A DNA stretch of 64,000 bases from Desulfobacteraceae bacterium (GTDB taxonomy: Bacteria; Desulfobacterota; Desulfobacteria; Desulfobacterales; Desulfosarcinaceae). The notes beneath the pieces were generated by a model. The model was not told where the DNA came from and made no database searches. It was given only the letters and a program-made list of their open reading frames with translations. The DNA lies in contig JABDIN010000107.1 of the NCBI GenBank assembly GCA_013003715.1, positions 1 through 64,000 on the forward strand. Direction: 5' to 3'. Position 1 is the stretch's first letter, and each line of letters opens with the position of its first letter. Positions 1-64,000 of the stretch are shown one piece after another. The position numbers were made by a program, and so were the translations under genes.

Positions 1-423
1 AACACAGGTATCCACGGCGATCCCGCAGGCATCCGTAATCGGATACCCGTAAACACCGCAGCTGACGGCCGGAAATGCAATGCTCCGCACCTGGTGCTCG
101 ACGGCCAGGGTCAGGGCGTTTTTATAACACCGCGCAAGCGCTATGGCATCTTCCGGTACGCCCGTGTAAACAGGCCCCACCGTGTGAATGACGTACGTTG
201 CGGGCAGGTTGTAGCCTTTGGTGATGCGGGCTTCGCCGGTGGGGCATCCGCCGATACCCCGGCATTCCGCCAGGAGCTCGGGGCCCGCCGCCCGGTGAAT
301 CGCGCCATCCACACCGCCGCCGCCCAGAAGGGATTTGTTGGCGGCGTTGACGATGGCATCCACCTTCAGTTTCGTTATATCCCCGTGACGGACCTCTAAT
401 TTTTGTACAGCCGAATTTTTCAT
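1..423 (-). CDS. Macro-domain protein (ADP-ribose/O-acetyl-ADP-ribose binding), 3' end outside the window
   Basis: The translated reverse strand starts [20 protein letters not shown] and reads on with no stop to the window edge (141 codons seen). It has the macro-domain signature: the NAAN motif near residues 26-29, the glycine-rich [10 protein letters not shown] loop near 33-42, and a conserved VGPVYTG / SCGVYGYP pair further on. Family members bind ADP-ribose or hydrolyse O-acetyl-ADP-ribose or ADP-ribosyl protein links in the cytoplasm. Full-length proteins are about 170-190 residues, so only about 30-45 are missing. An AAGGG ribosome-binding site precedes the ATG. It lies 24 bp downstream of the FmdB gene on the same strand, so the two are probably co-transcribed. 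Hydrolase versus binding-only activity cannot be decided here. Confidence 0.88.
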
Positions 424-447
424 GGTATCGCCCTTGTAAAAAGGAGC

Positions 448-942
448 CTACAGGTCATAAAGCGTCTCATCGCGCAACGGCGCCGGCCTTCCGGCCCTCA
501 GTGGTTTCGCTTTTTTGCCGGGCAGGATGAATGGATCTTCCTCCTCCAGCAGATCCCCCATCTCCTTCTCGATCCGGTCGGGATCTTCACCGCTTTCCAT
601 TCTGCGGAGCGCTTCCTGCATGCCGTCACCGAGTTGCATACCGGTCATATCGGTGAGTTTGCGCATCAGGTCGGCGGCCTGCCGCGGGTCGTCCTCATTG
701 ATGCTGTCCGCTTCCCCGGCCAGCATGTTCATGGCCTGCTCCATTTTTGATTCGTCAAACGGCAGATCATCCATATCACCGTCTTCGGAAGCCCGGCCGC
801 TAATGGCGAATGCGGACATCTGCCGGGACAATTTCACGGTCTTGCAGGCTGGGCAGCCGGGTGTTTTCGAGGTGTTGATGGTTTTTGAAAAAAAGTTGAA
901 AATGGTATTGCATCGTTCGCAGTAGAACTCGTAAATCGGCAT
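448..942 (-). CDS. FmdB-family zinc-ribbon protein with acidic C-terminal extension
   Basis: 164 residues. The N-terminus MPIYEFYCERCNTIFNFF with a second CPAC pair near residue 30 is the FmdB/CxxC-CxxC regulatory zinc ribbon (two CxxC knuckles). The remaining 120 residues are acidic and methionine-rich, followed by a basic tail, and match no domain I recognise. FmdB ribbons are found in putative regulators, but the biochemical role is unsettled. It is divergent from ndk across a 240 bp intergenic region that should hold both promoters, and it probably leads the macro-domain gene. Confidence 0.8.
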   Translation of the reverse strand: MPIYEFYCERCNTIFNFFSKTINTSKTPGCPACKTVKLSRQMSAFAISGRASEDGDMDDLPFDESKMEQAMNMLAGEADSINEDDPRQAADLMRKLTDMTGMQLGDGMQEALRRMESGEDPDRIEKEMGDLLEEEDPFILPGKKAKPLRAGRPAPLRDETLYDL

Positions 943-1184
943 CTTGTGGTCCTCTTCTTTTTAATCAGTCTTTGATTTGACCTGTAACTATCGGCAGGAA
1001 AATCAAAGGAGTAGCTGCAAGTCAACTATGGACGCTAACTATTGGGAAATAATAAATTTACCCTGATTTTTTGTCAACTTTTATCCCGTTTATTGACTTG
1101 CCGGAGCCCATCTGTTATGCCAGCGTGCAACTTGAACACTGGGATATTATCCAGACACATCAACCATTGAAAGGAAGAATGCAT

Positions 1185-1601
1185 ATGGAACGTACATTGT
1201 CAATTATCAAACCGGACGGCGTCGGACGCGGTCTGATCGGAGAAGTGGTCAAACGCCTGGAAGCCAATGACCTGACCGTCAAGGCGATGAAGATGATCCG
1301 GATGTCCACGACCCAGGCCCAGGGATTTTATGCCGTCCACAAGGATCGCCCTTTTTTTGGGAGCCTGACCGAATTCATGACCTCCGGCCCCTGCGTGGTG
1401 ATGGTATTGGAAGGGGAGAACGCCATCGAACGTTACCGTACCCTGATGGGCGCCACCAACTTCAAGGAAGCCGCCGAAGGCACCATCCGCAAGGATTTTG
1501 CCACGGATATCGAAAAGAACGTGGTCCACGGTTCCGACGCGCCGGAAACCGCCCGTTTTGAAATCGGTTATTTTTTCAACAGCCTGGAAATTGTCGCCTG
1601 A
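1185..1601 (+). CDS. ndk: Nucleoside diphosphate kinase
   Basis: 138 residues, the normal bacterial NDK length, transferring gamma-phosphate between NTPs and NDPs in the cytoplasm. The sequence begins [13 protein letters not shown]. It carries the K-P-D motif (K9), the FFxSL stretch near residue 57, and the active-site histidine in NVVHGSD (H115), which becomes phosphorylated. The start at 1185 is chosen because AAGGAAG lies 8 bases upstream. An in-frame ATG at 1179 is too close to that site, and the frame stays open further upstream without family similarity. Its stop overlaps the trmJ start (TGATG), so the two are translationally coupled. Confidence 0.97.
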
Positions 1602-2386
1602 TGTCCTTAGTTGTGAACCGCAACAATGTCTCGATTGTGTTGCACAGGCCCCGGTATCCGGAAAATATCGGGGCTGCGGCAAGGGCCATATGCAACATGG
1701 GGTTCGAGCAGCTCATCGTGGTTGAACCGGAAAATTTGGATATGACCCGAGTCTGCACCCTGGCCACCCACGCCGCGGCGGCGGTGGTCAACCGCTTGGA
1801 AACCTATGACCATTTGAAAGATGCCCTGGCGGCTTTCCAGTATGTGGTGGGAACCACGGCCCGTCTCGGCGGTGAACGCCAAATCGTCAGTTCCCCAGCC
1901 GGCATTGCCGGCAAGATCGCTCCCATCAGCCAGGAGAACCGTGTCGCCATTGTATTCGGACCCGAAGACAGAGGCCTGACCAACGACGATCTTCGCCTCT
2001 GCCATGCCCTGGTCAATATCCCCACCGCGGATTTCAGCTCTTTGAACCTGGCCCAGGCCGTCATGGTGATCTGTTACACCTTGTTTTCCGCCCAACTGCC
2101 GCCACCCAAGGAACCTGTCCCCCGATTGGCCTCACGCGAAGAACTGGATGGCATGTACGACCAGCTCAAGGATATTCTGATCCGGATCAATTACATTTTA
2201 CCGGGTAATCCCGACTACTGGATGAATAAAATTCGCCGGACCCTCTCCCGCATTCGATTGAGGGGCGGGGATGTGAGCATTCTCCGGGGTATCTGCCGGC
2301 AGATCGATTGGTACAGCGAAAAACGTTACCGGGACGGTCTTGAAGATCGCGCCGCTGGAAAAAATACCGCCCCCGAAGACAATTAG
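1601..2386 (+). CDS. trmJ: tRNA (cytidine/uridine-2'-O-)methyltransferase TrmJ-type, SPOUT family
   Basis: 261 residues. TrmJ methylates the 2'-hydroxyl of residue 32 in tRNA anticodon loops using SAM. The N-terminal 165 residues are the SPOUT knot: RPRYPENIGAAARA near residue 16 (motif 1), VFGPEDRGLTNDDL near 117 (motif 2) and SLNLAQAV near 147 (motif 3), in the TrmH/TrmJ order. The C-terminal helical extension of about 80 residues is typical of TrmJ. The start codon overlaps the ndk stop. Another TrmH-class target remains possible but less likely given the length. Confidence 0.9.
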   Translation: MSLVVNRNNVSIVLHRPRYPENIGAAARAICNMGFEQLIVVEPENLDMTRVCTLATHAAAAVVNRLETYDHLKDALAAFQYVVGTTARLGGERQIVSSPAGIAGKIAPISQENRVAIVFGPEDRGLTNDDLRLCHALVNIPTADFSSLNLAQAVMVICYTLFSAQLPPPKEPVPRLASREELDGMYDQLKDILIRINYILPGNPDYWMNKIRRTLSRIRLRGGDVSILRGICRQIDWYSEKRYRDGLEDRAAGKNTAPEDN

Positions 2387-2405
2387 ACGATCGGTCAGCC
2401 TATTT

Positions 2406-2424
2406 ATAGATGGATACCATCTAT
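2406..2424. other. Short hairpin between convergent trmJ and leuB
   Basis: ATAGATGG, a 3-base loop, then CCATCTAT: a perfect 8 bp stem in the 144 bp gap between the two converging genes. No T-run follows on either strand, so it is not a canonical intrinsic terminator. Confidence 0.35.
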
Positions 2425-2530
2425 CCTGTTGAGAGCCGTAAGCGTGAGTTTCCATAACGGAATACAAATTAGTCAGCACGCGGTTCAATGAAAAAGCATC
2501 CCCGAACCGCAACTATTCAACCGCCTTTTT

Positions 2531-3604
<1,074 letters not shown>

Positions 3605-3719
3605 CTATGCTTCCCGTATGGTTTAAAGTTTCAAGTTGGATTTGAAAGTACCGATGCTCCCGGTTTTTGAATCGAGGTCGGTAACAAGTCGTGAATTCAA
3701 TTAGCAATTTCCACTGGAT

Positions 3720-4292
3720 TTAGAAAGAAGGAATTTGCGATTTGATGCCCACGAGTCCGGCTGTTGCTTTTCCACCGTCCGCATCGGCCGGAATGGATTC
3801 CCGGTAGTGCACGATGCGCAAAGGTAAAAAGGCATGCAGGAGCTCATTGGGCCGGAGAAAGTAGTCTTTGGACATATCCGGCGTGCCGGCACTGCGGGTA
3901 CCCGACAAGTAGGATTCGAAGATTAGAATGCCCCTTTTCTTCAACCCCCCGATGATTTGCGGGAACAGGCGGCGGTCCAGAAAGCGGATATTTAATATGA
4001 GATCGTAGGTGCCGGCCGGAATCCGCCAATCGTCCAGATCAAGGCACCGGGCATGGATGGACGGATCTCTACCGGTAAGACGGTTCATCGCCACATCCGA
4101 GACATCCACGGCATCCACCTGAAATCCGCGTTCGGCCAGAAACAGGCTGTGACGCCCTGTGCCGGCGGCAATATCAAGCGCCCGGCCGGGTTTTGCCATG
4201 GCATGGTATTCGGTAACGATGGCGGCGGGTTCAGATACGATCGTTTTTTCCAGGTATTTCCGGTTCCATTTATCCCGTTCCGGCCGGCTCAT
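3720..4292 (-). CDS. SAM-dependent methyltransferase (TehB/class I type)
   Basis: 190 residues. Motif I is LDIAAGTGRHS near residue 38, followed by an acidic residue in VDAVDVS (motif II), which together form a class I Rossmann methyltransferase SAM site. The sequence starts RDKWNRKYLE, the start seen in TehB-like and small tellurite-resistance-type methyltransferases. Substrate unknown. It ends 116 bp before leuB on the same strand and is separated from the Nudix gene by only 3 bp, so the two form a short operon. Confidence 0.8.
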   Translation of the reverse strand: MSRPERDKWNRKYLEKTIVSEPAAIVTEYHAMAKPGRALDIAAGTGRHSLFLAERGFQVDAVDVSDVAMNRLTGRDPSIHARCLDLDDWRIPAGTYDLILNIRFLDRRLFPQIIGGLKKRGILIFESYLSGTRSAGTPDMSKDYFLRPNELLHAFLPLRIVHYRESIPADADGGKATAGLVGIKSQIPSF

Positions 4293-4295
4293 GCC

Positions 4296-4721
4296 TTAAA
4301 ACCCGAACCGCGTGGTCAGTAATTCACGGGTCTTCGGGGAGAGCGCCAGACCCGGCAATGCTTCGGGGGATACCCATTGAACGGCGGCGGCATCGTCGCC
4401 GGGGGTTGGTGTTCCGGATTCATACTCGGCTGAAACATCCACGATCACATAATGAAACCGGACCCGGCCATCGCTGTCCCGCTCCACCACGTCAAAGGTG
4501 TACACCGGATGTCCGGCACGGACCGTCAACCCGGTTTCCTCCTTGATCTCCCGTTCGGCGGCGGCCTGAAGGGTTTCGCCAAGTTTCACGCTTCCCCCCG
4601 GGATGGACCACAGATCCTCGGACGGCGGCTGGCCGCGTTTCACCAGGAGCACCCGGCCGTCATGGATAACGACAGCGCCTACGGCAACCACCGGCCGATG
4701 GGGATAATCCACTGGGGCCAT
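4296..4721 (-). CDS. Nudix hydrolase
   Basis: 141 residues. The Nudix box runs GGSVKLGETLQAAAEREIKE and continues into ETGL around residues 41-64, matching GX5EX7REUXEEXGU with all metal-binding glutamates present. Such proteins cleave nucleoside diphosphates linked to another moiety. The opening segment (VVAVGAVVIHDGRVLLVKRG) resembles ADP-ribose pyrophosphatase and MutT-like members, but the substrate cannot be fixed from sequence. It is closely coupled to the methyltransferase downstream. Confidence 0.92.
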   Translation of the reverse strand: MAPVDYPHRPVVAVGAVVIHDGRVLLVKRGQPPSEDLWSIPGGSVKLGETLQAAAEREIKEETGLTVRAGHPVYTFDVVERDSDGRVRFHYVIVDVSAEYESGTPTPGDDAAAVQWVSPEALPGLALSPKTRELLTTRFGF

Positions 4722-4757
4722 CTTATGTTCTCATTCGCATGATGACGGATTCCGGGG

Positions 4758-5258
4758 TCAAAAGGGCCAGAAATTATTGTCATGCCAGATATTCTCGGTC
4801 AATTCTTTGTCCAGATCGGACAAAAACGTCAGATGGTCTCTCTCCCAGGAGGTCAGATAACGGTAAAGGGCTTTCTCATTGGTATCTTCCGCAGCTTCGG
4901 CCCTGGCGGCGTAAAGCTTGATGGCCCGGTCCTCCATGAGCATGGCCGCCGAAATTGCCGCGGCTTCGAAACCGGCCGCTGAAATTTTGGCTTTGACATC
5001 GTCCGTCAACACGAATTCCGGGGCTTTGCTGGACATTGAATCATAGTCCCCCGGCGAAAAGGTGTTGGATGTCGAAAAGGACTTTAAATGCTCGGCGAGA
5101 ATCTCCATATGGTGTTTCTCTTCATCGGCCATGGTCTGAAAAAACGATTTTACCGCTTCGTTTTTTGCCTGGTTGGCCGCGGTAAGGTAAAATGCCCGAC
5201 CCCGTTTTTCCAGTAAAATAGCCTGTTTCAGGATTTCCAGTGTTTTATTCTCCGTCAT
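4758..5258 (-). CDS. Ferritin-like/rubrerythrin-type diiron protein
   Basis: 166 residues from the ATG preceded by AAGGAG. The frame can be extended two codons to a GTG, but the ribosome site favours the ATG. Two helix pairs carry the diiron ligands: LEKRGRAFY with DEEKHH in the first half and EDRAIKLY with ERDHL in the second (E, ExxH, E, ExxH). There is no C-terminal rubredoxin zinc/iron knuckle; instead it ends IWHDNNFWPF, a tail shared by anaerobe ferritin-like proteins. It probably acts in peroxide or oxygen detoxification or iron handling. Confidence 0.85.
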   Translation of the reverse strand: MTENKTLEILKQAILLEKRGRAFYLTAANQAKNEAVKSFFQTMADEEKHHMEILAEHLKSFSTSNTFSPGDYDSMSSKAPEFVLTDDVKAKISAAGFEAAAISAAMLMEDRAIKLYAARAEAAEDTNEKALYRYLTSWERDHLTFLSDLDKELTENIWHDNNFWPF

Positions 5259-5307
5259 GACCACTCCTTGTTTTTGTCGTTACGTCGTTAGGATGACGAT
5301 GTTGGGG

Positions 5308-6072
5308 TTATGGTTTTGTCGTCCGGCCTGATCCGTCTTCGAATTCCGTTATGGCCTGCAACACGTATGGGTATATGGTTTCCACCACCTTTTCATATCC
5401 CCGGGCCGTGGGATGAATGCCGTCGGACTGGTTCAGACCTGATTCTCCGGCCACATCCTTCAGGAAAAACGGGATCAATATCACCTTGTGTTTTTTTGCC
5501 AGCTCCGGGTAGATCCGGGAAAAAGACCTTGTGTATTCGGGACCCAGGTTCGGCGGAAGCTGCATTCCCGCCAGCAGGACCACGATTCCCCGCTGTTTGA
5601 GGCTGGTGAGAATGGCATCGATATTTCGTCGCGTCAGGGCCGGATCAATTCCACGCAAACCGTCGTTGGCGCCGGTTTCCAGGATCACGATGCCGGGACT
5701 CAAGGTACCGGTGACCCACTCCAACCGGGACAGTGTGCCGCTGCTGGTTTCGCCGCTGATACCGGCATTGATAACCTTATACGGATAATTATTCAACATC
5801 AGTTTCTTCTCAAGCAGGGCCGGGTAGGCGGACGTCTCCGCCAAACCATAGCCCGCCGTGAGACTGTCACCCACCGCCACAATGGTCTCCGCCTGCACTG
5901 CACCGGCCGCCGGTGTCGTGGCTTCGGCCTCGGTCTCTCTTGTATCACCGCCGCAACCGCAAACCATGAGCAGAAATATGAGGATCCATGCCCCATGGCG
6001 GATCCCCGATGTCCCGTGGATTACTGCCTGTGGTTGTCGATGCACCGGTGGTGTCCGGTCTTTATTCATCAT
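5308..6072 (-). CDS. GDSL-type arylesterase/lysophospholipase (TesA-like), probable lipoprotein
   Basis: About 254 residues from the ATG overlapping the end of the permease gene. SGNH/GDSL blocks are all present: VAVGDSLTAGYG (block I serine), NAGISGETSSG (block II), ETGANDGLRG (block III) and DGIHPTARGY (block V Asp-His). The N-terminus has a hydrophobic segment ending in VCGC, compatible with a lipobox, so export and lipidation are likely. In E. coli, tesA lies beside ybbA-ybbP. Here the homologues are collinear with it, with stop and start overlapping by 11 bases, which supports a TesA-like role in ester or lysophospholipid hydrolysis. Confidence 0.88.
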   Translation of the reverse strand: MMNKDRTPPVHRQPQAVIHGTSGIRHGAWILIFLLMVCGCGGDTRETEAEATTPAAGAVQAETIVAVGDSLTAGYGLAETSAYPALLEKKLMLNNYPYKVINAGISGETSSGTLSRLEWVTGTLSPGIVILETGANDGLRGIDPALTRRNIDAILTSLKQRGIVVLLAGMQLPPNLGPEYTRSFSRIYPELAKKHKVILIPFFLKDVAGESGLNQSDGIHPTARGYEKVVETIYPYVLQAITEFEDGSGRTTKP

Positions 6073-8560
6073 GGCGCTCCCGCAAGTATGTTGATGGTTT
6101 TTTATCCAATATACCGGCGGCGGATAATCGGCCCACAACACTTAGAATCACCAAGGTACCGAACATCATCGCCACCGAGGAGAGCAGATACGGATGGTAG
6201 TCAACCCGGAATACATACCGGCAGATCAGGAAGCTGCCGGTCTGGGCGATGACCAGCGCCGTGAGAGCGCTTACCCCCCCGATAAAAAGATTTTCCATGG
6301 TCAGCACCACCAGGACAAAACGGCGGCCCGCACCGAGAATTTTAAAATAGACCGATTCCGCAATACGGTCCGCCCGGGTGGCCAGCAGGGCACTGACCAT
6401 GATCAGTATGCCCGCGGCGATGCTTAAAAACGCGAAGAGCCGGATGATGCCCGATAATTTTGTCATCAACCCGGCAAAGACGGCAATGGTATCCGACAGA
6501 TCAATGGCGCTGACGTTGGGGAATTTCTCCACAACCCGGTTTTGAATTTCCGCCACCTGTTCCCCGGGCACCTTCACCGCCGTGAATATGCTCTGGGGTG
6601 CTTTTTCCAAGACGGCATCTTGAAACACAAAATAAAAAAACGGGCTGAATGTCTCCTTGACCCGTGTGCGGATGCTGGAGATGCGGGCGGTCAGGGGCAC
6701 CCCCTGGATTTTGAATGTCAGGTGATCTCCCACCTCCATTGACTTCATCGCCAGTACCGTATCGAGCACCGATACCTGGGGCCCGGTCCAATCCGTTCTG
6801 AAGAGGGCGCCGCCCTCGATGATGGTCTCATCGGGCAACAAGGTCTCCCGGTAGGTCAGGTTAAACAAACGTGACAGATTGTCCTGCCTTCTTTTCCGTT
6901 CTTCCTCCTGGTCGATTACCTTTCCGTTGTGGGCGGATATCCGGGCGCGGATCACCGGATAATAAGTGGGTGCATCACCGATAACCCGTGTAAATTCATT
7001 CACCTGATCGGGTTGGATATCGATGAAGAATAAATTGGGGGCATCCTGGGGATATGAATCGATGAACGATGCGGCAAGGTTCTTTTCGATCATATAAATG
7101 GAAAAAATCACGCACAGGGCGGATGACAGGGTTACCACGATAGACCGGGTGGCGTTTCCCGGACGGAACAATCCTTTTACCGCCTGACGTGCCGTCAACC
7201 AGCGCAGGTGAAACCGTTTTATGACAAACAAAGCCGCCTGGGCGGAGAGCGTGGTAACGAGTATCACGCCACAGATGCCCAGGGCGAAATAGAGCCCGAA
7301 CTGAATATCATCCATGTGCCACAAAATCATGCCGAAGAAGAGCCCCGTTATTCCGGTCAGCGCGGCCACAAATGTCCCGCCGCGTTTCACGCGCCGGGTT
7401 TCCTGACGAAAGATATATACCGGTTTCAGGTCCTTTAACCGGCTCAAGGGGAGGAGGGTGAACAGCAGGACCACGATAATACCGAGAATGATCGCTTCGA
7501 AAATACCCAGCCAGGAGATATCAAGGCGGATATCCGGCGGGAGGAATTCGGACAACAATATGCCCAAAAGATGCTGAAGACCGATTCCCAGCAGGATGCC
7601 CAGCACCGTCCCTATCAGGCCCAGTGCCAGCACCACGGTCGAAAAATGGAGACGGATGAATCCCGAGGTGGCGCCCATGGTCTTGACGATTGCCGCCGTT
7701 TTTTGCCGCTCCCTGAGAAACGCGCTGCATGCACTCTGAATTCCGATCCCCGACACCATGAGGATAAACACCCCCACCAGGTTCAAAAAAAACAGAAAAT
7801 CATCGAGAAAGCGTTTCACCCGTGACCGGGCGGTCTTATAGGTGGCCACACGTTCGCTTCCGGGGGTTGCGCTGTCACTCAATTGACGTGCCAGTGCATC
7901 CAGTTGTGTTTCGTCTGAAACCTTGAGCAGCAAGACACGGCGTATGCGGCTGCCCTTGCCCATGAGCTGCAGGGCGGCAAGATCCCGGACCGATACAAAC
8001 AACCGGGGGCCGAATGAGAATACGTTCACCGGCCGGTCCGGCTCCTTGATCACCACATCCCGGACGGTCAACTCCGCGAATCCCACCTTCAGCACCGCGC
8101 CGGTGGAAATGCCCAGACGGTCCAGCAGATTCCGCTCGGCCACCACCTGTCCCGGCGACAAAATCTCCCGGAACCGGCCGCCGGACGCCAGCTCCAGACG
8201 GCCGTAAAATGGATATTCCGCATCCACCACCTTTAGCTGGGCCAGCACCGAGGTATTGTTCTCCGGGCTCCGCACCACAGAATAAAACTCCAGGTACCGG
8301 GATGCGGTCACGAGACCACGGGCGGCCATATCGGACACCGTGGTTTCCAGCCGTTCGGAAAAATCCTCATTGGAGCGGACAATGATATCTCCGGCATGAA
8401 GTGCTTTGGCATCGTTGCCCAGGGACCGGTTGAGACTCTTGGAAAACCCGTTGACGGCCACGACGGTAACCATGGCCAGGGTGACGCACAGAATGAGAAT
8501 CACCGCCAGTTTCGGAGATCGCGTGATCTGCCGGATGATGAATTTTCGATGAATAAACAT
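6062..8560 (-). CDS. ABC transporter permease, FtsX/MacB type (YbbP-like)
   Basis: About 832 residues from the ATG at 8560. The frame continues to a TTG at 8629 just 3 bases after GGAGGTGA, so a 23-residue longer form is possible. The shorter start is preferred because the first membrane helix (KLAVILILCVTLAMV) then lies about 13 residues from the N-terminus as in YbbP. Architecture: helix 1, a large periplasmic region, a three-helix FtsX block near residues 240-400, further helices, a second periplasmic region and a final FtsX block. YbbAP exporters are thought to expel hydrophobic compounds from the inner membrane. It pairs with the upstream ATPase. Confidence 0.9.
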   Translation of the reverse strand: MFIHRKFIIRQITRSPKLAVILILCVTLAMVTVVAVNGFSKSLNRSLGNDAKALHAGDIIVRSNEDFSERLETTVSDMAARGLVTASRYLEFYSVVRSPENNTSVLAQLKVVDAEYPFYGRLELASGGRFREILSPGQVVAERNLLDRLGISTGAVLKVGFAELTVRDVVIKEPDRPVNVFSFGPRLFVSVRDLAALQLMGKGSRIRRVLLLKVSDETQLDALARQLSDSATPGSERVATYKTARSRVKRFLDDFLFFLNLVGVFILMVSGIGIQSACSAFLRERQKTAAIVKTMGATSGFIRLHFSTVVLALGLIGTVLGILLGIGLQHLLGILLSEFLPPDIRLDISWLGIFEAIILGIIVVLLFTLLPLSRLKDLKPVYIFRQETRRVKRGGTFVAALTGITGLFFGMILWHMDDIQFGLYFALGICGVILVTTLSAQAALFVIKRFHLRWLTARQAVKGLFRPGNATRSIVVTLSSALCVIFSIYMIEKNLAASFIDSYPQDAPNLFFIDIQPDQVNEFTRVIGDAPTYYPVIRARISAHNGKVIDQEEERKRRQDNLSRLFNLTYRETLLPDETIIEGGALFRTDWTGPQVSVLDTVLAMKSMEVGDHLTFKIQGVPLTARISSIRTRVKETFSPFFYFVFQDAVLEKAPQSIFTAVKVPGEQVAEIQNRVVEKFPNVSAIDLSDTIAVFAGLMTKLSGIIRLFAFLSIAAGILIMVSALLATRADRIAESVYFKILGAGRRFVLVVLTMENLFIGGVSALTALVIAQTGSFLICRYVFRVDYHPYLLSSVAMMFGTLVILSVVGRLSAAGILDKKPSTYLRERHDE

Positions 8561-8660
8561 AGGGGTGTGGTGGGGCAATTTTAAATGGATTTTATAACTA
8601 AATCCGTTCACATCAGCGATGTCTTCCAATCACCTCCGCACTATTCCGAACGGATTGCCA

Positions 8661-9329
8661 TTATCCTTCCAACAAAAGGCCGTCTTTCAAATGGAGTATT
8701 CTGTCGGCGGCCGCGGCCAGGTCCGTGTTATGGGTGACCAGAATCAGGGTCGCCAGGTGCTCGGTTTTAAGGTCAATCAACAGGTCGAGCACGGCACCGC
8801 CGTTTTCCGAATCCAGATTGCCCGTGGGTTCATCGGCAAAGATGATCCGTGGCTGGTTGATCAGCGCACGGCACAGCGCCACACGCTGTTTCTCCCCCCC
8901 GGAGAGCTGGTTGGGGTAATTGTCCGCCCGCTGGCCCAGGCCCACCCGGTCCAGCAAGGAGCCGGCCTTTTCCGCCGCCGCCGCATCATTGCATAATTCA
9001 GCCGGAAACATCACATTCTCCAAGGCATTCAGCGACGGCACCAGGTGAAAGGACTGGAAAACGAATCCAATGGTGCGGTTCCGCAACGGCGCCAGTTCTT
9101 CCTCGGTCGACCGGGTGATATCATTATCCTCAATAAACACCTGCCCGGATGTGGGCTTGTCCAGGCCGGACAACAGGGTGAGCAGCGTGGTTTTCCCGCT
9201 GCCGCTGCTGCCCGTCAGGGCCAGAAATTCCCCGGCATCAACCGTAAAAGAGATATCACTCAATACCCTGATTTCACGGGAATCCACCGTATAGGTTTTT
9301 GTCAGACGTTTCGCTTCGAGTATGGCCAT
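8661..9329 (-). CDS. ABC transporter ATP-binding protein (YbbA/LolD-like)
   Basis: 222 residues, the size of stand-alone LolD/YbbA ATPases. Walker A is GSSGSGKTT near residue 40, the signature LSGGEKQRVALCRAL lies near 142, Walker B RIIFADEPTGNLDSE near 162, and the switch histidine is in LVTHNTDLA. It energises the FtsX-type permease encoded 100 bp downstream. This cluster, not a LolCDE set, is favoured because of the single long permease and the TesA-like neighbour. Confidence 0.93.
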   Translation of the reverse strand: MAILEAKRLTKTYTVDSREIRVLSDISFTVDAGEFLALTGSSGSGKTTLLTLLSGLDKPTSGQVFIEDNDITRSTEEELAPLRNRTIGFVFQSFHLVPSLNALENVMFPAELCNDAAAAEKAGSLLDRVGLGQRADNYPNQLSGGEKQRVALCRALINQPRIIFADEPTGNLDSENGGAVLDLLIDLKTEHLATLILVTHNTDLAAAADRILHLKDGLLLEG

Positions 9330-9539
9330 GGGTGTTTCATTGTGTTCAAGGTTGACGGTTTATGTTATTTCCACCTGATTATGGAAGATGCTTTTCAACC
9401 ATAAGCATTTACCGGTGAGGTTCAAGCCGTTGAAAATTGACTCGTGCCCCGATATTTGATAGCTCGGTACCGGACGATAATGGCATAACCATTCCACCAT
9501 TCAAGCATAAATTGAAAACCTAAAACCGGGAATTGGCAT

Positions 9540-10679
9540 ATGAACATCAATCTGACCGACAAGCACATTGCCTTGCGGCGGGCGGTAAAATCATTCTGTG
9601 ACCGCGAAATCCGGCCCATCGCAGCGGATATTGATAAGGAGGCGCGTTTCCCCTGGGAGGTCGTTGAAAAAATGGGCCGTCTCGGATATTTCGGTATCCA
9701 GACCCCCCGGGAACTCGGCGGTGCGGGTATGGACGCGTTGAGTTATGCCATCATCATCGAGGAAATTTCCAGCGCCAGCGGCAGCATCGGCTTGTGCGTC
9801 ACCGTGCACAACAGTGTCGCCGTATTCCCCCTGCTTGCGTTTGGATCACCGGAGCAACGGGATAAATGGGTGCCACCGCTTGCCCGGGGGGAAAAGATCG
9901 GTGCGTTTTGCCTCACCGAACCCAATGCGGGCTCGGACGCCGGCGGCATCGATGCCACCGCCATTCCCCGAGACGGGGGCTATACGGTCAACGCCAACAA
10001 GGTTTTTGTGACAAACGGCGGGGTGGCGGACATCTGCCTGATATTCGCCCGCACGGATCCCGCCGCCGGCAGAAAAGGCATCAGTGTGGTGGTGGCCGAA
10101 CGGGGGACCCCCGGGTTTGTGGTCGGGGACCTGGAAGACCTGTGCGGCATGCGGGCCAATCCGGTCAGTTCCATCCGCCTCTATGATTGTCAGGTGCCGG
10201 CGGGAAACATATTGGGCAAACCCGGCATGGGGCTTAAAATCGGTCTGGCCGCCCTGGATACCGGAAGAATGGGCATCGCCGCCCAGGCCGTGGGCATTGC
10301 CCAGGCGGCGCTGGATGAAGCCGTACAATACGCCAAGCAGCGCCGTCAGTTCGGTGTGCCCATAGAAAAACACCAGGCCATCCAAATGATGATCGCCGAT
10401 ATGGCCACCCGTGTGGACGCGGCGCGGCTGATGGTATACCGGGCGGCGGCATTGCGGGACAGCGGCCGTTCCTTTTCCACCGAATCCGCCATGGCCAAGC
10501 TGTTTGCTTCGGAGACCGCAACGGCCGTAACCGATTTGGCCGTTCAGATCCACGGTGGTTACGGATATTCCAAAGCCTATCCCGTGGAGCGCTACTACCG
10601 GGACGCACGGGTAACCCGGATTTATGAGGGCACCTCCGAGGTGCACCGCATGGTCATCGCCAAAGGCGTACTGGGGTGA
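9540..10679 (+). CDS. Acyl-CoA dehydrogenase
   Basis: 379 residues, typical of short/medium-chain acyl-CoA dehydrogenases. Hallmarks are the FAD-binding [13 protein letters not shown] near residue 124 and FVTNGG near 156, the [13 protein letters not shown] segment near 270, and the catalytic glutamate in [10 protein letters not shown] near residue 362. It introduces a C2-C3 double bond into acyl-CoA and passes electrons to ETF. It heads a run with etfB and etfA, so the three likely work as one beta-oxidation electron branch. Substrate chain length cannot be read from sequence. Confidence 0.95.
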
Positions 10680-10763
10680 TGGGGCAATTTTAAATCAGAA
10701 ATTTTAAATTCTAAATGAATGATGGTGGTTTGATTTTATAGAGGAAACAGGGATGGAACGGAT

Positions 10764-11543
10764 ATGAAAGATCTTCACATTATCGTTTGCTTGAAATCAG
10801 TGGTTCTGGAAGCGCCGCGGGGGCGGATTGTCCGCACGGCTGAAAACTCTGTGATGAATCCCTTTGACCGGCCTGCGGTGGAAATCGCGCTCGCCTTGAG
10901 AAATGAGGTGGGGGGCACGGTGACGGCCGTTTCCATGGGGCCGCCGGTGGCCGGGAACGCCCTGCTCGAAGCAACTGCCATGGGAGCGGACCGTGCGGTT
11001 CTGCTCACCGACGCCGCCATGGCCGGTGCGGATACCCTGGCCACTGCCGCTGTCCTGAACGCAGCCATTTCACAACTGCCGCCGTTTGACCTGCTGGTCT
11101 TCGGGACGCGAACCGCCGACAGCGATACCGGTCAGGTGGGACCTCAGACCGCGGTTTCCCTGGGCGTTCCCATGATCACCCAGGTGAGTCATATGGAACC
11201 CGCCGGGACCGGATGCCGCCTGGAAAGGCAATGCGACGGGTTTACGGAGACATACGAGTGTGCCTTTCCGGCCGCTGTCAGCGTCAACCCGGATGCGGTT
11301 GTCCCGCGTGAAATCGGGCTGGGAGACCTGGAAACCGCCTTCGGCGATAAAGCATACGACGTGTGGGGGCTGGAACAGATCGGGTTGTCACCGGAGGCGA
11401 CGGGCGAATCAGGGTCACCCACCCGGGTGCTCACCATATCGCCGGTGAAAACCAGGAAAGCCTGTGAATTTATCGAAGGTGACGACGCCCAAAAACGGGA
11501 TGAGCTGATAAATCATCTGTCGAACGCCGGATTGATCGGATAG
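10764..11543 (+). CDS. etfB: Electron transfer flavoprotein subunit beta
   Basis: 259 residues, standard EtfB size. It shows the AMP/adenine nucleotide-binding fold: MNPFDRPAVEIAL near residue 31, FGTRTADSDTGQVGPQ near 112 and the DLETAFGDKAYDVWGL region near 190. With EtfA it forms the heterodimer that accepts electrons from acyl-CoA dehydrogenase. It sits 84 bp after the dehydrogenase and 8 bp before the alpha subunit gene. Confidence 0.93.
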   Translation: MKDLHIIVCLKSVVLEAPRGRIVRTAENSVMNPFDRPAVEIALALRNEVGGTVTAVSMGPPVAGNALLEATAMGADRAVLLTDAAMAGADTLATAAVLNAAISQLPPFDLLVFGTRTADSDTGQVGPQTAVSLGVPMITQVSHMEPAGTGCRLERQCDGFTETYECAFPAAVSVNPDAVVPREIGLGDLETAFGDKAYDVWGLEQIGLSPEATGESGSPTRVLTISPVKTRKACEFIEGDDAQKRDELINHLSNAGLIG

Positions 11544-11551
11544 GGGGTACA

Positions 11552-13174
11552 ATGGGCAAGGGAATGGGTAAAAATGTGTGGGTCATCGGCGACCTCAGAT
11601 CGCGGGCGCTGTTCGAGAATGGTTTGAAGCTGGTGGGCAAGGCCAGGGATTTGGCTGCGGAATTGGGCGGCCATGCCGCCGTTGTGCTGTTCGACACCCC
11701 CCCATCGGGGGCCGCCGTCGATGATGTCTGTGACACCCGGCTGCCGGCGGCGGTTGCCGCCGATGACTGCGCAAGCCATGGTGCTGACCGCGTATGGATC
11801 ATCGAAAACGACAGCTTTGATGTGCCGCGGGCGGATCTTTTTTCACCGGCCCTGGCTGCGGTGATCCAGGATAAATCACCGGGCCTGGTATTGTTCCCCA
11901 TGACGGATTTCGGCCGGGAACTTGCGGCGCGGTCGAGTGGGCTTTGTCATTGCGGGCTCATGGCGGATTGTGTGGATATCCGCATAGAAAACGGCATTCC
12001 CGTGGGGTTATGTCCGGCCTGGGGGGGGCGTATCCTGGCGGAAATCACCTTTTCAGCATCCCAAACCCTTGGTTTCGGCACGGTCCAGCCCCATGGATTC
12101 GAGGTGTCCGGGATTCCCGGGTCCCCGGGCGCCATCGAACGCATTCCCGCCACCATTGCCGGGGATGTCCGTTTGCCGCGGCTGGTTTCCCGGTCCGAAG
12201 CATACTTGCCGGACCGGGATTTGTCCACGGCCGACACCGTGGTGGTCGGCGGGGCGGGGGTGGGCAATATGGCGGGCTTTTCGCAAATCCGTGAACTGGC
12301 GGTTGCCCTTGGGGGACAGGTGGGCGCCACACGGCCGCCGGTGCTGGCCCACTGGGTGGACGAGGACCGGCTCATCGGACAGACGGGCAAGAGTGTTAAC
12401 CCCCGGCTGCTGATTTCCGTGGGGACTTCCGGCGCCGTGCAATATACGGCCGGCATCATGGCATCGGACACCATCGTTGCCATTAACCGGGATCCCAATG
12501 CCCCCATTTTTCAGGTGGCCGATATCGGTATTGTGGCCGATGCCGGCAGCTTTCTACCCCCGTTGATTTCACGGGTGCAGCAGGTGTCCATGCGTGCCCT
12601 TGCGGATGAGCGTTGTCAGGCGGACACCGGTGCCGTATCGGAAAGCAGTTTCGGGGAGAAAATCCGGCAATTGAGAACCGCCCGCAACTGGTCCACTGGA
12701 GAATTGGCTGAGAAGACCGGTCAGACACCCGAGTATATCGATCAGGTCGAGAGCGGACAATTATCCCCGCCCGTGAGCTTTCTGGTGCGGTTGGCCGGAG
12801 CGCTGAAAATCGATCCGGGCATGTTTCTGCACAAAACCGAACAGGCGGAACTGCGGGATATGCGATCCAAGGCGTATGCCCAACGCACCCGCAATTACTC
12901 CTACCAGACCCTCACCGAAGGGCGGGAAAACGATCACCTGCGGGCCTTCATGGTCTCCATCGAACCCCATAACACCCACAAACCGGTGGCCTACAAGCAC
13001 GAGGGTGAAGAGTTCATTTTTGTCTACGAAGGGAAGCTGGAGTTGAGCCTCGGCGACAACCTCCGGGTGTTGACACCGGGGGAGTCCATTCATTTCAATT
13101 CCGAAATTCCCCATAAACTGAAAAGCCTCTCCAATTCACCCACGCGGTGCCTTGTGGTGCTGTATACCGTGTAG
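11552..13174 (+). CDS. etfA: Electron transfer flavoprotein subunit alpha fused to an XRE helix-turn-helix and cupin domain
   Basis: 540 residues against about 320-340 for ordinary EtfA. Residues 1-350 are EtfA: the FAD domain has VVVGGAGVGNMAGF near 230, LIGQTGKSVNPRLL near 274, GTSGAVQYTAG near 290 and the closing IVAINRDPNAPIFQVADIG. Without any stop the frame continues into an XRE/lambda-repressor helix-turn-helix (FGEKIRQLRTARNWS with LAEKTGQTPEYIDQVESG, about 364-400) and then a cupin (YKHEGEEFIFVYEGKLELSL and GESIHFNSEIPHKL, about 485-525). The C-terminal half is the layout of small XRE-cupin regulators. The start follows GGGGG 4 bases upstream. The FAD loop has GAG where many EtfA have GRG. 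Confidence 0.9.
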   Translation: MGKGMGKNVWVIGDLRSRALFENGLKLVGKARDLAAELGGHAAVVLFDTPPSGAAVDDVCDTRLPAAVAADDCASHGADRVWIIENDSFDVPRADLFSPALAAVIQDKSPGLVLFPMTDFGRELAARSSGLCHCGLMADCVDIRIENGIPVGLCPAWGGRILAEITFSASQTLGFGTVQPHGFEVSGIPGSPGAIERIPATIAGDVRLPRLVSRSEAYLPDRDLSTADTVVVGGAGVGNMAGFSQIRELAVALGGQVGATRPPVLAHWVDEDRLIGQTGKSVNPRLLISVGTSGAVQYTAGIMASDTIVAINRDPNAPIFQVADIGIVADAGSFLPPLISRVQQVSMRALADERCQADTGAVSESSFGEKIRQLRTARNWSTGELAEKTGQTPEYIDQVESGQLSPPVSFLVRLAGALKIDPGMFLHKTEQAELRDMRSKAYAQRTRNYSYQTLTEGRENDHLRAFMVSIEPHNTHKPVAYKHEGEEFIFVYEGKLELSLGDNLRVLTPGESIHFNSEIPHKLKSLSNSPTRCLVVLYTV

Positions 13175-13180
13175 GGGGGA

Positions 13181-13421
13181 TGTTAAATGTTAAATACTTT
13201 TAAATACTTATAAATTTTAAATGAATTTTAAAATTCAAATGATAAAACCCGGTCTGGCGGGCGATTGCCGCAGGTGCGTAATTGTTTTTGAATTTAAACA
13301 TTTAAATTTCCCATTGAAACCCGGTCTTTGGGACAATTGCCGCAGGTGCGGTATTGTTTTTGAATTTAAACATTTGAATTTGATTTAAAATTTAAAAGTA
13401 TTTGTAATTTAAAACTCCCCT
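13181..13421. repeat. Family A AT-rich dispersed repeat, two tandem cores
   Basis: Two cores at about 13245-13309 and 13316-13381 share AACCCGGTCT, a GATTGCCGCAGGTGCG-type segment, and TTGTTTTTGAATTTAAACATTT. They are flanked by TTTAAATACTTATAAATTTTAAATG on the left and TTTAAAATTTAAAAGTATTTG on the right. Related copies occur at 15.1-15.8 kb and 56.6-56.9 kb. It lies just after the etfA fusion and carries no credible ORF. Confidence 0.8.
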
Positions 13422-13467
13422 GTTGAATCCCGTTTTCTTTTACTGAAGCTTTGCAAAGAAACGTAAA

Positions 13468-14229
13468 TTACGATTCAACATCGGCCGTGATGAACCGGTC
13501 TATGTTTTTGCGGTTCAGGATGTGTTGGGTGATGAATTTGCCGTTGTAAAAGACGGTGTAGTTCGTATACGGCACAAAATGATGCTGCGCCTGTTCCCTG
13601 GTGTTGATATTGACAATCTTTAGCGGGAGACCTTTTTCCCCGGCAACCTGGACCAGCTCGGTGTTGACGTAATACTCGGTGAAGGGGCATCCGTTCGTGT
13701 AATATACGGTTAGTCCGTTTTTTTGGTCACACCTGCCACGCTTCGCACAGGCCTTGATTTGCGGTGCCGGTGCCGTGGATTTCAATTTTTTGGCCCAGAG
13801 TTCGAAATAGGGCTCCGCGGTGTCCGCCAGCTGGAAGCCCTGTTTCTGGAAAAATTTCTTGTCGGACATGAACGGTTGTTTCTTGTTGGCGGTAACCACC
13901 ACGATGCCGTTTTTATCCGCCGCATCCTTCAGGCATTCCCGGTAAAGCTGTTTCCCGTGCCCCTGACCTTTGTATTTGCCCGAGACCCAAAAACAGTTGA
14001 TGAGGAGATAACCTGGAGCTTCGATTGGACTCCATGCGTGCTCCGCGGGGCCGTATTCGATAAACACCTTTCCCCGGACGTCGAGCTTTTTAAACACGAA
14101 TCCATCATCGGATTGCCGCATCAACCATTCCTTTTTGGCCTCGTATCCCTCCCGGCATTTTTTATCCGAGATGGCGCAACAGATATGTTCGTCAGCGATA
14201 TTTTCATCTGTAAGACTGATAATTTTCAT
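13468..14229 (-). CDS. GNAT acetyltransferase with C-terminal YoaP-like domain
   Basis: About 253 residues from the ATG with GGAG upstream. The frame runs 10 codons further without a site. The N-terminal half is a GNAT fold: the acetyl-CoA loop is in KYKGQGHGKQLYRECL near residue 90, followed by VVTANKKQPF. The C-terminal 80 residues (GLTVYYTNGCPFTEYYVN onward) look like the YoaP domain that follows GNAT domains in several bacteria; it resembles a thioredoxin-like fold with a single CPF cysteine. Substrate unknown. Its start overlaps the stop of the SH3 gene by ATGA, so translation is coupled. Confidence 0.82.
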   Translation of the reverse strand: MKIISLTDENIADEHICCAISDKKCREGYEAKKEWLMRQSDDGFVFKKLDVRGKVFIEYGPAEHAWSPIEAPGYLLINCFWVSGKYKGQGHGKQLYRECLKDAADKNGIVVVTANKKQPFMSDKKFFQKQGFQLADTAEPYFELWAKKLKSTAPAPQIKACAKRGRCDQKNGLTVYYTNGCPFTEYYVNTELVQVAGEKGLPLKIVNINTREQAQHHFVPYTNYTVFYNGKFITQHILNRKNIDRFITADVES

Positions 14230-14597
14230 AGTTTCTCCACATGTTTCATCGGCACCCAACCCTGCTTGCCGTCCTGTTTTTCAGCCATGGCGAAGCCGTT
14301 CACGATATCGTGAACGAGCAGAATATCATCGACCCGGACCGTGAGTTCCATGGCGTTATAGTTCCGGTCCATCACGCTGATGTCACCGTCATGATCAACA
14401 TATTGATCGGGTACCCAGGCAGCGTTTTGATTCGCTCCTTCGCACCACACCCAATCATTCCAATCCGGGTCATCCGTGAATCTATCACTCACCTTTACGC
14501 GTTCACCCTTGGAAAATCGAATGGGATCGGGGTAGGGTGAAACATAATTTTTGATAACGCGGTATGACTTGGAAGAGATCTTGGTTCTGTTTGTCAT
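14226..14597 (-). CDS. Small SH3-like domain protein
   Basis: 123 residues with two repeats ending in aromatic Trp-Val-Pro turns (NAAWVPDQYVD and KQGWVPMKHVE). Each follows a beta-rich stretch such as FSKGERVKVSDRF, the pattern of bacterial SH3/agenet-like barrels. No signal peptide is visible, so it is probably cytoplasmic. It starts immediately after the stop of the VOC gene and overlaps the GNAT gene by 4 bases. Role unknown. Confidence 0.7.
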   Translation of the reverse strand: MTNRTKISSKSYRVIKNYVSPYPDPIRFSKGERVKVSDRFTDDPDWNDWVWCEGANQNAAWVPDQYVDHDGDISVMDRNYNAMELTVRVDDILLVHDIVNGFAMAEKQDGKQGWVPMKHVEKL

Positions 14598-14993
14598 TTA
14601 CTTAAAAAACGGCTTGAACTCTTCGCTGGGTTCACGTTCGGAGTAGATGTACAGGGAAATGCCATTGGGGTCCTGTACGGCAAATCCCTTATCTCCCCAG
14701 GGGTGTTCCTCGAGAGGCACTACCACCTCCAGGCCAGCCGTTGTGAGTGTTTCATATTCCGCATCAACATCTTCCACGGTAAAATTGTATATCAGACCCG
14801 CGCCGTTGCTGAGCTGGTGCTCAGGCTGCTGCGGAGACATGAATTGTAGGGTGGATGTTTTGCTGCCAAACTCAAGATTCACATACCACCCGCAATCGAA
14901 CGTGACCTTGGCATCAAAATATTTTACATAAAAATTCCTGCTCTCTTCCACCTTGTTTGTGGTGAAGGCGGCTGACAATGAGTTTGCTTTCAT
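14598..14993 (-). CDS. VOC-family (glyoxalase/bleomycin-resistance-like) protein
   Basis: 131 residues. It has the paired beta-alpha-beta-beta-beta units of the VOC superfamily: FYVKYFDAKVTFDCGWYVNL in the first half, and VPLEEHPWGDKGFAVQDPNG and ISLYIY at the end. The DPNG turn and metal-site-like HPWG/EH positions are typical. AAGGAG lies 9 bases before the ATG. First gene of a three-gene operon with the SH3-like and GNAT-YoaP genes. Substrate not inferable. Confidence 0.85.
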   Translation of the reverse strand: MKANSLSAAFTTNKVEESRNFYVKYFDAKVTFDCGWYVNLEFGSKTSTLQFMSPQQPEHQLSNGAGLIYNFTVEDVDAEYETLTTAGLEVVVPLEEHPWGDKGFAVQDPNGISLYIYSEREPSEEFKPFFK

Positions 14994-15094
14994 GGTTTTT
15001 TATCTCCTTCAGGTTGATGGTTTTTTGTTGTGCCATGGCCTGTATCCTAACAGCACCGAGTGACAGCCCTATGGCAGGAGGGGGATAAGAATAA

Positions 15095-15200
15095 CTAATT
15101 TTAAATACTTATAAATACTTATAAATTTTAAATGAATTTTAAAATTCAAATATTAAAACCCGATCCGGCAACGATTGCCGTAGATGTGCTATTGTTATTA
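15095..15200. repeat. Family A dispersed repeat copy
   Basis: Begins with the TTTAAATACTTATAAATACTTATAA type flank, then AAACCCGATCCGGCAACGATTGCCGTAGATGTGCTATTGTT. It is a diverged copy of the 13.2 kb element, lacking the downstream TTTGAATTTAAACATTTG part. Confidence 0.7.
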
Positions 15201-15226
15201 CCCCGGCGGCTAATCATATTGACCTC

Positions 15227-15289
15227 GTCATGCCGGACTTGATCCGGCATCCAGAATTGATACTGGATTCCGGCGTTCGCCGGAATGAC
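15227..15289. repeat. REP-like paired palindromes (GTCATGCCGGACTTGATCCGGCATCCAG type)
   Basis: Two hairpins, TGCCGGA/TCCGGCA and ATTCCGGCG/CGCCGGAAT, bounded by GTCA and TGAC ends that are inverted relative to each other. This short palindromic repeat is common in intergenic DNA of many proteobacteria. It is inserted among the family A repeats and carries no coding sequence. Confidence 0.75.
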
Positions 15290-15330
15290 GAACGTGAGAT
15301 ATTTAATCACCGGTTTCATAACAGGTTCAA

Positions 15331-15422
15331 ATGATAAAACCCGGTCTTTGGGGCGATTACCGTAGATGCGCCCTTGTTTTTGAATTTAAACATTTGAATT
15401 TGATTTAAAATTTAAAAGTATT
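15331..15422. repeat. Family A dispersed repeat copy
   Basis: AAATGATAAAACCCGGTCTT, then GGGGCGATTACCGTAGATGCGC, then TTGTTTTTGAATTTAAACAT and TTGATTTAAAATTTAAAAGT. Nearly full-length copy in the same orientation as the 13.2 kb pair. Confidence 0.78.
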
Positions 15423-15700
15423 CGAGGGGTCGGGGCGTTTTTTTCATTGAACCGCGTGTTGGATAATTTTTCATTCCGTTGTGCAAACTCATGCGTAAGG
15501 ACTCGCAACTAAAAAACAGTATTTATTCTATATTTACAAATAGTTTAAAAGAATGGACGCAACACGCGCAAATGAACATGCCTCCATTGCCCTGTTTTTT
15601 ACCAACGATCCCTAACACATTCAGACAATGCACAAGCGTGCTGAAAAATCATCCAACCCGCTTTCCCGCTGCTCTGAAACAAAAATCGCCCCGATCCCTC

Positions 15701-15833
15701 AAGTACTTGCAATTTAAGTTTTCCCTGTTAAAACCCGGTCCGGCGACGATTGCCGCAGGAGCGGTATTGTTTTTGAATTTAAGCATTTGAATTTGATTTA
15801 AAATTTTAAATTTAAAAGTATTTGTAATTTAAT
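15701..15833. repeat. Family A dispersed repeat copy
   Basis: AGTACTTGCAATTTAAG, then AAACCCGGTCCGGCGACGAT, GCCGCAGGAGCGGTATTGTT, and TTTAAAATTTTAAATTTAAA with TATTTGTAATTT. Same order and orientation as the other copies. An ORF through this stretch (15479-15790) is repeat-derived. Apart from the repeats, I see no gene between 14994 and 15980. Confidence 0.78.
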
Positions 15834-15980
15834 ATCCCCCCCTATCCTGCATTTGCCTTTCGCATGCAAATGGTGGATATTGGGTAGTGAAATAAAGACA
15901 ACCATTAGATACGGTTCCGGTTATGATAACGGGATCCGAAGTACAATCCGGAAAAGCGGTCATCGCGGAGCGTAAAAACC

Positions 15981-16862
15981 ATGTCCCTATCCAACGATAT
16001 TAAACTGGTATCCATACACGGCGGGCACAGCAGGCAATTCTGCATGCATGCGGAAAATACCCTGGAAGAGGTTGTCCGGGCATATATTGAAAAGGGCTTC
16101 TCATGGGTGGGCATCACCGAACATATGCCGCCGCCTCGGGATGAATTCATTTATCCCGATGAGAGCGCCGCCGGGCTCGGCACGGCAGACCTGGTGAATC
16201 GATTTGCCGATTATATCCGCACCGGCCGCGCACTCCAGAAAAAGTATGCGGACCGGATCCGTCTTTTCGTCGGCATGGAGACTGAAACCTGCACGGGGGC
16301 CCGGGAATCGATCCCCGAGCTGAAGGCGCGTTTCCGGCCGGACTATCTGGTGGGCTCCCTTCATCACGTCAATGATATCCCCTTTGATCTGGGGCCCGAG
16401 TCTTATGCACACGCCGCACGATCCGAAGGCGGCCTGGACCAGCTCTATTGCCGGTACTTTGATGAACAATACGAAATGCTCGAGTTGCACGCGCCTGATG
16501 TGGTGGGGCATTTTGATATCATCCGGATGTTTGATCCGGATTATCGCCGGCGGTTCGAAAACGGTGATATCCGGCAACGGGTCCGTCGAAATTTAGAAAC
16601 GATCCGGGATCTGGGGGCCATTCTGGATTTTAATGTCCGTCCGCTCCTGAAGGGTCAAAGCGAACCCTACGTGACGGCATCCATATTGAAAACCGCCTTG
16701 TCGCTGGGGATTCCCGCTGTTCCGGGCGATGATTCCCATGGCGTGGATTCGGTGGGTGTGAATGTGCAGAATGGTATTGAAATACTTGCCGGATTGGGAT
16801 TTAATACGGATTGGGTCGAACCCATTGGTAAAAACAACACCGCAGCCGGGGCGGCATCCTGA
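15981..16862 (+). CDS. PHP-domain histidinol-phosphatase family protein
   Basis: 293 residues, close to HisJ-type histidinol phosphatases. PHP metal ligands are recognisable: HGGHSRQFCMHA near residue 13, GITEHMPP near 43, the glutamate in GMETETCTG near 97, GSLHHVND near 124, GHFDIIRMFDP near 182 and PGDDSHGVDSVG near 247. It would remove the phosphate from L-histidinol phosphate or a related small phosphate ester. The first motif is HGGHS, not the usual HxHS, which may mark a subfamily. No his genes adjoin it, so the histidine role is only likely. Confidence 0.82.
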   Translation: MSLSNDIKLVSIHGGHSRQFCMHAENTLEEVVRAYIEKGFSWVGITEHMPPPRDEFIYPDESAAGLGTADLVNRFADYIRTGRALQKKYADRIRLFVGMETETCTGARESIPELKARFRPDYLVGSLHHVNDIPFDLGPESYAHAARSEGGLDQLYCRYFDEQYEMLELHAPDVVGHFDIIRMFDPDYRRRFENGDIRQRVRRNLETIRDLGAILDFNVRPLLKGQSEPYVTASILKTALSLGIPAVPGDDSHGVDSVGVNVQNGIEILAGLGFNTDWVEPIGKNNTAAGAAS

Positions 16863-16958
16863 TCATGGGCCGACTCAAAGCGTCCGGCCCTCCGCACCAT
16901 CAGTCCCGGCGCCGGGGGGACTCAAGGCTTTGCTGAACGATATCCATTGAACCAGAGG

Positions 16959-17636
16959 ATGGACAAAGGCAAGCGGTCGGTTATGATTGATATTCTCAGA
17001 AATGTGTCATTGTTCCTGGATCTCGACGAACATCTGCTCAAAGAACTTGCCGATACGGCAATCCGGCGAACCTTTCCGAAGGATACCACCTTATTCAGCC
17101 GGGGGGATGTTTCAGATTCGCTTTATGTAATTGTATACGGCAGGCTCAAGGCCATCATCACCGACCGGACAGGCAAGGAGATCGTTCTGTCCGTCATGGG
17201 AACCGGGGAGTATTTCGGGGAAATCGCCTTGTTTGACCGCGAACCGCGTTCGGCCACCATCGTGGCCAAGGATGAAACCCAGGTCCTCATCATCTCCCGC
17301 GGGCACTTCAAACGGATATTGGCCCAGAATACGGACATGGCCTTTGATATCATCCGTGTATTGATCAAGCGATTGCGGCGGGCAACGGTGGATATCCAGA
17401 GCCTGGCATTCAAGGATGTTCATACCCGCGTTGTCGGTGTGCTGAAAAAAATGTCCGAATCCAACGGAGAAGAATATATCATCAATGAAAAGCCGACGCA
17501 TGTGGAGCTCGCCGGGATGGTATACGCGTCCAGGGAAATGGTGAGCCGCATCCTGAACAACCTTGTCCGCAACGGATACCTTGTGTTCAAAAAGGATCAT
17601 ATCGTCATGAAAAAAGATATTCCGCATACGCTCTGA
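16959..17636 (+). CDS. Crp/Fnr-family transcriptional regulator
   Basis: About 225 residues. The N-terminal cyclic-nucleotide-binding-type barrel has LFSRGDVSDSLYVIVYGRLK near residue 45 and the phosphate-cassette-like GEYFGEIALFDREPRSATIV near 85, including the E and R-S-A positions used by CRP to hold cAMP. The C-terminal winged helix contains THVELAGMVYASREMVSRIL near 185, matching the Crp recognition helix (R-E-x-x-S-R). No N-terminal Fnr cysteine cluster is seen. ATGs at 16959 and 16983 and a TTG at 16947 are all possible starts. Effector unknown; a nucleotide cyclase lies elsewhere in this window. Confidence 0.9.
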   Translation: MDKGKRSVMIDILRNVSLFLDLDEHLLKELADTAIRRTFPKDTTLFSRGDVSDSLYVIVYGRLKAIITDRTGKEIVLSVMGTGEYFGEIALFDREPRSATIVAKDETQVLIISRGHFKRILAQNTDMAFDIIRVLIKRLRRATVDIQSLAFKDVHTRVVGVLKKMSESNGEEYIINEKPTHVELAGMVYASREMVSRILNNLVRNGYLVFKKDHIVMKKDIPHTL

Positions 17637-17759
17637 CCGGTCCGCCACAACCTGAAGTTATCGCGCGCCATACCGCACACCTCTTTCGCATCTGTTGCTA
17701 TCCATCGACCACCTGATAACACTGACAAACTGCAAAATCTCCTGAGGACAAAAACGGCG

Positions 17760-17776
17760 TGTACATTCCCTGTACA
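17760..17776. promoter_or_regulatory. Possible inverted-repeat operator upstream of the solute-binding protein gene
   Basis: TGTACA-N5-TGTACA lies about 115 bp before the next start codon. Two identical palindromic half-sites 5 bases apart could bind a dimeric regulator. No partner is known. Confidence 0.25.
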
Positions 17777-17889
17777 TCGGTAAACCCGTTGCATCGTTCG
17801 AATCTTTATCGTGAGACATTCGACCTAGGTATGAATTGTTCATCCTACGGACTCGCAAATTAAACGAAACCATATGAAAGGAGCATCCC

Positions 17890-18627
17890 ATGAAACGTTT
17901 TTTAGCGCTATCCCTGGCCCTATCGTTAATCGCTACCGTGGCGTTTGCCGCATCCCCAAATGATTTCACCTACATGACGGAGCAGTATCCGCCGTTTAAC
18001 TTTGACGATAACGGCCAAATAAAGGGAATCGGCCAGGATATCATGGTCGAAATGATGAAAAAGTTAGGCGTAAGCCAGCCGGTCAAAATGATGCCCTGGG
18101 CCAATGCCTACCAGCAGACGCTGAACAAGCCGAACACGTGCCTGTTCTCGATGACCCGCACCGAAGAACGGGACCCCCTGTTCAAGTGGGTCGGCCCGCT
18201 TTCTTCAACCACCGTCGCCCTGACAGCCATGAAGAGCAAAAACATAAAAATTACCTCACTGGCAGACGTGAATAATTACAAGGTGGGGGTCGTCCGGGCG
18301 GACATCGGCGAGCAACTCCTGCTCAACGGAGGGGTCAACGCCGAAAATCTCGATGCCACGGCCAAGACCCTTATTAACATCAAAAAGCTTCAGGCCGGTC
18401 GTATCGACATGATTTCCTACGAGGAAAATGTCACCAAATGGGAAATCAAAAATAACGGATTCAATCCCGATGAATTTGAAACCGTTTACATCCTCAAAGA
18501 AGGCGAATTGTTCTACGCCTTTCATAAAAGCACTCCGGATGAGATTGTCCGGCAGTTCCAGAAAGCCCTTGACGACCTCAAGGCCGATGGCACTTACCAG
18601 AAGATTCTTGATCAATACTTAAAATAA
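17890..18627 (+). CDS. Periplasmic amino-acid-type solute-binding protein (SBP_bac_3), orphan
   Basis: 245 residues. MKRFLALSLALSLIATVAFA is a clean Sec signal peptide with an AFA-A cleavage site. The mature part has the family 3 fold: FTYMTEQYPPFNF near residue 28, GIGQDIMVEMMKKLG near 47, SMTRTEERDPLFKWVGP near 88, KVGVVRADIGEQLL near 130 and a C-terminal DDLKADGTYQKILDQYL. It would bind a polar amino acid or similar ligand. No permease or ATPase is adjacent, so it may serve a distant transporter. AAAGGAG precedes the start; a strong terminator follows. Confidence 0.92.
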   Translation: MKRFLALSLALSLIATVAFAASPNDFTYMTEQYPPFNFDDNGQIKGIGQDIMVEMMKKLGVSQPVKMMPWANAYQQTLNKPNTCLFSMTRTEERDPLFKWVGPLSSTTVALTAMKSKNIKITSLADVNNYKVGVVRADIGEQLLLNGGVNAENLDATAKTLINIKKLQAGRIDMISYEENVTKWEIKNNGFNPDEFETVYILKEGELFYAFHKSTPDEIVRQFQKALDDLKADGTYQKILDQYLK

Positions 18628-18714
18628 TAGCCGATGGCAGTGAGGCATGCCACCGGATGCGCTTGGGTGGGGCCGGATTTTTAAACCCAAAAGGTGTCGG
18701 CATCAGAGGCTGAG

Positions 18715-18762
18715 AAAAAAGAGCATTCGGGTATTTGCATAAACCCGAATGCTCCTTTTTTT
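18715..18762 (+). terminator. Intrinsic terminator after the solute-binding protein gene
   Basis: A perfect 12 bp stem GAGCATTCGGGT / ACCCGAATGCTC with a 10-base loop, preceded by a run of A and followed by C and seven T. The A-run on the left would allow it to act in both directions. Confidence 0.92.
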
Positions 18763-19126
18763 GAAGGGGGCGAGAGCGCCGTTCCCGTAATTTTGCGGGA
18801 CCGGTTGTTGCGGACGAATGGGTAGTATCTGTTATTGCTCCGGCGGAAAAATACGCAAAACTCGTATTACTGGTTTATGGGAGGCGGTGGCGACAAGAAG
18901 GTTTGTCCCCAGTACGTTCCGCCGGAAACTCATTACGCAAATCAGCGATACGTCACTTTACCTATTTAGTTGCCGGATTCATAATGGATCAAATGGAATT
19001 TCGCGGTTTTCATGATGTCTTCGGGAGGGCAGTAGTTTCCAGGTCTATGGCAATTGGGCAATCATGAACCGGTTGAAATCAAGAAGATCTTTGTAAATGA
19101 GAACTAATCAATCTAATGATATCTGT
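18763..19126. other. Intergenic gap with no confident gene
   Basis: About 360 bp between the terminator and the small reverse-strand gene. Two tiny frames are visible: ATGGGAGGCGG onward (plus strand, about 30 codons, C-P-Q-Y-V-P-P like) and a reverse TTG frame 18966-19061 reading LPNCHRPGNYCPPEDIMKTA. Neither has a ribosome-binding site, so I do not call them genes. Confidence 0.4.
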
Positions 19127-19357
19127 TCAACACCAGCAATACTCTTTATTGTTAATTATGACACAACAGGGGCTGTGGCCAGGCTTATGGCCGACCAGGG
19201 TGACATCGATTCGCTTCAGATTGTTCACCGGCGAGTCTGCCATGAACACCCCTTCCACTTCGCCATTCGGGCCTTCCACGTGCACCGCGTCACCATTCTT
19301 GTCGTAATACACTGCGAAATACGCTTTCTTGTGAATGTCGTCGATGGGTGGTTTCAT
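19127..19357 (-). CDS. Small hypothetical protein, 76 residues
   Basis: It begins MKPPIDDIHKKAYFAVYYDK and ends CCVIINNKEYCWC, with four cysteines in the last 13 residues. A strong AAGGAG site lies 8 bases before the ATG, which is the main reason for calling it. The middle (NGDAVHVEGPNGEVEGVFMA) is beta-rich. I do not recognise the family. It is downstream of the FecR-barrel gene's stop, on the same strand, about 125 bp away, with unrelated spacing. Confidence 0.6.
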   Translation of the reverse strand: MKPPIDDIHKKAYFAVYYDKNGDAVHVEGPNGEVEGVFMADSPVNNLKRIDVTLVGHKPGHSPCCVIINNKEYCWC

Positions 19358-19482
19358 AGAAACACTCCTTTTCTAAATTAATGTCAATTACGTTACCCCT
19401 TACCGCTTGCCGCTTACACCCCTTCATATCTCTATTCTAACAAAACCGCTCTGATCCCTCATATGACTTCGGTTTTGTTGGC

Positions 19483-22400
19483 TTAAAACGCCAGGCTCAG
19501 CTTTAATGCAAATAATTTTTCCGGATAGATCTGTGGATTGGCTGGATCAATGTCCTGGTAGTGGAACGATTCATCAAACAGATTTCGGGCTTCAAAAGTG
19601 ATCTGGCCCAGGCGTTTGGGAAATCGATAGCTCAAAGCCGCGTCCGCCGTCCAGAACACATCCTCGTCATGGCTGAAACCGGTGTCGATGTTTCCAAATT
19701 CACCGGATTGCTCCACATATGTCACCTTAAATCCGGCGCTGTATCCTTTTTGATGAAACAAGTCGATTCCCAAAGGAACACGGTGGGTGATCAGCCTTGA
19801 GAAACCGTATCTTACTGGTCTGTTATCATCATATTGATTGTCTTCAGAAAAGTATTCGAGTTTTGCGGACATCCAGGACAGGGGCGTCCAATATAAATAG
19901 CTGTGAATCAGGTATTCTCGGATGTCCCGGTCTACACTCCGGTTATCGGCGGTGGTATCCAGGTAGGGGCTGTTCAGGTCCCGCCGGACAAACTCTGCGC
20001 CGCCGAACAGATTGTCGGTGAACTCATGATCGATGCCTGCGCCGTAAGCCCACGCTTCGGTGCTGACCGTATCTTTATAGAATTGATTGAATCCGGCGAT
20101 CTGGGCTGGTTCGATGGTCTGGTCAGTCAGCAGTTGCTTGCGAAAGGTTTTAAACACCGCTGCCCGAAAGGTGGTTTGATGGGTTGGTGCCCAGATCAGG
20201 CCGGTTTTAGGATTGAAAAGCCGTTGGTCGTCATGTTGATCATCATTATAGGCGTCGAAGCTTAGACCGACAGTCCACAGGATTTTTTTGCTGGGTGTGG
20301 TTGTCGCATAGGCATAAGCATAAGACTGCTCGGTTTCCAGGTCATTATCACTGCGGATGTTATTCAACATCGGCGGTAGTTCCGGCGCAAAGGAGATGCC
20401 AGTTTTTTCGATCGATTCAGAATTAAAGTATCCCGCTCCTGTTATTAAGTTTAAATAGTCATTTCCAATCAGCGACTGTAGTTCGATTAGGTAAGATTTT
20501 TCTTCCAATTCAATTGAAATGTCCTGTTCGATCTCCAAGGGACTCAATGGTGGTGGCATGGGGATTATGATGGTCTCAGCTATATCAGCACTCCCATCAA
20601 ATTCCGAGTAAATCGCTGATCCAATGAAAACCGATACCGGCGAGAAAGCATGCTTGAATCCGCCGCGAATCATCCTTATGAGATCATTCTGCCGCAGGTT
20701 ATCCAGATAATTATCCTCCTCAAACCGCAGGGACAGGTCCCCCCGGTCAAAGTCTTTGTAGCGGTATTCCATCTGGACGCTGGTGTCCGGGGTCAGGGCG
20801 GCCTGGGCAAAGGCGTTATAGATGTTCTGGATCTGATCGTTGTTCTCCCGGAATCCGTCGGATTCGTAATGGAACTGGCCGGCGCTGAACGATAGCCGGT
20901 CCCAGACGCCGGAAACCACCAGGTCGTCGCCCAGGGAACCGTTGGATCCGGCGACGACGTTGGCCTGCACCGACACCCGGTTGCGGTTGAAGGCGGATGT
21001 GAATTCGTTGAAGCCGGTATCGGACGGTCCCGTGCCCTGGTGGATAAACAGGCTGGTTTCCGCCAGTTGGGGCTGGATGGGGGTGGAATTGATGGGCTGC
21101 AGCAACTGGGATTGGAGGAGTTCGCTGGCCCGGGCGATTTCGTGACGCGGCAGGGCGGCATAAGTATCGGCCAAAAACCGGTGGGCCGAGTAGTTACCGG
21201 GGTCTGCATTCACGGATTTGAAGCCTTCGTTCAGGGCCAGTTGGTTAAATCCCAGGTCTTTGTAAATCCGGCCCAGGCCGGCGCTGCGCACGGCAAGATC
21301 CTCGTCCAGGAGAAACCGCGACCGGTACACGGCACGGTTATCATTAAGCCGGATGGATTGCCGGAGATCATGCAGGGCTTCCACGGGCCGGTTTTCCGTC
21401 TGTTTGCGGATGGCGTCATACAGCCAGGGCGTGGGATCGTTGGGGTCCAGGGCCTTGGCGATGGCGAGTTGATTGGCGGCCTTGGCGTTTCGTTTTTCAT
21501 CAAAAAAAGCCTTGCCGAGATAACTGCGGATCAAGGCATTGTTGGGATCGAGGCTGACTGCTATTTCAATCTCTTGCCGTCCCTTTGCGAGATCCCCCTG
21601 ACGGATATACGCCAACCCGAGTCCGAGACGGGGCAGGGGAGCGGTGGAGTCTTTGGAGATGGCCATTTTAAAGGCATCCACCGCATCGCCGGTCCGGATA
21701 CGGGTGAGACGGATGAACCCCCTCACCGTGTGGGCATGGGCATCGTCCGGGTTCAAGCGGATGGCGGTTTCCACTGCGGTGTCAGCGCTGTCCACATTGC
21801 CCCGGCCCAGCAGCAGTTCCGCCAGCCGGGCGCGCGCCGGCGCATTTTCCGGTGATATGACCACGGCCGCTTCCAATTGATCGATGGCGGCATCGAGGTT
21901 GAAATGCGCCTGGTACGCGTAGGCCAGGGCGATGTTGGCGGCGGCGGAATCCGGGGTGTTTTCGGTTGCCTCAAGCGCCAGGGCCAGGGCCTGATCCTTA
22001 TGGTTGTTGACCAGCATCATCACGGATCTGACGGCCAGGGCAGGGGAATTGCCGGGATCCAGGAGAAGCGCCCGGTCCAGATCCATCGCCGCTTCTTCGG
22101 TCTGCCCCAGGGCCAGATACACCGTGGCCCGGTAGGTGAAAAACAGGGCGTCGTCGATATCGTCGGGTGCGTCCGCAATGGCGTTGACGGCCTGGTCCGG
22201 ATACCCGGCGTTAAACAGGGAAATGGATTCCCGGGTGTCGGCCTGCCAGGTGCCGGCGCCGGTGTCCGGGAAGCTGTTGGGCCGGATGTCCAGTATGGTG
22301 GGGAAATACAGTGCCCACTGGACGGCATCCCGCGGTCTTACGCGGGTTCTCAGGGCCGGTGGTTGGCCGGCCTGGGCGATCATGCTGTTACCGCCGGGTA

Positions 22401-22941
22401 CGGCCAGCGTTCCCCATTGATTCTGGGCCAGCACACGGCCCTCGAAAACCGAGATCAGACTATGATCGTCCGCGATGGTAACGAGGAATTCGGTGCCCTC
22501 CACGGCGCCGTTCACAAAGGGGGTGACCACGTTGATGCTGTTGCGGATCCGGCTGAAGAAATGGGCCATGCCTTCCGTCATGCGAATGATCAGCGGCCGG
22601 TGGGGCAGGGCTTCGGTAAAGGTGATGGTGCTTCGGCGGCCGAGGCGAACGGTGCCCTGGTTGCACAGGTATACCGCGGCGCGGCCGTGTTCATCCACGC
22701 GCAGCATGTCGCCCTGGGCCAGGGTGTCGTTCAGATCCGCCGGTTCCCAGTGGATGCGGCCCTGTTTTTTGATCCGGACACCGCCCTGTACGGAAACAAG
22801 CCGGCCGACCCATCCGCTGCATTCGTCACCATTGTTCGCTGTGGGTGAAAACGGCTCTGCCCCGCTGTTCTGGATGGCGACGGCGGCCATCAGTGCAACC
22901 AAAATTCCCATGTTACGGAGATTCAATTTGAATAGGCGCAT
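19483..22941 (-). CDS. FecR-domain / TPR-repeat / outer-membrane beta-barrel protein
   Basis: 1152 residues. It has a signal peptide, then a FecR domain at about 40-190 (GWVGRLVSVQGGVRIKKQGR, GRRSTITFTE, TPFVNGAVEGTEFLV, SVFEGRVLA). About 235-600 are tandem TPR-like repeats with the A-x-x-x-L-x-P pattern, e.g. PENAPARARLAELLLGRGN and PNNALIRSYLGKAF. From about 640 to the end, alternating strands and TonB-receptor-like segments finish with LGQITFEARNLFDESFHYQ and a terminal phenylalanine (SLAF). This implies an outer-membrane barrel with no plug domain and a periplasmic FecR-TPR part. It is followed in the same orientation by nothing relevant and preceded by a CHASE2 cyclase gene. Function unknown; sensing or export are guesses. 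Confidence 0.8.
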   Translation of the reverse strand: MRLFKLNLRNMGILVALMAAVAIQNSGAEPFSPTANNGDECSGWVGRLVSVQGGVRIKKQGRIHWEPADLNDTLAQGDMLRVDEHGRAAVYLCNQGTVRLGRRSTITFTEALPHRPLIIRMTEGMAHFFSRIRNSINVVTPFVNGAVEGTEFLVTIADDHSLISVFEGRVLAQNQWGTLAVPGGNSMIAQAGQPPALRTRVRPRDAVQWALYFPTILDIRPNSFPDTGAGTWQADTRESISLFNAGYPDQAVNAIADAPDDIDDALFFTYRATVYLALGQTEEAAMDLDRALLLDPGNSPALAVRSVMMLVNNHKDQALALALEATENTPDSAAANIALAYAYQAHFNLDAAIDQLEAAVVISPENAPARARLAELLLGRGNVDSADTAVETAIRLNPDDAHAHTVRGFIRLTRIRTGDAVDAFKMAISKDSTAPLPRLGLGLAYIRQGDLAKGRQEIEIAVSLDPNNALIRSYLGKAFFDEKRNAKAANQLAIAKALDPNDPTPWLYDAIRKQTENRPVEALHDLRQSIRLNDNRAVYRSRFLLDEDLAVRSAGLGRIYKDLGFNQLALNEGFKSVNADPGNYSAHRFLADTYAALPRHEIARASELLQSQLLQPINSTPIQPQLAETSLFIHQGTGPSDTGFNEFTSAFNRNRVSVQANVVAGSNGSLGDDLVVSGVWDRLSFSAGQFHYESDGFRENNDQIQNIYNAFAQAALTPDTSVQMEYRYKDFDRGDLSLRFEEDNYLDNLRQNDLIRMIRGGFKHAFSPVSVFIGSAIYSEFDGSADIAETIIIPMPPPLSPLEIEQDISIELEEKSYLIELQSLIGNDYLNLITGAGYFNSESIEKTGISFAPELPPMLNNIRSDNDLETEQSYAYAYATTTPSKKILWTVGLSFDAYNDDQHDDQRLFNPKTGLIWAPTHQTTFRAAVFKTFRKQLLTDQTIEPAQIAGFNQFYKDTVSTEAWAYGAGIDHEFTDNLFGGAEFVRRDLNSPYLDTTADNRSVDRDIREYLIHSYLYWTPLSWMSAKLEYFSEDNQYDDNRPVRYGFSRLITHRVPLGIDLFHQKGYSAGFKVTYVEQSGEFGNIDTGFSHDEDVFWTADAALSYRFPKRLGQITFEARNLFDESFHYQDIDPANPQIYPEKLFALKLSLAF

Positions 22942-23107
22942 AGTCGATCCTGTGTGAGTTTCTGGTGGAGTTCACCATGGGTTAATGATGTAAAGGCCGG
23001 GGAAGTTTGCACAACGGTATGGGAATTTACCCAATCCGCGGCTCGATGGCAAAAACGCCCCGATACCTGGCGTATTTTAGACGGATGAATGTGAAACGCA
23101 ACAGCGT

Positions 23108-25363
23108 TTATTTCCCGGAAACCATGACTTCGCCCCGCCATTTGTCCCGGGGTGGTTTGTTTTTAAACCGCCGGCAAAGGGTTTCATAAAACAGCGCAGG
23201 CCCGTCATCCGGCACAATGCGTCCGGCACGGGCAAATCCGCTCATGGCGCTATCCCAGTCACGGTTCTCAAATGCGGACATGGCGAATGCGAATTCCGTG
23301 TTCAACTCGCTCAAACCGGCCCAGGCGGAATCCGTCAATGCCTGAATTTCATAAAGTGTAACGGGCTTTGATTTACCGGGCAAAAGGAATTTCCCCACAC
23401 ATCGAATGACAAAGCCACCGACCCCCTCCAGGGTGTCCCCGGAGGCCAGAATCCGGGTGCCCAGGCGCTTGTTCAACTGCTCGATGCGGGATGCGGTATT
23501 GACGATATCGCCCATGGGCCGGTACTCATAGTGATCCATGGCGCCGATGTTGCCCATGGAGATATACCCGGAATGCAGGCCGATGCGGGTGGGCAGACTG
23601 AAACCATCGGATGCTCTCCTTGTTCTGTTGATGTCCGTGTGTATGGTCCATGCGGCTTTGACGGCCTTGTCGAGCTGTTGTGGGTCCGGTTTCACCGATG
23701 CCCAGACGGCCAGCATGGAGTCGCCCTTGACGTCGGAAACATTTCCCCCCTGCTGCCGCACGGGTTCGAAAATCCGGGCATAGTAGCTGTTCATGTAACC
23801 GGTGAGGACCAATGGATCCATTTTTTCCGAGATCGAGGTATAGCCTTCCGCATCGGTGAACAGGCAGGTACCATAGACAATTCGGCTGTCCGACCGGGCG
23901 GCCTTGGCATTTTCAGTCAATTCATCCACCACCTGCCGGGGCAGGTAGAGCTCAAAGGCTTCCCGGATCTGCCGGCTCTCCCGCCGGGAGTCGAAAAATT
24001 TCCATAGGAGTACGATGAAGAAGGCCAGGGGCAGTTGGAAAAAGAGGGGGACCGTCAGCGGAAGCCAGTGCAGGCCGGTGTTGAACAGGTGGATGGCGAA
24101 GGCGGCATATCCGCCGCCAAGTCCGATCATGACCAGAACCGCCGTACTGACCGGCAATATGATGCACAGGCCGGTGGCGGCCACGCCGAACAGAAACAAC
24201 AGCGTGTTGTGCAGGCTTACGGACAGCGGTTGTACCGGCCGGTTTTCCACGAGATTGGCAAATGCAGTGGCCGCCAGTTCCACACCGGAAATATCGATGC
24301 CGTTGGAGTGGGAGAATGCCGTAAAAAAACCATCCTTCTGGTCCAGGCGGTAGCTCTCGGTTAGCCCGATGAAAACGGCTCTCCCGGCCACGTCAATGTC
24401 CGGCTCATCCGCGGTATCGGCTTCGGCGGTGAGGATCCGGTTGATGGGTATGGTCCCGATGGTGCCGGGAGGACCGTACAAATTCAGAAAACGCGTATCG
24501 GCCCCTTCGTACATACGGATCAACGATTCGATGAGTGCGACCTGTGCGGGGGATGCCCCCCGGTTTCCCGCCGTCGTTAATTGTTTTCTCATTTTTGATC
24601 CGAGAGCCGGGTCCGAGCGGAAGACCTCCCGCACAGCCACAATCGCCTGTTTGATACCCTGGTCCCTGAGCATGCGTTCAGGGTCCGCGTTGACCTCTGC
24701 CGGAACATCGGTGACACATTGTTGCAACAGGGTGTAGAATTGCGGCCAGGCCTGCAGTGCATAGAGTTGAAAACCGGCTACCGGCAGAGTGGGAATGGGG
24801 TCGGGGGCTTGTTTGAAGGTCCAGTATTGACTGACTTTCACCGGTAATTTCGGCAGGGGAAAGGGGGCTGTGGCGGCGGCGGCATCGGATAGTACGGCCA
24901 ATGGCGGCACGATTCTTTCGACAATCAAGTCAGATCCTGCTCCTGCCGTGGTCGGGAATATCTCTTTTTCCAGAAACTCGCCGATGACCACGTTCCCCGC
25001 CCCGGCAATGGCGGCGGCAAAGGATTCGTCCAACCCCTTGGGACCCGGGTTTTCAAAAATGACGTCATAAACGATAACGGCCGCGCCGGCATTGCTGAGG
25101 CGATCCACCAGCCGGGCATGCACCGAACGGGGCCATCGGATCAGCTGGGACGGCAGGTTCAAACCGTCAGCCGATAATTGATCGAGGGAGAGGAGAAGGA
25201 CATCAGGCGGCGGTGCTTTCGGGCCCCGTATTTTAAACAGCATGTCGAGGCCCACCCGCTCTTCAAGATCAATGGCCACCGGGAGATAGCCGATGATCAA
25301 TCCGAGACTGCCGGTTATCAAACAAATGATAAATGCGAATGGAATGCGCTGCAACAATATCAA
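23108..25363 (-). CDS. CHASE2-domain class III adenylate/guanylate cyclase
   Basis: 751 residues starting at a TTG (no in-frame ATG nearby; a second TTG is at 25357). An N-terminal helix anchors a periplasmic CHASE2 sensor (about 35-370; DVLLLSLDQLSADG, VIVYDVIFENPG, VFIGLTESYRLDQKDGFFTA). Three helices follow (about 385-460), then a cytoplasmic class III cyclase domain (about 490-650). Metal-binding positions look intact: LFTDAEGYTSISEKM, GNVSDVKGDSMLAVWA and MGDIVNTASRIEQLNKRLG. A short alpha-rich tail ends the protein. Product (cAMP or cGMP) cannot be assigned with certainty. The FecR-TPR-barrel gene lies 166 bp downstream, so they may form one signalling unit. Confidence 0.9.
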   Translation of the reverse strand: MILLQRIPFAFIICLITGSLGLIIGYLPVAIDLEERVGLDMLFKIRGPKAPPPDVLLLSLDQLSADGLNLPSQLIRWPRSVHARLVDRLSNAGAAVIVYDVIFENPGPKGLDESFAAAIAGAGNVVIGEFLEKEIFPTTAGAGSDLIVERIVPPLAVLSDAAAATAPFPLPKLPVKVSQYWTFKQAPDPIPTLPVAGFQLYALQAWPQFYTLLQQCVTDVPAEVNADPERMLRDQGIKQAIVAVREVFRSDPALGSKMRKQLTTAGNRGASPAQVALIESLIRMYEGADTRFLNLYGPPGTIGTIPINRILTAEADTADEPDIDVAGRAVFIGLTESYRLDQKDGFFTAFSHSNGIDISGVELAATAFANLVENRPVQPLSVSLHNTLLFLFGVAATGLCIILPVSTAVLVMIGLGGGYAAFAIHLFNTGLHWLPLTVPLFFQLPLAFFIVLLWKFFDSRRESRQIREAFELYLPRQVVDELTENAKAARSDSRIVYGTCLFTDAEGYTSISEKMDPLVLTGYMNSYYARIFEPVRQQGGNVSDVKGDSMLAVWASVKPDPQQLDKAVKAAWTIHTDINRTRRASDGFSLPTRIGLHSGYISMGNIGAMDHYEYRPMGDIVNTASRIEQLNKRLGTRILASGDTLEGVGGFVIRCVGKFLLPGKSKPVTLYEIQALTDSAWAGLSELNTEFAFAMSAFENRDWDSAMSGFARAGRIVPDDGPALFYETLCRRFKNKPPRDKWRGEVMVSGK

Positions 25364-25711
25364 TACCTGTGAATGACACCGGTCACTTTGGAGATCCGGG
25401 TCCTCGATTGAGCCGAGGTCTCCATGATTGAATTCGGCCTGATCCTGTTGAACATGAAATGTAAGCTAATGTTAATCCTTTGAGGGCTATCCCTTGGTCT
25501 CCCGCCGGTTCCCACTGACCATGGGATTTTCACTCTGCGGGAAATCACGTGATTCCGGAACAGAGTAACTGCCAAAGATAATTCATAAAAATTTACTCGA
25601 ATCAACGGGTTGAGTCAAGAACCGATTGACGGGAATACGGGACATTGCATGTATACCCGGCCTGAAACGAATTGCGCTTTCATGCTGTTCGTACCGGGAT
25701 GCGAGGGATGC
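25364..25711. other. Intergenic gap upstream of the cyclase gene
   Basis: About 350 bp between the cyclase start and the 3' end of the sulfite-reductase-like gene. Both flanking genes are on the reverse strand, so this is the upstream region of the cyclase. I see no ORF with a ribosome site and no clear repeat. Confidence 0.5.
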
Positions 25712-26521
25712 CTACAATTTGTGGTTGCGGTATTGTGCGGCAATGGACTGAAACAGGGAAGGTGTCATCAGATCCGCAAACCGTTCACCGTCCCGGCTGC
25801 GTTCCTTGTAAACGGCGATGCAGGATTGCACGATGTCCAATACCGTCGTCATATTATAGATGCCGGGGAGTTCCCTGGCCAACCGGGGACGGCGCCCCAG
25901 CTTACCACCCAATTGGATGCGGTATCCTTCCTTGCCGGCGGCAAGTGTGCCGGTGGGGCACGCCCGAACACACTGGCCGCAGGCGATGCAGTGATCAGCG
26001 GCTACTATCGGTCTTATATCCGCCGGGTCCAGGTGTATCGCCTCTTCCTTACAGGATGCCACGCAGGTGTCGCACTGGGTGCAGATCTCTTCCGTCAGCA
26101 CCGGAAAGACCGCCCCGATGATCCCCACGTCCTTGATTTGAGGCTGGGAACAGGCGTTCGGGCAGTCCGCCAGGGTCACCCGGAATTCGTGGTGGAATTT
26201 CAGCTCGCCTTTCACATTTTTCTTTAAAAAATCAAGGAGGTTTTCTTTCTGCAACATTGACTCGAGTGCCGGCAGGAGCTTGTCATCGATCACCGCGCGA
26301 TTGGGGCAGCCGCTCTGTCCGAAACAGGCGTCCAGTTGATACCCTTTGACCTCCTTGCTCATGCCGGTCAGGAATTTTTGCTGGGTTGATTTTACCTCAA
26401 CCAGGGTGATAACGGATTTGCCCTGTTCCGCGGCTTCCTTTTCCACCCGGGATTTCACCCGCTTGCGGACAAAAAAAGGCACTTTTTTGATGGCGGCCTC
26501 GGCTTCCGGTGTCCAGTTCAT
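25712..26521 (-). CDS. PCP_red-domain / sirohaem-type sulfite-reductase-like / 2x[4Fe-4S] ferredoxin protein
   Basis: 269 residues from the ATG 10 bases after AAAGGAG. N-terminal 45 residues (WTPEAEAAIKKVPFFVRKRV) match the proto-chlorophyllide-reductase 57 kDa-subunit (PCP_red) helix domain. Then comes the nitrite/sulfite reductase cysteine pattern CX5C (CFGQSGC, near 73) and CX3C (CPNAC, near 130), which in that family binds sirohaem-[4Fe-4S]. Two ferredoxin clusters follow (CTQCDTCVASC, CIACGQCVRACP). It is much shorter than DsrA/B or Asr subunits. Likely a redox protein of anaerobic sulfur metabolism; catalysis is not proven. Confidence 0.82.
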   Translation of the reverse strand: MNWTPEAEAAIKKVPFFVRKRVKSRVEKEAAEQGKSVITLVEVKSTQQKFLTGMSKEVKGYQLDACFGQSGCPNRAVIDDKLLPALESMLQKENLLDFLKKNVKGELKFHHEFRVTLADCPNACSQPQIKDVGIIGAVFPVLTEEICTQCDTCVASCKEEAIHLDPADIRPIVAADHCIACGQCVRACPTGTLAAGKEGYRIQLGGKLGRRPRLARELPGIYNMTTVLDIVQSCIAVYKERSRDGERFADLMTPSLFQSIAAQYRNHKL

Positions 26522-26922
26522 GATTTCAAATCTCCTTTGGAGCGATATCATCGCTGATGGTCGTGGGAAAAAACATCAGGCATAACCCTGAGGTCCGGCC
26601 AACCCTGTTACATGCCGTATGCCGGTGGGCATATGACTTAAGTCAAAATCCGTTCATCGTTAAAAAATTAACCTGCTTTATCGTTCAGTGATAGCCTATG
26701 ATTGGTGTTTGACTCACGCTTTCCGCATAAGCGTAATTTCGTATTGCTTTTTCAGGTGAATATGAATAGCGTGGTATACACACATTGTGTTACCCGGCCT
26801 CAATCCTAGTGAAACATCGAAAATTACCGCCGTTCCCGATCCGGACAGGTCCGCCCTGTCGGGTAAGGCGGCCGGCGGCTATCGTGTCGACGATATAAAA
26901 AGGCGCCATTGCCACCAGGGCT

Positions 26923-27036
26923 ATCGCATGTATAAATGATATGCTTGGAATCGTGTCCGATGAAAACAGGTCAAGTAATGTCAAATGACAAAATCCAAAT
27001 GCCAAAGAAAGGAGTGCTGTCGATTGATATTCATTT
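26923..27036 (+). repeat. Family B dispersed repeat (forward copy)
   Basis: Starts near ATCGCATGTATAAATGATAT, passes GGAATCGTGTCC, and contains GTAATGTCAAATGACAAAAT followed by CCAAATGCCAAA and GCTGTCGATTGATATTCATTT. The same order occurs reversed at 37.8 and 51.3 kb. Confidence 0.75.
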
Positions 27037-27089
27037 AATCCGGCACGCGGCACAATGGGAAAAACGCCCCGACCCCTCATTTAATCATC

Positions 27090-27174
27090 AAAGCGGTCCT
27101 TAAAAATGGATAGCATACCGCCATTTGACATTTGGATTTTGTTGTTTGTAATTATAGCGGTCGCCCTGCCATTG
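27090..27174 (-). repeat. Family B dispersed repeat (reverse copy)
   Basis: AGCATACCGCCATTTGACAT, then TTGGATTTTGTTGTTTGTAATTATAGCGG and GCCCTGCC, the mirror orientation of the copy 60 bp to the left. The pair can form a long imperfect hairpin. Together they occupy most of the 716 bp gap before the SLC5-kinase operon. Apparent ORFs here (e.g. 26790-27080) read through the repeat. Confidence 0.72.
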
Positions 27175-27237
27175 CCTTCTTAATTCAAATCAGTGGGCGT
27201 TGCAGTGAACTTTTTTTCAAAATGCGGGTTAAGGCCA

Positions 27238-27510
27238 ATGACCCATGAAAACCTTAAAACAATGCGACTGGCGGCGCTCTTCCTTGTCGGCTTCGTGCTG
27301 TTCAACTACCCGATCCTGTCTCTTTTCAATCTGCCGGCAATGGTATGGGGGATTCCTGTCCTCTACCTCTACCTTTTCGCCGTCTGGGTGTTGATCATCG
27401 TATTGACCTTATTAAACGTTCATTTTCGATTCAAACAATATAAACCGGAAGAGCCCAGCATTCTCCCGGCAACAGGATCCGAAACCCGAACCGGCACAGA
27501 CCTGCGATGA
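27238..27510 (+). CDS. Small two-helix membrane protein upstream of the SLC5-kinase
   Basis: 90 residues from the ATG after AAGG. The frame is open further but MTHENLKTMRLAALF is the sensible start. Two hydrophobic helices (AALFLVGFVLFNYPILSLF and VLYLYLFAVWVLIIVLTLL) flank an N-P-I-L loop, followed by a soluble tail. It ends 14 bp before the symporter-kinase gene, so it is likely a partner subunit or accessory for that protein. I do not recognise a named family. Confidence 0.75.
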   Translation: MTHENLKTMRLAALFLVGFVLFNYPILSLFNLPAMVWGIPVLYLYLFAVWVLIIVLTLLNVHFRFKQYKPEEPSILPATGSETRTGTDLR

Positions 27511-27524
27511 AGTAGACGGCAATC

Positions 27525-30287
27525 ATGCTCGATACCCGGATCATACTCGTCATTTCGTTCGGCTATATGGGACTCTTGTTCGCCATCGCCTACTACGGCG
27601 ACAAACGGGCGGATGCCGGACGAAGTATCATCAGCAATCCTTATATCTACGCCTTGTCCCTTGCCGTGTATTGCACGGCATGGACATTCTACGGCAGCGT
27701 GGGACGGGCGGTGGCGGCCGGTCCGGGATTCCTGACCATTTATATCGGCCCGACCCTGATGGCGGTTTTGGGGTGGTCGGTGATTCGTAAAATCGTACGG
27801 ATCAGCAAACTCCACAGAATCACCAGTATCGCGGATTTCATCGCCTCCCGCTATGGCAAGAGCACCACCCTCGGCGGTGTGGTGACCATCATCGCAGTGC
27901 TGGGCATCGTACCGTATATCTCCCTGCAGCTTAAAGCCATCTCCACCAGCTTTTTCCTGATCAAAAGCTATCCGCTGCTCAACGTCCCCAAAGATCTGCA
28001 TGCCATGACCTTCATTACCGATAACGCCTTTTATGTGGCCATACTGCTGGCGGTGTTCGCCATATTATTCGGTACACGGCACCTGGAGACCACCGAACGC
28101 CATGAGGGCCTGGTTGCCGCCATTGCCTTTGAATCCGTGGTCAAGCTGATGGCCTTTCTCGTTCTGGGTGTTTTTGTCACCTATGGGATCTACAATGGTT
28201 TCCAGGATTTGATGCACCAGGCCGGCAACAATGCAAAACTGCGGGAATTGTTCACCCTGAACTCCGACACCAGCAATTTCACGGACTGGACGGTGTATGT
28301 TTTCCTGTCGATGATGGCGGTGATTTTTCTGCCGCGACAATTTCAATTGACCGTGGTGGAAAATGTGAACGAGGACCACTTGAATAAGGCGATCTGGCTG
28401 TTTCCGCTCTATTTGCTGGCCATCAATATTTTCGTTTTGCCGGTGGCCTTTGCCGGTATTCTGCACTTTCAAAAAGCCGGGGTGGACGCGGATACCTTTG
28501 TGCTGACGCTTCCCATGGCCATGCAGCAGAAATCATTGGCCATATTTGTCTTCATCGGCGGATTGTCGGCGGCGACCGGGATGGTCATCGTGGAGACCAT
28601 CGCTCTTTCCACAATGATCTGCAATGATCTGGTCATGCCTGTTTTGCTCCGGATGCATTTTCTGGGGCTCACCCGGAAAAAAGACCTGACAGCATATCTG
28701 CTGACCATTCGGCGGGGGAGTATCCTGCTGGTGCTGCTTCTGGGGTACGCCTATTTTCGTCTCGTGGGTGAATTCTATACCCTGGTTTCCATCGGACTGG
28801 TGTCGTTTGCGGCGGTGGCCCAGTTCGCCCCGGCGGTGCTGGGCGGTATCTTCTGGAAGCGGGGGACCCGGTCCGGGGCATTATGGGGACTGGTGGCCGG
28901 ATTTTCATTCTGGCTGTATACACTGGTACTCCCTTCGCTGTCCCAGGTGGGCATCCTCTCTCCGGTCTTTATCACCGACGGTCCCTTCGGCATTGCACTC
29001 TTGAAACCGTTCAATTTGTTCGGATTGACGGGGTTCGACCATATCGCCCATGCCGTATTCTGGAGCATCCTCGCCAATGTCGGCGTATTTATCTGCGTGT
29101 CGCTGTTTACCTTTCAAACCACCATCGAGCACACCCAGGCCGCCATGTTCGTCGATGTTTTCAAATATTCGGGTGATACCGAAAAATCAAGCATCTGGCG
29201 TGGCACCGCCGCGGTGGACGACCTGATATCCCTGCTCAACCGTTTTCTGGGAAAGGAGCGAACCATTGAGGTCATGGCGGGATATGGTGAAAAGCGCAAT
29301 TTCGACTGGAAACAGTCGCCGACCGCCGATCCCGATCTGGTCAGCCATGTGGAAAAACTGCTGGCCGGCGCCATCGGGTCCGCCTCCGCCCGGGTGATGG
29401 TGGCCAGTGTGGTCACCGAGGAACCCCTGGGCATCCATGAAGTGATGGATATCCTCGATGAAACACGCCAGGTGATTCTCTACAGCCGTGAACTCGAAAA
29501 GGCCACGTCCGACCTGAAAGCGGCCAATGAGCGGTTGGAGGAGTTGGACAAGCTCAAGGATGAGTTTATTTCAACGGTGTCCCACGAGTTTCGGACCCCC
29601 CTGACCTCCATCCGGTCCCTGGCCGAGATATTGCACGATAATCCGGGGCTTGCGCCGGATCGACTTGAGAAATTCACTGAAATCATCATCAATGAAACCC
29701 GGCGGTTGAATCGGATGATCCGTGAGATCCTTGATTTTCAGAAGGTTGAATCCGGGAAAATGCAATGGCATATCGATATCGTGGACCTGCGCCAGGTGGT
29801 GGAAGATGCCATCGCCAGTACACAGCAATTGGTGGAAGAACGGCAGATCACCCTCGATATTCAACTGGCGCCCAAGGTCCCCCGGATATCCGGAGACCGC
29901 GACCGCTTGATTCAGGTGATGGTCAACCTGATATCCAATGCCGTAAAATACAGCCGCCCGAAGACCGGGAAGATACGTATCCGGCTCGTGGAACACAAGG
30001 ATACCCTTCGGGTGGATGTAATCGACAATGGTATCGGTATATCAAAGACCGACCAGAAGATAATTTTCGATAAATTCCGGCAGGTTAAGGATGATGCCAA
30101 GGGGCGTCCGGCCGGAACCGGTCTGGGGCTGGCCATCACCAAACGAATCGTTGAACTGCATGCCGGGAGGATTCGTGTTAAAAGCAGGCCCGGCCGGGGA
30201 TCGGTTTTCAGCTTTACCATTCCCGTCAAAAGTCCCCGGCGAAACGGATTTCTCTCCCGGAAATTTACCGGGCAACCGGGAAGCTAG
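27525..30287 (+). CDS. SLC5 sodium/solute symporter fused to STAC domain and histidine kinase (CrbS/CbrA-like)
   Basis: 920 residues. Roughly 1-530 is a 12-13 helix sodium:solute symporter (SSS) module. About 560-620 is STAC-like (VDDLISLLNRFLGKERTIEV). About 640-690 is a coiled coil leading to the H-box STVSHEFRTPLTSIRSLA with the phospho-accepting histidine near 687. About 800-910 is HATPase_c with NLISNAVKYS, DVIDNGIGIS and GTGLGLAITK. No PAS domain is seen. Such proteins couple carbon-source uptake or binding to a phosphorelay, acetate or histidine in known cases. No response regulator gene is in the neighbourhood. The lutABC operon converges on it, which suggests but does not prove a link to lactate or acetate. 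Confidence 0.9.
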   Translation: MLDTRIILVISFGYMGLLFAIAYYGDKRADAGRSIISNPYIYALSLAVYCTAWTFYGSVGRAVAAGPGFLTIYIGPTLMAVLGWSVIRKIVRISKLHRITSIADFIASRYGKSTTLGGVVTIIAVLGIVPYISLQLKAISTSFFLIKSYPLLNVPKDLHAMTFITDNAFYVAILLAVFAILFGTRHLETTERHEGLVAAIAFESVVKLMAFLVLGVFVTYGIYNGFQDLMHQAGNNAKLRELFTLNSDTSNFTDWTVYVFLSMMAVIFLPRQFQLTVVENVNEDHLNKAIWLFPLYLLAINIFVLPVAFAGILHFQKAGVDADTFVLTLPMAMQQKSLAIFVFIGGLSAATGMVIVETIALSTMICNDLVMPVLLRMHFLGLTRKKDLTAYLLTIRRGSILLVLLLGYAYFRLVGEFYTLVSIGLVSFAAVAQFAPAVLGGIFWKRGTRSGALWGLVAGFSFWLYTLVLPSLSQVGILSPVFITDGPFGIALLKPFNLFGLTGFDHIAHAVFWSILANVGVFICVSLFTFQTTIEHTQAAMFVDVFKYSGDTEKSSIWRGTAAVDDLISLLNRFLGKERTIEVMAGYGEKRNFDWKQSPTADPDLVSHVEKLLAGAIGSASARVMVASVVTEEPLGIHEVMDILDETRQVILYSRELEKATSDLKAANERLEELDKLKDEFISTVSHEFRTPLTSIRSLAEILHDNPGLAPDRLEKFTEIIINETRRLNRMIREILDFQKVESGKMQWHIDIVDLRQVVEDAIASTQQLVEERQITLDIQLAPKVPRISGDRDRLIQVMVNLISNAVKYSRPKTGKIRIRLVEHKDTLRVDVIDNGIGISKTDQKIIFDKFRQVKDDAKGRPAGTGLGLAITKRIVELHAGRIRVKSRPGRGSVFSFTIPVKSPRRNGFLSRKFTGQPGS

Positions 30288-30316
30288 ACCTTGTCCGGTT
30301 CAAGCCCTTTTCAGGT

Positions 30317-31093
30317 TCACTCACCCCGGAGGATGAACAGGCAGACCTGGCGCGGACCATGGGCGCCGTGGACCAGGGTGGCTTCAATGTCGGCGGTTTT
30401 GCTGGGGCCCGACACAAAGGTCATTGCGTTGGTGACAGTGTCCATTCCTTGCCTGAATTCGTCGGACAATATGGCGTACAATTCCGTGAAATCCAGAAGG
30501 AGCTGGTTCATGGTCATCGCCGCCATGTGAATCGACGGCAGCAGGGACACGATCCGGGGGTGGTCCGGCCGGTTCCGCAGCACAAGGGTACCGGTGTCCG
30601 CCAGGCAGAAATCGGCAGCCGTAATACCCACGGTGGCCTTTGCCGCCCTGGTTTTAAATTCATCGCATTCCGCATTCGAAAAATCGTCGGCCGCCGATAC
30701 CGCCACCGGTGGATAATAAAGGGGGACGTTCAACCGGGAAAGGGCGGCATCCAGCTCCAGACGCTCCAGGAGCGGGTGGCGCCAGGCCGTAACCGTCTTT
30801 TTGTCGCCCCACTCGGGATCGGCCTGTTCGATCCGCGCCATCATGGCCGATCGCATCCGGTCGGCTGTGTCTGTGAACTCAACCCCTAAATTGATTTCCG
30901 GTGCCGCCGTTTTGAGAATGTCCGCCAGCGCTGAGAAATCGGCATCCTGCCGATTCCGGGTGCGCTTTATCGCGGACCGGATCTGATCGGTGAACCCGAG
31001 ATCAGGCGTGGTCAGCGGTTTGCCCGACCGGTTCGACCGGCCCAGCGCACGTCGCACACGGGACAGGAACTGCTGTTCATTGTGTTCGGCCAT
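30317..31093 (-). CDS. lutC: LutC-type lactate utilization protein
   Basis: 258 residues starting at the ATG that follows an excellent AGGAGGA site. A longer upstream frame overlaps lutB and is spurious. LUD-domain features include ITAADFCLADTGTLVL near residue 166, RIVSLLPSIHMAAM near 187, and FVSGPSKTADIEATLVHGAHGP at the end, all typical of LutC/YkgG. It is the third subunit of the LutABC iron-sulfur lactate dehydrogenase complex, last gene of a three-gene operon read right to left. Confidence 0.9.
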   Translation of the reverse strand: MAEHNEQQFLSRVRRALGRSNRSGKPLTTPDLGFTDQIRSAIKRTRNRQDADFSALADILKTAAPEINLGVEFTDTADRMRSAMMARIEQADPEWGDKKTVTAWRHPLLERLELDAALSRLNVPLYYPPVAVSAADDFSNAECDEFKTRAAKATVGITAADFCLADTGTLVLRNRPDHPRIVSLLPSIHMAAMTMNQLLLDFTELYAILSDEFRQGMDTVTNAMTFVSGPSKTADIEATLVHGAHGPRQVCLFILRGE

Positions 31094-31131
31094 ATACGGA
31101 TCCTCCTCCCTTGATCTGGCGCCGGGCGGTT

Positions 31132-32553
31132 TTATGGGTTTCGGATTTTTCGCGTGAAACTGATGTCCGCCAGCGGCATCATATCCCGTTTGCGTGTCCA
31201 GGTGTTGAACGGCGGCGGCAGACGGCGGATCATATTGCCTTCCATGGGCAATAACCGCTGGATGTGGGCGCAGGTGCGAAAAGCGGCATCGTAGAGGGGC
31301 GGATGCGTCACCAGAAAAGACCAGATGCCCATGGCCGCCCGTTCCGCCATGCCGTCCGGTTTTACCTGCCAGTGTTCGTCTCCATAGGCCAGCTTTTCCC
31401 GCAAGGCGACAAGCATGCGGGGGATGTCCAGATCCACGGGACATGCTGCCTTGCAGGCGCCGCAAAGGGTCTCGCCACGGCAAAGGTGACGGCCGTTGTT
31501 GATGCCGGTCAGCAGCGGGGTGACGACGGCGCCCACCGGACCGACATAGGCGGCGCCATAGGCGTGACCGCCGATTTTGCGATACACTGGGCACACATTC
31601 AGGCACCCCGCGCACCGGATGCATCCCAGGATTTCCCGGAAGGTGGTGTCCCCGAGGATTTTTGTCCGGCCGTTGTCCAGGACCACGAGGTGAAACGCGT
31701 CCGGACCGTCCAACTGACCGGGTGCCCGCGGTCCGCCGATATGGCTGACGTAAGTGGAAATCTTCTGGGCAGCGGCCCCCCGGCACAGCAACCGGATCAT
31801 GATATCCAGGTCGAACAGGTTCGCCACGATTCGTTCCATGCCCATGATGGCGACATGTACGCGGGGCAGGGTGGTCGTCATCCGGATGTTGCCCTCATTG
31901 GATACCAGGACGGCATGACCGGTTTCGGCACACGCAAGATTGCATCCGGTGATACCCATGTCGGCGGAGATGAACTTGTCACGCAGCGCCCGGCGGGCAA
32001 TGCGGGTCAGCTCCGATGGGTTTTCCGTGTAGGTCACGCCCAGTTTTTCAGTGAACAGACGCCCGATATCCCGACGGATTTTGTGGATAGCCGGTGCAAT
32101 CATGTGCGATGGCGGTTCTCCGGCCATTTGCACCAGGTATTCGCCGAGGTCGGTTTCCACTGTTTCGATGCCTGCTGATTCCAGTGCCGGGTTCAGGTTG
32201 ATCTCCTCGGTGATCATGGATTTGCCCTTGACCACCCGGCGCACACCATTTTTTTCAGCCACTTCCAGGCAATAATTCACCGCCGCGGCCGCATCTTTCG
32301 CAAAGTAAACAGAGCCGCCGTTTTCCCGAACTTTACCGGCCAGTTGTCTGAGCAGCCCGTCCAGGTTGTCGATGGCCGACATCCGCATCTCATGGGCTTT
32401 CAGGCGAAGCGCCGGGCCTTCCTTCAATCGCTGATAGGCCTCGGCCGTGCCCTTGCCCAATCGTTCCTGGAGATTGGCGATGGAAGCCTGCAACGTCGGA
32501 TTCGAGATTGCCCTCCGTGCGCCTTGCCGGTAATTTTCAGGGTTATGGGTCAT
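31132..32553 (-). CDS. lutB: LutB-type iron-sulfur subunit of lactate oxidation complex
   Basis: 473 residues, usual LutB length. The N-terminal two thirds form the LUD domain (KGKSMITEEINLNPAL near 132; GITGCNLACAETGHAVLVSNEG near 205). Near 310-370 come two ferredoxin-type clusters, CIRCAGCLNVCPVY and CGACKAACPVDLDIP. Electrons from L-lactate pass through these clusters. It precedes lutC by 38 bp and follows lutA by 61 bp, all on the reverse strand. Confidence 0.93.
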   Translation of the reverse strand: MTHNPENYRQGARRAISNPTLQASIANLQERLGKGTAEAYQRLKEGPALRLKAHEMRMSAIDNLDGLLRQLAGKVRENGGSVYFAKDAAAAVNYCLEVAEKNGVRRVVKGKSMITEEINLNPALESAGIETVETDLGEYLVQMAGEPPSHMIAPAIHKIRRDIGRLFTEKLGVTYTENPSELTRIARRALRDKFISADMGITGCNLACAETGHAVLVSNEGNIRMTTTLPRVHVAIMGMERIVANLFDLDIMIRLLCRGAAAQKISTYVSHIGGPRAPGQLDGPDAFHLVVLDNGRTKILGDTTFREILGCIRCAGCLNVCPVYRKIGGHAYGAAYVGPVGAVVTPLLTGINNGRHLCRGETLCGACKAACPVDLDIPRMLVALREKLAYGDEHWQVKPDGMAERAAMGIWSFLVTHPPLYDAAFRTCAHIQRLLPMEGNMIRRLPPPFNTWTRKRDMMPLADISFTRKIRNP

Positions 32554-32614
32554 TTGGGGATTCCGGGTTGCGTATGTTTCAGATTCTGAACAGCCTGACG
32601 TGTTTGTCCGGACA

Positions 32615-33346
32615 TCATCCGGCCAGCACCTGGGCGAGGTGGCGGACCTTTATGTCGATTGAACGCCGGTTGAGCCTGCCCTGGATGTTCAGCAGGCATC
32701 CCATGTCGCATCCCACCAGTGTATCCGCACCCGTTGCCAGAACCTGTTCTATTTTTTCATCCAGAATGGATGTGGATATCTCCGGGTATTTGACTGAAAA
32801 CAAACCACCGAAACCGCAGCAGCGGTCTGCGTCCGTCATGTCGATAAACTCGGCTTTCCGGATATTCCGGATCAACCGGCGGGGCTGGTGATCGATGCCC
32901 AGACCGAAATTCAAATGGCAGGACGCATGATACGTCAACCGGCCCTCGTACTCGGCCTGCACATCTTCGGTCCGGATCACATCAACCAGAAATTCTGAAA
33001 ATTCATAGGTTTTTTTCGCGATTTCCACCGCCTGGCGCCACAGGTCTGTTTCAACCTTGAAAAGTTGCGGGTAACCATGGCGGATCATATGCACACATGA
33101 ACCGGAAGGGCATACAATCACCTCGGCGGATTTGAAGAGACGGATAAAATGTCGTGCCGCTTTTTCGGCGGCCCTGCTGTACCCTGCATTGTACGCGGGC
33201 TGACCGCAGCAGGTTTGATCGGGTGGAATGGTTATGGCAATGTTCAACCGGTCCAGCACCCTGACCACACCATCGCCCACTTCCGGATACATCCGGTCGA
33301 CAATACACGGGATAAATATAGACACGCGGTTAAAATCTGGTTTCAT
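32615..33346 (-). CDS. lutA: LutA-type Fe-S oxidoreductase (CCG domains)
   Basis: 243 residues with two cysteine-rich CCG-type domains. The first has TCCGQPAYNAG near residue 41 and CPSGSCVHMIRHGY near 78; the second has ASCHLNFGLG near 141 and RCCGFGGLFSVKYPEIS near 178. This is the LutA/YkgE subunit that hands electrons from the lactate complex on to the respiratory chain. First gene of lutABC. The upstream stretch holds a family B repeat, so its promoter may lie in that divergent region. Confidence 0.92.
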   Translation of the reverse strand: MKPDFNRVSIFIPCIVDRMYPEVGDGVVRVLDRLNIAITIPPDQTCCGQPAYNAGYSRAAEKAARHFIRLFKSAEVIVCPSGSCVHMIRHGYPQLFKVETDLWRQAVEIAKKTYEFSEFLVDVIRTEDVQAEYEGRLTYHASCHLNFGLGIDHQPRRLIRNIRKAEFIDMTDADRCCGFGGLFSVKYPEISTSILDEKIEQVLATGADTLVGCDMGCLLNIQGRLNRRSIDIKVRHLAQVLAG

Positions 33347-33540
33347 GTTGTGTTGTGCCGGGAATTGGATTTGCAGCTATTGTTTTCATCATTTGGCTGA
33401 ACCCTGAGGCTGCGAGGTCGAGTTGAACCTAACCCCATCGGAAAGAGGATGTCAATCTATCTTTCCCCTGCCCGGCGGGGTGATCGCATGTAGATTTGAC
33501 ATGGCCTCAGATACTTACAAATATTGGTATTCTTTGATAC

Positions 33541-33608
33541 ATCGTACGATTATAATTTCAAATGACAACATCCAAATGCCAAATGGCGGAATGCTGTCGT
33601 TTTAAGAT
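33541..33608 (+). repeat. Family B dispersed repeat (forward copy)
   Basis: ATCGTACGATTATAATTTCAAATGACAACAT then CCAAATGCCAAATGGCGGAATGCTGTCG. The first bases match, inverted, the far end of the 34.7 kb copy. The orphan kinase gene lies between this copy and that one. Confidence 0.72.
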
Positions 33609-33684
33609 CCCACCATTGTCCGATCCGCGCCTCCGGTATAAAAACGCCGCCGAAACGGAATTATTTTTAAAAAAACAAACATTT

Positions 33685-33700
33685 TGTGACCTAGGTCACA
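33685..33700. promoter_or_regulatory. Perfect CRP-type palindrome TGTGACCTAGGTCACA
   Basis: A 16 bp perfect palindrome matching TGTGA-N6-TCACA, the E. coli CRP half-site spacing. It lies 110 bp before the orphan kinase start. A TATGAT hexamer at 33731-33736 could be the -10, with no good -35, as in activator-dependent promoters. A Crp/Fnr protein and a class III cyclase are encoded in this window. Binding is an inference. Confidence 0.6.
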
Positions 33701-33809
33701 TTCTTATCCATATGCCTGTGCTATTACCATTATGATAATGCAGTTGGAACATATTGAACCTGATTCCCGGATTCAGAGCTAACCCATCACCGGACAAAGG
33801 AAGGTTGTG

Positions 33810-34589
33810 ATGTCTGATAAACCGAGTTACGAAGAACTAGAAGCGCGTGTACTGCAACTTGAACTGGAAAAAGAGGAATCCGTCCGAACCCTGGCCGGCG
33901 GTGTTGCCCATGGTTTTAACAACTTGTTGATGGGCATCCAGGGCAGTGTCTCGCTACTGGCGTTGGATGCCGATATGGACACCGCTACCCGGGAACACCT
34001 GGACCGGATAGAGCATTGCGTCAGTGAAATGTCCCGCCTGACCGATCAGCTTGTCGGGTTTGCCCGCTGCGGTAAATATGAGACCAAACAGCTACAACTC
34101 AATCAGGTGATTGATACCGTGACAGACGCCGTCATGCGGGAAAACGGCCATTTACGGGTGGAAAAGGAGCTTCAGGAAAGGCTGTGGCCCATTCTGGGCG
34201 ATCCGTCCCAGATCAAACTGGTGATTTTCAACCTCTTGTTAAATGCAAAACAGTCCATGCCCGGCACCGGCAGTATCCTGCTTTCCACCCGGAACCTGAT
34301 GATCGACGGCAATTCGAACGGGTTCCGATTCAGCGGCAACCGGCCTTTTGTGGAATTGATCATCAGGGATACAGGCAACGGCATGGATGCGGAAACGCTT
34401 CAACACATATTCGAGCCCTTTTTCAGCACCCATCGGAGAGGTTTGGGTAAAGGATTGGGGCTGGCCTCGACCCGGGGCATCGTCGCCAACCACCATGGTT
34501 ATATCTATGCAGACAGCAAACAAGGGGAGGGGAGCCGGTTCACCATCTTCCTGCCCGCTGCCCTGGATGCCGTGCCGGATGGACAATAG
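33810..34589 (+). CDS. Minimal orphan histidine kinase with altered H-box
   Basis: 259 residues from the ATG after AAAGGAAGG (a GTG lies one codon upstream). It starts SDKPSYEELEARVLQLELE, a coiled coil, with no PAS or membrane part. The H-box reads GGVAHGFNNLLMGIQG, where His34 is followed by glycine in place of the usual Asp or Glu. ATPase motifs look complete: NLLLNAKQSM, IIRDTGNGMD, IFEPFFSTHRRGLGKGLGLA. A cytoplasmic NtrB-like kinase with no receiver gene nearby. The substitution may reduce or change kinase activity, since that acidic residue normally aids catalysis. Confidence 0.88.
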   Translation: MSDKPSYEELEARVLQLELEKEESVRTLAGGVAHGFNNLLMGIQGSVSLLALDADMDTATREHLDRIEHCVSEMSRLTDQLVGFARCGKYETKQLQLNQVIDTVTDAVMRENGHLRVEKELQERLWPILGDPSQIKLVIFNLLLNAKQSMPGTGSILLSTRNLMIDGNSNGFRFSGNRPFVELIIRDTGNGMDAETLQHIFEPFFSTHRRGLGKGLGLASTRGIVANHHGYIYADSKQGEGSRFTIFLPAALDAVPDGQ

Positions 34590-34623
34590 TCCGGGTGCTG
34601 GCGGACGGCAGTGCAGGGAAGAG

Positions 34624-34655
34624 GTAATGTCAAATGGCGGAATGCTGTCGTTTTA
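34624..34655 (+). repeat. Family B partial repeat (forward copy)
   Basis: GTAATGTCAAATGGCGGAATGCTGTCGTTT, a partial copy lacking the middle AAATGACAAAATCC. It immediately follows the kinase stop. Confidence 0.6.
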
Positions 34656-34696
34656 TCTTCACTTTATAATCAATATGATCAATTCGATCCTTATTA

Positions 34697-34775
34697 TCGA
34701 TAGAATACCTTCATTTGACATTTGAGCTTTGTCATTTGACATTATAACAATGCCCTGTATCATCGTACGAACGAT
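34697..34775 (-). repeat. Family B dispersed repeat (reverse copy)
   Basis: TTATCGATAGAATACCTTCATTTGACATTTGAGC then TTTGTCATTTGACATTATAA and ATGCCCTGTATCATCGTACGA. Inverted relative to the 33.54 kb copy; with it, it brackets the kinase gene. Confidence 0.7.
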
Positions 34776-34858
34776 ATTTTAAAGTATCTGATATCATGCC
34801 GAATCCACTTGCGATCACCCCGTGGACGGCAGTGCGGACATGAGTGCTGCGGCGCCCT

Positions 34859-36253
34859 TTAAGGTTTGGTGACGCTCATGCCGTCCTTGGTATCCTGAAC
34901 CTGGTATCCCAACGCAGCGATCTCATCCCGCAGTTGATCGGACAATGCCCAGTCTTTTTCGCGACGTGCCTTGATCCTCGCTTCCATTTTCCGTTGCACT
35001 TCGGCCGGGAGCGCCTCGGCCTGATCGACATCGGCCATGTCCAGCCCCATCACCCGATCGACATTGAGTATGGTGGCCAGTTTAATGCTGCTTTCCAGAT
35101 CGGATTTGAGTGTTTCCTGCACCACGGCCATGGCCCGGGGCATATTCAGGTCATCGTTTACGGCATTCCGGAATTTTGCCGTGTATGTCTCATCCGGTTT
35201 CCCCGGCCGGGATCCAGCCGCTTTCATGACGGTGCGGACCTGATTTTTCAGATGGGTCAAGCCGTTTTGAGCGGCCTGTACGGACGCCTCGCTATGTTCC
35301 ATGGGCTTTCGATAATGGGTCTGGAAGGCAGCAAACCGGTACACCAGGGGATCGATGCCCCGGTCGATGAAGGTGGCATCGAGGGTCAGGAAATTACCGG
35401 CACTTTTGGCCATTTTTTTTCCGCCGCTGATATTTAAAAATGCCCCATGCATCCAGAAGTTGAAAAACCGTTCATCTGTGGCTGCTTCGGATTGGGCGAT
35501 TTCGTTGGTGTGGTGCACATCGATATGATCCGTGCCACCGCAGTGAATATCCAGCCGCCCCTGCAGGTGTTTCATGCTCATGGCCGAGCATTCGATATGC
35601 CAGCCGGGAAATCCGACGCCCCAGGGTGACGCCCATTCCATCTGCCGCTTCACACCCGATGGTGAGAACTTCCACAGCGCAAAGTCCGTGGCGTTGCGTT
35701 TCTCCGGATTTTTTTCCACCCGGGCGCCTTCCTGCAGGGCATCAAGATTTTGATGCGATAATTTCGTATAGCCGTCGAATTTGCTGGTATCAAAATAGAT
35801 CCCGTCACTGGTGCCATAGGTAAAGCCTTTTTCTTCCAGTGTTTGAATGAGGCGAATCTGCTCGGCAATGGTATCGGTGGCCTTGCACCAGATGTCCGGA
35901 TCCAGGATGTTCAAGTGTTTGAGATCCCGTTTAAACGCCTGGGTGTAGAATTCGGCGATTTCCCAGGCGGATTTGCCTTCACGCCGGGCACCGTTTTCCA
36001 TTTTGTCGTTCCCCATGTCCCGGTCGCCGGTCAGATGTCCGACATCGGTAATGTTCATCACGTGTTCGACTTTATACCCATTGTAAAGGAGGACGCGTTT
36101 CAGGATATCTTCGAACAGGTAAGTGCGCAGATTTCCGATATGGGCGAAATTATATACGGTCGGCCCGCAGGTGTAGAGGCCCACTTCCTCTTTTCGGATG
36201 GGATTGAAAGCCTCTTTTTGTCTGGTCAAGGTGTTGAAGAGATAAAGCGTCAT
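34859..36253 (-). CDS. cysS: Cysteinyl-tRNA synthetase
   Basis: 464 residues from the ATG preceded by GGAG; the longer open frame upstream runs into lgt and is not real. Class I synthetase motifs: the zinc/Cys site in [15 protein letters not shown] near residue 27 (HIGN), and [10 protein letters not shown] near 270 (KMSKS-type loop). Other hallmarks are [13 protein letters not shown] and the zinc histidine in [13 protein letters not shown]. Charges tRNA-Cys with cysteine. It ends with the usual anticodon-binding helical domain. Confidence 0.97.
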
Positions 36254-36330
36254 GATCTGCTCCGGAAGTTGTATGGCACACGTATCGACGGCCGTTTCCG
36301 TCCGTTGCACACGGTCCGTTTGATTCAGTT

Positions 36331-37188
36331 TTATTCGTTTTGTTTGGTTTTGTTCAGTTGATGAACAACTCCATACCAGCCCAGTGCCGCAAGCATCATC
36401 CCGGCGCACAGCAGCTGGCCCATGGAGAACGGCCCGGCCACCAGCCCCAGATGATCGTCCGGTTCCCTGGCGTATTCGATGAAAAATCGGACCAGGCCGT
36501 AACCGGCAAGATAGATGGATAACATTGCACCGGAAAGCCGAACGCGTTTGCGAATGGCCCATAGGATGGCGAACAGGAATATGCCTTCAAAAAAGGCTTC
36601 GTATAGTTGCGATGGATGGCGGAGAATACCGTCCTGTGCGGCTGGAAAATACATACCGTATACCGCATCGGTGGTCCGGCCGTACAGCTCGCCGTTGATG
36701 AAGTTTCCCAGCCGTCCGAAGGTATACCCCAACGGAATCGCCGGGATGACCAGGTCCGACATCTCCATGAACCCAAGCCCGTTTCGTTTGAGAAATATCA
36801 GGGCGCCGATGATAACGCCGATGAGTCCGCCATGGTAGGACATGCCGGTGATGCCGGTGAACCGCATCCCGTTGGAAAAGTCGAAGGGGATGATGATCTC
36901 CAGGGGATGGCCCAGATAATATGAAAAATTATAGAACACCACGTAACCCAGCCGGGCCCCGATCAGCAGGCCGAGGATCATGGCGGTCATCAAGCCCTGA
37001 ACCGTTTCCGATGAGATGGTGAATCGGTCCTCGTGCCGGACCCGGTAAATGATCAGTGCATATGTCAGACCAAAGGCGATAATGTACATGAGTCCATAAT
37101 AATGTATTTTCAGCGGACCCAGCGAGATGAATACCGGACTCATTTTTTCCGGTATGTGCTGCCAATATGTCAGGAACGAATTTGTCAT
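36331..37188 (-). CDS. lgt: Prolipoprotein diacylglyceryl transferase
   Basis: 285 residues, a seven-helix inner-membrane enzyme that adds diacylglycerol to the lipobox cysteine. Family signature [14 protein letters not shown] is near residue 160, with conserved [12 protein letters not shown] near 115 and GLMYIIAFG near 33. The start is fixed by similarity ([21 protein letters not shown] aligns with known Lgt starts); the ribosome site is weak. It lies upstream of cysS in the same direction, 77 bp apart. Confidence 0.95.
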
Positions 37189-37297
37189 GATGTTTTCAAC
37201 CGCTGCCTTTCGAGCGTGGTGCGTTTATTCGAGTTCCATCAGGGATAGTCCCCTATATCGTTAAACGGTTTTCATATCAACGATTTATCCTGCGATC

Positions 37298-37761
37298 CAC
37301 CTTCGGTCAGGGGGTGTTCAGCAGATGATTGCTCAATCCGTGGATCCCCGGAGTGACCTGTTGTATTCCCTTGCCGCGATTTGAATAATACCACAAGGAC
37401 GCCGCATCCCCACCATCAGGTTGAATCCGCAGTACCGGTTCCCTTGCCCGGCGATGTTTTCGAGGTATTGCCGGGGCGGATCGTCACCGGTCAGATAATC
37501 GCTGACCAGACGGCCCCGTGACGGTGCTCCCGGTTTTTTTTCCGATGGGTCCCGGTAATTGGTAATGGCGGCCAAACGGCCGTTTCCGGTTATCCCCAGC
37601 CAGGTACCGTTTCCTTTCAGGTCCCTGCCGGCAAGAATATCCGGATGATCCCCCCAAAAATGCAGCCCACGGGTCGGGCGATCGTAAAACTCGTCCCGGT
37701 TGGCGGCGAGCACCAATTTGTAGCGCGCGGATTGATCATAGGAGAAAAGAATTAAGCACAC
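37298..37761 (-). pseudogene. Decayed NRDE/TANGO2-family gene (frameshift plus stop)
   Basis: The intact frame gives MCLILFSYDQSARYKLVLAA and NRDEFYDRPTRG, then AGRDLKGNGTWLGITGNGRLAAITNYRDP, unmistakable NRDE protein. After FNLMVG the frame slips in a run of four C (37408-37411, forward) and the family sequence resumes in another frame as DAASLWYYSNRGKGIQQVTP and HGLSNHLLNTP. There the expected Trp codon is TGA (37307-37309), followed by PKV. The last 100 or so residues of a normal 240-260 residue protein are absent. I infer a one-base deletion, a nonsense change and 3' loss. Confidence 0.85.
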
Positions 37762-37807
37762 CGCTTACACCTTCCGGCTATCCGGTTCAAAAAATAAGAT
37801 TAAAAAA

Positions 37808-37920
37808 AATGAAGATCAATCGACATCATTCCGCCATTTGGCATTTGGATTTTGTCATTTGACATTACCTGTAGTCAGGGGACACGATTCCAAGCATATC
37901 ACTATTACATGCGATTGCCC
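37808..37920 (-). repeat. Family B dispersed repeat (reverse copy)
   Basis: GATCAATCGACATCATTCCGCC, then ATTTGGCATTTGGATTTTGT and CATTTGACATTACCTGTAGT, then GGGGACACGATTCCAAGCATATC. The reverse complement follows the 26.9 kb copy almost base for base over 110 bp. The rest of the 429 bp gap to the thiolase start shows no other gene. Confidence 0.78.
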
Positions 37921-38190
37921 CGGGCATCTGCCATGGTCGTTGACCTGGGTTCATGACTTATGGTACTTGTTCAGATCTGATTTGTCCATAAACACCCATT
38001 TGACAAGGATTTCCCGTTCGGGTGTTTCGTATTTTGAAACATCAGGGGGGCACTCTGGACCTGCCGTCGCCGCCTTGACCGGTGAATGCAGGCATTCACA
38101 CAGTGAAGCGGATTGGATGCAAAATATCGGGTGGCGTCCCGATGGGAAACATACCAGGAATCAATACCAGCAAAACAGGAGGGAAGGTTT

Positions 38191-39477
38191 ATGAAAGAGG
38201 TGGTGATTGTAAGCGGTGCCAGAACGGCCATCGGATCATTCGGCGGTGTGTTGAAATCCGTTCCTGTGATCGAACTCGGATCATTGGTAATGAAAGATAC
38301 CCTTAAACGCGCCGGCCTGCGTCCCGTACCCGGCGAATTGGCGCCCCAGTTTGCACCGGCGACGCTCAAGGACCAGGGGGTCATCGAATTGGAGTCCAAG
38401 GCCGACGATTGGGATACAGATGCAAGGCCGGTGGTGATTGATGAGGTCATCATGGGAAATGTGCTCCAGGCAGGGCAGGGGCAGAATCCGGCTCGCCAGG
38501 CCATGGTTCGCGCCGGTATCCCAAAGGAAACACCGGCATTTTCCATCAATAAAGTCTGTGGCAGCGGTCTAAAGGCAATCGGTCTGGCCGCATCCGCCAT
38601 CATGACCGGCCAGGCGGAAGTGATCCTCGCCGGCGGCCAGGAAAACATGAGCCTTGCACCCATGGCCCTTCCCAAAGCACGGTGGGGGCATCGGATGGAG
38701 CTGACCGGAACCGGGGATATTTATGATTTAATGGTGTTCGACGGCCTTTATGAGATTTTTTACGGCTATCACATGGGGGTAACGGCGGAAAATATTGCCC
38801 GAATGTACAAGATCAGCCGGGAAGAACAGGATGAACTGGGTGTGTTGAGCCATACACGGGCCAGAACGGCCATCACGGAAGGCTTGTTTGCCCGGGAAAT
38901 CGTACCGGTGGTCATAAAATCACGCAAAGGTGATACCATCGTCGATACCGACGAACGCCCCATGGATACAAGCCTGGAAAAAATGGCCAGACTCAGGCCG
39001 GCTTTTGCCAAGGATGGCACCGTGACCGCCGGAAACGCATCGGGCATCAACGATGGCGCGGCGGCGGTTCTGGTCATGAGTGCCGAAAAGGCGGCGGAGC
39101 TGGGGCTCGAACCCATCGTGAAAATCAAGGATTTTGCATCGGGCGGCCTTGATCCGGCCTATATGGGATTGGGTCCGGTGCCGGCAATTCGCAAATTGTT
39201 GAAGCGTACCGGAATGACCGTGGGGGATATGCAGATGATCGAATTGAACGAAGCATTCGCCTCCCAGGCCATCGGATGCATGCGTGAACTGGACATCGCC
39301 ACGGAAAGGCCCAATGAGTTGGGAAGCGGTATATCCCTTGGGCATCCCATCGGTGCCACCGGCGCCCGGCAGATGGTCAGCGGCATGAATCAGATGAGCC
39401 GGAGGGGGTATAACACCGGCCTGATCACCATGTGTATCGGCGGCGGCATGGGGATGGCCATGATCCTGGAAAAATAG
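38191..39477 (+). CDS. Acetyl-CoA C-acetyltransferase (thiolase II) with a loop insertion
   Basis: 428 residues from the ATG after AGGAGGGAAGG; about 34 longer than E. coli AtoB (394). The surplus lies near residues 45-80 (VPGELAPQFAPATLKDQG and following), before VIDEVIMGNVLQAGQGQNPA. Catalytic residues are the nucleophile in KVCGSGLK (Cys123), the histidine in GHPIGATGAR (near 387) and the cysteine in MCIGGGMG (near 415). It converts two acetyl-CoA to acetoacetyl-CoA or runs thiolysis. A terminator follows, so it is probably a single transcript. Confidence 0.93.
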   Translation: MKEVVIVSGARTAIGSFGGVLKSVPVIELGSLVMKDTLKRAGLRPVPGELAPQFAPATLKDQGVIELESKADDWDTDARPVVIDEVIMGNVLQAGQGQNPARQAMVRAGIPKETPAFSINKVCGSGLKAIGLAASAIMTGQAEVILAGGQENMSLAPMALPKARWGHRMELTGTGDIYDLMVFDGLYEIFYGYHMGVTAENIARMYKISREEQDELGVLSHTRARTAITEGLFAREIVPVVIKSRKGDTIVDTDERPMDTSLEKMARLRPAFAKDGTVTAGNASGINDGAAAVLVMSAEKAAELGLEPIVKIKDFASGGLDPAYMGLGPVPAIRKLLKRTGMTVGDMQMIELNEAFASQAIGCMRELDIATERPNELGSGISLGHPIGATGARQMVSGMNQMSRRGYNTGLITMCIGGGMGMAMILEK

Positions 39478-39526
39478 GCCGTCCATTTCACCGGCTCGGG
39501 CATCAGTCGATCCGGCATTGAAAACG

Positions 39527-39559
39527 CCTGATAATCCCTTGTGGATTATCAGGTTTTTT
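39527..39559 (+). terminator. Intrinsic terminator after the thiolase gene
   Basis: CCTGATAATCC, a CTTGT loop, GGATTATCAGG, then six T: a perfect 11 bp stem. Confidence 0.93.
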
Positions 39560-39749
39560 CATTTGATCATCGTCGCGCTGACGGCCGGCTCAGCCGCCGG
39601 TTTTCAACGGGTCCGGAGTGCCGGTGAGTTTCATTTTTCGCTTTACATTATCCACCGTAATTGCTACAAATACGCCTTGTCTGTTCGGACTGAAAAAGTG
39701 CGACCAAAGGGTACTGATTTCATAGAATCCAGAATGTGAAGAGGTTGTA

Positions 39750-39908
39750 ATGAATATTGCCAGAAGATTGGGTATTTTAGTGTTTTTTGCAGTGCCCGCG
39801 ATCGTCGGTGGCGGAATCGTGTTTCACTTTTCCCAACCCAGTTATACTCCGATGGCCATTTACGAAATACTTCTGATTTTGTTTGCCGGCGCCATAATCA
39901 GCAAGTAA
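39750..39908 (+). CDS. 52-residue membrane microprotein
   Basis: ATG follows GAAGAGG by 5-6 bases and the frame reads MNIARRLGILVFFAVPAIVG, a FHFSQPSYTPMAIYEI loop, then a second hydrophobic helix LLILFAGAIISK and TAA. Two predicted transmembrane helices in 52 residues with a basic N-terminus. No family recognised. It sits alone between the thiolase terminator and the AI-2E permease gene. Confidence 0.6.
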   Translation: MNIARRLGILVFFAVPAIVGGGIVFHFSQPSYTPMAIYEILLILFAGAIISK

Positions 39909-40191
39909 AAACGCCTGTCATCCCACTGTGCACGATGCCTTTCAATACTTCGTGCCAACAGCCCCGGGTTAAGGGCGGTTGGGCGATTCTTTCGATGCTT
40001 TCGGGCGAACAAAGCCGGACCACTATGCGAATATTTTTCTCCCCGGTCAAACCCCTTGCACTGTGGTGGTATGCGGTGCAGCGGATTGACGGTGCCGGGG
40101 ATTGGTAATGCGTTTTATGCATCCCCCGCAAATTCGGTGGGTTGATACCGCCATCAGGACCGTGAACACCTGACGCTTGCCCGGAGGCAAA

Positions 40192-41274
40192 ATGAACGAC
40201 GGTACGTCCAGAAACATGATATTGTGGTTCTTTTTAGCCTGTTTTATCATTTCTATTTTCATGATGGGATGGCTGCTGAAACCGTTTTTTTCCATCATTA
40301 TTCTCGCTGCGGTCCTGGCCGGCATCTTCTATCCGGTATTCCGTTTCATTCGTCGCGTCGATAAGATCGGCGCGCCCATCGCCTCTTTTCTCACCTGTCT
40401 GTTGATCTTTATCATCGTTTTTGTTCCCATCGTGTTCTTTGTGGGGAGCCTTGCCCAGCAAGCCTTCGAACTGGTGCAATTGGCACAGAACGCCGTGGCC
40501 AACGACCAGGTGATAGAACTTCTGCAAAAAAGCAAGGTGCTCGACAAGATCAACATGCTGCTCGTCCGTTTCGACTATCAGGTGACCGGTGAAGAGCTTC
40601 AACGCGCCATTGCGGAGATCGGCAGGGTGGTGGGACTATTCCTGTTCGGCCAGGCCAGGGGCATCGCCCAAAACACCTTCGCCTTTATCATCAATTTTTT
40701 CCTGATGCTCATGGTCATCTATTTTCTGCTGATGGACGGTGAACGATTGATTGCCTTTATTTTTGATATTTCCCCCCTGCCGGAGGATCAGGACCGGAAA
40801 CTGATTCAGAAGTTCAATGAAATGGCCGGTGCCATCCTTGTGGGAAATGGGCTGGGTGGTCTTATCCAGGGCGTTTTGGGCGGGCTTGCATTCTGGTTTT
40901 TGGGCCTACGGTCCGCCTTCTTATGGGGTGTGATCATGGGGCTTCTCGCATTCCTGCCGATCATCGGCATCGGTATGGTGTTATTTCCCACCGCAATCTA
41001 TCTGTTGTTAACCGGGCGGATCGCCGCCGGCATTTTTGTCATTGTATTTTATTTAGTCGTATCTTTTGGCACCGAGTACATATTCAAACCCAACCTGGTG
41101 GGCCAGCAGGTTAAAATGCATCCCCTGCTGGTTTTTTTCTCGATCATCGGGGGATTGAAGCTGCTTGGCATTTTGGGGATAATATACGGCCCCCTGGTGG
41201 TGACGGCGTTTTTAACCCTCGCCGAAATTTATCAGGGCAACTATCGGAACCTCATCGAACAAAAGGACACATAG
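40192..41274 (+). CDS. AI-2E transporter/PerM-family (UPF0118) permease
   Basis: 360 residues from the ATG 5 bases after GGAGG; the frame begins earlier at a TTG. Eight-helix pattern: two N-terminal helices (FFLACFIISIFMMGWLL, FSIIILAAVLAGIFYPVF), a hydrophilic stretch near 90-140, and C-terminal helices with the family signature GLRSAFLWGVIMGLLAFLPIIGIGMV near residue 235 and KMHPLLVFFSIIGGLKLLG near 310. The family exports or imports small molecules; substrate is unclear. Confidence 0.9.
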   Translation: MNDGTSRNMILWFFLACFIISIFMMGWLLKPFFSIIILAAVLAGIFYPVFRFIRRVDKIGAPIASFLTCLLIFIIVFVPIVFFVGSLAQQAFELVQLAQNAVANDQVIELLQKSKVLDKINMLLVRFDYQVTGEELQRAIAEIGRVVGLFLFGQARGIAQNTFAFIINFFLMLMVIYFLLMDGERLIAFIFDISPLPEDQDRKLIQKFNEMAGAILVGNGLGGLIQGVLGGLAFWFLGLRSAFLWGVIMGLLAFLPIIGIGMVLFPTAIYLLLTGRIAAGIFVIVFYLVVSFGTEYIFKPNLVGQQVKMHPLLVFFSIIGGLKLLGILGIIYGPLVVTAFLTLAEIYQGNYRNLIEQKDT

Positions 41275-41371
41275 ACGTGGCATTTCGCCACTCTAACATT
41301 CACCCATTCCCGGTTGTCCGGGGCAGGGGTATTTCCATACAGAGATTTTCTGATGTAGAACAGGAGCTAAG

Positions 41372-43924
41372 ATGACCGAGACAGAGAAACAACCCGAGAT
41401 CAGTATCGAGACGGAAATGAAAAAATCGTATCTCGACTACGCCATGAGCGTGATCATCGGTCGAGCCTTGCCGGATGTCCGCGACGGATTGAAACCCGTT
41501 CACCGGCGGGTGCTTTTTGCCATGAGAGAACTTAAGAATGATTGGAATAAACCGTATAAAAAATCCGCCCGTATAGTGGGTGATGTCATTGGTAAATACC
41601 ATCCCCATGGGGATACGGCCGTTTATGACACCATCGTGCGGATGGCCCAGGGGTTTTCCCTGCGCTACCCGATGGTGGATGGACAGGGAAACTTCGGTTC
41701 GGTGGACGGTGACCCCCCGGCGGCCATGCGTTATACCGAAATCCGGATGACGAAACTGGCTCACCTGATGCTGGAGGACCTGGATAAGGAGACGGTCGAT
41801 TTCACCCCTAACTACGATGAATCACTCACCGAACCATCTGTCTTGCCGGCCAAGCTCCCGTCCTTGTTGATCAACGGTTCGTCCGGTATCGCCGTGGGTA
41901 TGGCCACCAATATACCGCCGCACAATCTGTCCGAGGTGGTGGATGCCGTTTCAGAATTGATCGACAATCCCCGCGTCGAAATAGACCGGCTTATGGCCCT
42001 GCTCCCGGGCCCTGATTTTCCGACGGCCGGTATCATTTACGGGAAAAAAGGCATCCGCAATGCCTATGAGACCGGCCGCGGGATTATCCGTGTTCGCGCT
42101 CGGGTGGCGGTGGAAAAAGATAAGAAAACCGAGAAGGAGACCATCGTTATCACGGAACTGCCTTACCAGGTGAACAAGGCCAGGCTGGTGGAGAAGGTCG
42201 CCGACCTCCAGAAAAACAAGCAGATCGAGGGGATTCAGTTTGTCAGGGACGAGTCGGACCGCAGCGGTATGCGAATCGCCATCGGGCTGAAAAGAGACCA
42301 GATCGCCGATGTGATCGTGAATCAACTTTACAAACACACCCAACTGGAGAACAGTTTCGGCATTATACTGCTGGCGGTGGTGAACGGGCGGCCCCAGGTT
42401 TTTAACTTGAAGCAGATCCTGGAACAATTCGTACTGCACCGCAAGGATGTCATCACCCGGAGAACACGATATGAACTGAGTAAAGCGGAAGCCCTGGCCC
42501 ACATCCTTGAAGGGCTCAAAATCGCCCTGGATAATCTGGACGCGGTGGTGGCCATGATCCGTTCCTCCGGTTCTCCGGTGGAAGCCCGTGAACGCCTGAT
42601 GGATGCCTTTGAATTAACGCTTATCCAGGCCAAGGCGATCCTGGACATGCGGCTTCAACGACTCACCGGTCTGGAGCGGGAGAAAATAATAGCCGACTAC
42701 GAAGCGTTGCTCAAAGATATCGCCCGGTACAAGGAGATATTGGCCAGTGAAAGACTCGTTCTCGGTATCATCAAAAACGAACTGACCGATTTGAAGGCGG
42801 AATTCGGTGATGAACGCCGGACCGATATTGCCCACGCCACACGCGAGCTTACCCTTGAGGACATGATCGCCGAAGAGGATATGGTGGTGACCATCAGTCA
42901 TTCCGGGTACATCAAACGTAATCCCATCACCTTGTACCAGAGCCAGCATCGCGGTGGTAAAGGGAAAACCGCCATGGGAACGAAGGATGAAGATTTCGTG
43001 GAACATCTCTTCGTTGCATCGACACATCATACCTTCATGTTTTTCAGTAACATGGGGAAGGTGTATTGGCTAAAGGTGTATGATATTCCCCAGGCCGGCC
43101 GGCAGAGCCGGGGAAAAGCCATCGTCAATCTCCTCGATTTCGCCGAGGGTGAATGGCTCAGCACGGTCCTGGCCGTTCCCTCGTTCGAACCCGGGCACTA
43201 CGTGCTGATGACCACCAAAAACGGTACCATCAAGAAAACCGATCTCATGGCATTCAGCCGACCACGTGTGGGCGGCATCATCGCCCTGAATCTGGCGGCG
43301 GACGATGAGTTGCATGCGGCACGTATCACCGACGGTACCCAGAATGTGTTCCTGGGATCGGCTTCCGGAAAATCCATCCGGTTCATGGAATCGGATATCC
43401 GCCCCAGCGGCAGAACCGCCAGAGGGGTTCGCGGTATGCGGCTGATCGGCGGAGACCGGATTGTCGGAATGGAGGTGCTCCATCACGGCCAAACCCTTTT
43501 CGCCATTACCGAGAACGGCTTCGGCAAACGCACCGCCATAGACGAATACCCGGTTCACCGTCGGGGCGGTAAGGGTGTGATCACCATCAAAACCACGGAA
43601 CGCAATGGTCAGGTGGTGGGAATCCTGCTGGTCAAAGAGGACGATGACCTCATGTTGATCACGAATAACGGCAAGATCATTCGAATGCATATCCGGGGCA
43701 TTTCCGTCATCAGCCGAAATACCCAGGGCGTAAAACTCATTGATATGGAGACCGGTGAACGCGTTGTGGGCACGGCCGGATTACCGGAGAAAGTGACTGT
43801 GGGAGTGGAAGACCCGGAAGAAGGGGAGCCGGATCAGGGGGCCGATGCCGATGGGAATGGCATCGATCAGCCGGATGCGGAGACCGATGCCGATGGGAAT
43901 GGCATCGATCAGCCGGATTCATGA
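41372..43924 (+). CDS. gyrA: DNA gyrase subunit A
   Basis: 850 residues. N-terminal breakage-reunion domain has [20 protein letters not shown] near 24, and the quinolone-region sequence [18 protein letters not shown] with catalytic tyrosine in AAMRYTEIR near 120. The C-terminal beta-pinwheel includes the GyrA-box-like HRGGKGK and several related repeats. The last residues are an unusual acidic tail with two near-identical 14-residue units (see findings). The QRDR position equivalent to E. coli Ser83 is threonine and Asp87 is retained. Confidence 0.97.
43842..43921 (+). repeat. 42 bp tandem repeat in the gyrA 3' end
   Basis: Two copies with a 42 bp period start at 43842 and 43884; the first 35 bases are identical, CCGATGCCGATGGGAATGGC and on. 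They encode [14 protein letters not shown] and [12 protein letters not shown] at the extreme C-terminus. Confidence 0.85.
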
Positions 43925-43999
43925 ACATCAGCCGCCGGCATCGTACCGGCGCCATCGATATATCGGTTAATAAATACCCGGATAACGACCAAGGAGGCA

Positions 44000-45043
44000 A
44001 TGCTGCCCATGCAATCTGAAAAATCGTTCAGTTCGACAAAAATCGGCGTCGTCGGTGCGGGTAGCTGGGGGACCGCATTGGCCGACCTCCTCGGTCGCAA
44101 AGGATTCAAAGTGGATCACTGGGTCTTTGAAAAAGAGGTCAAGGAACAGATGTGCGCCGGCAGGGAGAACACGGTTTTTCTGCCCGGTGTTTCTCTGTCC
44201 GATAATCTCAATCCCACCAATAATTTAAGGCAAGTCGTGACCGGTAAGGATCTTGTGCTCGTCGTGGTTCCCTCTCATGTCATGCGGGTGACGACCGAAC
44301 AATTCGCCCAGTGGATATCACCGGAAACGATCCTGGTCTCGGCGTCGAAGGGGATTGAAAACAAAACGCATCTGACCATGACCGGCGTATTGAATGAGGT
44401 CATGGGCAACAGCGGTCAATATCAATCAGCGGTACTTTCGGGTCCGAGTTTTGCCAAGGAGGTCGCCGCCCAAGTGCCCACGGTAGTGACCGTTGCATCG
44501 GACGATGAAAAGGCCGCCGCCTTTGTTCAACGGGTATTTGCGACACCCTATTTCCGGGTGTATACCCATAGTGACGTATTGGGTGTGGAATTGGGGGGAT
44601 CGGTAAAAAATGTCATCGCCATCGCCGCCGGTATCATCGACGGAATGGGCCTCGGGCTTAATACACGAGCCGCCCTGATCACCCGGGGATTGACGGAGAT
44701 CCGGCGTCTGGGGGTAAAAATGGGCGCCAATCCCAGGACGTTCACCGGGTCGGCCGGTGTCGGTGATCTGATTCTGACGTGCACCGGCACCCTTAGCCGA
44801 AATCACACCGTCGGGAAAAAGATCGGAGAGGGAAAAAAGCTGGATGAGGTGCTGTCAGAGATGCGGATGGTGGCCGAAGGGGTTAAAACCGCGAAGTCGG
44901 TGTATAACCTGTCACGCAAGCTTGACGTGGAGATGCCCATTTCACATGCAATTTACCATATCCTCCATGAGGATCTGTCTCCCCCAAAAGCGGTTCACCT
45001 GCTGATGACAAGGGATCTGAAACAGGAACTGGATGAAGATTGA
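44000..45043 (+). CDS. gpsA: Glycerol-3-phosphate dehydrogenase [NAD(P)+]
   Basis: 347 residues. NAD(P)-binding GAGSWGTALADLLG near residue 18, LVVVPSHVMR near 92, SGPSFAKEVA near 150 and the catalytic lysine region LGVELGGSVKNVIAIAAGI near 194 are diagnostic. It makes glycerol-3-phosphate for phospholipids. AAGGAGG is 2 bases before the first ATG and 11 before an in-frame ATG at 44009, so the true start may be either. Confidence 0.95.
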   Translation: MLPMQSEKSFSSTKIGVVGAGSWGTALADLLGRKGFKVDHWVFEKEVKEQMCAGRENTVFLPGVSLSDNLNPTNNLRQVVTGKDLVLVVVPSHVMRVTTEQFAQWISPETILVSASKGIENKTHLTMTGVLNEVMGNSGQYQSAVLSGPSFAKEVAAQVPTVVTVASDDEKAAAFVQRVFATPYFRVYTHSDVLGVELGGSVKNVIAIAAGIIDGMGLGLNTRAALITRGLTEIRRLGVKMGANPRTFTGSAGVGDLILTCTGTLSRNHTVGKKIGEGKKLDEVLSEMRMVAEGVKTAKSVYNLSRKLDVEMPISHAIYHILHEDLSPPKAVHLLMTRDLKQELDED

Positions 45044-45075
45044 TTTTTCCACAATAGATAAAACCACCGGGCCAT

Positions 45076-45357
45076 ATGAGTAAGCAAGACCGCCACCCCA
45101 ATTGTTTTTCCGATCTGTCCATCGTGTTTCCGATGGCGGCGGACGGTTTGAGACATACACCCCGTTCGTGCATGATTTGTGTATATAAAACAGAATGTTT
45201 ACGGGCTGCCATGGAAAAATCGGAAGGTGTGGATGTCCGTGAAGAGGTCGTGGACAGGGCCTATTCCTCGGGCATGCTGGGTTTTTTCGAACGATGGTCC
45301 CGGAAAAAGTCACTGCACCGGCAACGGTTTACGAAAAGGAAGGGCAGCCATGAATAA
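45076..45357 (+). CDS. Small cysteine-containing hypothetical protein before pgk
   Basis: 93 residues. A cysteine cluster, SCMICVYKTECLRAAM, near residues 31-46, and an upstream HPNC, suggest metal binding. The C-terminus is basic. The stop overlaps the pgk start by 8 bases, so translation is coupled. No ribosome site is clear. Named family not recognised; the position between gpsA and pgk may be useful for finding orthologues. Confidence 0.6.
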   Translation: MSKQDRHPNCFSDLSIVFPMAADGLRHTPRSCMICVYKTECLRAAMEKSEGVDVREEVVDRAYSSGMLGFFERWSRKKSLHRQRFTKRKGSHE

Positions 45358-46564
45358 ACTCACCTTGAAGGATCTTGACCTCCGCGGCAAACGCGTATTG
45401 ATGCGTGTTGATTTCAATGTGCCCCTTGACGGCGGCCGTGTAACCGATGATATGCGCATTAAAAGTGCGGTGCCCAGCATCCGTCATGTCATTGACAATG
45501 GCGGGCGGCTGGTGCTCATGTCCCACCTCGGGAGGCCCAAGGGAAAGCGCGTTCCCGACATGTCGCTCCTGCCCTGTGTGGCCGTTTTAAAGCAACTGCT
45601 CGGACAGGATGTTCGTTTTGTTGACGATTGCATCGGACCCGAAGTTCAGGCCGCCGTGAATTCACTCGGCGACGGAGAGGTGTTGCTGCTGGAAAATCTG
45701 CGGTATCACGGGGACGAGACGGCCAATAATCCGGAGTTTGCCCGTCAATTGGCGGCCTTTGGCGATGTTTTTGTCAACGATGCTTTCGGCACGGTTCACC
45801 GCGCCCATGCGTCCACCCACGGGGTCACCGCTTTTATCGATAGATGCGCCGCCGGTTTCCTGGTGATGAAAGAGATGGAATACCTGGATGTTGCGCTTGA
45901 AAATCCGGAACGGCCGTTTATTGCTATTCTGGGCGGGGCAAAGATATCCGGTAAAATCGATGTCATCTCCAACCTGCTTCCCAAGGTGGATAAACTCATC
46001 GTCGGTGGGGGCATGGCCTTTACGTTTTTTAAAGCCATGGGGTATGAAATCGGCAACTCTTTGCTTGAAATGGATAAATTGGAGTTGGCCGGGGAGTTGT
46101 TGTCCATCGGCCGGGAGAAAATCGTTCTGCCCGTCGACTGCCTCGTATCCGATGTTTTTGATTTTCCCACCCGACGCATCGGCCCGCTCAATACCGTTGC
46201 CGTGGATGCGATCCCGGTCACCGGCATTGGTTTGGACATCGGCCCTGAAACCTTGCGGATTATTGAGAATCTACTGACCGCCGCACGTACAATTGTCTGG
46301 AATGGCCCCATGGGGGTTTTTGAAATAGATGAAACTGCCGGAGGCACCTTCGCGGTGGCTGAGATAATGGCCCGCGCCACAACAAGGGGAGCCGTGACCA
46401 TTGTTGGCGGCGGCGATTCTGCGGCGGCGATAGCTAAAGCCGGTGCGGCTTCTGCGGTGTCCCATGTGTCCACCGGCGGTGGGGCGTCATTGGAATTTCT
46501 TGAAGGTAAGACACTGCCGGGTGTGGACGCACTCAGCGACAAGCCGGTTGCCGCATCGTCATGA
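45350..46564 (+). CDS. pgk: Phosphoglycerate kinase
   Basis: 404 residues from the ATG preceded by AAGGAAGG. Signature RVLMRVDFNVPLDGG near 16, SHLGRPKG near 60, and the nucleotide-side GPMGVFE near 320 with GGGDSAAA near 345. It transfers phosphate between 1,3-bisphosphoglycerate and ADP in glycolysis or gluconeogenesis. Longer reading in the same frame from 45179 is not supported. Confidence 0.97.
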   Translation: MNKLTLKDLDLRGKRVLMRVDFNVPLDGGRVTDDMRIKSAVPSIRHVIDNGGRLVLMSHLGRPKGKRVPDMSLLPCVAVLKQLLGQDVRFVDDCIGPEVQAAVNSLGDGEVLLLENLRYHGDETANNPEFARQLAAFGDVFVNDAFGTVHRAHASTHGVTAFIDRCAAGFLVMKEMEYLDVALENPERPFIAILGGAKISGKIDVISNLLPKVDKLIVGGGMAFTFFKAMGYEIGNSLLEMDKLELAGELLSIGREKIVLPVDCLVSDVFDFPTRRIGPLNTVAVDAIPVTGIGLDIGPETLRIIENLLTAARTIVWNGPMGVFEIDETAGGTFAVAEIMARATTRGAVTIVGGGDSAAAIAKAGAASAVSHVSTGGGASLEFLEGKTLPGVDALSDKPVAASS

Positions 46565-46669
46565 CACTGTCGTTTTCCGGCCGATGCAATGATAGCGAGA
46601 ATAAACAACATCACCCCGTGGTCAGCCATCTGTGGTCTGGTTGAACAAACGCTGGAATGAATTCGTCAT

Positions 46670-47398
46670 ATGATCCCTAGTCGACTATTCGGCAGGATGT
46701 TAATCGTCCTCGTCCCTTTGGCACTGATCGCAGCCGGTGTGGTCTTTTATTATTACAAACCGATTTGGCACGCCGTGACCCAGGCCTTTACCGTACTTTC
46801 CGATCGGGAAAGAATCGAGGGTTTTATCTCCCTTTTCGGTGTGGGTGCGCCGATCGTGTTTATGGTCATTCAGATCCTTCAGGTACTCCTGGCGCCGATC
46901 CCCGGAGAGGCCACCGGTTTTGCCGGCGGCTATTTATTCGGGACCATAAAAGGATTCTTGTATTCAACCATAGCCCTGACGGTCGGATCCTGGATGAATT
47001 TTGCCATCGGCCGGTTTTTAGGCATTCGGTATGTGAGAAAATTCATACCACCGGAAAAACTCCATAAGTTTGACCGTTTGGCCAGGCGGGAGGGTTTTTT
47101 TCTGATATTTCTATTGTTCCTGTTCCCCGGATTCCCCAAGGATTGGCTGTGTCTTTTCCTTGGCATCAGCGCACTCCCCATCAAGGCATTCCTGATCGTT
47201 GCCGCCGTGGGGCGCATGCCGGGTACCTTAATGCTCAGTCTTCAGGGTGATATGCTGTTCCAGGGGGATTACGAAATCCTGTCCGCTCTGATCGGGTTGA
47301 GTCTGGTTGCCGCCTTTGTCGCGTATGTCTATCGTGAAAAATTATATAAGTGGATAGAAAAAGTAAATGGGTCAAGCATTGACCATACGGATAATTAG
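46670..47398 (+). CDS. TVP38/TMEM64 (DedA-like SNARE-associated) membrane protein
   Basis: 242 residues. Hydrophobic N-terminus, then IQILQVLLAPIPGEATGFAG near 66, the GYLFGTIKGF repeat near 86, FLFPGFPKDWLCLFLGISAL near 151 and GRMPGTLMLSLQGD near 184, all hallmarks of the family. Probably a membrane transporter or flippase-type protein. Stand-alone gene after pgk. Confidence 0.9.
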   Translation: MIPSRLFGRMLIVLVPLALIAAGVVFYYYKPIWHAVTQAFTVLSDRERIEGFISLFGVGAPIVFMVIQILQVLLAPIPGEATGFAGGYLFGTIKGFLYSTIALTVGSWMNFAIGRFLGIRYVRKFIPPEKLHKFDRLARREGFFLIFLLFLFPGFPKDWLCLFLGISALPIKAFLIVAAVGRMPGTLMLSLQGDMLFQGDYEILSALIGLSLVAAFVAYVYREKLYKWIEKVNGSSIDHTDN

Positions 47399-47544
47399 TG
47401 CTACACATATTCACAGTGCGTACTATCCTTAACCGGCCGAAATCAGGTCGGATACCACTTTCTATTTAGATTCGTTTCCCATGAAATCATAGCCACGCGC
47501 TTTTACGGAAGCGGCGGTGCAAAAATCTGTTTTGGGAGAGAACA

Positions 47545-48606
47545 TTGGCATTCTGGAATGTTAGAGAAGAACTAAGTCAGGTCGATAGGCTGCGGCGGTC
47601 CTATTTCGAATTGCTGCGTGATGAGTTGGACCAGTTCATGCTGAATTATTCTTTGACTGATTCATACAACCAGTTCATGAGTAAAAATGAACCGTACCCG
47701 TATGTGGAAAAACGCGAGCTCAAACCCCGGGCCAGGATACCGGGAATCGAGTATGAACGCCAGAATGCCTTTCTGCTAATCTTCGTTGAAGATACCATTC
47801 CGGCATCCCACAAGAAATACATACGGTTTTTCAATGAGAACAAACCGACCAAAACGCATTTGCTTCACGCCAAAGCGCTGCCATTGCCGGAAACCTTCGA
47901 TCGCAACCACAAATACCTGGACTCGGCGCATTTTTTCGATTTCTTGAAATTATTACTGCCCGTGGATTATGCCCTCTGTATTCAGAGGGACCCCGCCAGT
48001 CATAGTAAAAACCGCTACCAGCTTTCACATTTCCACGTGAGGATAGATTGGCCCATCGCTGAAGCCGCGGAAGATCTGGCGCAAAGCCTGCGATATATTT
48101 CCAAGGATCTTTACGAAAAAGGCGATAAATACGCTGAAAATGTGCAAAAAAAATTATTTGAATACTATGGTTTGCCGTTTATGGTCGGGGGGCGGCGAAC
48201 CGCCGCCATGGTCGCGGCCCAATACCTCAAGAGAATTCCCTGCATTTCGACGGTTTATGTGAGCAGCAGCGAATCCCGCGCATTGATCCGGATTTCCGAA
48301 CGGGGGGTATCCAAGGCAATCCTTGTTAAATTCACTGAAGAGGAGATGCATCAGGTAGCCGGTATCCATGGCATTCTCCCGCGGACATTTAACAAGAATT
48401 ATGTGATTGCAAGGGAAAAAAAAGGCTATGTCTGTATTTTCCAGGCGACCTATGCCTACACCAATCATGCGAGGTCTCCGGACGATGGTAAACTAAGAGA
48501 GATTAATACGGAGCTTAACTGGTTATCGGTGGGAGAACAGCACGTGCTCCCCAAACCGGGGGTGTTAAAATACCCGCCAATTCCGCTAAACCTGATTTAT
48601 TCCTGA
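47545..48606 (+). CDS. Conserved-looking hypothetical protein, 353 residues
   Basis: Starts at a TTG after GGGAGAG, with no better ATG. No signal peptide or membrane helix. Notable stretches are RLRRSYFELLRDELDQFM, FFNENKPTKTHLLHAKALPL near 92, YQLSHFHVRIDWP near 150 and GGRRTAAMVAAQYLKRIPCI near 213, with CIFQATYAYTNHARSPDD near the end. Charge and helix distribution suggest a globular cytoplasmic protein. I cannot assign a family. It is followed by the coiled-coil membrane protein and yhbY in the same direction. Confidence 0.7.
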   Translation: MAFWNVREELSQVDRLRRSYFELLRDELDQFMLNYSLTDSYNQFMSKNEPYPYVEKRELKPRARIPGIEYERQNAFLLIFVEDTIPASHKKYIRFFNENKPTKTHLLHAKALPLPETFDRNHKYLDSAHFFDFLKLLLPVDYALCIQRDPASHSKNRYQLSHFHVRIDWPIAEAAEDLAQSLRYISKDLYEKGDKYAENVQKKLFEYYGLPFMVGGRRTAAMVAAQYLKRIPCISTVYVSSSESRALIRISERGVSKAILVKFTEEEMHQVAGIHGILPRTFNKNYVIAREKKGYVCIFQATYAYTNHARSPDDGKLREINTELNWLSVGEQHVLPKPGVLKYPPIPLNLIYS

Positions 48607-48685
48607 TAATAATCCATGGACGGGTGCATCATATATCGTTTCTGCATTGTATTTGTGAACCTGTGAACAGGCTGTGAGGGACTTT

Positions 48686-48937
48686 ATGGAAATACTGAAA
48701 AAAGAGTGGAAAACCATCTGCCTGATGCTGTGGATGGCCCTAATTACCGGTTTTATCATTTATCTGAATGCCCAGCTCCGCAGTCTCCGGGGATCGAGCA
48801 GCGCCTTGAATTCAACCGTTGACAGTATTGAAAGCGTTATCATCAGTACGGACAGCAATATCTCATCCATGAACGAAAGGGTGCGAAAGTTGGAATCAAA
48901 TGTGGATTATATTGTTCAGAGAGTGAAAAGGAGGTAA
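48686..48937 (+). CDS. Small single-helix membrane protein with coiled-coil tail
   Basis: 83 residues from the ATG after GAGGG. One hydrophobic helix (TICLMLWMALITGFIIYL) followed by a serine-rich heptad-like region ending VRKLESNVDYIVQRVKRR. The stop is 11 bp before yhbY, so they may be co-transcribed. No family recognised. Confidence 0.7.
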   Translation: MEILKKEWKTICLMLWMALITGFIIYLNAQLRSLRGSSSALNSTVDSIESVIISTDSNISSMNERVRKLESNVDYIVQRVKRR

Positions 48938-48948
48938 GTTCCATTACC

Positions 48949-49260
48949 GTGAACGAACTAAAGGGATTTCAAAAACAATATCTGAAGGGTTTGGCACATC
49001 GTTTAAAACCGGTGGTGTTCATCGGTCAGAAAGGTATTTCCGACCTGCTGATGGATGCCATTGATGCCGCCCTGATTACCCACGAATTGATCAAAATCAA
49101 ATTCATCGAGTTCAAGGAAAAAGGACAAAAACTGGATATCTGCCAAATCCTTGAAAAAAAATCAGGTGGTGCCCTGGTGGGGATGGTCGGCCACGTGGCC
49201 ACTTTTTATCGGCCTCACCCCGAGGCAAAGAAAAGAAAAATTCGTCTTCCCGAACGGTAA
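48949..49260 (+). CDS. yhbY: YhbY/CRM-domain RNA-binding protein
   Basis: 103 residues from a GTG. The CRM domain is clear: KQYLKGLAHRLKPVVFIGQK near residue 9, THELIKIKFIEF near 44, and GHVATFYRPHPEAKKRKIRL at the end. Binds pre-50S ribosomal particles in known members. The AGGAGG site sits 14 bases before the GTG and only 8 before an in-frame ATT, so the initiation codon is uncertain. Confidence 0.92.
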   Translation: MNELKGFQKQYLKGLAHRLKPVVFIGQKGISDLLMDAIDAALITHELIKIKFIEFKEKGQKLDICQILEKKSGGALVGMVGHVATFYRPHPEAKKRKIRLPER

Positions 49261-49269
49261 TGCGGCCGG

Positions 49270-51216
49270 TTACTTCCCGGGAACCATTTCCATTCGGAAC
49301 AATGCCGGCACCGCCAGGGGGGAATCCGGCGATATTTGCCTGCCGGTTACCGGATCCATTGCCATCTTGACCACATCCTCCGGGATATTGAACCGTTTGT
49401 AGGTGGTGTCCGACAGGGCCTGGTCCATGAACATCGTCCAGATCGGCAAAGCAGCCCTGGCACCCGTCTCCCCGTCCCCCAGTGTACCGTGATCATCTCT
49501 TCCCACCCAGACGCCCACGGCCACATCCGGAGAAAATCCGATAAACAGGGCATCTTTATAGTCATTGGTGGTACCGGTTTTGCCGGCAACCGGCCGATTC
49601 AACCGGAGAGCTGATTTGCCGGTTCCCTCCTTGATCACCCCCTGGAGCATATCCGTGATGATGGCGGCCGTGGTTGCCGATAGGGCCAATGTTTTTTCCG
49701 GTCTGGCCTGCCAGAGGATACGTCCGTTTTTCTGTACAACGGTCATTGCGCCATAGGGTTCTGTCCGCTGACCGCCATTGGCGAAAACGGCATAGGCGGC
49801 CGTGAGTTCCAATAGATTTGCGCCGGATGTGCCCAAGGCTATGGACAGGTTGGTCTCCAGGGGAGACGATATCCCCAGCTTCCGGGCAAAACGAACCACG
49901 GCATCCGGTCCCACCATTTCGATCAGGCGCACGGCTGGAATGTTTTTGGAGTGGGTGAGCGCCTTTCTCAGGGTAATCTCCCCCTGGTATGTGGTTGAGA
50001 AGTTTTCCGGTCTCCAGTCCGTGCCTTTCAACGCCCCTTTAAACACCACCGGGGCATCCAGAATCTGCTGGTGTTGGGCGAATCCCCGTTCAATGGCCAG
50101 CGCATATATGAAGGGTTTGAATGCGGATCCCGGCTGTCTTATGGCCGATATGGCCCGATTGAATTGACTTTTCAGATAATCATGGCCACCCACCATGGCC
50201 AGAATACCGCCGGTTTGAATGTCGATGGCAATAAGGGCGGCTTCAGGTTCCGGGGAGCCGATGCCGTTTTTTTCCATTCGCGCTTTCAGATCCGTCAGCC
50301 CTTGACGAATGGACTGCTCTGCGGCGACCTGGAGTTTTTGTGACAGGGAGGTCTCGATGGTCAGTCCGCCCTTATAGAGTTGATCGGATCCGACCTCAGT
50401 TTCCAATTCATGCTTGATAAAGGATACAAAAAAAGGTGCGGTCCGGGTTCGCGGTGATTTGGGTGCGGTGATGACGGGTGCCCGGAACGCCCTTTCGTAT
50501 TCTGCATCGGTGATGATGCCCGTATCACGCATCTGACGGAGAACGATGTTGCGGCGCCGGGTGGCGAGTCCTTTGTTCAACAGCGGTGAATAGCGTGATG
50601 GCGATTGGGGCATTCCCGCAATGAGCGCGCACTCCTCAAGGTTCAATTCCCTGACGTTCTTATTGAAAAATATGGTGGCCGCCGATTGGACACCATAGGC
50701 ACCACTGCCGAAATACACCTGGTTCAGGTAGAGCGTCAGGATCTCATCCTTGGTGTATCGCCGTTCCAATTGGAGCGCCAATATGCCTTCGCGGATTTTT
50801 CGCACCAGCGTTTTCCGGGGGGTTAGGAACAATGTCCGGGACAATTGCTGGGTCAGGGTGCTGGCGCCCTGGGCGAAGCGTCCGGTCTTGACGTTGCGGA
50901 CCACCGCTCTGAGAATTCCTTTAAGGTCGACACCGCTGTGTTTATAAAATTGCCGGTCCTCCGTGGTCAAAAGGGCCTGCGACAGGTACGGCGGAATCTC
51001 CGACAGCGGCACCGGATCTCTTTTATGAATAAACAGCTCATCGAGCAGGGCACCGTCCGAGGAGAAGATCCGGGAAACCGCAGAAGGCTGGAAATCTTCC
51101 AGACCGCGGATTTGCGGCAGGTCGCGCGTCAGGCCGAAAAAGGCGCCCGCCGCCCCCCCGCAGAGTGCGCCGACCACCACAAACAGGATGATAATTGAAT
51201 GGCTTTTTTTCAGCAT
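49270..51216 (-). CDS. Class A penicillin-binding protein (PBP1A)
   Basis: About 648 residues. An N-terminal membrane anchor precedes a GT51 transglycosylase domain with the catalytic Glu in TTEDRQFYKHSGVD near 90 and LYLNQVYFGSGAYG near 160. The transpeptidase domain has SxxK in QPGSAFKPF near 363, SxN in THSKNIPA, and KTG in VAGKTGTTNDYKD near 540. It polymerises and cross-links peptidoglycan. A GTG four codons upstream is an alternative start. It converges on yhbY with only 9 bp between stops. Confidence 0.94.
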   Translation of the reverse strand: MLKKSHSIIILFVVVGALCGGAAGAFFGLTRDLPQIRGLEDFQPSAVSRIFSSDGALLDELFIHKRDPVPLSEIPPYLSQALLTTEDRQFYKHSGVDLKGILRAVVRNVKTGRFAQGASTLTQQLSRTLFLTPRKTLVRKIREGILALQLERRYTKDEILTLYLNQVYFGSGAYGVQSAATIFFNKNVRELNLEECALIAGMPQSPSRYSPLLNKGLATRRRNIVLRQMRDTGIITDAEYERAFRAPVITAPKSPRTRTAPFFVSFIKHELETEVGSDQLYKGGLTIETSLSQKLQVAAEQSIRQGLTDLKARMEKNGIGSPEPEAALIAIDIQTGGILAMVGGHDYLKSQFNRAISAIRQPGSAFKPFIYALAIERGFAQHQQILDAPVVFKGALKGTDWRPENFSTTYQGEITLRKALTHSKNIPAVRLIEMVGPDAVVRFARKLGISSPLETNLSIALGTSGANLLELTAAYAVFANGGQRTEPYGAMTVVQKNGRILWQARPEKTLALSATTAAIITDMLQGVIKEGTGKSALRLNRPVAGKTGTTNDYKDALFIGFSPDVAVGVWVGRDDHGTLGDGETGARAALPIWTMFMDQALSDTTYKRFNIPEDVVKMAMDPVTGRQISPDSPLAVPALFRMEMVPGK

Positions 51217-51228
51217 TTTTATTTTCAC

Positions 51229-51364
51229 TTTATCGTTAAAGCCGTCCTTAAAATAGATAGCATACCGTCATTTGATATTTGGGCTTTGTCATATGACATT
51301 ACCTGATCTGTTTGCATCGGACCCTATTCCAACCCTATCAATTTTATATGCAATCACCCTGCCG
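51229..51364 (-). repeat. Family B dispersed repeat (reverse copy)
   Basis: AGCATACCGTCATTTGATAT, TTGGGCTTTGTCATATGACATTACC, ATCGGACCCTATTCCAACCC, ATTTTATATGCAATCACCC. The reverse complement follows the 26.9 kb copy with substitutions. It sits between PBP1A and the His-rich gene. Confidence 0.75.
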
Positions 51365-51447
51365 CTATCTATCTCATATTGACTGTAAACGGAATTGATT
51401 GTAGATTAAGCGACCATTTTGTCAATATTCTTCTAAGGAGTGTTCAT

Positions 51448-51729
51448 ATGTCTCACCACGATCATCATGACCACGGCGGCCATCATCACCACGATTCGGA
51501 AGACAGTTCCGGAGTTGAAAAAACCTTCGATGAGCGGCTGGTGGTGTTGCTGGATCATTGGATTAAGCATAACGACGATCATGCCCGTAATTATATGGAT
51601 TGGGGGAGAAAAGCCGAAGAACACCAGTTGTCGGGGGTCGGTGCGCTGTTGAACGAAGCCGCCGAGATGACCCGGGCCATCAGCGAAAAGTTTGAAAAAG
51701 CGGCTGCCCTGGCCGGCAAGAAGCGATAA
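51448..51729 (+). CDS. Histidine-rich small protein, possible metal-binding
   Basis: 93 residues from the ATG 7 bases after AAGGAG. The first 15 residues are MSHHDHHDHGGHHHH, a metal-chelating cluster, then an amphipathic helical region (FDERLVVLLDHWIKHNDDHA to ISEKFEKAAALAG). No signal peptide. His-rich tips of this kind hold Ni, Zn or Co in several metallochaperones; the exact metal and partner are unknown. It converges on the U32 gene downstream, 10 bp apart. Confidence 0.8.
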   Translation: MSHHDHHDHGGHHHHDSEDSSGVEKTFDERLVVLLDHWIKHNDDHARNYMDWGRKAEEHQLSGVGALLNEAAEMTRAISEKFEKAAALAGKKR

Positions 51730-51739
51730 CCCGGGTATC

Positions 51740-52963
51740 TTATCGTTCATCCATTTTCCGGATCAGGTCATTGGGGACCAGCGGTGAAGTTATGGTGATA
51801 TGCACATGGCTGCCGGGCTGGGCGAAATCCCGGCGTTCACCGTCCGGACCGGTAATTTCCTTTATGGTATCCATCTGAGCGGGCCCTGTGCGGGGAAGTA
51901 CTTCAATGGTATCGCCCCGGAAAAACTTGTTTCTGGCTTCCACCAGCGTGCCGGGGGCGGACGTTTTCTCGAGGACTTTTGCCAGAAAGGTATGGCTGTT
52001 TTCACTTTCGGCGCGATGATTCATGATCTCCTGCCCCGGGTCGCCGAAATAGAATCCGGTGCAATAGCCGCGATGGCTGATGTGCTGTAATTCCGTTTTC
52101 CATCGCGGATCGGCGACATAGGCGTCTGGGTTTTCGTAATAGGCATCTATGGCCTCCCGGTACGTTTTCACCACTGCACCCACGTAGTGGATACCCTTCA
52201 TCCGTCCTTCTATTTTCAATGATGAGATTCCCGCTTCGATCATCTCGCGTATATGGTCGATCATGCACAAGTCCCTGGAATTGAAAATATAGGTGCCCGA
52301 GGCATCTTCGGAAACCGGAAAAAATTCTCCGGGACGTTTCTCTTCCATCACGGCATATTTGAAGCGGCAGGGATGACAGCACATGCCCTGGTTACTGGGG
52401 CGACCGGCCATGAAATTGCTCAACAGGCACCGCCCGGAATAGGATACGCACATGGCTCCATGGACAAATGCCTCGACTTCGATATCGGTGTTTTCACCGA
52501 TTTGTCTTATTTCAGCCAACGACAGCTCCCTGGCCACATTGCATCGGCCGGCGCCGAGGCTTTCCCAAAACCGGACGGTGTCGTAATTGGTGGTGTTGGC
52601 TTGGGTGCTGATGTGGATCGGTGTAGCCGGCAGATATTTTTTTGCAGCCATGAGAATAGCCGGATCCGCCACAATCACCGCATCGGGCTGAATGTCCGAA
52701 AGACTTTTCAGAAAGGCCTGCATGGGTTTCAGGTCCTGGTTTTTCGGATAGATGTTGCAGGCGACATAGACCTTTGTATGGTGTTTGTGGGCGAAGGCAA
52801 CGGCCTCATCCATCTCCGCCAATGAGAAGTTGCCGGAAAAGTTTCTCAGGCTGAAGGATTTTCCAGCCAGATAAACGGCATCGGCACCATAGTGGACGGC
52901 GATTTCGAGTTTTTCAAAGTTGCCGGCAGGGGCCAGCAGTTCCACTTTTTTGTCCGCAGACAT
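51740..52963 (-). CDS. Peptidase U32-family protein (TrhP-like, tRNA hydroxylation)
   Basis: 407 residues. Begins VELLAPAGNFEKLEIAVHYG, contains HISTQANTTNYDTVRFWESL near 116 and the U32 cysteine motif AMCVSYSGRCLLSNFMAGRP followed by CCHPCRFKY near 170-200. SSLKIEGRMKGIHY near 246 is also characteristic. Related proteins (TrhP/YegQ, RlhA/YdcP) hydroxylate RNA bases and are not true peptidases. It follows the CbiR-like gene by only 3 bp; no functional link is obvious. Confidence 0.88.
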   Translation of the reverse strand: MSADKKVELLAPAGNFEKLEIAVHYGADAVYLAGKSFSLRNFSGNFSLAEMDEAVAFAHKHHTKVYVACNIYPKNQDLKPMQAFLKSLSDIQPDAVIVADPAILMAAKKYLPATPIHISTQANTTNYDTVRFWESLGAGRCNVARELSLAEIRQIGENTDIEVEAFVHGAMCVSYSGRCLLSNFMAGRPSNQGMCCHPCRFKYAVMEEKRPGEFFPVSEDASGTYIFNSRDLCMIDHIREMIEAGISSLKIEGRMKGIHYVGAVVKTYREAIDAYYENPDAYVADPRWKTELQHISHRGYCTGFYFGDPGQEIMNHRAESENSHTFLAKVLEKTSAPGTLVEARNKFFRGDTIEVLPRTGPAQMDTIKEITGPDGERRDFAQPGSHVHITITSPLVPNDLIRKMDER

Positions 52964-52966
52964 AAT

Positions 52967-53779
52967 TTATATCTCCTGGTGTTCCGTAATGAATTCCGAC
53001 CGGCGCTGTTTCAGGAATAATAAGGATGATATAAGGGCGGGTTCTGCGAACACCTCCACGGATACCGTCCCCGTATAGGTGGACAGAATCTCTCTGACGC
53101 GCTGCCATTGACTATCCGGAAGTTGATCCAGCCCCAGGTGGTCGATACCGTTTTGCACGCCATGCAGGTGCATGATCGCTGTTTTGTCCCGGTACCGGCC
53201 GTACAATTGCGCCATATCATATTGATACCGGATCAGATGCCCGATATCCAGGCACACCGGCAGGTCCCATTCCCGTATCACCGGTTCGACCCATTCAAAC
53301 GGATAATCAAGTGTTTCGATGGACAAGGCTTTCGGATCCACCCCGCTATCGAATAACCGGGTCAGGCTTTCACGGTGCCTTGACATCCGGGCGAAAATTC
53401 CACGGTTCGAAATATCATCCGGATGCCACATAAGGTGCAAGGTATGTGTGGATGCCTTCAGCGGCGCAACAATGTCCAGGACCTGTTTCATCCGGTGGAC
53501 GGCACTCCTGCGCAGATGGTCGTCCGCATGACCCAGGTCAAGGTCCGCGGGCAGGTGCACATTATATCCGATATCCAAATCCGCCCCGAGTTGCACCAGT
53601 TCGTCGATGCTGTGTTTCGGCGGCAGATGAACCATGTCACGGCCTTCGAAAAACAGCAGTTCGATTTCATCCACGATCGGTGCCAACCGGCGCACATTGG
53701 GAACATAGTCGTCGGGATAGATAAAACTCGTGGTGCCGATGCGAAACGGAAAAGCCCCTTTGCTCACAGGTGGATGCAT
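52967..53779 (-). CDS. cbiR: CbiR-like cobamide-remodelling phosphodiesterase (AP-endonuclease-2-type TIM barrel)
   Basis: 270 residues with AAGGAG 5 bases before the ATG. It reads FRIGTTSFIYPDDYVPNVRR near residue 12, then IELLFFEGRDMVHLP and YNVHLPADLDLG near 72, DLPVCLDIGHLIRYQYD near 175, MHLHGVQNGIDHLG and VSVEVFAE near 240. This pattern fits the AP_endonuc_2 fold of CbiR, which removes the lower ligand of cobamides to allow exchange. The cobalamin operon lies 640 bp upstream on the same strand. The call rests on recalled similarity, not on a search. Confidence 0.7.
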   Translation of the reverse strand: MHPPVSKGAFPFRIGTTSFIYPDDYVPNVRRLAPIVDEIELLFFEGRDMVHLPPKHSIDELVQLGADLDIGYNVHLPADLDLGHADDHLRRSAVHRMKQVLDIVAPLKASTHTLHLMWHPDDISNRGIFARMSRHRESLTRLFDSGVDPKALSIETLDYPFEWVEPVIREWDLPVCLDIGHLIRYQYDMAQLYGRYRDKTAIMHLHGVQNGIDHLGLDQLPDSQWQRVREILSTYTGTVSVEVFAEPALISSLLFLKQRRSEFITEHQEI

Positions 53780-53926
53780 GTATCTCCTTCCAATGGTGGC
53801 GCATTACTATCAATGTTCGATTGCCGGTTCAACCTGTTTTGACATGCCGGCGCGATTCTTCGGTAAATCATAAAGATCGTTGGGGAAACTCAAGGAAAAT
53901 CAAAATACGGCGATATAAAGATTAAT

Positions 53927-54406
53927 ATGAAACCGAAATTCATAAATGAGATTGATAAGAAAGCCCCTGTTTTTCTTCCGGTCGGTCCCCGCCATGGTCG
54001 ACTGCGGAAGGAATCATGGGAGCAGACCGGAGGTGACAGCTTGGAAAATAAGGGAGCGGACAGACGACGGAAAACCCGGGTCTCGTTTGATACGGATGTG
54101 ATCATCCGCGTCGATGGCTCGGATGTGTCGGCACAGGCGGATTCAAAAGATATTTCGATCAACGGCATGTTTGTGAATACGGACGCCGACATCGCCGTGG
54201 ACACTCTCTGTGATATCGATATCATACTCGGCGCCAACACCGAGGGCCTGGCCATCAAGGTGAAAGGCAAAGTGGTCCGGAAACAGGAAAATGGTTTGGG
54301 GATCTCATTTGAATCCGTGGCAATGGACAGCTATATCCATTTGAAAAATTTGCTCCGGTTCAACGCGGATGATCCCGATGCCATCGAGAGCGAAACCTTC
54401 GAATAG
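53927..54406 (+). CDS. PilZ-domain protein (putative c-di-GMP effector)
   Basis: 159 residues. The c-di-GMP signature is present as RRRKTRVSFD near residue 47 (RxxxR) and DSKDISINGMFV near 72 (DxSxxG). A hydrophilic N-terminal tail of about 45 residues precedes the domain. It is a stand-alone PilZ protein, and no diguanylate cyclase gene is in this window. The only gene on the forward strand between 51.7 and 64 kb. Confidence 0.87.
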   Translation: MKPKFINEIDKKAPVFLPVGPRHGRLRKESWEQTGGDSLENKGADRRRKTRVSFDTDVIIRVDGSDVSAQADSKDISINGMFVNTDADIAVDTLCDIDIILGANTEGLAIKVKGKVVRKQENGLGISFESVAMDSYIHLKNLLRFNADDPDAIESETFE

Positions 54407-54422
54407 GGGTCTGGATTAAAAT

Positions 54423-55391
54423 TTAGTATAATAACCGCTGCCCCATCCACCATATCCCCCCGAATGCTGCAGCCGCCAATAGCGATGCCAGCAGCATCAG
54501 GTCGCAGGCCTGTTTGATGTGTTTGAACGCCACCTCCGGAAATGACTTGCCGATATACGGTTTATCCACCACCTCTCCATGGTAGACATTCGGTCCGTTG
54601 AGCCTTACGCGCAACGCGCCGGCCACCGCCGCTTCCGGGAAACCGGCGTTGGGGCTGGTGTGGTTTTTTCCTTCGGCCAATGCGGTCGCCAATGACGATG
54701 AGCCGGATTTGTTTAACATCCGGGCGGCCAGGGCGATAAACAAAAAACTCAGCCGGGCCGGGATATAATTGGCCACATCATCGATCCTGGCCGCTGCCTT
54801 GCCGAATTCCGCATACCGGTCATTTTTATACCCAATCATGGAATCCAATGTATTGATCATTTTATACGTCATGGCCAGCGGTGCGCCGCCGATGACTGCA
54901 AAAAAAAGGGGGGACAGGAATCCGTCCACGTAATTCTCGGCCACCGTCTCCACCGCCGCCCGGGCCACGCCCTTTTCGGTCAGGTGACCGGTTTCCCGCC
55001 CCACGATCATGCCGACGCTGCGTCGGGCACCATCCAGATCGCGGCCTATCAGCCGTTCCCATACCGCCATGGCCGCTTTTTCCAGTGAACGGGCGGATAT
55101 GCAATAGAAAACAAGGATCACTTCCACACCCCCGCCCACCCACGGATGAATGAGAAACGCCGTCCGAACCACCAGCCAGGTGATCGTCCAGGTGGCGCCG
55201 ATGAGCACAGCGGCAAATAAAAATCCGGACGACCCCGGATGAATCCGAAGGGGTCTGAATACCGGTTCAAACCTCTCGATGGCCAGCCCCATCCATCGGA
55301 TCGGATGCGGGAGGAAGAGCGGGTCGGCGATCATCAAATCAAGCACAACGGCAAGGGGGATGATGTACCCCGCGGACAATAACGGCATCAT
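54423..55391 (-). CDS. cbiB: Adenosylcobinamide-phosphate synthase
   Basis: 322 residues, a multi-helix membrane protein. Hallmarks are VVLDLMIADPLFLPHPIRWMG near 17, VAETVAENYVDGFLSPLFFAV near 148, NTLDSMIGYKNDRYAEFG near 183 and SPNAGFPEAAVAGALRVRL near 250. It attaches aminopropanol phosphate to adenosylcobyric acid. Start follows AAGGAAG by 8 bases. It lies 13 bp after the cobD gene and is the distal member of the operon. Confidence 0.95.
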   Translation of the reverse strand: MMPLLSAGYIIPLAVVLDLMIADPLFLPHPIRWMGLAIERFEPVFRPLRIHPGSSGFLFAAVLIGATWTITWLVVRTAFLIHPWVGGGVEVILVFYCISARSLEKAAMAVWERLIGRDLDGARRSVGMIVGRETGHLTEKGVARAAVETVAENYVDGFLSPLFFAVIGGAPLAMTYKMINTLDSMIGYKNDRYAEFGKAAARIDDVANYIPARLSFLFIALAARMLNKSGSSSLATALAEGKNHTSPNAGFPEAAVAGALRVRLNGPNVYHGEVVDKPYIGKSFPEVAFKHIKQACDLMLLASLLAAAAFGGIWWMGQRLLY

Positions 55392-55404
55392 CTTGTTTCT
55401 TCCT

Positions 55405-56499
55405 TTATTGGGACAGAGTCATTTTTTCAGTCAATTCCAGCAAAGACGCGGACAACAGCCGGTTTGTCGCCGGTTTTTTGAGCGACACCCGGATATATTG
55501 ATCCGACAACCCGATGAAGTTCGAGCAGTTCCGGATCAATATTTTCTGTTCAGCCAAGGCATCACATATGCACCCGGCGGTGACGGACGTCGGCAGTTTG
55601 CCCAACAAAAAGGAGGTCGGACTGTCAAACCATTGGATCAGGGAGGGGTGTGGGAAGCTGTCCATAAACGCCTTTCTTTCGCCGTCCAGAAAGCGGCAGG
55701 TATCGTGGATGAATCCATCGACTTTGTTATTTTCGGTCATCAGGTAGTGAACGGCGACCTGGGCCGGTGAGTTCACACTCCAGGGCAACATGAATTTTTG
55801 TAATTTTTCAATGATGTCCAGGGAGGATTTGATGAATCCGATGCGCAATCCCGGAATCCTGAATATTTTGGACATGGAGTTCAATACCGCCAGGTTGGGC
55901 AGGTCGCTACGGATCATACTGAAATCGTCTGCGGCCTTGACAAACGGCAAGTAGGATTCATCCACGATAAAACAGGTTCCCGGGTGCTTGCGGATGATCT
56001 TCTCCAGAACGGTTTTCTCGAGAATCGCGCCGGTGGGGTTGTTGGGATTGCAGACGAACACGGAACCCACTTCCCCGGCCATTGCATCGAGCCGGTCAAG
56101 ATCCGGTTGAAAATCGGCTTCGGCCCGTGAGAGGAGATGAACGCTACGGCATCCGTGCATCTCACAGGCATCCTGGTAGTCCGAGTAGGTGGGCGACAGG
56201 ATGAGAGCGGTTTTTAAATTCAAAGCCAGGGGCAGGGCGTATATGAGTTGGGTGGTGCCGTTGCCGGCCAGAACCACATTCGGCGCCACCTTGTGATACC
56301 GGGCGAAAGCGTCGATGATGCCCGCTGAATCGGCTTCGGGCAAGGCTGTCATGTCTTCGAGATGTGATTGGATCCGTGTCATCATCTCCGGCATCGGTCC
56401 CAAAGGATTCACATTGCTGCTCATATCGATGATATCCCGGGCCCGGCATCCCAACCGCCTGGCCAGAGCGTAGATGTTTCCACCGTGTCCCCGGATCAT
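55405..56499 (-). CDS. cobD: L-threonine-O-3-phosphate decarboxylase
   Basis: About 364 residues. PLP aminotransferase fold: DMSSNVNPLGPMPEMM near 18, LAGNGTTQLIYALPLAL near 68, VFVCNPNNPTGAIL near 145, and the PLP lysine in NSMSKIFRIPGLRIGF near 210. It makes (R)-1-aminopropan-2-ol phosphate used by CbiB, encoded next. A histidinol-phosphate aminotransferase is the alternative, but the context decides. An ATG at 56499 is chosen; a GTG six codons upstream has no ribosome site. Confidence 0.9.
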   Translation of the reverse strand: MIRGHGGNIYALARRLGCRARDIIDMSSNVNPLGPMPEMMTRIQSHLEDMTALPEADSAGIIDAFARYHKVAPNVVLAGNGTTQLIYALPLALNLKTALILSPTYSDYQDACEMHGCRSVHLLSRAEADFQPDLDRLDAMAGEVGSVFVCNPNNPTGAILEKTVLEKIIRKHPGTCFIVDESYLPFVKAADDFSMIRSDLPNLAVLNSMSKIFRIPGLRIGFIKSSLDIIEKLQKFMLPWSVNSPAQVAVHYLMTENNKVDGFIHDTCRFLDGERKAFMDSFPHPSLIQWFDSPTSFLLGKLPTSVTAGCICDALAEQKILIRNCSNFIGLSDQYIRVSLKKPATNRLLSASLLELTEKMTLSQ

Positions 56500-56566
56500 A
56501 TCCCCCCCATTTGCCACCGTAAAAATAAAAAACCCAGAATTTCATATAAAATCATATGTATAAAAT

Positions 56567-56674
56567 CCAAAACGAATCCATTCCCAATCGGATTGCCGCC
56601 AGGTATTGTTTTAAATTTTGTCATTTAAAATTGATTTAAAATTTAAAAGTATTTCAAATTTATCGTTCATGCCC
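56567..56674 (-). repeat. Family A-related repeat copy between cobD and cobS
   Basis: CCAAAACGAATCCATTCCCA, then GATTGCCGCCAGGTATTGTT, TTAAATTTTGTCATTTAAAA, then TTTAAAAGTATTTCAAATTTATCGTTCATGCCC. A second copy starts about 216 bp to the right. The interval between them resembles a decayed 3' end of cobS (see findings). Confidence 0.75.
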
Positions 56675-56782
56675 GAAATTTACCGCGATGAGCAGCAGCC
56701 ATGTCCCCAGACCATATCCTTGCCATTCACCTGCCTGAAATTATAAATCGCTGAATTTCAAATGAAATCAAAAGTGCAAGGT

Positions 56783-56890
56783 CCAAAACGAGCCCATTCC
56801 CAATCGGGTTGCCACCAGGTATTGTTTTAAATTTTGTCATTTAAAATTGATTTCAAATTTAAAAGTATTTCAAATTTATCACTCATGCCC
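56783..56890 (-). repeat. Family A-related repeat copy ending at the cobS stop
   Basis: CCAAAACGAGCCCATTCCCA, then GGTTGCCACCAGGTATTGTT, TTAAATTTTGTCATTTAAAA, then TTTAAAAGTATTTCAAATTTATC running into the cobS stop. Over 90 bases nearly identical to the copy to its left. Confidence 0.78.
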
Positions 56891-57614
56891 CCCATTTTGC
56901 CGCCATGACGAGCAACATCCCGGCCTCATTGATCTCGATCAGGGCACCCAGCATATCTCCGGTCATGCAATTCACCTTTTTTTTGTAGTAAAACAGTACA
57001 CCAAAGGTGATGGTCAGGTGCATCAGGATGAGTATACTGCCGCGAATACCCATGAACATGGACAATGCCACCGGCACCAGTGCCCAGATATAATTCAGCG
57101 GTTTGATCCGGAAGGTGAAGAAGTCCTTACCGAGCCCGCCCTCCGGACGGCCATACGGCAGGAATTGGGTACCGAATATGGCGCTGGTCCTGGACAATGC
57201 GGGAATTATCAGAATGGCCAGTGGCCGATGGGCATCCATTGCGGTAAACCCCGCCCATTTGGCGGCCAGGCATAAGACCACGGCCACCACCCCCATGGCG
57301 CCCACACGGCTGTCTTTCATGATCTCCAACGCCCGGTCCACCGGCCGTTGTCCGTACAATCCATCCGCCGTGTCCGCCACCCCGTCCAGGTGCAATGCGC
57401 CGGTGATCAGCGCAAGAATCGCTATGTCCAGGATTGAGGCGACCGGCGACGGCCAGATCCGGATGAACACCTGATCGCATACCGCCACAATGGCGCCGAT
57501 GAGCAAGCCCACCACCGGAAAAAACGGCGTCATGGCTTTCGGATTAAATTCAAGATTCCGGCCCACCGGTATTATCGTAAAAAAACCGATGGTCGCCTTT
57601 AAGTGATTAAACAT
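56883..57614 (-). CDS. cobS: Adenosylcobinamide-GDP ribazoletransferase (cobalamin synthase)
   Basis: 243 residues from the ATG at 57614; the frame opens at a GTG 10 codons upstream. Membrane protein with FFTIIPVGR near 11, GALHLDGVADTADGLYG near 83 (the metal-binding DGxADxxDG motif), KDSRVGAMGVVAVVLCLAAK near 107. Joins the lower nucleotide to adenosylcobinamide-GDP. Followed by the repeat pair described above, which separates it from cobD. Confidence 0.94.
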   Translation of the reverse strand: MFNHLKATIGFFTIIPVGRNLEFNPKAMTPFFPVVGLLIGAIVAVCDQVFIRIWPSPVASILDIAILALITGALHLDGVADTADGLYGQRPVDRALEIMKDSRVGAMGVVAVVLCLAAKWAGFTAMDAHRPLAILIIPALSRTSAIFGTQFLPYGRPEGGLGKDFFTFRIKPLNYIWALVPVALSMFMGIRGSILILMHLTITFGVLFYYKKKVNCMTGDMLGALIEINEAGMLLVMAAKWGA

Positions 57615-57662
57615 ATTCAATTGAACCCCTGTTTCGTTGCACACGGAATTTCTAAGTATTTC

Positions 57663-58193
57663 TCATTTTATCTTCACCGCTATTCCCGCCACCATCCAGA
57701 AGACGGTGTCACAGGCCGCGGCCAGTCGCTGATTGGCAAGACCGGCCGTGTCCCGGAATTGTCGTGCCATGGCGTTTTCCGGCACGATACCGGCGCCGAC
57801 CTCGTTGGACACCAGGATGATGGGAGATTTTGAACGGCCAAGGGCGTCGGCGAGCCGGTCAACCCTTACCAGAATGTCGTCCTGGGACAGGTCCTCCAGC
57901 ATCAAATTGGTGAGCCAAAGGGTGATGCAGTCCACGAGCATTATGCCGTAGTGTCCGCTTTTTTCAGCAATGGTTTCCGGAAGCCGGGTGGGAATTTCCA
58001 GGGTGTCCCAGGTATTGTCCCGTTCCGCCTGATGCCGGCGTACCCGCGCCGTCATTTCCTCATCCCGCGGGACACAGGTGGCGATAAACCCTTTTTTAGC
58101 GGTGGAGATTCCATCGGCCAGCGTCAGGGCATGCCTGCTTTTACCGCTTTTGCATCCGCCGACGACCAGTTCGTTTGAGAATTTTGCGTTCAT
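57663..58193 (-). CDS. cobU: Bifunctional adenosylcobinamide kinase/guanylyltransferase
   Basis: 176 residues. P-loop GGCKSGKSRHAL near 12, conserved PRDEEMTARVRRHQAER near 42 (with the histidine used for guanylylation), LVDCITLWLTNL near 85, and LVSNEVGAGIVPENAMAR near 127. Phosphorylates adenosylcobinamide and adds GMP. It lies between cobS and the cbiP gene on the reverse strand. Confidence 0.95.
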   Translation of the reverse strand: MNAKFSNELVVGGCKSGKSRHALTLADGISTAKKGFIATCVPRDEEMTARVRRHQAERDNTWDTLEIPTRLPETIAEKSGHYGIMLVDCITLWLTNLMLEDLSQDDILVRVDRLADALGRSKSPIILVSNEVGAGIVPENAMARQFRDTAGLANQRLAAACDTVFWMVAGIAVKIK

Positions 58194-58247
58194 AAAAAAC
58201 CCGATTCCTTTTTACGCTTTATGAGGTCCGATTCTTTTCTCCAGGGG

Positions 58248-59771
58248 TCAATGGTCCAATGCCTTGTCGACCAACGCCTTTATGGCGGCCATATCAACAT
58301 GCCGGGCGGTATGTTCAGCGAGCAGTTCGTATTGCTTGTCCTTTGCCGGAGCGCCGCCGGTTTCAGGCACATCTATCCGGGAAAGACCGATTTGCGCCAG
58401 CCATTTGGCGGTGATACCCGCTGTATCAAAAAAACCGTGGATGTAGGTGCCCAGGACACGGCCGTTGTCTCCGGCGCAGCCGTCATGTCCGGTTGCGGGC
58501 TTGCCGTTCCGGGTATGAACGTCCAACAGGCAGGTACCGCCGAGGTGTTCGGTCCGGCCCATGTGTATTTCATAGCCCTCGCCGGGCGTATCCTCCCAGT
58601 TGAAGCATGTCCGGGTGGTGGTCTTCGGCGCTTTCAACACGGTTCGTATGGGCAGGAGACCGAGTCCGGGCGTCGTACCGGGCGGACCTTCGATACCATC
58701 GGGGTCCGCCACATATTCACCCAGCATCTGGTAGCCGCCGCAAATACCCAGAATCCGACCCCCGTTTTCAACATAGAATCGGAGATGCGACACCCATGTT
58801 GATGCGAACAACCACTCCAGGTCATGCCGTGTGTTTTTCGTCCCCGGTAGGATCACCGCCCGGAACATGGAAAGGGCTTGCGGCTGTTCAACGAAATGAA
58901 GGGACACCCCGTCAATAACGGCCAGGGGGTCAAAATCCGTGAAATTGGCGATATGCGGAATCCGGAGCACCGCCACGGCCGCTTTGTCCGCGTCCGCAAT
59001 GTGCACCGGTTTCGGGCTTTCGATGACCACCGAATCCTCAGGATCGATATGAATGTGGGAGTAATGGGGCAAGACGCCGAAAACCGGTTTGCCGGTCTGC
59101 TGTTCGATCCATTGTACACCGTCCTTGAACAGGTTGATATCCCCCCGGAAGCGGTTGACGATGAACCCGGCGATTCTCTGACGGTTTTTTTCAGGCAGGC
59201 ATGCCAGCGTCCCCACCAATTGTGCGAAAATACCGCCCCGGTGAATATCGCCCACGAGGATGACCGGACAATCCGCAACCTCGGCGATGCGAAAATTCAC
59301 GATATCGTGATCCATGAGATTGACCTCGGCACACGATCCCGCACCTTCAATGACCACCAGGTCATAATCCTCCCGCAACCGGTTCAGGGCATCACAGGCG
59401 GCTTTGAATAACCGCTCTTTTTTGCGGTGGTACTCCGCCGCGGTGTTGTTTTCCAAGGCCCGCCCCATGAGTACGACCTGGGAACCCACATCACTGGTGG
59501 GTTTGAGGAGGATGGGATTCATGTCCACTTGGGGGGCGATACGCGACGCCTCGGCCTGAACGATCTGGGCCCGCCCCATTTCAAGGCCTTCAGGGGTCAC
59601 ACCGGAGTTATTGCTCATGTTCTGGGCCTTATAGGGCGCCACATGGAAACCCTGGTTGGCGAACCACCGGCAGACAGCCGTTGCGACGATGCTTTTGCCC
59701 ACATCCGAACCGGTGCCGAATACGGCTATGCAAGGCGCTTTGGAGTTCTGATCACAATTCATATTTGGCAC
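58248..59771 (-). CDS. cbiP: Cobyric acid synthase
   Basis: 507 residues. N-terminal DTBS-like domain with AVFGTGSDVGKSIVATAVCR near 16, YKAQNMSNNSGVTPEGLEMG near 44, VVIEGAGSCAEVNL near 138; C-terminal class I glutamine-amidotransferase-like domain with nucleophile in GRILGICGGYQMLGEYV near 335 and HGFFDTAGI near 445. Amidates adenosylcobyrinic acid diamide. A GTG start has AGAGG 5 bases upstream; it overlaps the cbiH end by 20 bp. Also known as cobQ. Confidence 0.96.
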   Translation of the reverse strand: MPNMNCDQNSKAPCIAVFGTGSDVGKSIVATAVCRWFANQGFHVAPYKAQNMSNNSGVTPEGLEMGRAQIVQAEASRIAPQVDMNPILLKPTSDVGSQVVLMGRALENNTAAEYHRKKERLFKAACDALNRLREDYDLVVIEGAGSCAEVNLMDHDIVNFRIAEVADCPVILVGDIHRGGIFAQLVGTLACLPEKNRQRIAGFIVNRFRGDINLFKDGVQWIEQQTGKPVFGVLPHYSHIHIDPEDSVVIESPKPVHIADADKAAVAVLRIPHIANFTDFDPLAVIDGVSLHFVEQPQALSMFRAVILPGTKNTRHDLEWLFASTWVSHLRFYVENGGRILGICGGYQMLGEYVADPDGIEGPPGTTPGLGLLPIRTVLKAPKTTTRTCFNWEDTPGEGYEIHMGRTEHLGGTCLLDVHTRNGKPATGHDGCAGDNGRVLGTYIHGFFDTAGITAKWLAQIGLSRIDVPETGGAPAKDKQYELLAEHTARHVDMAAIKALVDKALDH

Positions 59772-60630
59772 CGTATCCTCTTGGGGTGAACATGAAGTCC
59801 TTGTAGGTCACCGATGCGGTGCTGCCGATAAAAACGGTGGTGAGCATGGTCACATCCGCCCCGTGCAATCGGTCCAGCGTCGTGATTTCCACCTTCTGGG
59901 CCTGCCTCATGGCACTGCTCACGATGCCCACGGGTGTGCCACCGTCACGATGCCTGAGAATTATCTCCTGGGCCCGAACCAGTTGATCCCGTCTTTTTTT
60001 ACTTTTGGGATTATAAAGTACGATGACGAAATCCGCCGATGCCGCCGCAGCCAACCGCCGTTCGATGGTTTCCCAGGGGGTCAACAGGTCGCTTAGGCTG
60101 ATGGCTGCGAAATCATGGGTCAGGGGCGCCCCCAGCAGGGCCGCACCGGAGCAAAGGGCAGGTATGCCCGGCACTACTTCCACATAGAGATCCGCCGGCG
60201 CACCGGCACCTTCGGAAAAGGAGGCGATGGGCATGACATGGATGTCTTGTTTGGCGCAGATTTCCAATGCCAGTCCGGCCATGGCGTAAATACCTGGATC
60301 ACCGCTGGATACCAAGGCGCAGGATTCTCCCGCCTTGGCCAGGCCGATGGCTGCGGACACCCGGTCCACCTCCTTTTTCATGCCGGTGCTGATAATTTTT
60401 TTCCCCTGTATCATCGGCCGGATTAGGTCGATGTAGGTGGTATACCCGGCAATGGATTCGGCTTCCCGTAATACGGTATGGGCGCGCGGACTCATGTGGT
60501 CCGCATCTCCCGGTCCTATACCGATGATGAACAGGGCATTCGGGCAACGGCCAGGGTGGCGTTGGTGCTTTTGTGTTTGGGGACGATCAATTGTCCGTTC
60601 GCTGCTGCCAGTATTGCTGCTGCTTCGCAT
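59752..60630 (-). CDS. cbiH: Cobalt-precorrin-3 / precorrin-3B C17-methyltransferase
   Basis: About 292 residues from an ATG at 60630 with GGAG 10 bases upstream; homologues start near the LFIIGIGPGDADHMSPRA segment, 32 residues in, so a later non-ATG start is possible. Tetrapyrrole-methylase motifs: IGIGPGDA (SAM-binding), AGYTTYIDLI near 65, CALVSSGDPGIYAMAGLALE near 105, VEVVPGIPALCSGAALLGAP near 142, and FVIVLYNPKSKKR near 195. Methylates C17 with ring contraction. This start overlaps the cbiG stop by 115 bp. Also called cobJ. Confidence 0.88.
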   Translation of the reverse strand: MRSSSNTGSSERTIDRPQTQKHQRHPGRCPNALFIIGIGPGDADHMSPRAHTVLREAESIAGYTTYIDLIRPMIQGKKIISTGMKKEVDRVSAAIGLAKAGESCALVSSGDPGIYAMAGLALEICAKQDIHVMPIASFSEGAGAPADLYVEVVPGIPALCSGAALLGAPLTHDFAAISLSDLLTPWETIERRLAAAASADFVIVLYNPKSKKRRDQLVRAQEIILRHRDGGTPVGIVSSAMRQAQKVEITTLDRLHGADVTMLTTVFIGSTASVTYKDFMFTPRGYGAKYEL

Positions 60631-61586
60631 ACGCTTTTGACTCCGATATGTTTTTCCGCCATGGCGGAAGGGTTTTGGATCGCCGTCACGGCGTTGAGCT
60701 GATCCTTTGAGAAAAAACGCAGGGACAGGTTCAGTTCCGCGGCAAATTCGACGAGCCCGGGTTCGTCGAATTTCAGATCCACCGAGGCCACGCAAAAAAG
60801 GCTCTCCGCAGCCAACCTGAATTTGTCCATCACACCGTCCATCAGTTCCCGAATTTCGGCGGCCCGGGTATGCCGATTGCAGCCGATGCCCAGGGCCAGG
60901 GACGGCGGCCGCAGCACCAGGGTGTTCGCCAGGGTATTTCCGATGCCGTCGTCAATCACCACGACGGCGGCATGCGGCGGCAAAATCTCCTGGCCCAAAC
61001 CCGCATGGGGATGGCGGTCAACCAGGGGATGGGCGGCGAATTCCGTATTCGTGAAAACGCCCATCGGGTCAATCAATGCAATGCGCTGATGGGTGAGCAG
61101 CGCCATGCTGACGGTTTTAATGACTTCCGGATTCTGAATGAACAGCCCCTTTTCCCTGGCCGTCACGTCAACCGCCGGCAGGCCGGCGGCGTCCGTTGCC
61201 GTGGTGATCACCGGGATGGCGTTGATAATGCCGGCTACCTTCTCCGCCAATTCATTGGCACCACTCACGTGGCCGGACAGGAGGCTCACCGCAAAACGGC
61301 CGGCATCATCCACGGCCACCACAGCCGGATCCTTCAGCTTATGATCGAGCAAGGGACCGATCATGCGCACAGCGATTCCGATGGACATGATGAAAATATG
61401 GGCGTTGAATCGGGTGAACTCCCGGGCAACCGCATCGGAGAGTTTGTCAAAAATGCCGGATGATGCGTCTCCGGTATCCAGGCCGGATGAGCGGAATATA
61501 CGGCTGCCGGGCAAACCGCCGGCCACTGCGGTGGCGATGTCCCTCCCTTTCGGCGTAACAACCCAGATCGCTGCCCTGTAGTCCAT
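60516..61586 (-). CDS. cbiG: Cobalt-precorrin-5A hydrolase
   Basis: 356 residues from MDYRAAIWVVTPKG, 4 bases after the cbiF stop. Central SIGIAVRMIGPLLDHKLKDP near 80, VDDAGRFAVSLLSGHVSGAN near 102 and LALGIGCNRHTRAAEI near 243 are the CbiG N- and C-domains. Opens the delta-lactone ring in the anaerobic pathway, releasing acetaldehyde. A hallmark of oxygen-independent B12 synthesis. Confidence 0.95.
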   Translation of the reverse strand: MDYRAAIWVVTPKGRDIATAVAGGLPGSRIFRSSGLDTGDASSGIFDKLSDAVAREFTRFNAHIFIMSIGIAVRMIGPLLDHKLKDPAVVAVDDAGRFAVSLLSGHVSGANELAEKVAGIINAIPVITTATDAAGLPAVDVTAREKGLFIQNPEVIKTVSMALLTHQRIALIDPMGVFTNTEFAAHPLVDRHPHAGLGQEILPPHAAVVVIDDGIGNTLANTLVLRPPSLALGIGCNRHTRAAEIRELMDGVMDKFRLAAESLFCVASVDLKFDEPGLVEFAAELNLSLRFFSKDQLNAVTAIQNPSAMAEKHIGVKSVCEAAAILAAANGQLIVPKHKSTNATLAVARMPCSSSV

Positions 61587-61590
61587 CTGC

Positions 61591-62385
61591 CTATGCACCC
61601 CCGGTGGTTGCGTTACGGAATCCATGGGAAAAATGCTTGTCATACAATTTGGATTTATGCTGAAGCCGCTCCGGGCTGATGTTCAATACCTTGCCGACAA
61701 TGATCAATGCCTGGCGGGTAATCTTTTCTTGCCGGACGGTTTCCGCCAGTTCCCCCACAGTTGCATAAATTACTTTTTCCTCGGGGTGGCTGGCCCGGTA
61801 GACAACGGCGCACAAGTTCTCAGGTCCGTAAGCCCGTGTAAGAATGGTTTCCAGTTCGTCGACCAGGGAGATACTCAGATATATGGCCATGGAGGTCTGG
61901 TGTGCGGCCAGGGATGCCATGTTTTCCAGTTCCGGAACCGGCGTGCGGCCGGCCATGCGTGTGAGGATCAGGGTCTGTGAGATTTCCGGCAGTGTGTATT
62001 CAATCCCCATGGCGGCGGCGGCGGCAAAGGCGGCGGTGACACCGGGAATGACACCATAGGGTATGGCCAGCTCCGTCAATTGGGCCATCTGTTCAAAAAC
62101 AGCCCCGTAGAGACTGGGATCACCGGTATGAAGCCGTACCACAGATTTACCATTTTTATGGTGTGTGGCCATCTCTTCCACGATTCGCATTAAATGCATG
62201 CCGGCACTGTCCAGCAGTATTGCCCCCGGTTTTGTCCATTTCAGGACGGCTTTCGGGACAAGGGACCCGGCATAAATGACGCAGTCGGCCTTTTCCAATG
62301 CCTTCTGTCCTTTTACGGTGATCAATTCCGGGTCGCCGGGACCGGCGCCTACAAATAACACGGGATTTGGTTCATTCGTCTTCAT
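61591..62385 (-). CDS. cbiF: Cobalt-precorrin-4 C11-methyltransferase
   Basis: 264 residues. LFVGAGPGDPELITVKGQKA near 10, CVIYAGSLVPKAVL near 35, VVRLHTGDPSLYGAVFEQMA near 80 and YGVIPGVTAAFAAAAAMGIE near 107 are typical of SAM-dependent tetrapyrrole methylases of the CobM/CbiF group. AGGA precedes the ATG. It lies 3 bp after the cbiET gene and 4 bp before cbiG. Confidence 0.96.
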   Translation of the reverse strand: MKTNEPNPVLFVGAGPGDPELITVKGQKALEKADCVIYAGSLVPKAVLKWTKPGAILLDSAGMHLMRIVEEMATHHKNGKSVVRLHTGDPSLYGAVFEQMAQLTELAIPYGVIPGVTAAFAAAAAMGIEYTLPEISQTLILTRMAGRTPVPELENMASLAAHQTSMAIYLSISLVDELETILTRAYGPENLCAVVYRASHPEEKVIYATVGELAETVRQEKITRQALIIVGKVLNISPERLQHKSKLYDKHFSHGFRNATTGGA

Positions 62386-62388
62386 ATT

Positions 62389-63630
62389 TTATCCTGACCT
62401 GTGCCCGGAGATGATCCACACCGGATTTTGCGATTGGAGACGGTCCCCCCAGGGCATGGCCCGGCTCCGGTTGATTTGGACCTGCACAGTTTCCGTCTCG
62501 AATCCCAGTTCCGTCAGCAGGATTGCCGTGCGGTCGATGTTCCGGATGATGACGGTATTCACGGTTATGCCGCCGCCCGGGCGCAAAAATTCCGCGGCTG
62601 TTTTGAGGATGCGATCCAGATGTCTGCCACCGCCGCCCACGAACACGCGATCCGGCCGGGGCAGGTGAGGCAGACAATCCGGGGCGGTGGCGTGTCGGAT
62701 AAGCAGGTTTTCCACACCAAAGGTGGTTTTGTTCCGGTGGATCTGTTCCACCCGGTCTTCATATTGTTCAACGGCCACGACTTTTCCACCGGGAACCAGG
62801 GTCGAGGCCTCGATGGACACGGCACCGCTGCCCGCGCCGATATCCCAGAGCACATGATCCCGTGCGAGTCTCAGTTTGGAAATCGCCACGGCACGGACTT
62901 CCGCCTTGGTGATGAGCCCGTTCTCATGAACGAACCAGTTGTCCGGCATGCCGATAAACGGTTTTCGTTTTACAACTTCAAGGCCCGGTGCGGGTTTTAG
63001 AATCACGAAATTGGGGGTGGCGAAAGATTCTCCGATGGATTCGGCCGGTGAAAACCACCGGATCCGTTCCCCGGGAGACCCCAATTCCTCGAATACACAG
63101 AGGCGATAGGGGCAGCCTTTTTGTTGAATGAACGCCCCCAGCGCCGCCGGGGTCTCGACAGGGTCCGTGTAAACACCGATGGTCTTCCCGGTGTTCATGG
63201 CGGACAGGACGTCGTCTTTGCGCGACCGGCCATGGAGGCTCACCACCGTGGCCTGATGCCATGGTTCACCGATGCGGGCGAATGCGGCGGCCGCCGTGGA
63301 GACATTGGGATGGATGCGGATATTCCCGGGGCCCAGGGTTCGTGAGAGATATGCACCGATGCCGTAATACAGCGGATCGCCGGAGGCCACCACCACCACG
63401 GCCTTGCCGGCATCCCTTTCCTGCCGTATAAATTCCGCAAGGGCGCCGAGGTGTTTGTCGATGACTTTTTTCTGCATGTTCAGGTCAGCGAAAAAGGCCA
63501 GGTGCCTCTCCCCGGCGACGAGAATGTCCGCTCTCCGGATAAGATCCAAGTGGGCGGCCGTCAGGTCCGTGGGCGACATACCCAATCCGATGATTTGAAC
63601 CGGCTGTGAAGTGTGTTGCTGGTTATTCAT
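62389..63630 (-). CDS. cbiET: Bifunctional precorrin-6Y C5,15-methyltransferase (decarboxylating)
   Basis: 413 residues. N-terminal tetrapyrrole methylase (CbiE: IIGLGMSPTDLTAAHLDLIR near 14, VVVVASGDPLYYGIGAYLS near 76) fused to a C-terminal Rossmann methyltransferase (CbiT: LWDIGAGSGAVSIEASTLVP near 250, FVGGGGRHLDRILKTAAEF near 325). Methylates C5 and C15 and decarboxylates the ring. Corresponds to CobL of the aerobic pathway. ATGs at 63636 and 63630 are both possible. Confidence 0.95.
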   Translation of the reverse strand: MNNQQHTSQPVQIIGLGMSPTDLTAAHLDLIRRADILVAGERHLAFFADLNMQKKVIDKHLGALAEFIRQERDAGKAVVVVASGDPLYYGIGAYLSRTLGPGNIRIHPNVSTAAAAFARIGEPWHQATVVSLHGRSRKDDVLSAMNTGKTIGVYTDPVETPAALGAFIQQKGCPYRLCVFEELGSPGERIRWFSPAESIGESFATPNFVILKPAPGLEVVKRKPFIGMPDNWFVHENGLITKAEVRAVAISKLRLARDHVLWDIGAGSGAVSIEASTLVPGGKVVAVEQYEDRVEQIHRNKTTFGVENLLIRHATAPDCLPHLPRPDRVFVGGGGRHLDRILKTAAEFLRPGGGITVNTVIIRNIDRTAILLTELGFETETVQVQINRSRAMPWGDRLQSQNPVWIISGHRSG

Positions 63631-63639
63631 CCCCATTTC

Positions 63640-64000
63640 CTATCTTGTCCGTTCACTATCAAAAGCGATGTTACCCGCATAGTCGAATATCACCGACCGG
63701 ATATTCACGATGGTGCCGGCGAATTCGCGGGCCGCAGTTGTCATCTCCCGGCCGACCCGGGCGATCACTGCGGGGTGATCCACCCGCAAGAGGTCGAATG
63801 CGTGCCGGGCCGTATTGGCGTGCCGGACCTTTTCCGCCAGGGATTCACTGCCGGTGATACCGGCTGTCCACGCCGCCAATCGGTCGAGGGTCAATGCGGA
63901 TTTGGCCGCGTGGGTATGGGGGATCTTGTGGGCCATTTTCAGGGCCTTGGCAAAAAATACGGCCAGGGTGGCGCCGGCAAACCCATGGGCCGAAACCCCT
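63640..64000 (-). CDS. cbiD: Cobalt-precorrin-5B C1-methyltransferase, 5' end outside the window
   Basis: The open frame continues to the right edge, so an ATG at 63936 is internal. Visible C-terminal residues GVSAHGFAGATLAVFFAKAL, KMAHKIPHTHAAKSALTLDR then NTARHAFDLLR resemble the CbiD end, with the HTH-D segment common to that family. About 120 residues are present of about 360. First visible gene of the long cobalamin operon; its leader and any B12 riboswitch would be to the right of the window. Confidence 0.8.
   Translation of the reverse strand, partial: GVSAHGFAGATLAVFFAKALKMAHKIPHTHAAKSALTLDRLAAWTAGITGSESLAEKVRHANTARHAFDLLRVDHPAVIARVGREMTTAAREFAGTIVNIRSVIFDYAGNIAFDSERTR

Follow-up and report, generated by a model that had tools for sequence, protein, structure and literature searches.

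The window analysed here (the whole stretch of DNA, 64,000 nt) encodes a real fusion of EtfA, the alpha subunit of an electron transfer flavoprotein (ETF), to an XRE helix-turn-helix (HTH) and a cupin domain. This confirms the observation of an initial annotation and reveals it to be more general than one window shows. The fusion occurs in sulfate reducers and related anaerobic bacteria of one lineage, where it is conserved, retains intact EtfA and cupin signatures, carries an acidic HTH as a group and is tied by gene order to acyl-CoA dehydrogenases. The appended module looks like the DNA-binding and metabolite-sensing unit of a gene regulator, with its sensing part intact and its HTH mostly turned acidic. 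We favour—at slightly under an even chance—a ligand-binding module that acts at the protein level on the ETF/dehydrogenase complex over a trigger enzyme that binds DNA.

Among the hits listed in searches of open-licence papers, none described an EtfA-XRE-cupin architecture, in agreement with the initial impression that this domain order had gone undescribed. The genome papers of Desulfococcus multivorans and Desulfobacterium autotrophicum (PMC5109826, PMC2702500) discuss several EtfAB pairs in the portions available, and those portions leave an EtfA-regulator fusion unmentioned. The fusion gene and its neighbours in the window are as follows.

9540..10679, plus strand: acd, acyl-CoA dehydrogenase gene, which opens the set (Pfam Acyl-CoA_dh N/M/1); also upstream in related loci
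10764..11543, plus strand: etfB (PF01012, 120.8 bits); conserved neighbour
11552..13174, plus strand: etfA-XRE-cupin fusion gene (P0001), 540 amino acids without an internal stop
11579..12154, plus strand: EtfA N-terminal ETF domain, residues 10-201 (PF01012, 70.3 bits against a cut-off of 26.7)
12218..12457, plus strand: EtfA FAD-binding domain ETF_alpha, residues 223-302 (PF00766, 91.6 bits against a cut-off of 27), with QTGK, GTSGA and NRDP
12443..12445, plus strand: Y298, at the site of a conserved His in ordinary EtfA (row counts, fused versus unfused)
12587..12649, plus strand: linker, residues 346-366, the end of a long helix followed by a low-confidence stretch (AlphaFold2 model)
12650..12817, plus strand: XRE HTH, residues 367-422 (PF13560, HTH_31; PF01381, HTH_3; fold match)
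12950..13159, plus strand: cupin, residues 467-536 (PF07883, Cupin_2, 53.7 bits against a cut-off of 27.2; fold match)
12998..13012, plus strand: H483 to E487, first and second residues of a metal-type triad (conservation in rows)
13112..13114, plus strand: H521, third triad residue (conservation in rows)

The reported layout—a full EtfA, an XRE domain and a cupin in one open frame—was thus borne out, with all domains above their Pfam cut-offs. Within the module, the HTH is recognised by HTH_31 (residues 367-422, 38.2 bits against 27) and HTH_3 (residues 371-422, 37.8 bits against 23), with HTH_19 narrowly below its cut-off (28.8 against 30.2), and precedes Cupin_2 in the order typical of XRE-cupin proteins. 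None of the NCBIfam equivalogs attains its cut-off on the fusion: the best EtfA model is that of the acryloyl-CoA reductase subunit AcrA (150 bits against 600), and the PuuR model matches in part (41.4 bits against 211). The best NCBIfam relative of acd is acryloyl-CoA reductase AcrC, at 461.5 bits and below the cut-off of 640.

In line with the initial annotation's call for a check of related genomes, we searched those of the same family, order and phylum. Within the family, 22 of 30 genomes match the fusion at E ≤ 1e-60 and eight have no match; the 22 comprise 19 near full-length copies, two with frameshifts (a late one in G015, and G012, which is split) and one contig-edge fragment (G016). 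Within the order, 54 of 389 genomes match at E ≤ 1e-75 and 335 are without a match, so that most members of the order are without the fusion. Fifty-two of the 54 are fusions: 49 span at least 500 residues, G015 included, and G453, G578 and G717 proved to be full fusions on fetching. The other two are a copy broken by a frameshift (G012) and one cut at a contig edge (G694). Within the phylum, 25 of 395 genomes match at E ≤ 1e-60, with both halves in 22 and EtfA alone in three (G368, G442, G176). As three candidates were scored per genome, the phylum and order counts are lower bounds, and the genome sets overlap. Among the 80 loci listed in a scan of genome contigs, at least 19, including that of the isolate Desulfosarcina cetonica JCM 12296 (L070), match almost the whole fusion, and L083 and L142 are further pieces at contig edges. 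One match is labelled Fibrobacterota (L072), yet its sequence sits among other fusions in both the EtfA and the XRE-cupin tree; mislabelling and transfer would account for it equally well.

Recurrence of the fusion in other genomes rules out a frameshift or an assembly artefact. The copies in independent genomes are 36-66% identical and include some in assemblies of one or two contigs, single-contig ones among them. Nor does a hidden stop or frameshift lie at 12600-12660, the region that the initial annotation had named for such an error: this stretch stays open throughout the alignment of 31 sequences, which includes the window.

We also considered whether the XRE-cupin part could be a gene of its own. 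An in-frame ATG at residue 347 (M347) of the window has a Shine-Dalgarno match of 3, and a product begun there would have 194 residues, about as many as the 183-residue stand-alone XRE-cupin relative in the same genome. Across 52 distinct fused genes, however, only three combine a junction ATG or GTG in frame with a Shine-Dalgarno match of at least 4, ten lack any such codon there, and junction codons reach this mark less often than other internal codons (3.3% of 91 versus 10.9% of 1252). A separate gene starting at 12590 is therefore unsupported, an internal start in the junction being unconserved. That a regulator is made from M347 besides the fusion is accordingly the least probable of the readings weighed here, and the open frame together with the unconserved internal starts supports a single polypeptide.

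The linker varies in length, to about twice that of the window in three f138 genes fetched, as might be expected of a flexible tether. In the AlphaFold2 model of the whole protein, the long helix ends near residue 358 and a weak stretch precedes the HTH. Contacts between domains could not be read from this full-length model, as it is of moderate quality (pLDDT 75.7, pTM 0.43).

By its domains, FAD-site motifs and etfB and dehydrogenase neighbours, the first half of the fusion qualifies as a predicted ETF alpha subunit. QTGK, GTSGA and NRDP are conserved in fused EtfA, and the nearest proteins by sequence and fold are ETFs such as the Clostridioides difficile Etf/butyryl-CoA dehydrogenase (5ol2) and CarE. 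The EtfA subunits of dehydrogenase-tied ETFs (5ol2, 6fah CarE, 4kpu, 7koe) share both EtfA domains, the FAD motifs and the overall fold. Against 5ol2_A, the fusion gave a sequence E of 7e-85 and a structural Z of 25.8 over 310 residues, with an rmsd of 13.3 because the two EtfA domains are set differently. Unlike the fusion, these ETFs have no C-terminal XRE-cupin module, and they carry a His where the fusion has Tyr or Phe; CarE and LctC have extra sequence at the N terminus instead, the match beginning at chain residues 69 and 73, respectively. The His in question belongs to the SGAIQH motif and is one that we take to contact the flavin. At its position, the 61 fused rows have 57 Tyr and four Phe (48 and three of 51 once duplicates are removed), whereas 18 unfused rows have 15 His, two Tyr (L062, L064) and one gap. 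Tyr or Phe in place of His at 298 may shift the redox behaviour of the flavin. Another EtfA of the same genome, on contig C64 (L147 6758-7996), carries an N-terminal 4Fe-4S (Fer4) extension and lies beside EtfB and acyl-CoA dehydrogenase.

The placement of the fusion beside an acyl-CoA dehydrogenase and EtfB, as originally described, holds in the window and in related loci. The window has acd, etfB and the fusion gene in this order on the plus strand. In the loci examined, which cover a minority of the order genomes, etfB precedes every fused gene that has room before it, and acd precedes etfB except in L059, where about 680 bases before etfB contain no acd. In one fused operon (L077), acd is itself preceded by thiolase and hydroxyacyl-CoA dehydrogenase genes.

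The cupin keeps its metal-type triad. H483 and E487 are present in all 62 fused and all 61 stand-alone rows, and H521 in 61 of 62 fused rows (the remaining one is cut short) and again in all 61 stand-alone ones; R445, T446, Y451, H476, K477, Y481 and E486 are invariant in fused rows. In rows from the same family or order (L013-L032), the XRE-cupin half is 59-66% identical to the window and the EtfA half 49-53%; in distant f38 rows, both halves lie at 34-42%. The structure alignments drew on 31 of 41 fused proteins (A1) and on 29 of 50 fused plus 40 of 61 stand-alone modules (A2). Since comparison of the whole model barely tested the HTH, the XRE-cupin part was also folded alone (pLDDT 83.8). 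The cupin resembles 6b8w in both the whole model (Z 14.7, rmsd 2.3 over 92 residues) and the XRE-cupin model (Z 12.8, rmsd 2.0 over 91 residues).

Foldseek placed 1y9q first for the XRE-cupin model, followed at ranks 2 to 17 by 16 chains of hydroxypropylphosphonic acid epoxidase (HppE), an enzyme of fosfomycin synthesis with a two-His-one-Glu metal site. HppE, which is not fused to a flavoprotein, shares the HTH-cupin architecture and is found by sequence too, and its metal-binding pattern of His-x3-Glu ... His is present in the fusion as H483, E487 and H521. One might thus suspect that the cupin is a metal-dependent enzyme working, HppE-like, on the dehydrogenase product. Yet identity to HppE is just 18-21%, and HppE needs an oxidant, whereas the hosts of the fusion are anaerobic; we consider catalysis very unlikely. 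That an XRE-cupin enzyme ranks among the closest folds counts instead towards a module acting at the protein level. The XRE-cupin transcription factors PuuR, PsdR, ErfA and PauR, and the structure 1y9q (E 1.2e-14), have the same order of HTH then cupin. The fusion differs from them in being tied to EtfA rather than a separate gene, in its acidic HTH as a group and in scoring far below the PuuR cut-off of 211.

The HTH has lost its positive charge in most of the fused rows. With duplicates and misplaced fragments removed, net charge is zero or below in 48 of 49 fused HTHs versus 15 of 61 stand-alone kin, 46 of which are positive; here, as in every other count of charge or identity, the rows share common descent. 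Median charge is -2 in the fused set (62 rows, pI 5.1) and +3 in the stand-alone set (62 rows, pI 9.5), and the helix 3 to helix 4 stretch, ending at residue 416, averages -2.3 in the 62 fused rows and +0.2 in stand-alone ones. For these medians and means, and for residue conservation, the stand-alone set held two contig-edge fragments of fusions (L034, L083), which were left out of the 61-row counts and of the 59-locus neighbour count below. The eight basic HTH sites in the charge comparison were picked after the alignment had been viewed. The trend has exceptions: the window's own HTH has a charge of 0 and its stand-alone paralogue in the same genome +1, one fused row (L046) reaches +4, and position 394 is Asp or Glu in most stand-alone kin too. 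Among nine others inspected, out of 18 HTH_3 matches in the genome, three have a charge of at most 1 (+1, 0 and -1).

Helix 3 of the fusions mostly reads TGQTPEFI..VE, with Pro-Glu/Asp-Phe and a conserved acidic residue, and has a mean identity of 0.65 compared with 0.45 in stand-alone kin. A helix 3 so alike among fusions and bearing an acidic residue suits a protein contact, and the HTH may owe its retention to a function other than DNA binding. Among the most divergent pairs, those with a cupin identity of 0.45-0.55, helix 3 is instead less alike in fusions (0.26) than in stand-alone kin (0.33). When the whole HTH is compared at matched cupin identity, fusions resemble one another slightly less than stand-alone kin do in three of the four bands, and to the same degree in the other; this comparison dropped 13 fused rows, namely ten same-gene duplicates and three with frameshifts or odd ends. 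The modelled fold is intact, matching the P22 c2 repressor (Z 11.9, rmsd 1.9 over 66 residues; VIA-align, XRE-cupin model) and resembling C.AhdI and DdrO, and by itself is silent on DNA binding.

The initial annotation had suggested that the fusion might control its own operon; as such a trigger enzyme, the flavoprotein would bind the acd promoter through its HTH and repress or derepress the operon according to cupin ligand or redox state. The HTH scores above its Pfam cut-offs and folds like P22 c2, C.AhdI and DdrO, and a dehydrogenase gene neighbours the stand-alone kin in 51 of 59 loci. The strongest argument for autoregulation comes from Pseudomonas, where the XRE-cupin factors studied are local repressors of adjacent metabolic genes and some are suspected of autoregulation (PMC7901475). 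The acidic HTH across the fused group speaks against such a role, and a cell would presumably require far more of an ETF subunit than of a local repressor.

We also looked for an operator upstream of acd. Exact dyads with 5-base arms, sought within 300 bases upstream of acd in 32 loci, were shared by three loci at best (shuffles: mean 1.9, maximum 3), in a scan of low power given its exact arms, short reach and short divergent set. Such dyads, of the kind that the initial annotation had suggested looking for, were thus not shared beyond shuffle level. The best 8- to 10-mers exceed shuffles, are confined to close relatives (two genera), contain no palindromes and may be promoter elements. An AT-rich imperfect palindrome lies at 10687-10716 in the acd-etfB gap, which ranges from 2 to 369 bases among loci. 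Control of its own operon through DNA binding is therefore weakened by the group's acidic HTH and the missing shared dyad, while the intact HTH fold and the window's charge of 0 against the paralogue's +1 still leave room for it; overall, we regard a trigger enzyme as possible but doubtful.

The nearest stand-alone XRE-cupins bear on the origin of the module. They are 37-46% identical to the window module (40 aligned rows), have the same cupin triad and precede a same-strand acyl-CoA dehydrogenase gene in the 51 of 59 loci noted above, the matched stretches being separated by a median of 45 bases. In 19 of the 59, a 3-hydroxyacyl-CoA dehydrogenase gene is the closest match upstream, and six loci (L086-L090, L098) that stand nearest to the fusions in the tree or by identity have none of these neighbours. 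Those beside a dehydrogenase differ from the fusion in being separate genes with a mostly basic HTH. The genome of the window has one at L146:7974-8525 (183 residues, contig C102). There, by Pfam, the order across L146 2521-9793 is mutase, thiolase, 3-hydroxyacyl-CoA dehydrogenase, XRE-cupin and acyl-CoA dehydrogenase, the mutase having 1095 residues with B12-binding, MeaB and MM_CoA_mutase domains. Similar arrangements recur in other Desulfobacterales loci, and a stand-alone relative is also present in at least 19 of the 22 same-family genomes that match the fusion.

In the XRE-cupin tree, all 49 fused rows form one clade (98/92; 98% of bootstrap trees). The EtfA tree needs three changes: three f38 fusions fall outside the main clade, beside unfused EtfA, and the unfused L062 falls inside. 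Both trees dropped 13 fused rows (ten duplicates, three frameshifted or odd-ended), and the XRE-cupin tree dropped nine more—L034, L083 and seven stand-alone rows—with four distant XRE-cupins of the same genome kept apart. From these trees, the fusion may have arisen either once or twice. L062 belongs to G368 (L191 1023-6226), which has the acd-etfB-etfA set of the fused lineage with an EtfA of the two ETF domains alone; a second EtfA/EtfB pair follows etfA in opposite orientation. Loss of the XRE-cupin module in G368 is likely.

G368 lacks the module yet keeps acd-etfB-etfA, which would be consistent with a module whose sole role is to oligomerise or stabilise the ETF-dehydrogenase complex, with no sensing involved, and cupins and XRE domains often dimerise. 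For assembly alone, however, the kept metal-type triad and the invariant polar residues would be unnecessary, and we judge a purely structural role improbable.

Under the favoured protein-level reading, an old gene fusion would have given EtfA its C-terminal third, an XRE-cupin module drawn from a family otherwise found beside acyl-CoA dehydrogenase genes. The cupin would still bind a small ligand, probably through a metal at H483/E487/H521, and the HTH would no longer be chiefly DNA-binding, serving as a docking or oligomerisation element. Short-chain acyl or carboxylate metabolites of this pathway are the likely ligands, and their binding would alter the assembly or electron-transfer activity of the Acd-EtfB-EtfA complex. 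In this reading, we infer the loss of DNA binding, the ligand class, the metal and the effect on electron transfer. It draws on the retention of the fusion beside etfB and acd, the better conservation of the XRE-cupin half than of EtfA in L013-L032, the kept triad and invariant polar residues, the acidic HTH, helix 3, the lack of a shared palindrome and the variable linker. Against it stand the intact HTH fold, the window's HTH charge of 0 next to the paralogue's +1, L046 at +4, the Asp/Glu at 394 in stand-alone kin, the helix 3 reversal in divergent pairs, G368 without the module and the many order genomes without the fusion. We tentatively entertain a metabolite-gated ETF, in which a former regulator module, with its HTH as docking surface, would set dehydrogenase electron flow with no transcriptional step.

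ETFs are seen, as a rule, as carrying electrons passively. Equipped with a sensor-like module, a conserved EtfA would act as a metabolite-gated carrier or else as a flavoprotein reporting flux to DNA. Under both, control of electron flow in the acyl-CoA oxidation of anaerobes can be put to a direct test, for which the stand-alone paralogue in this genome offers a natural control. The case further illustrates that an HTH annotated within an enzyme may be misleading, the fold being kept and the basic charge lost in most of the fused group.

On the minus strand just past the fusion gene, the window encodes a GNAT acetyltransferase with a YoaP-like C-terminal domain (13468-14259). An AT-rich dispersed intergenic repeat occurs at 13240-13395, 15337-15415, 15712-15806 and 56602-56646 of the window; two tandem units directly follow the fusion gene, and the genome has further partial copies on contigs C93, C66 and C58.
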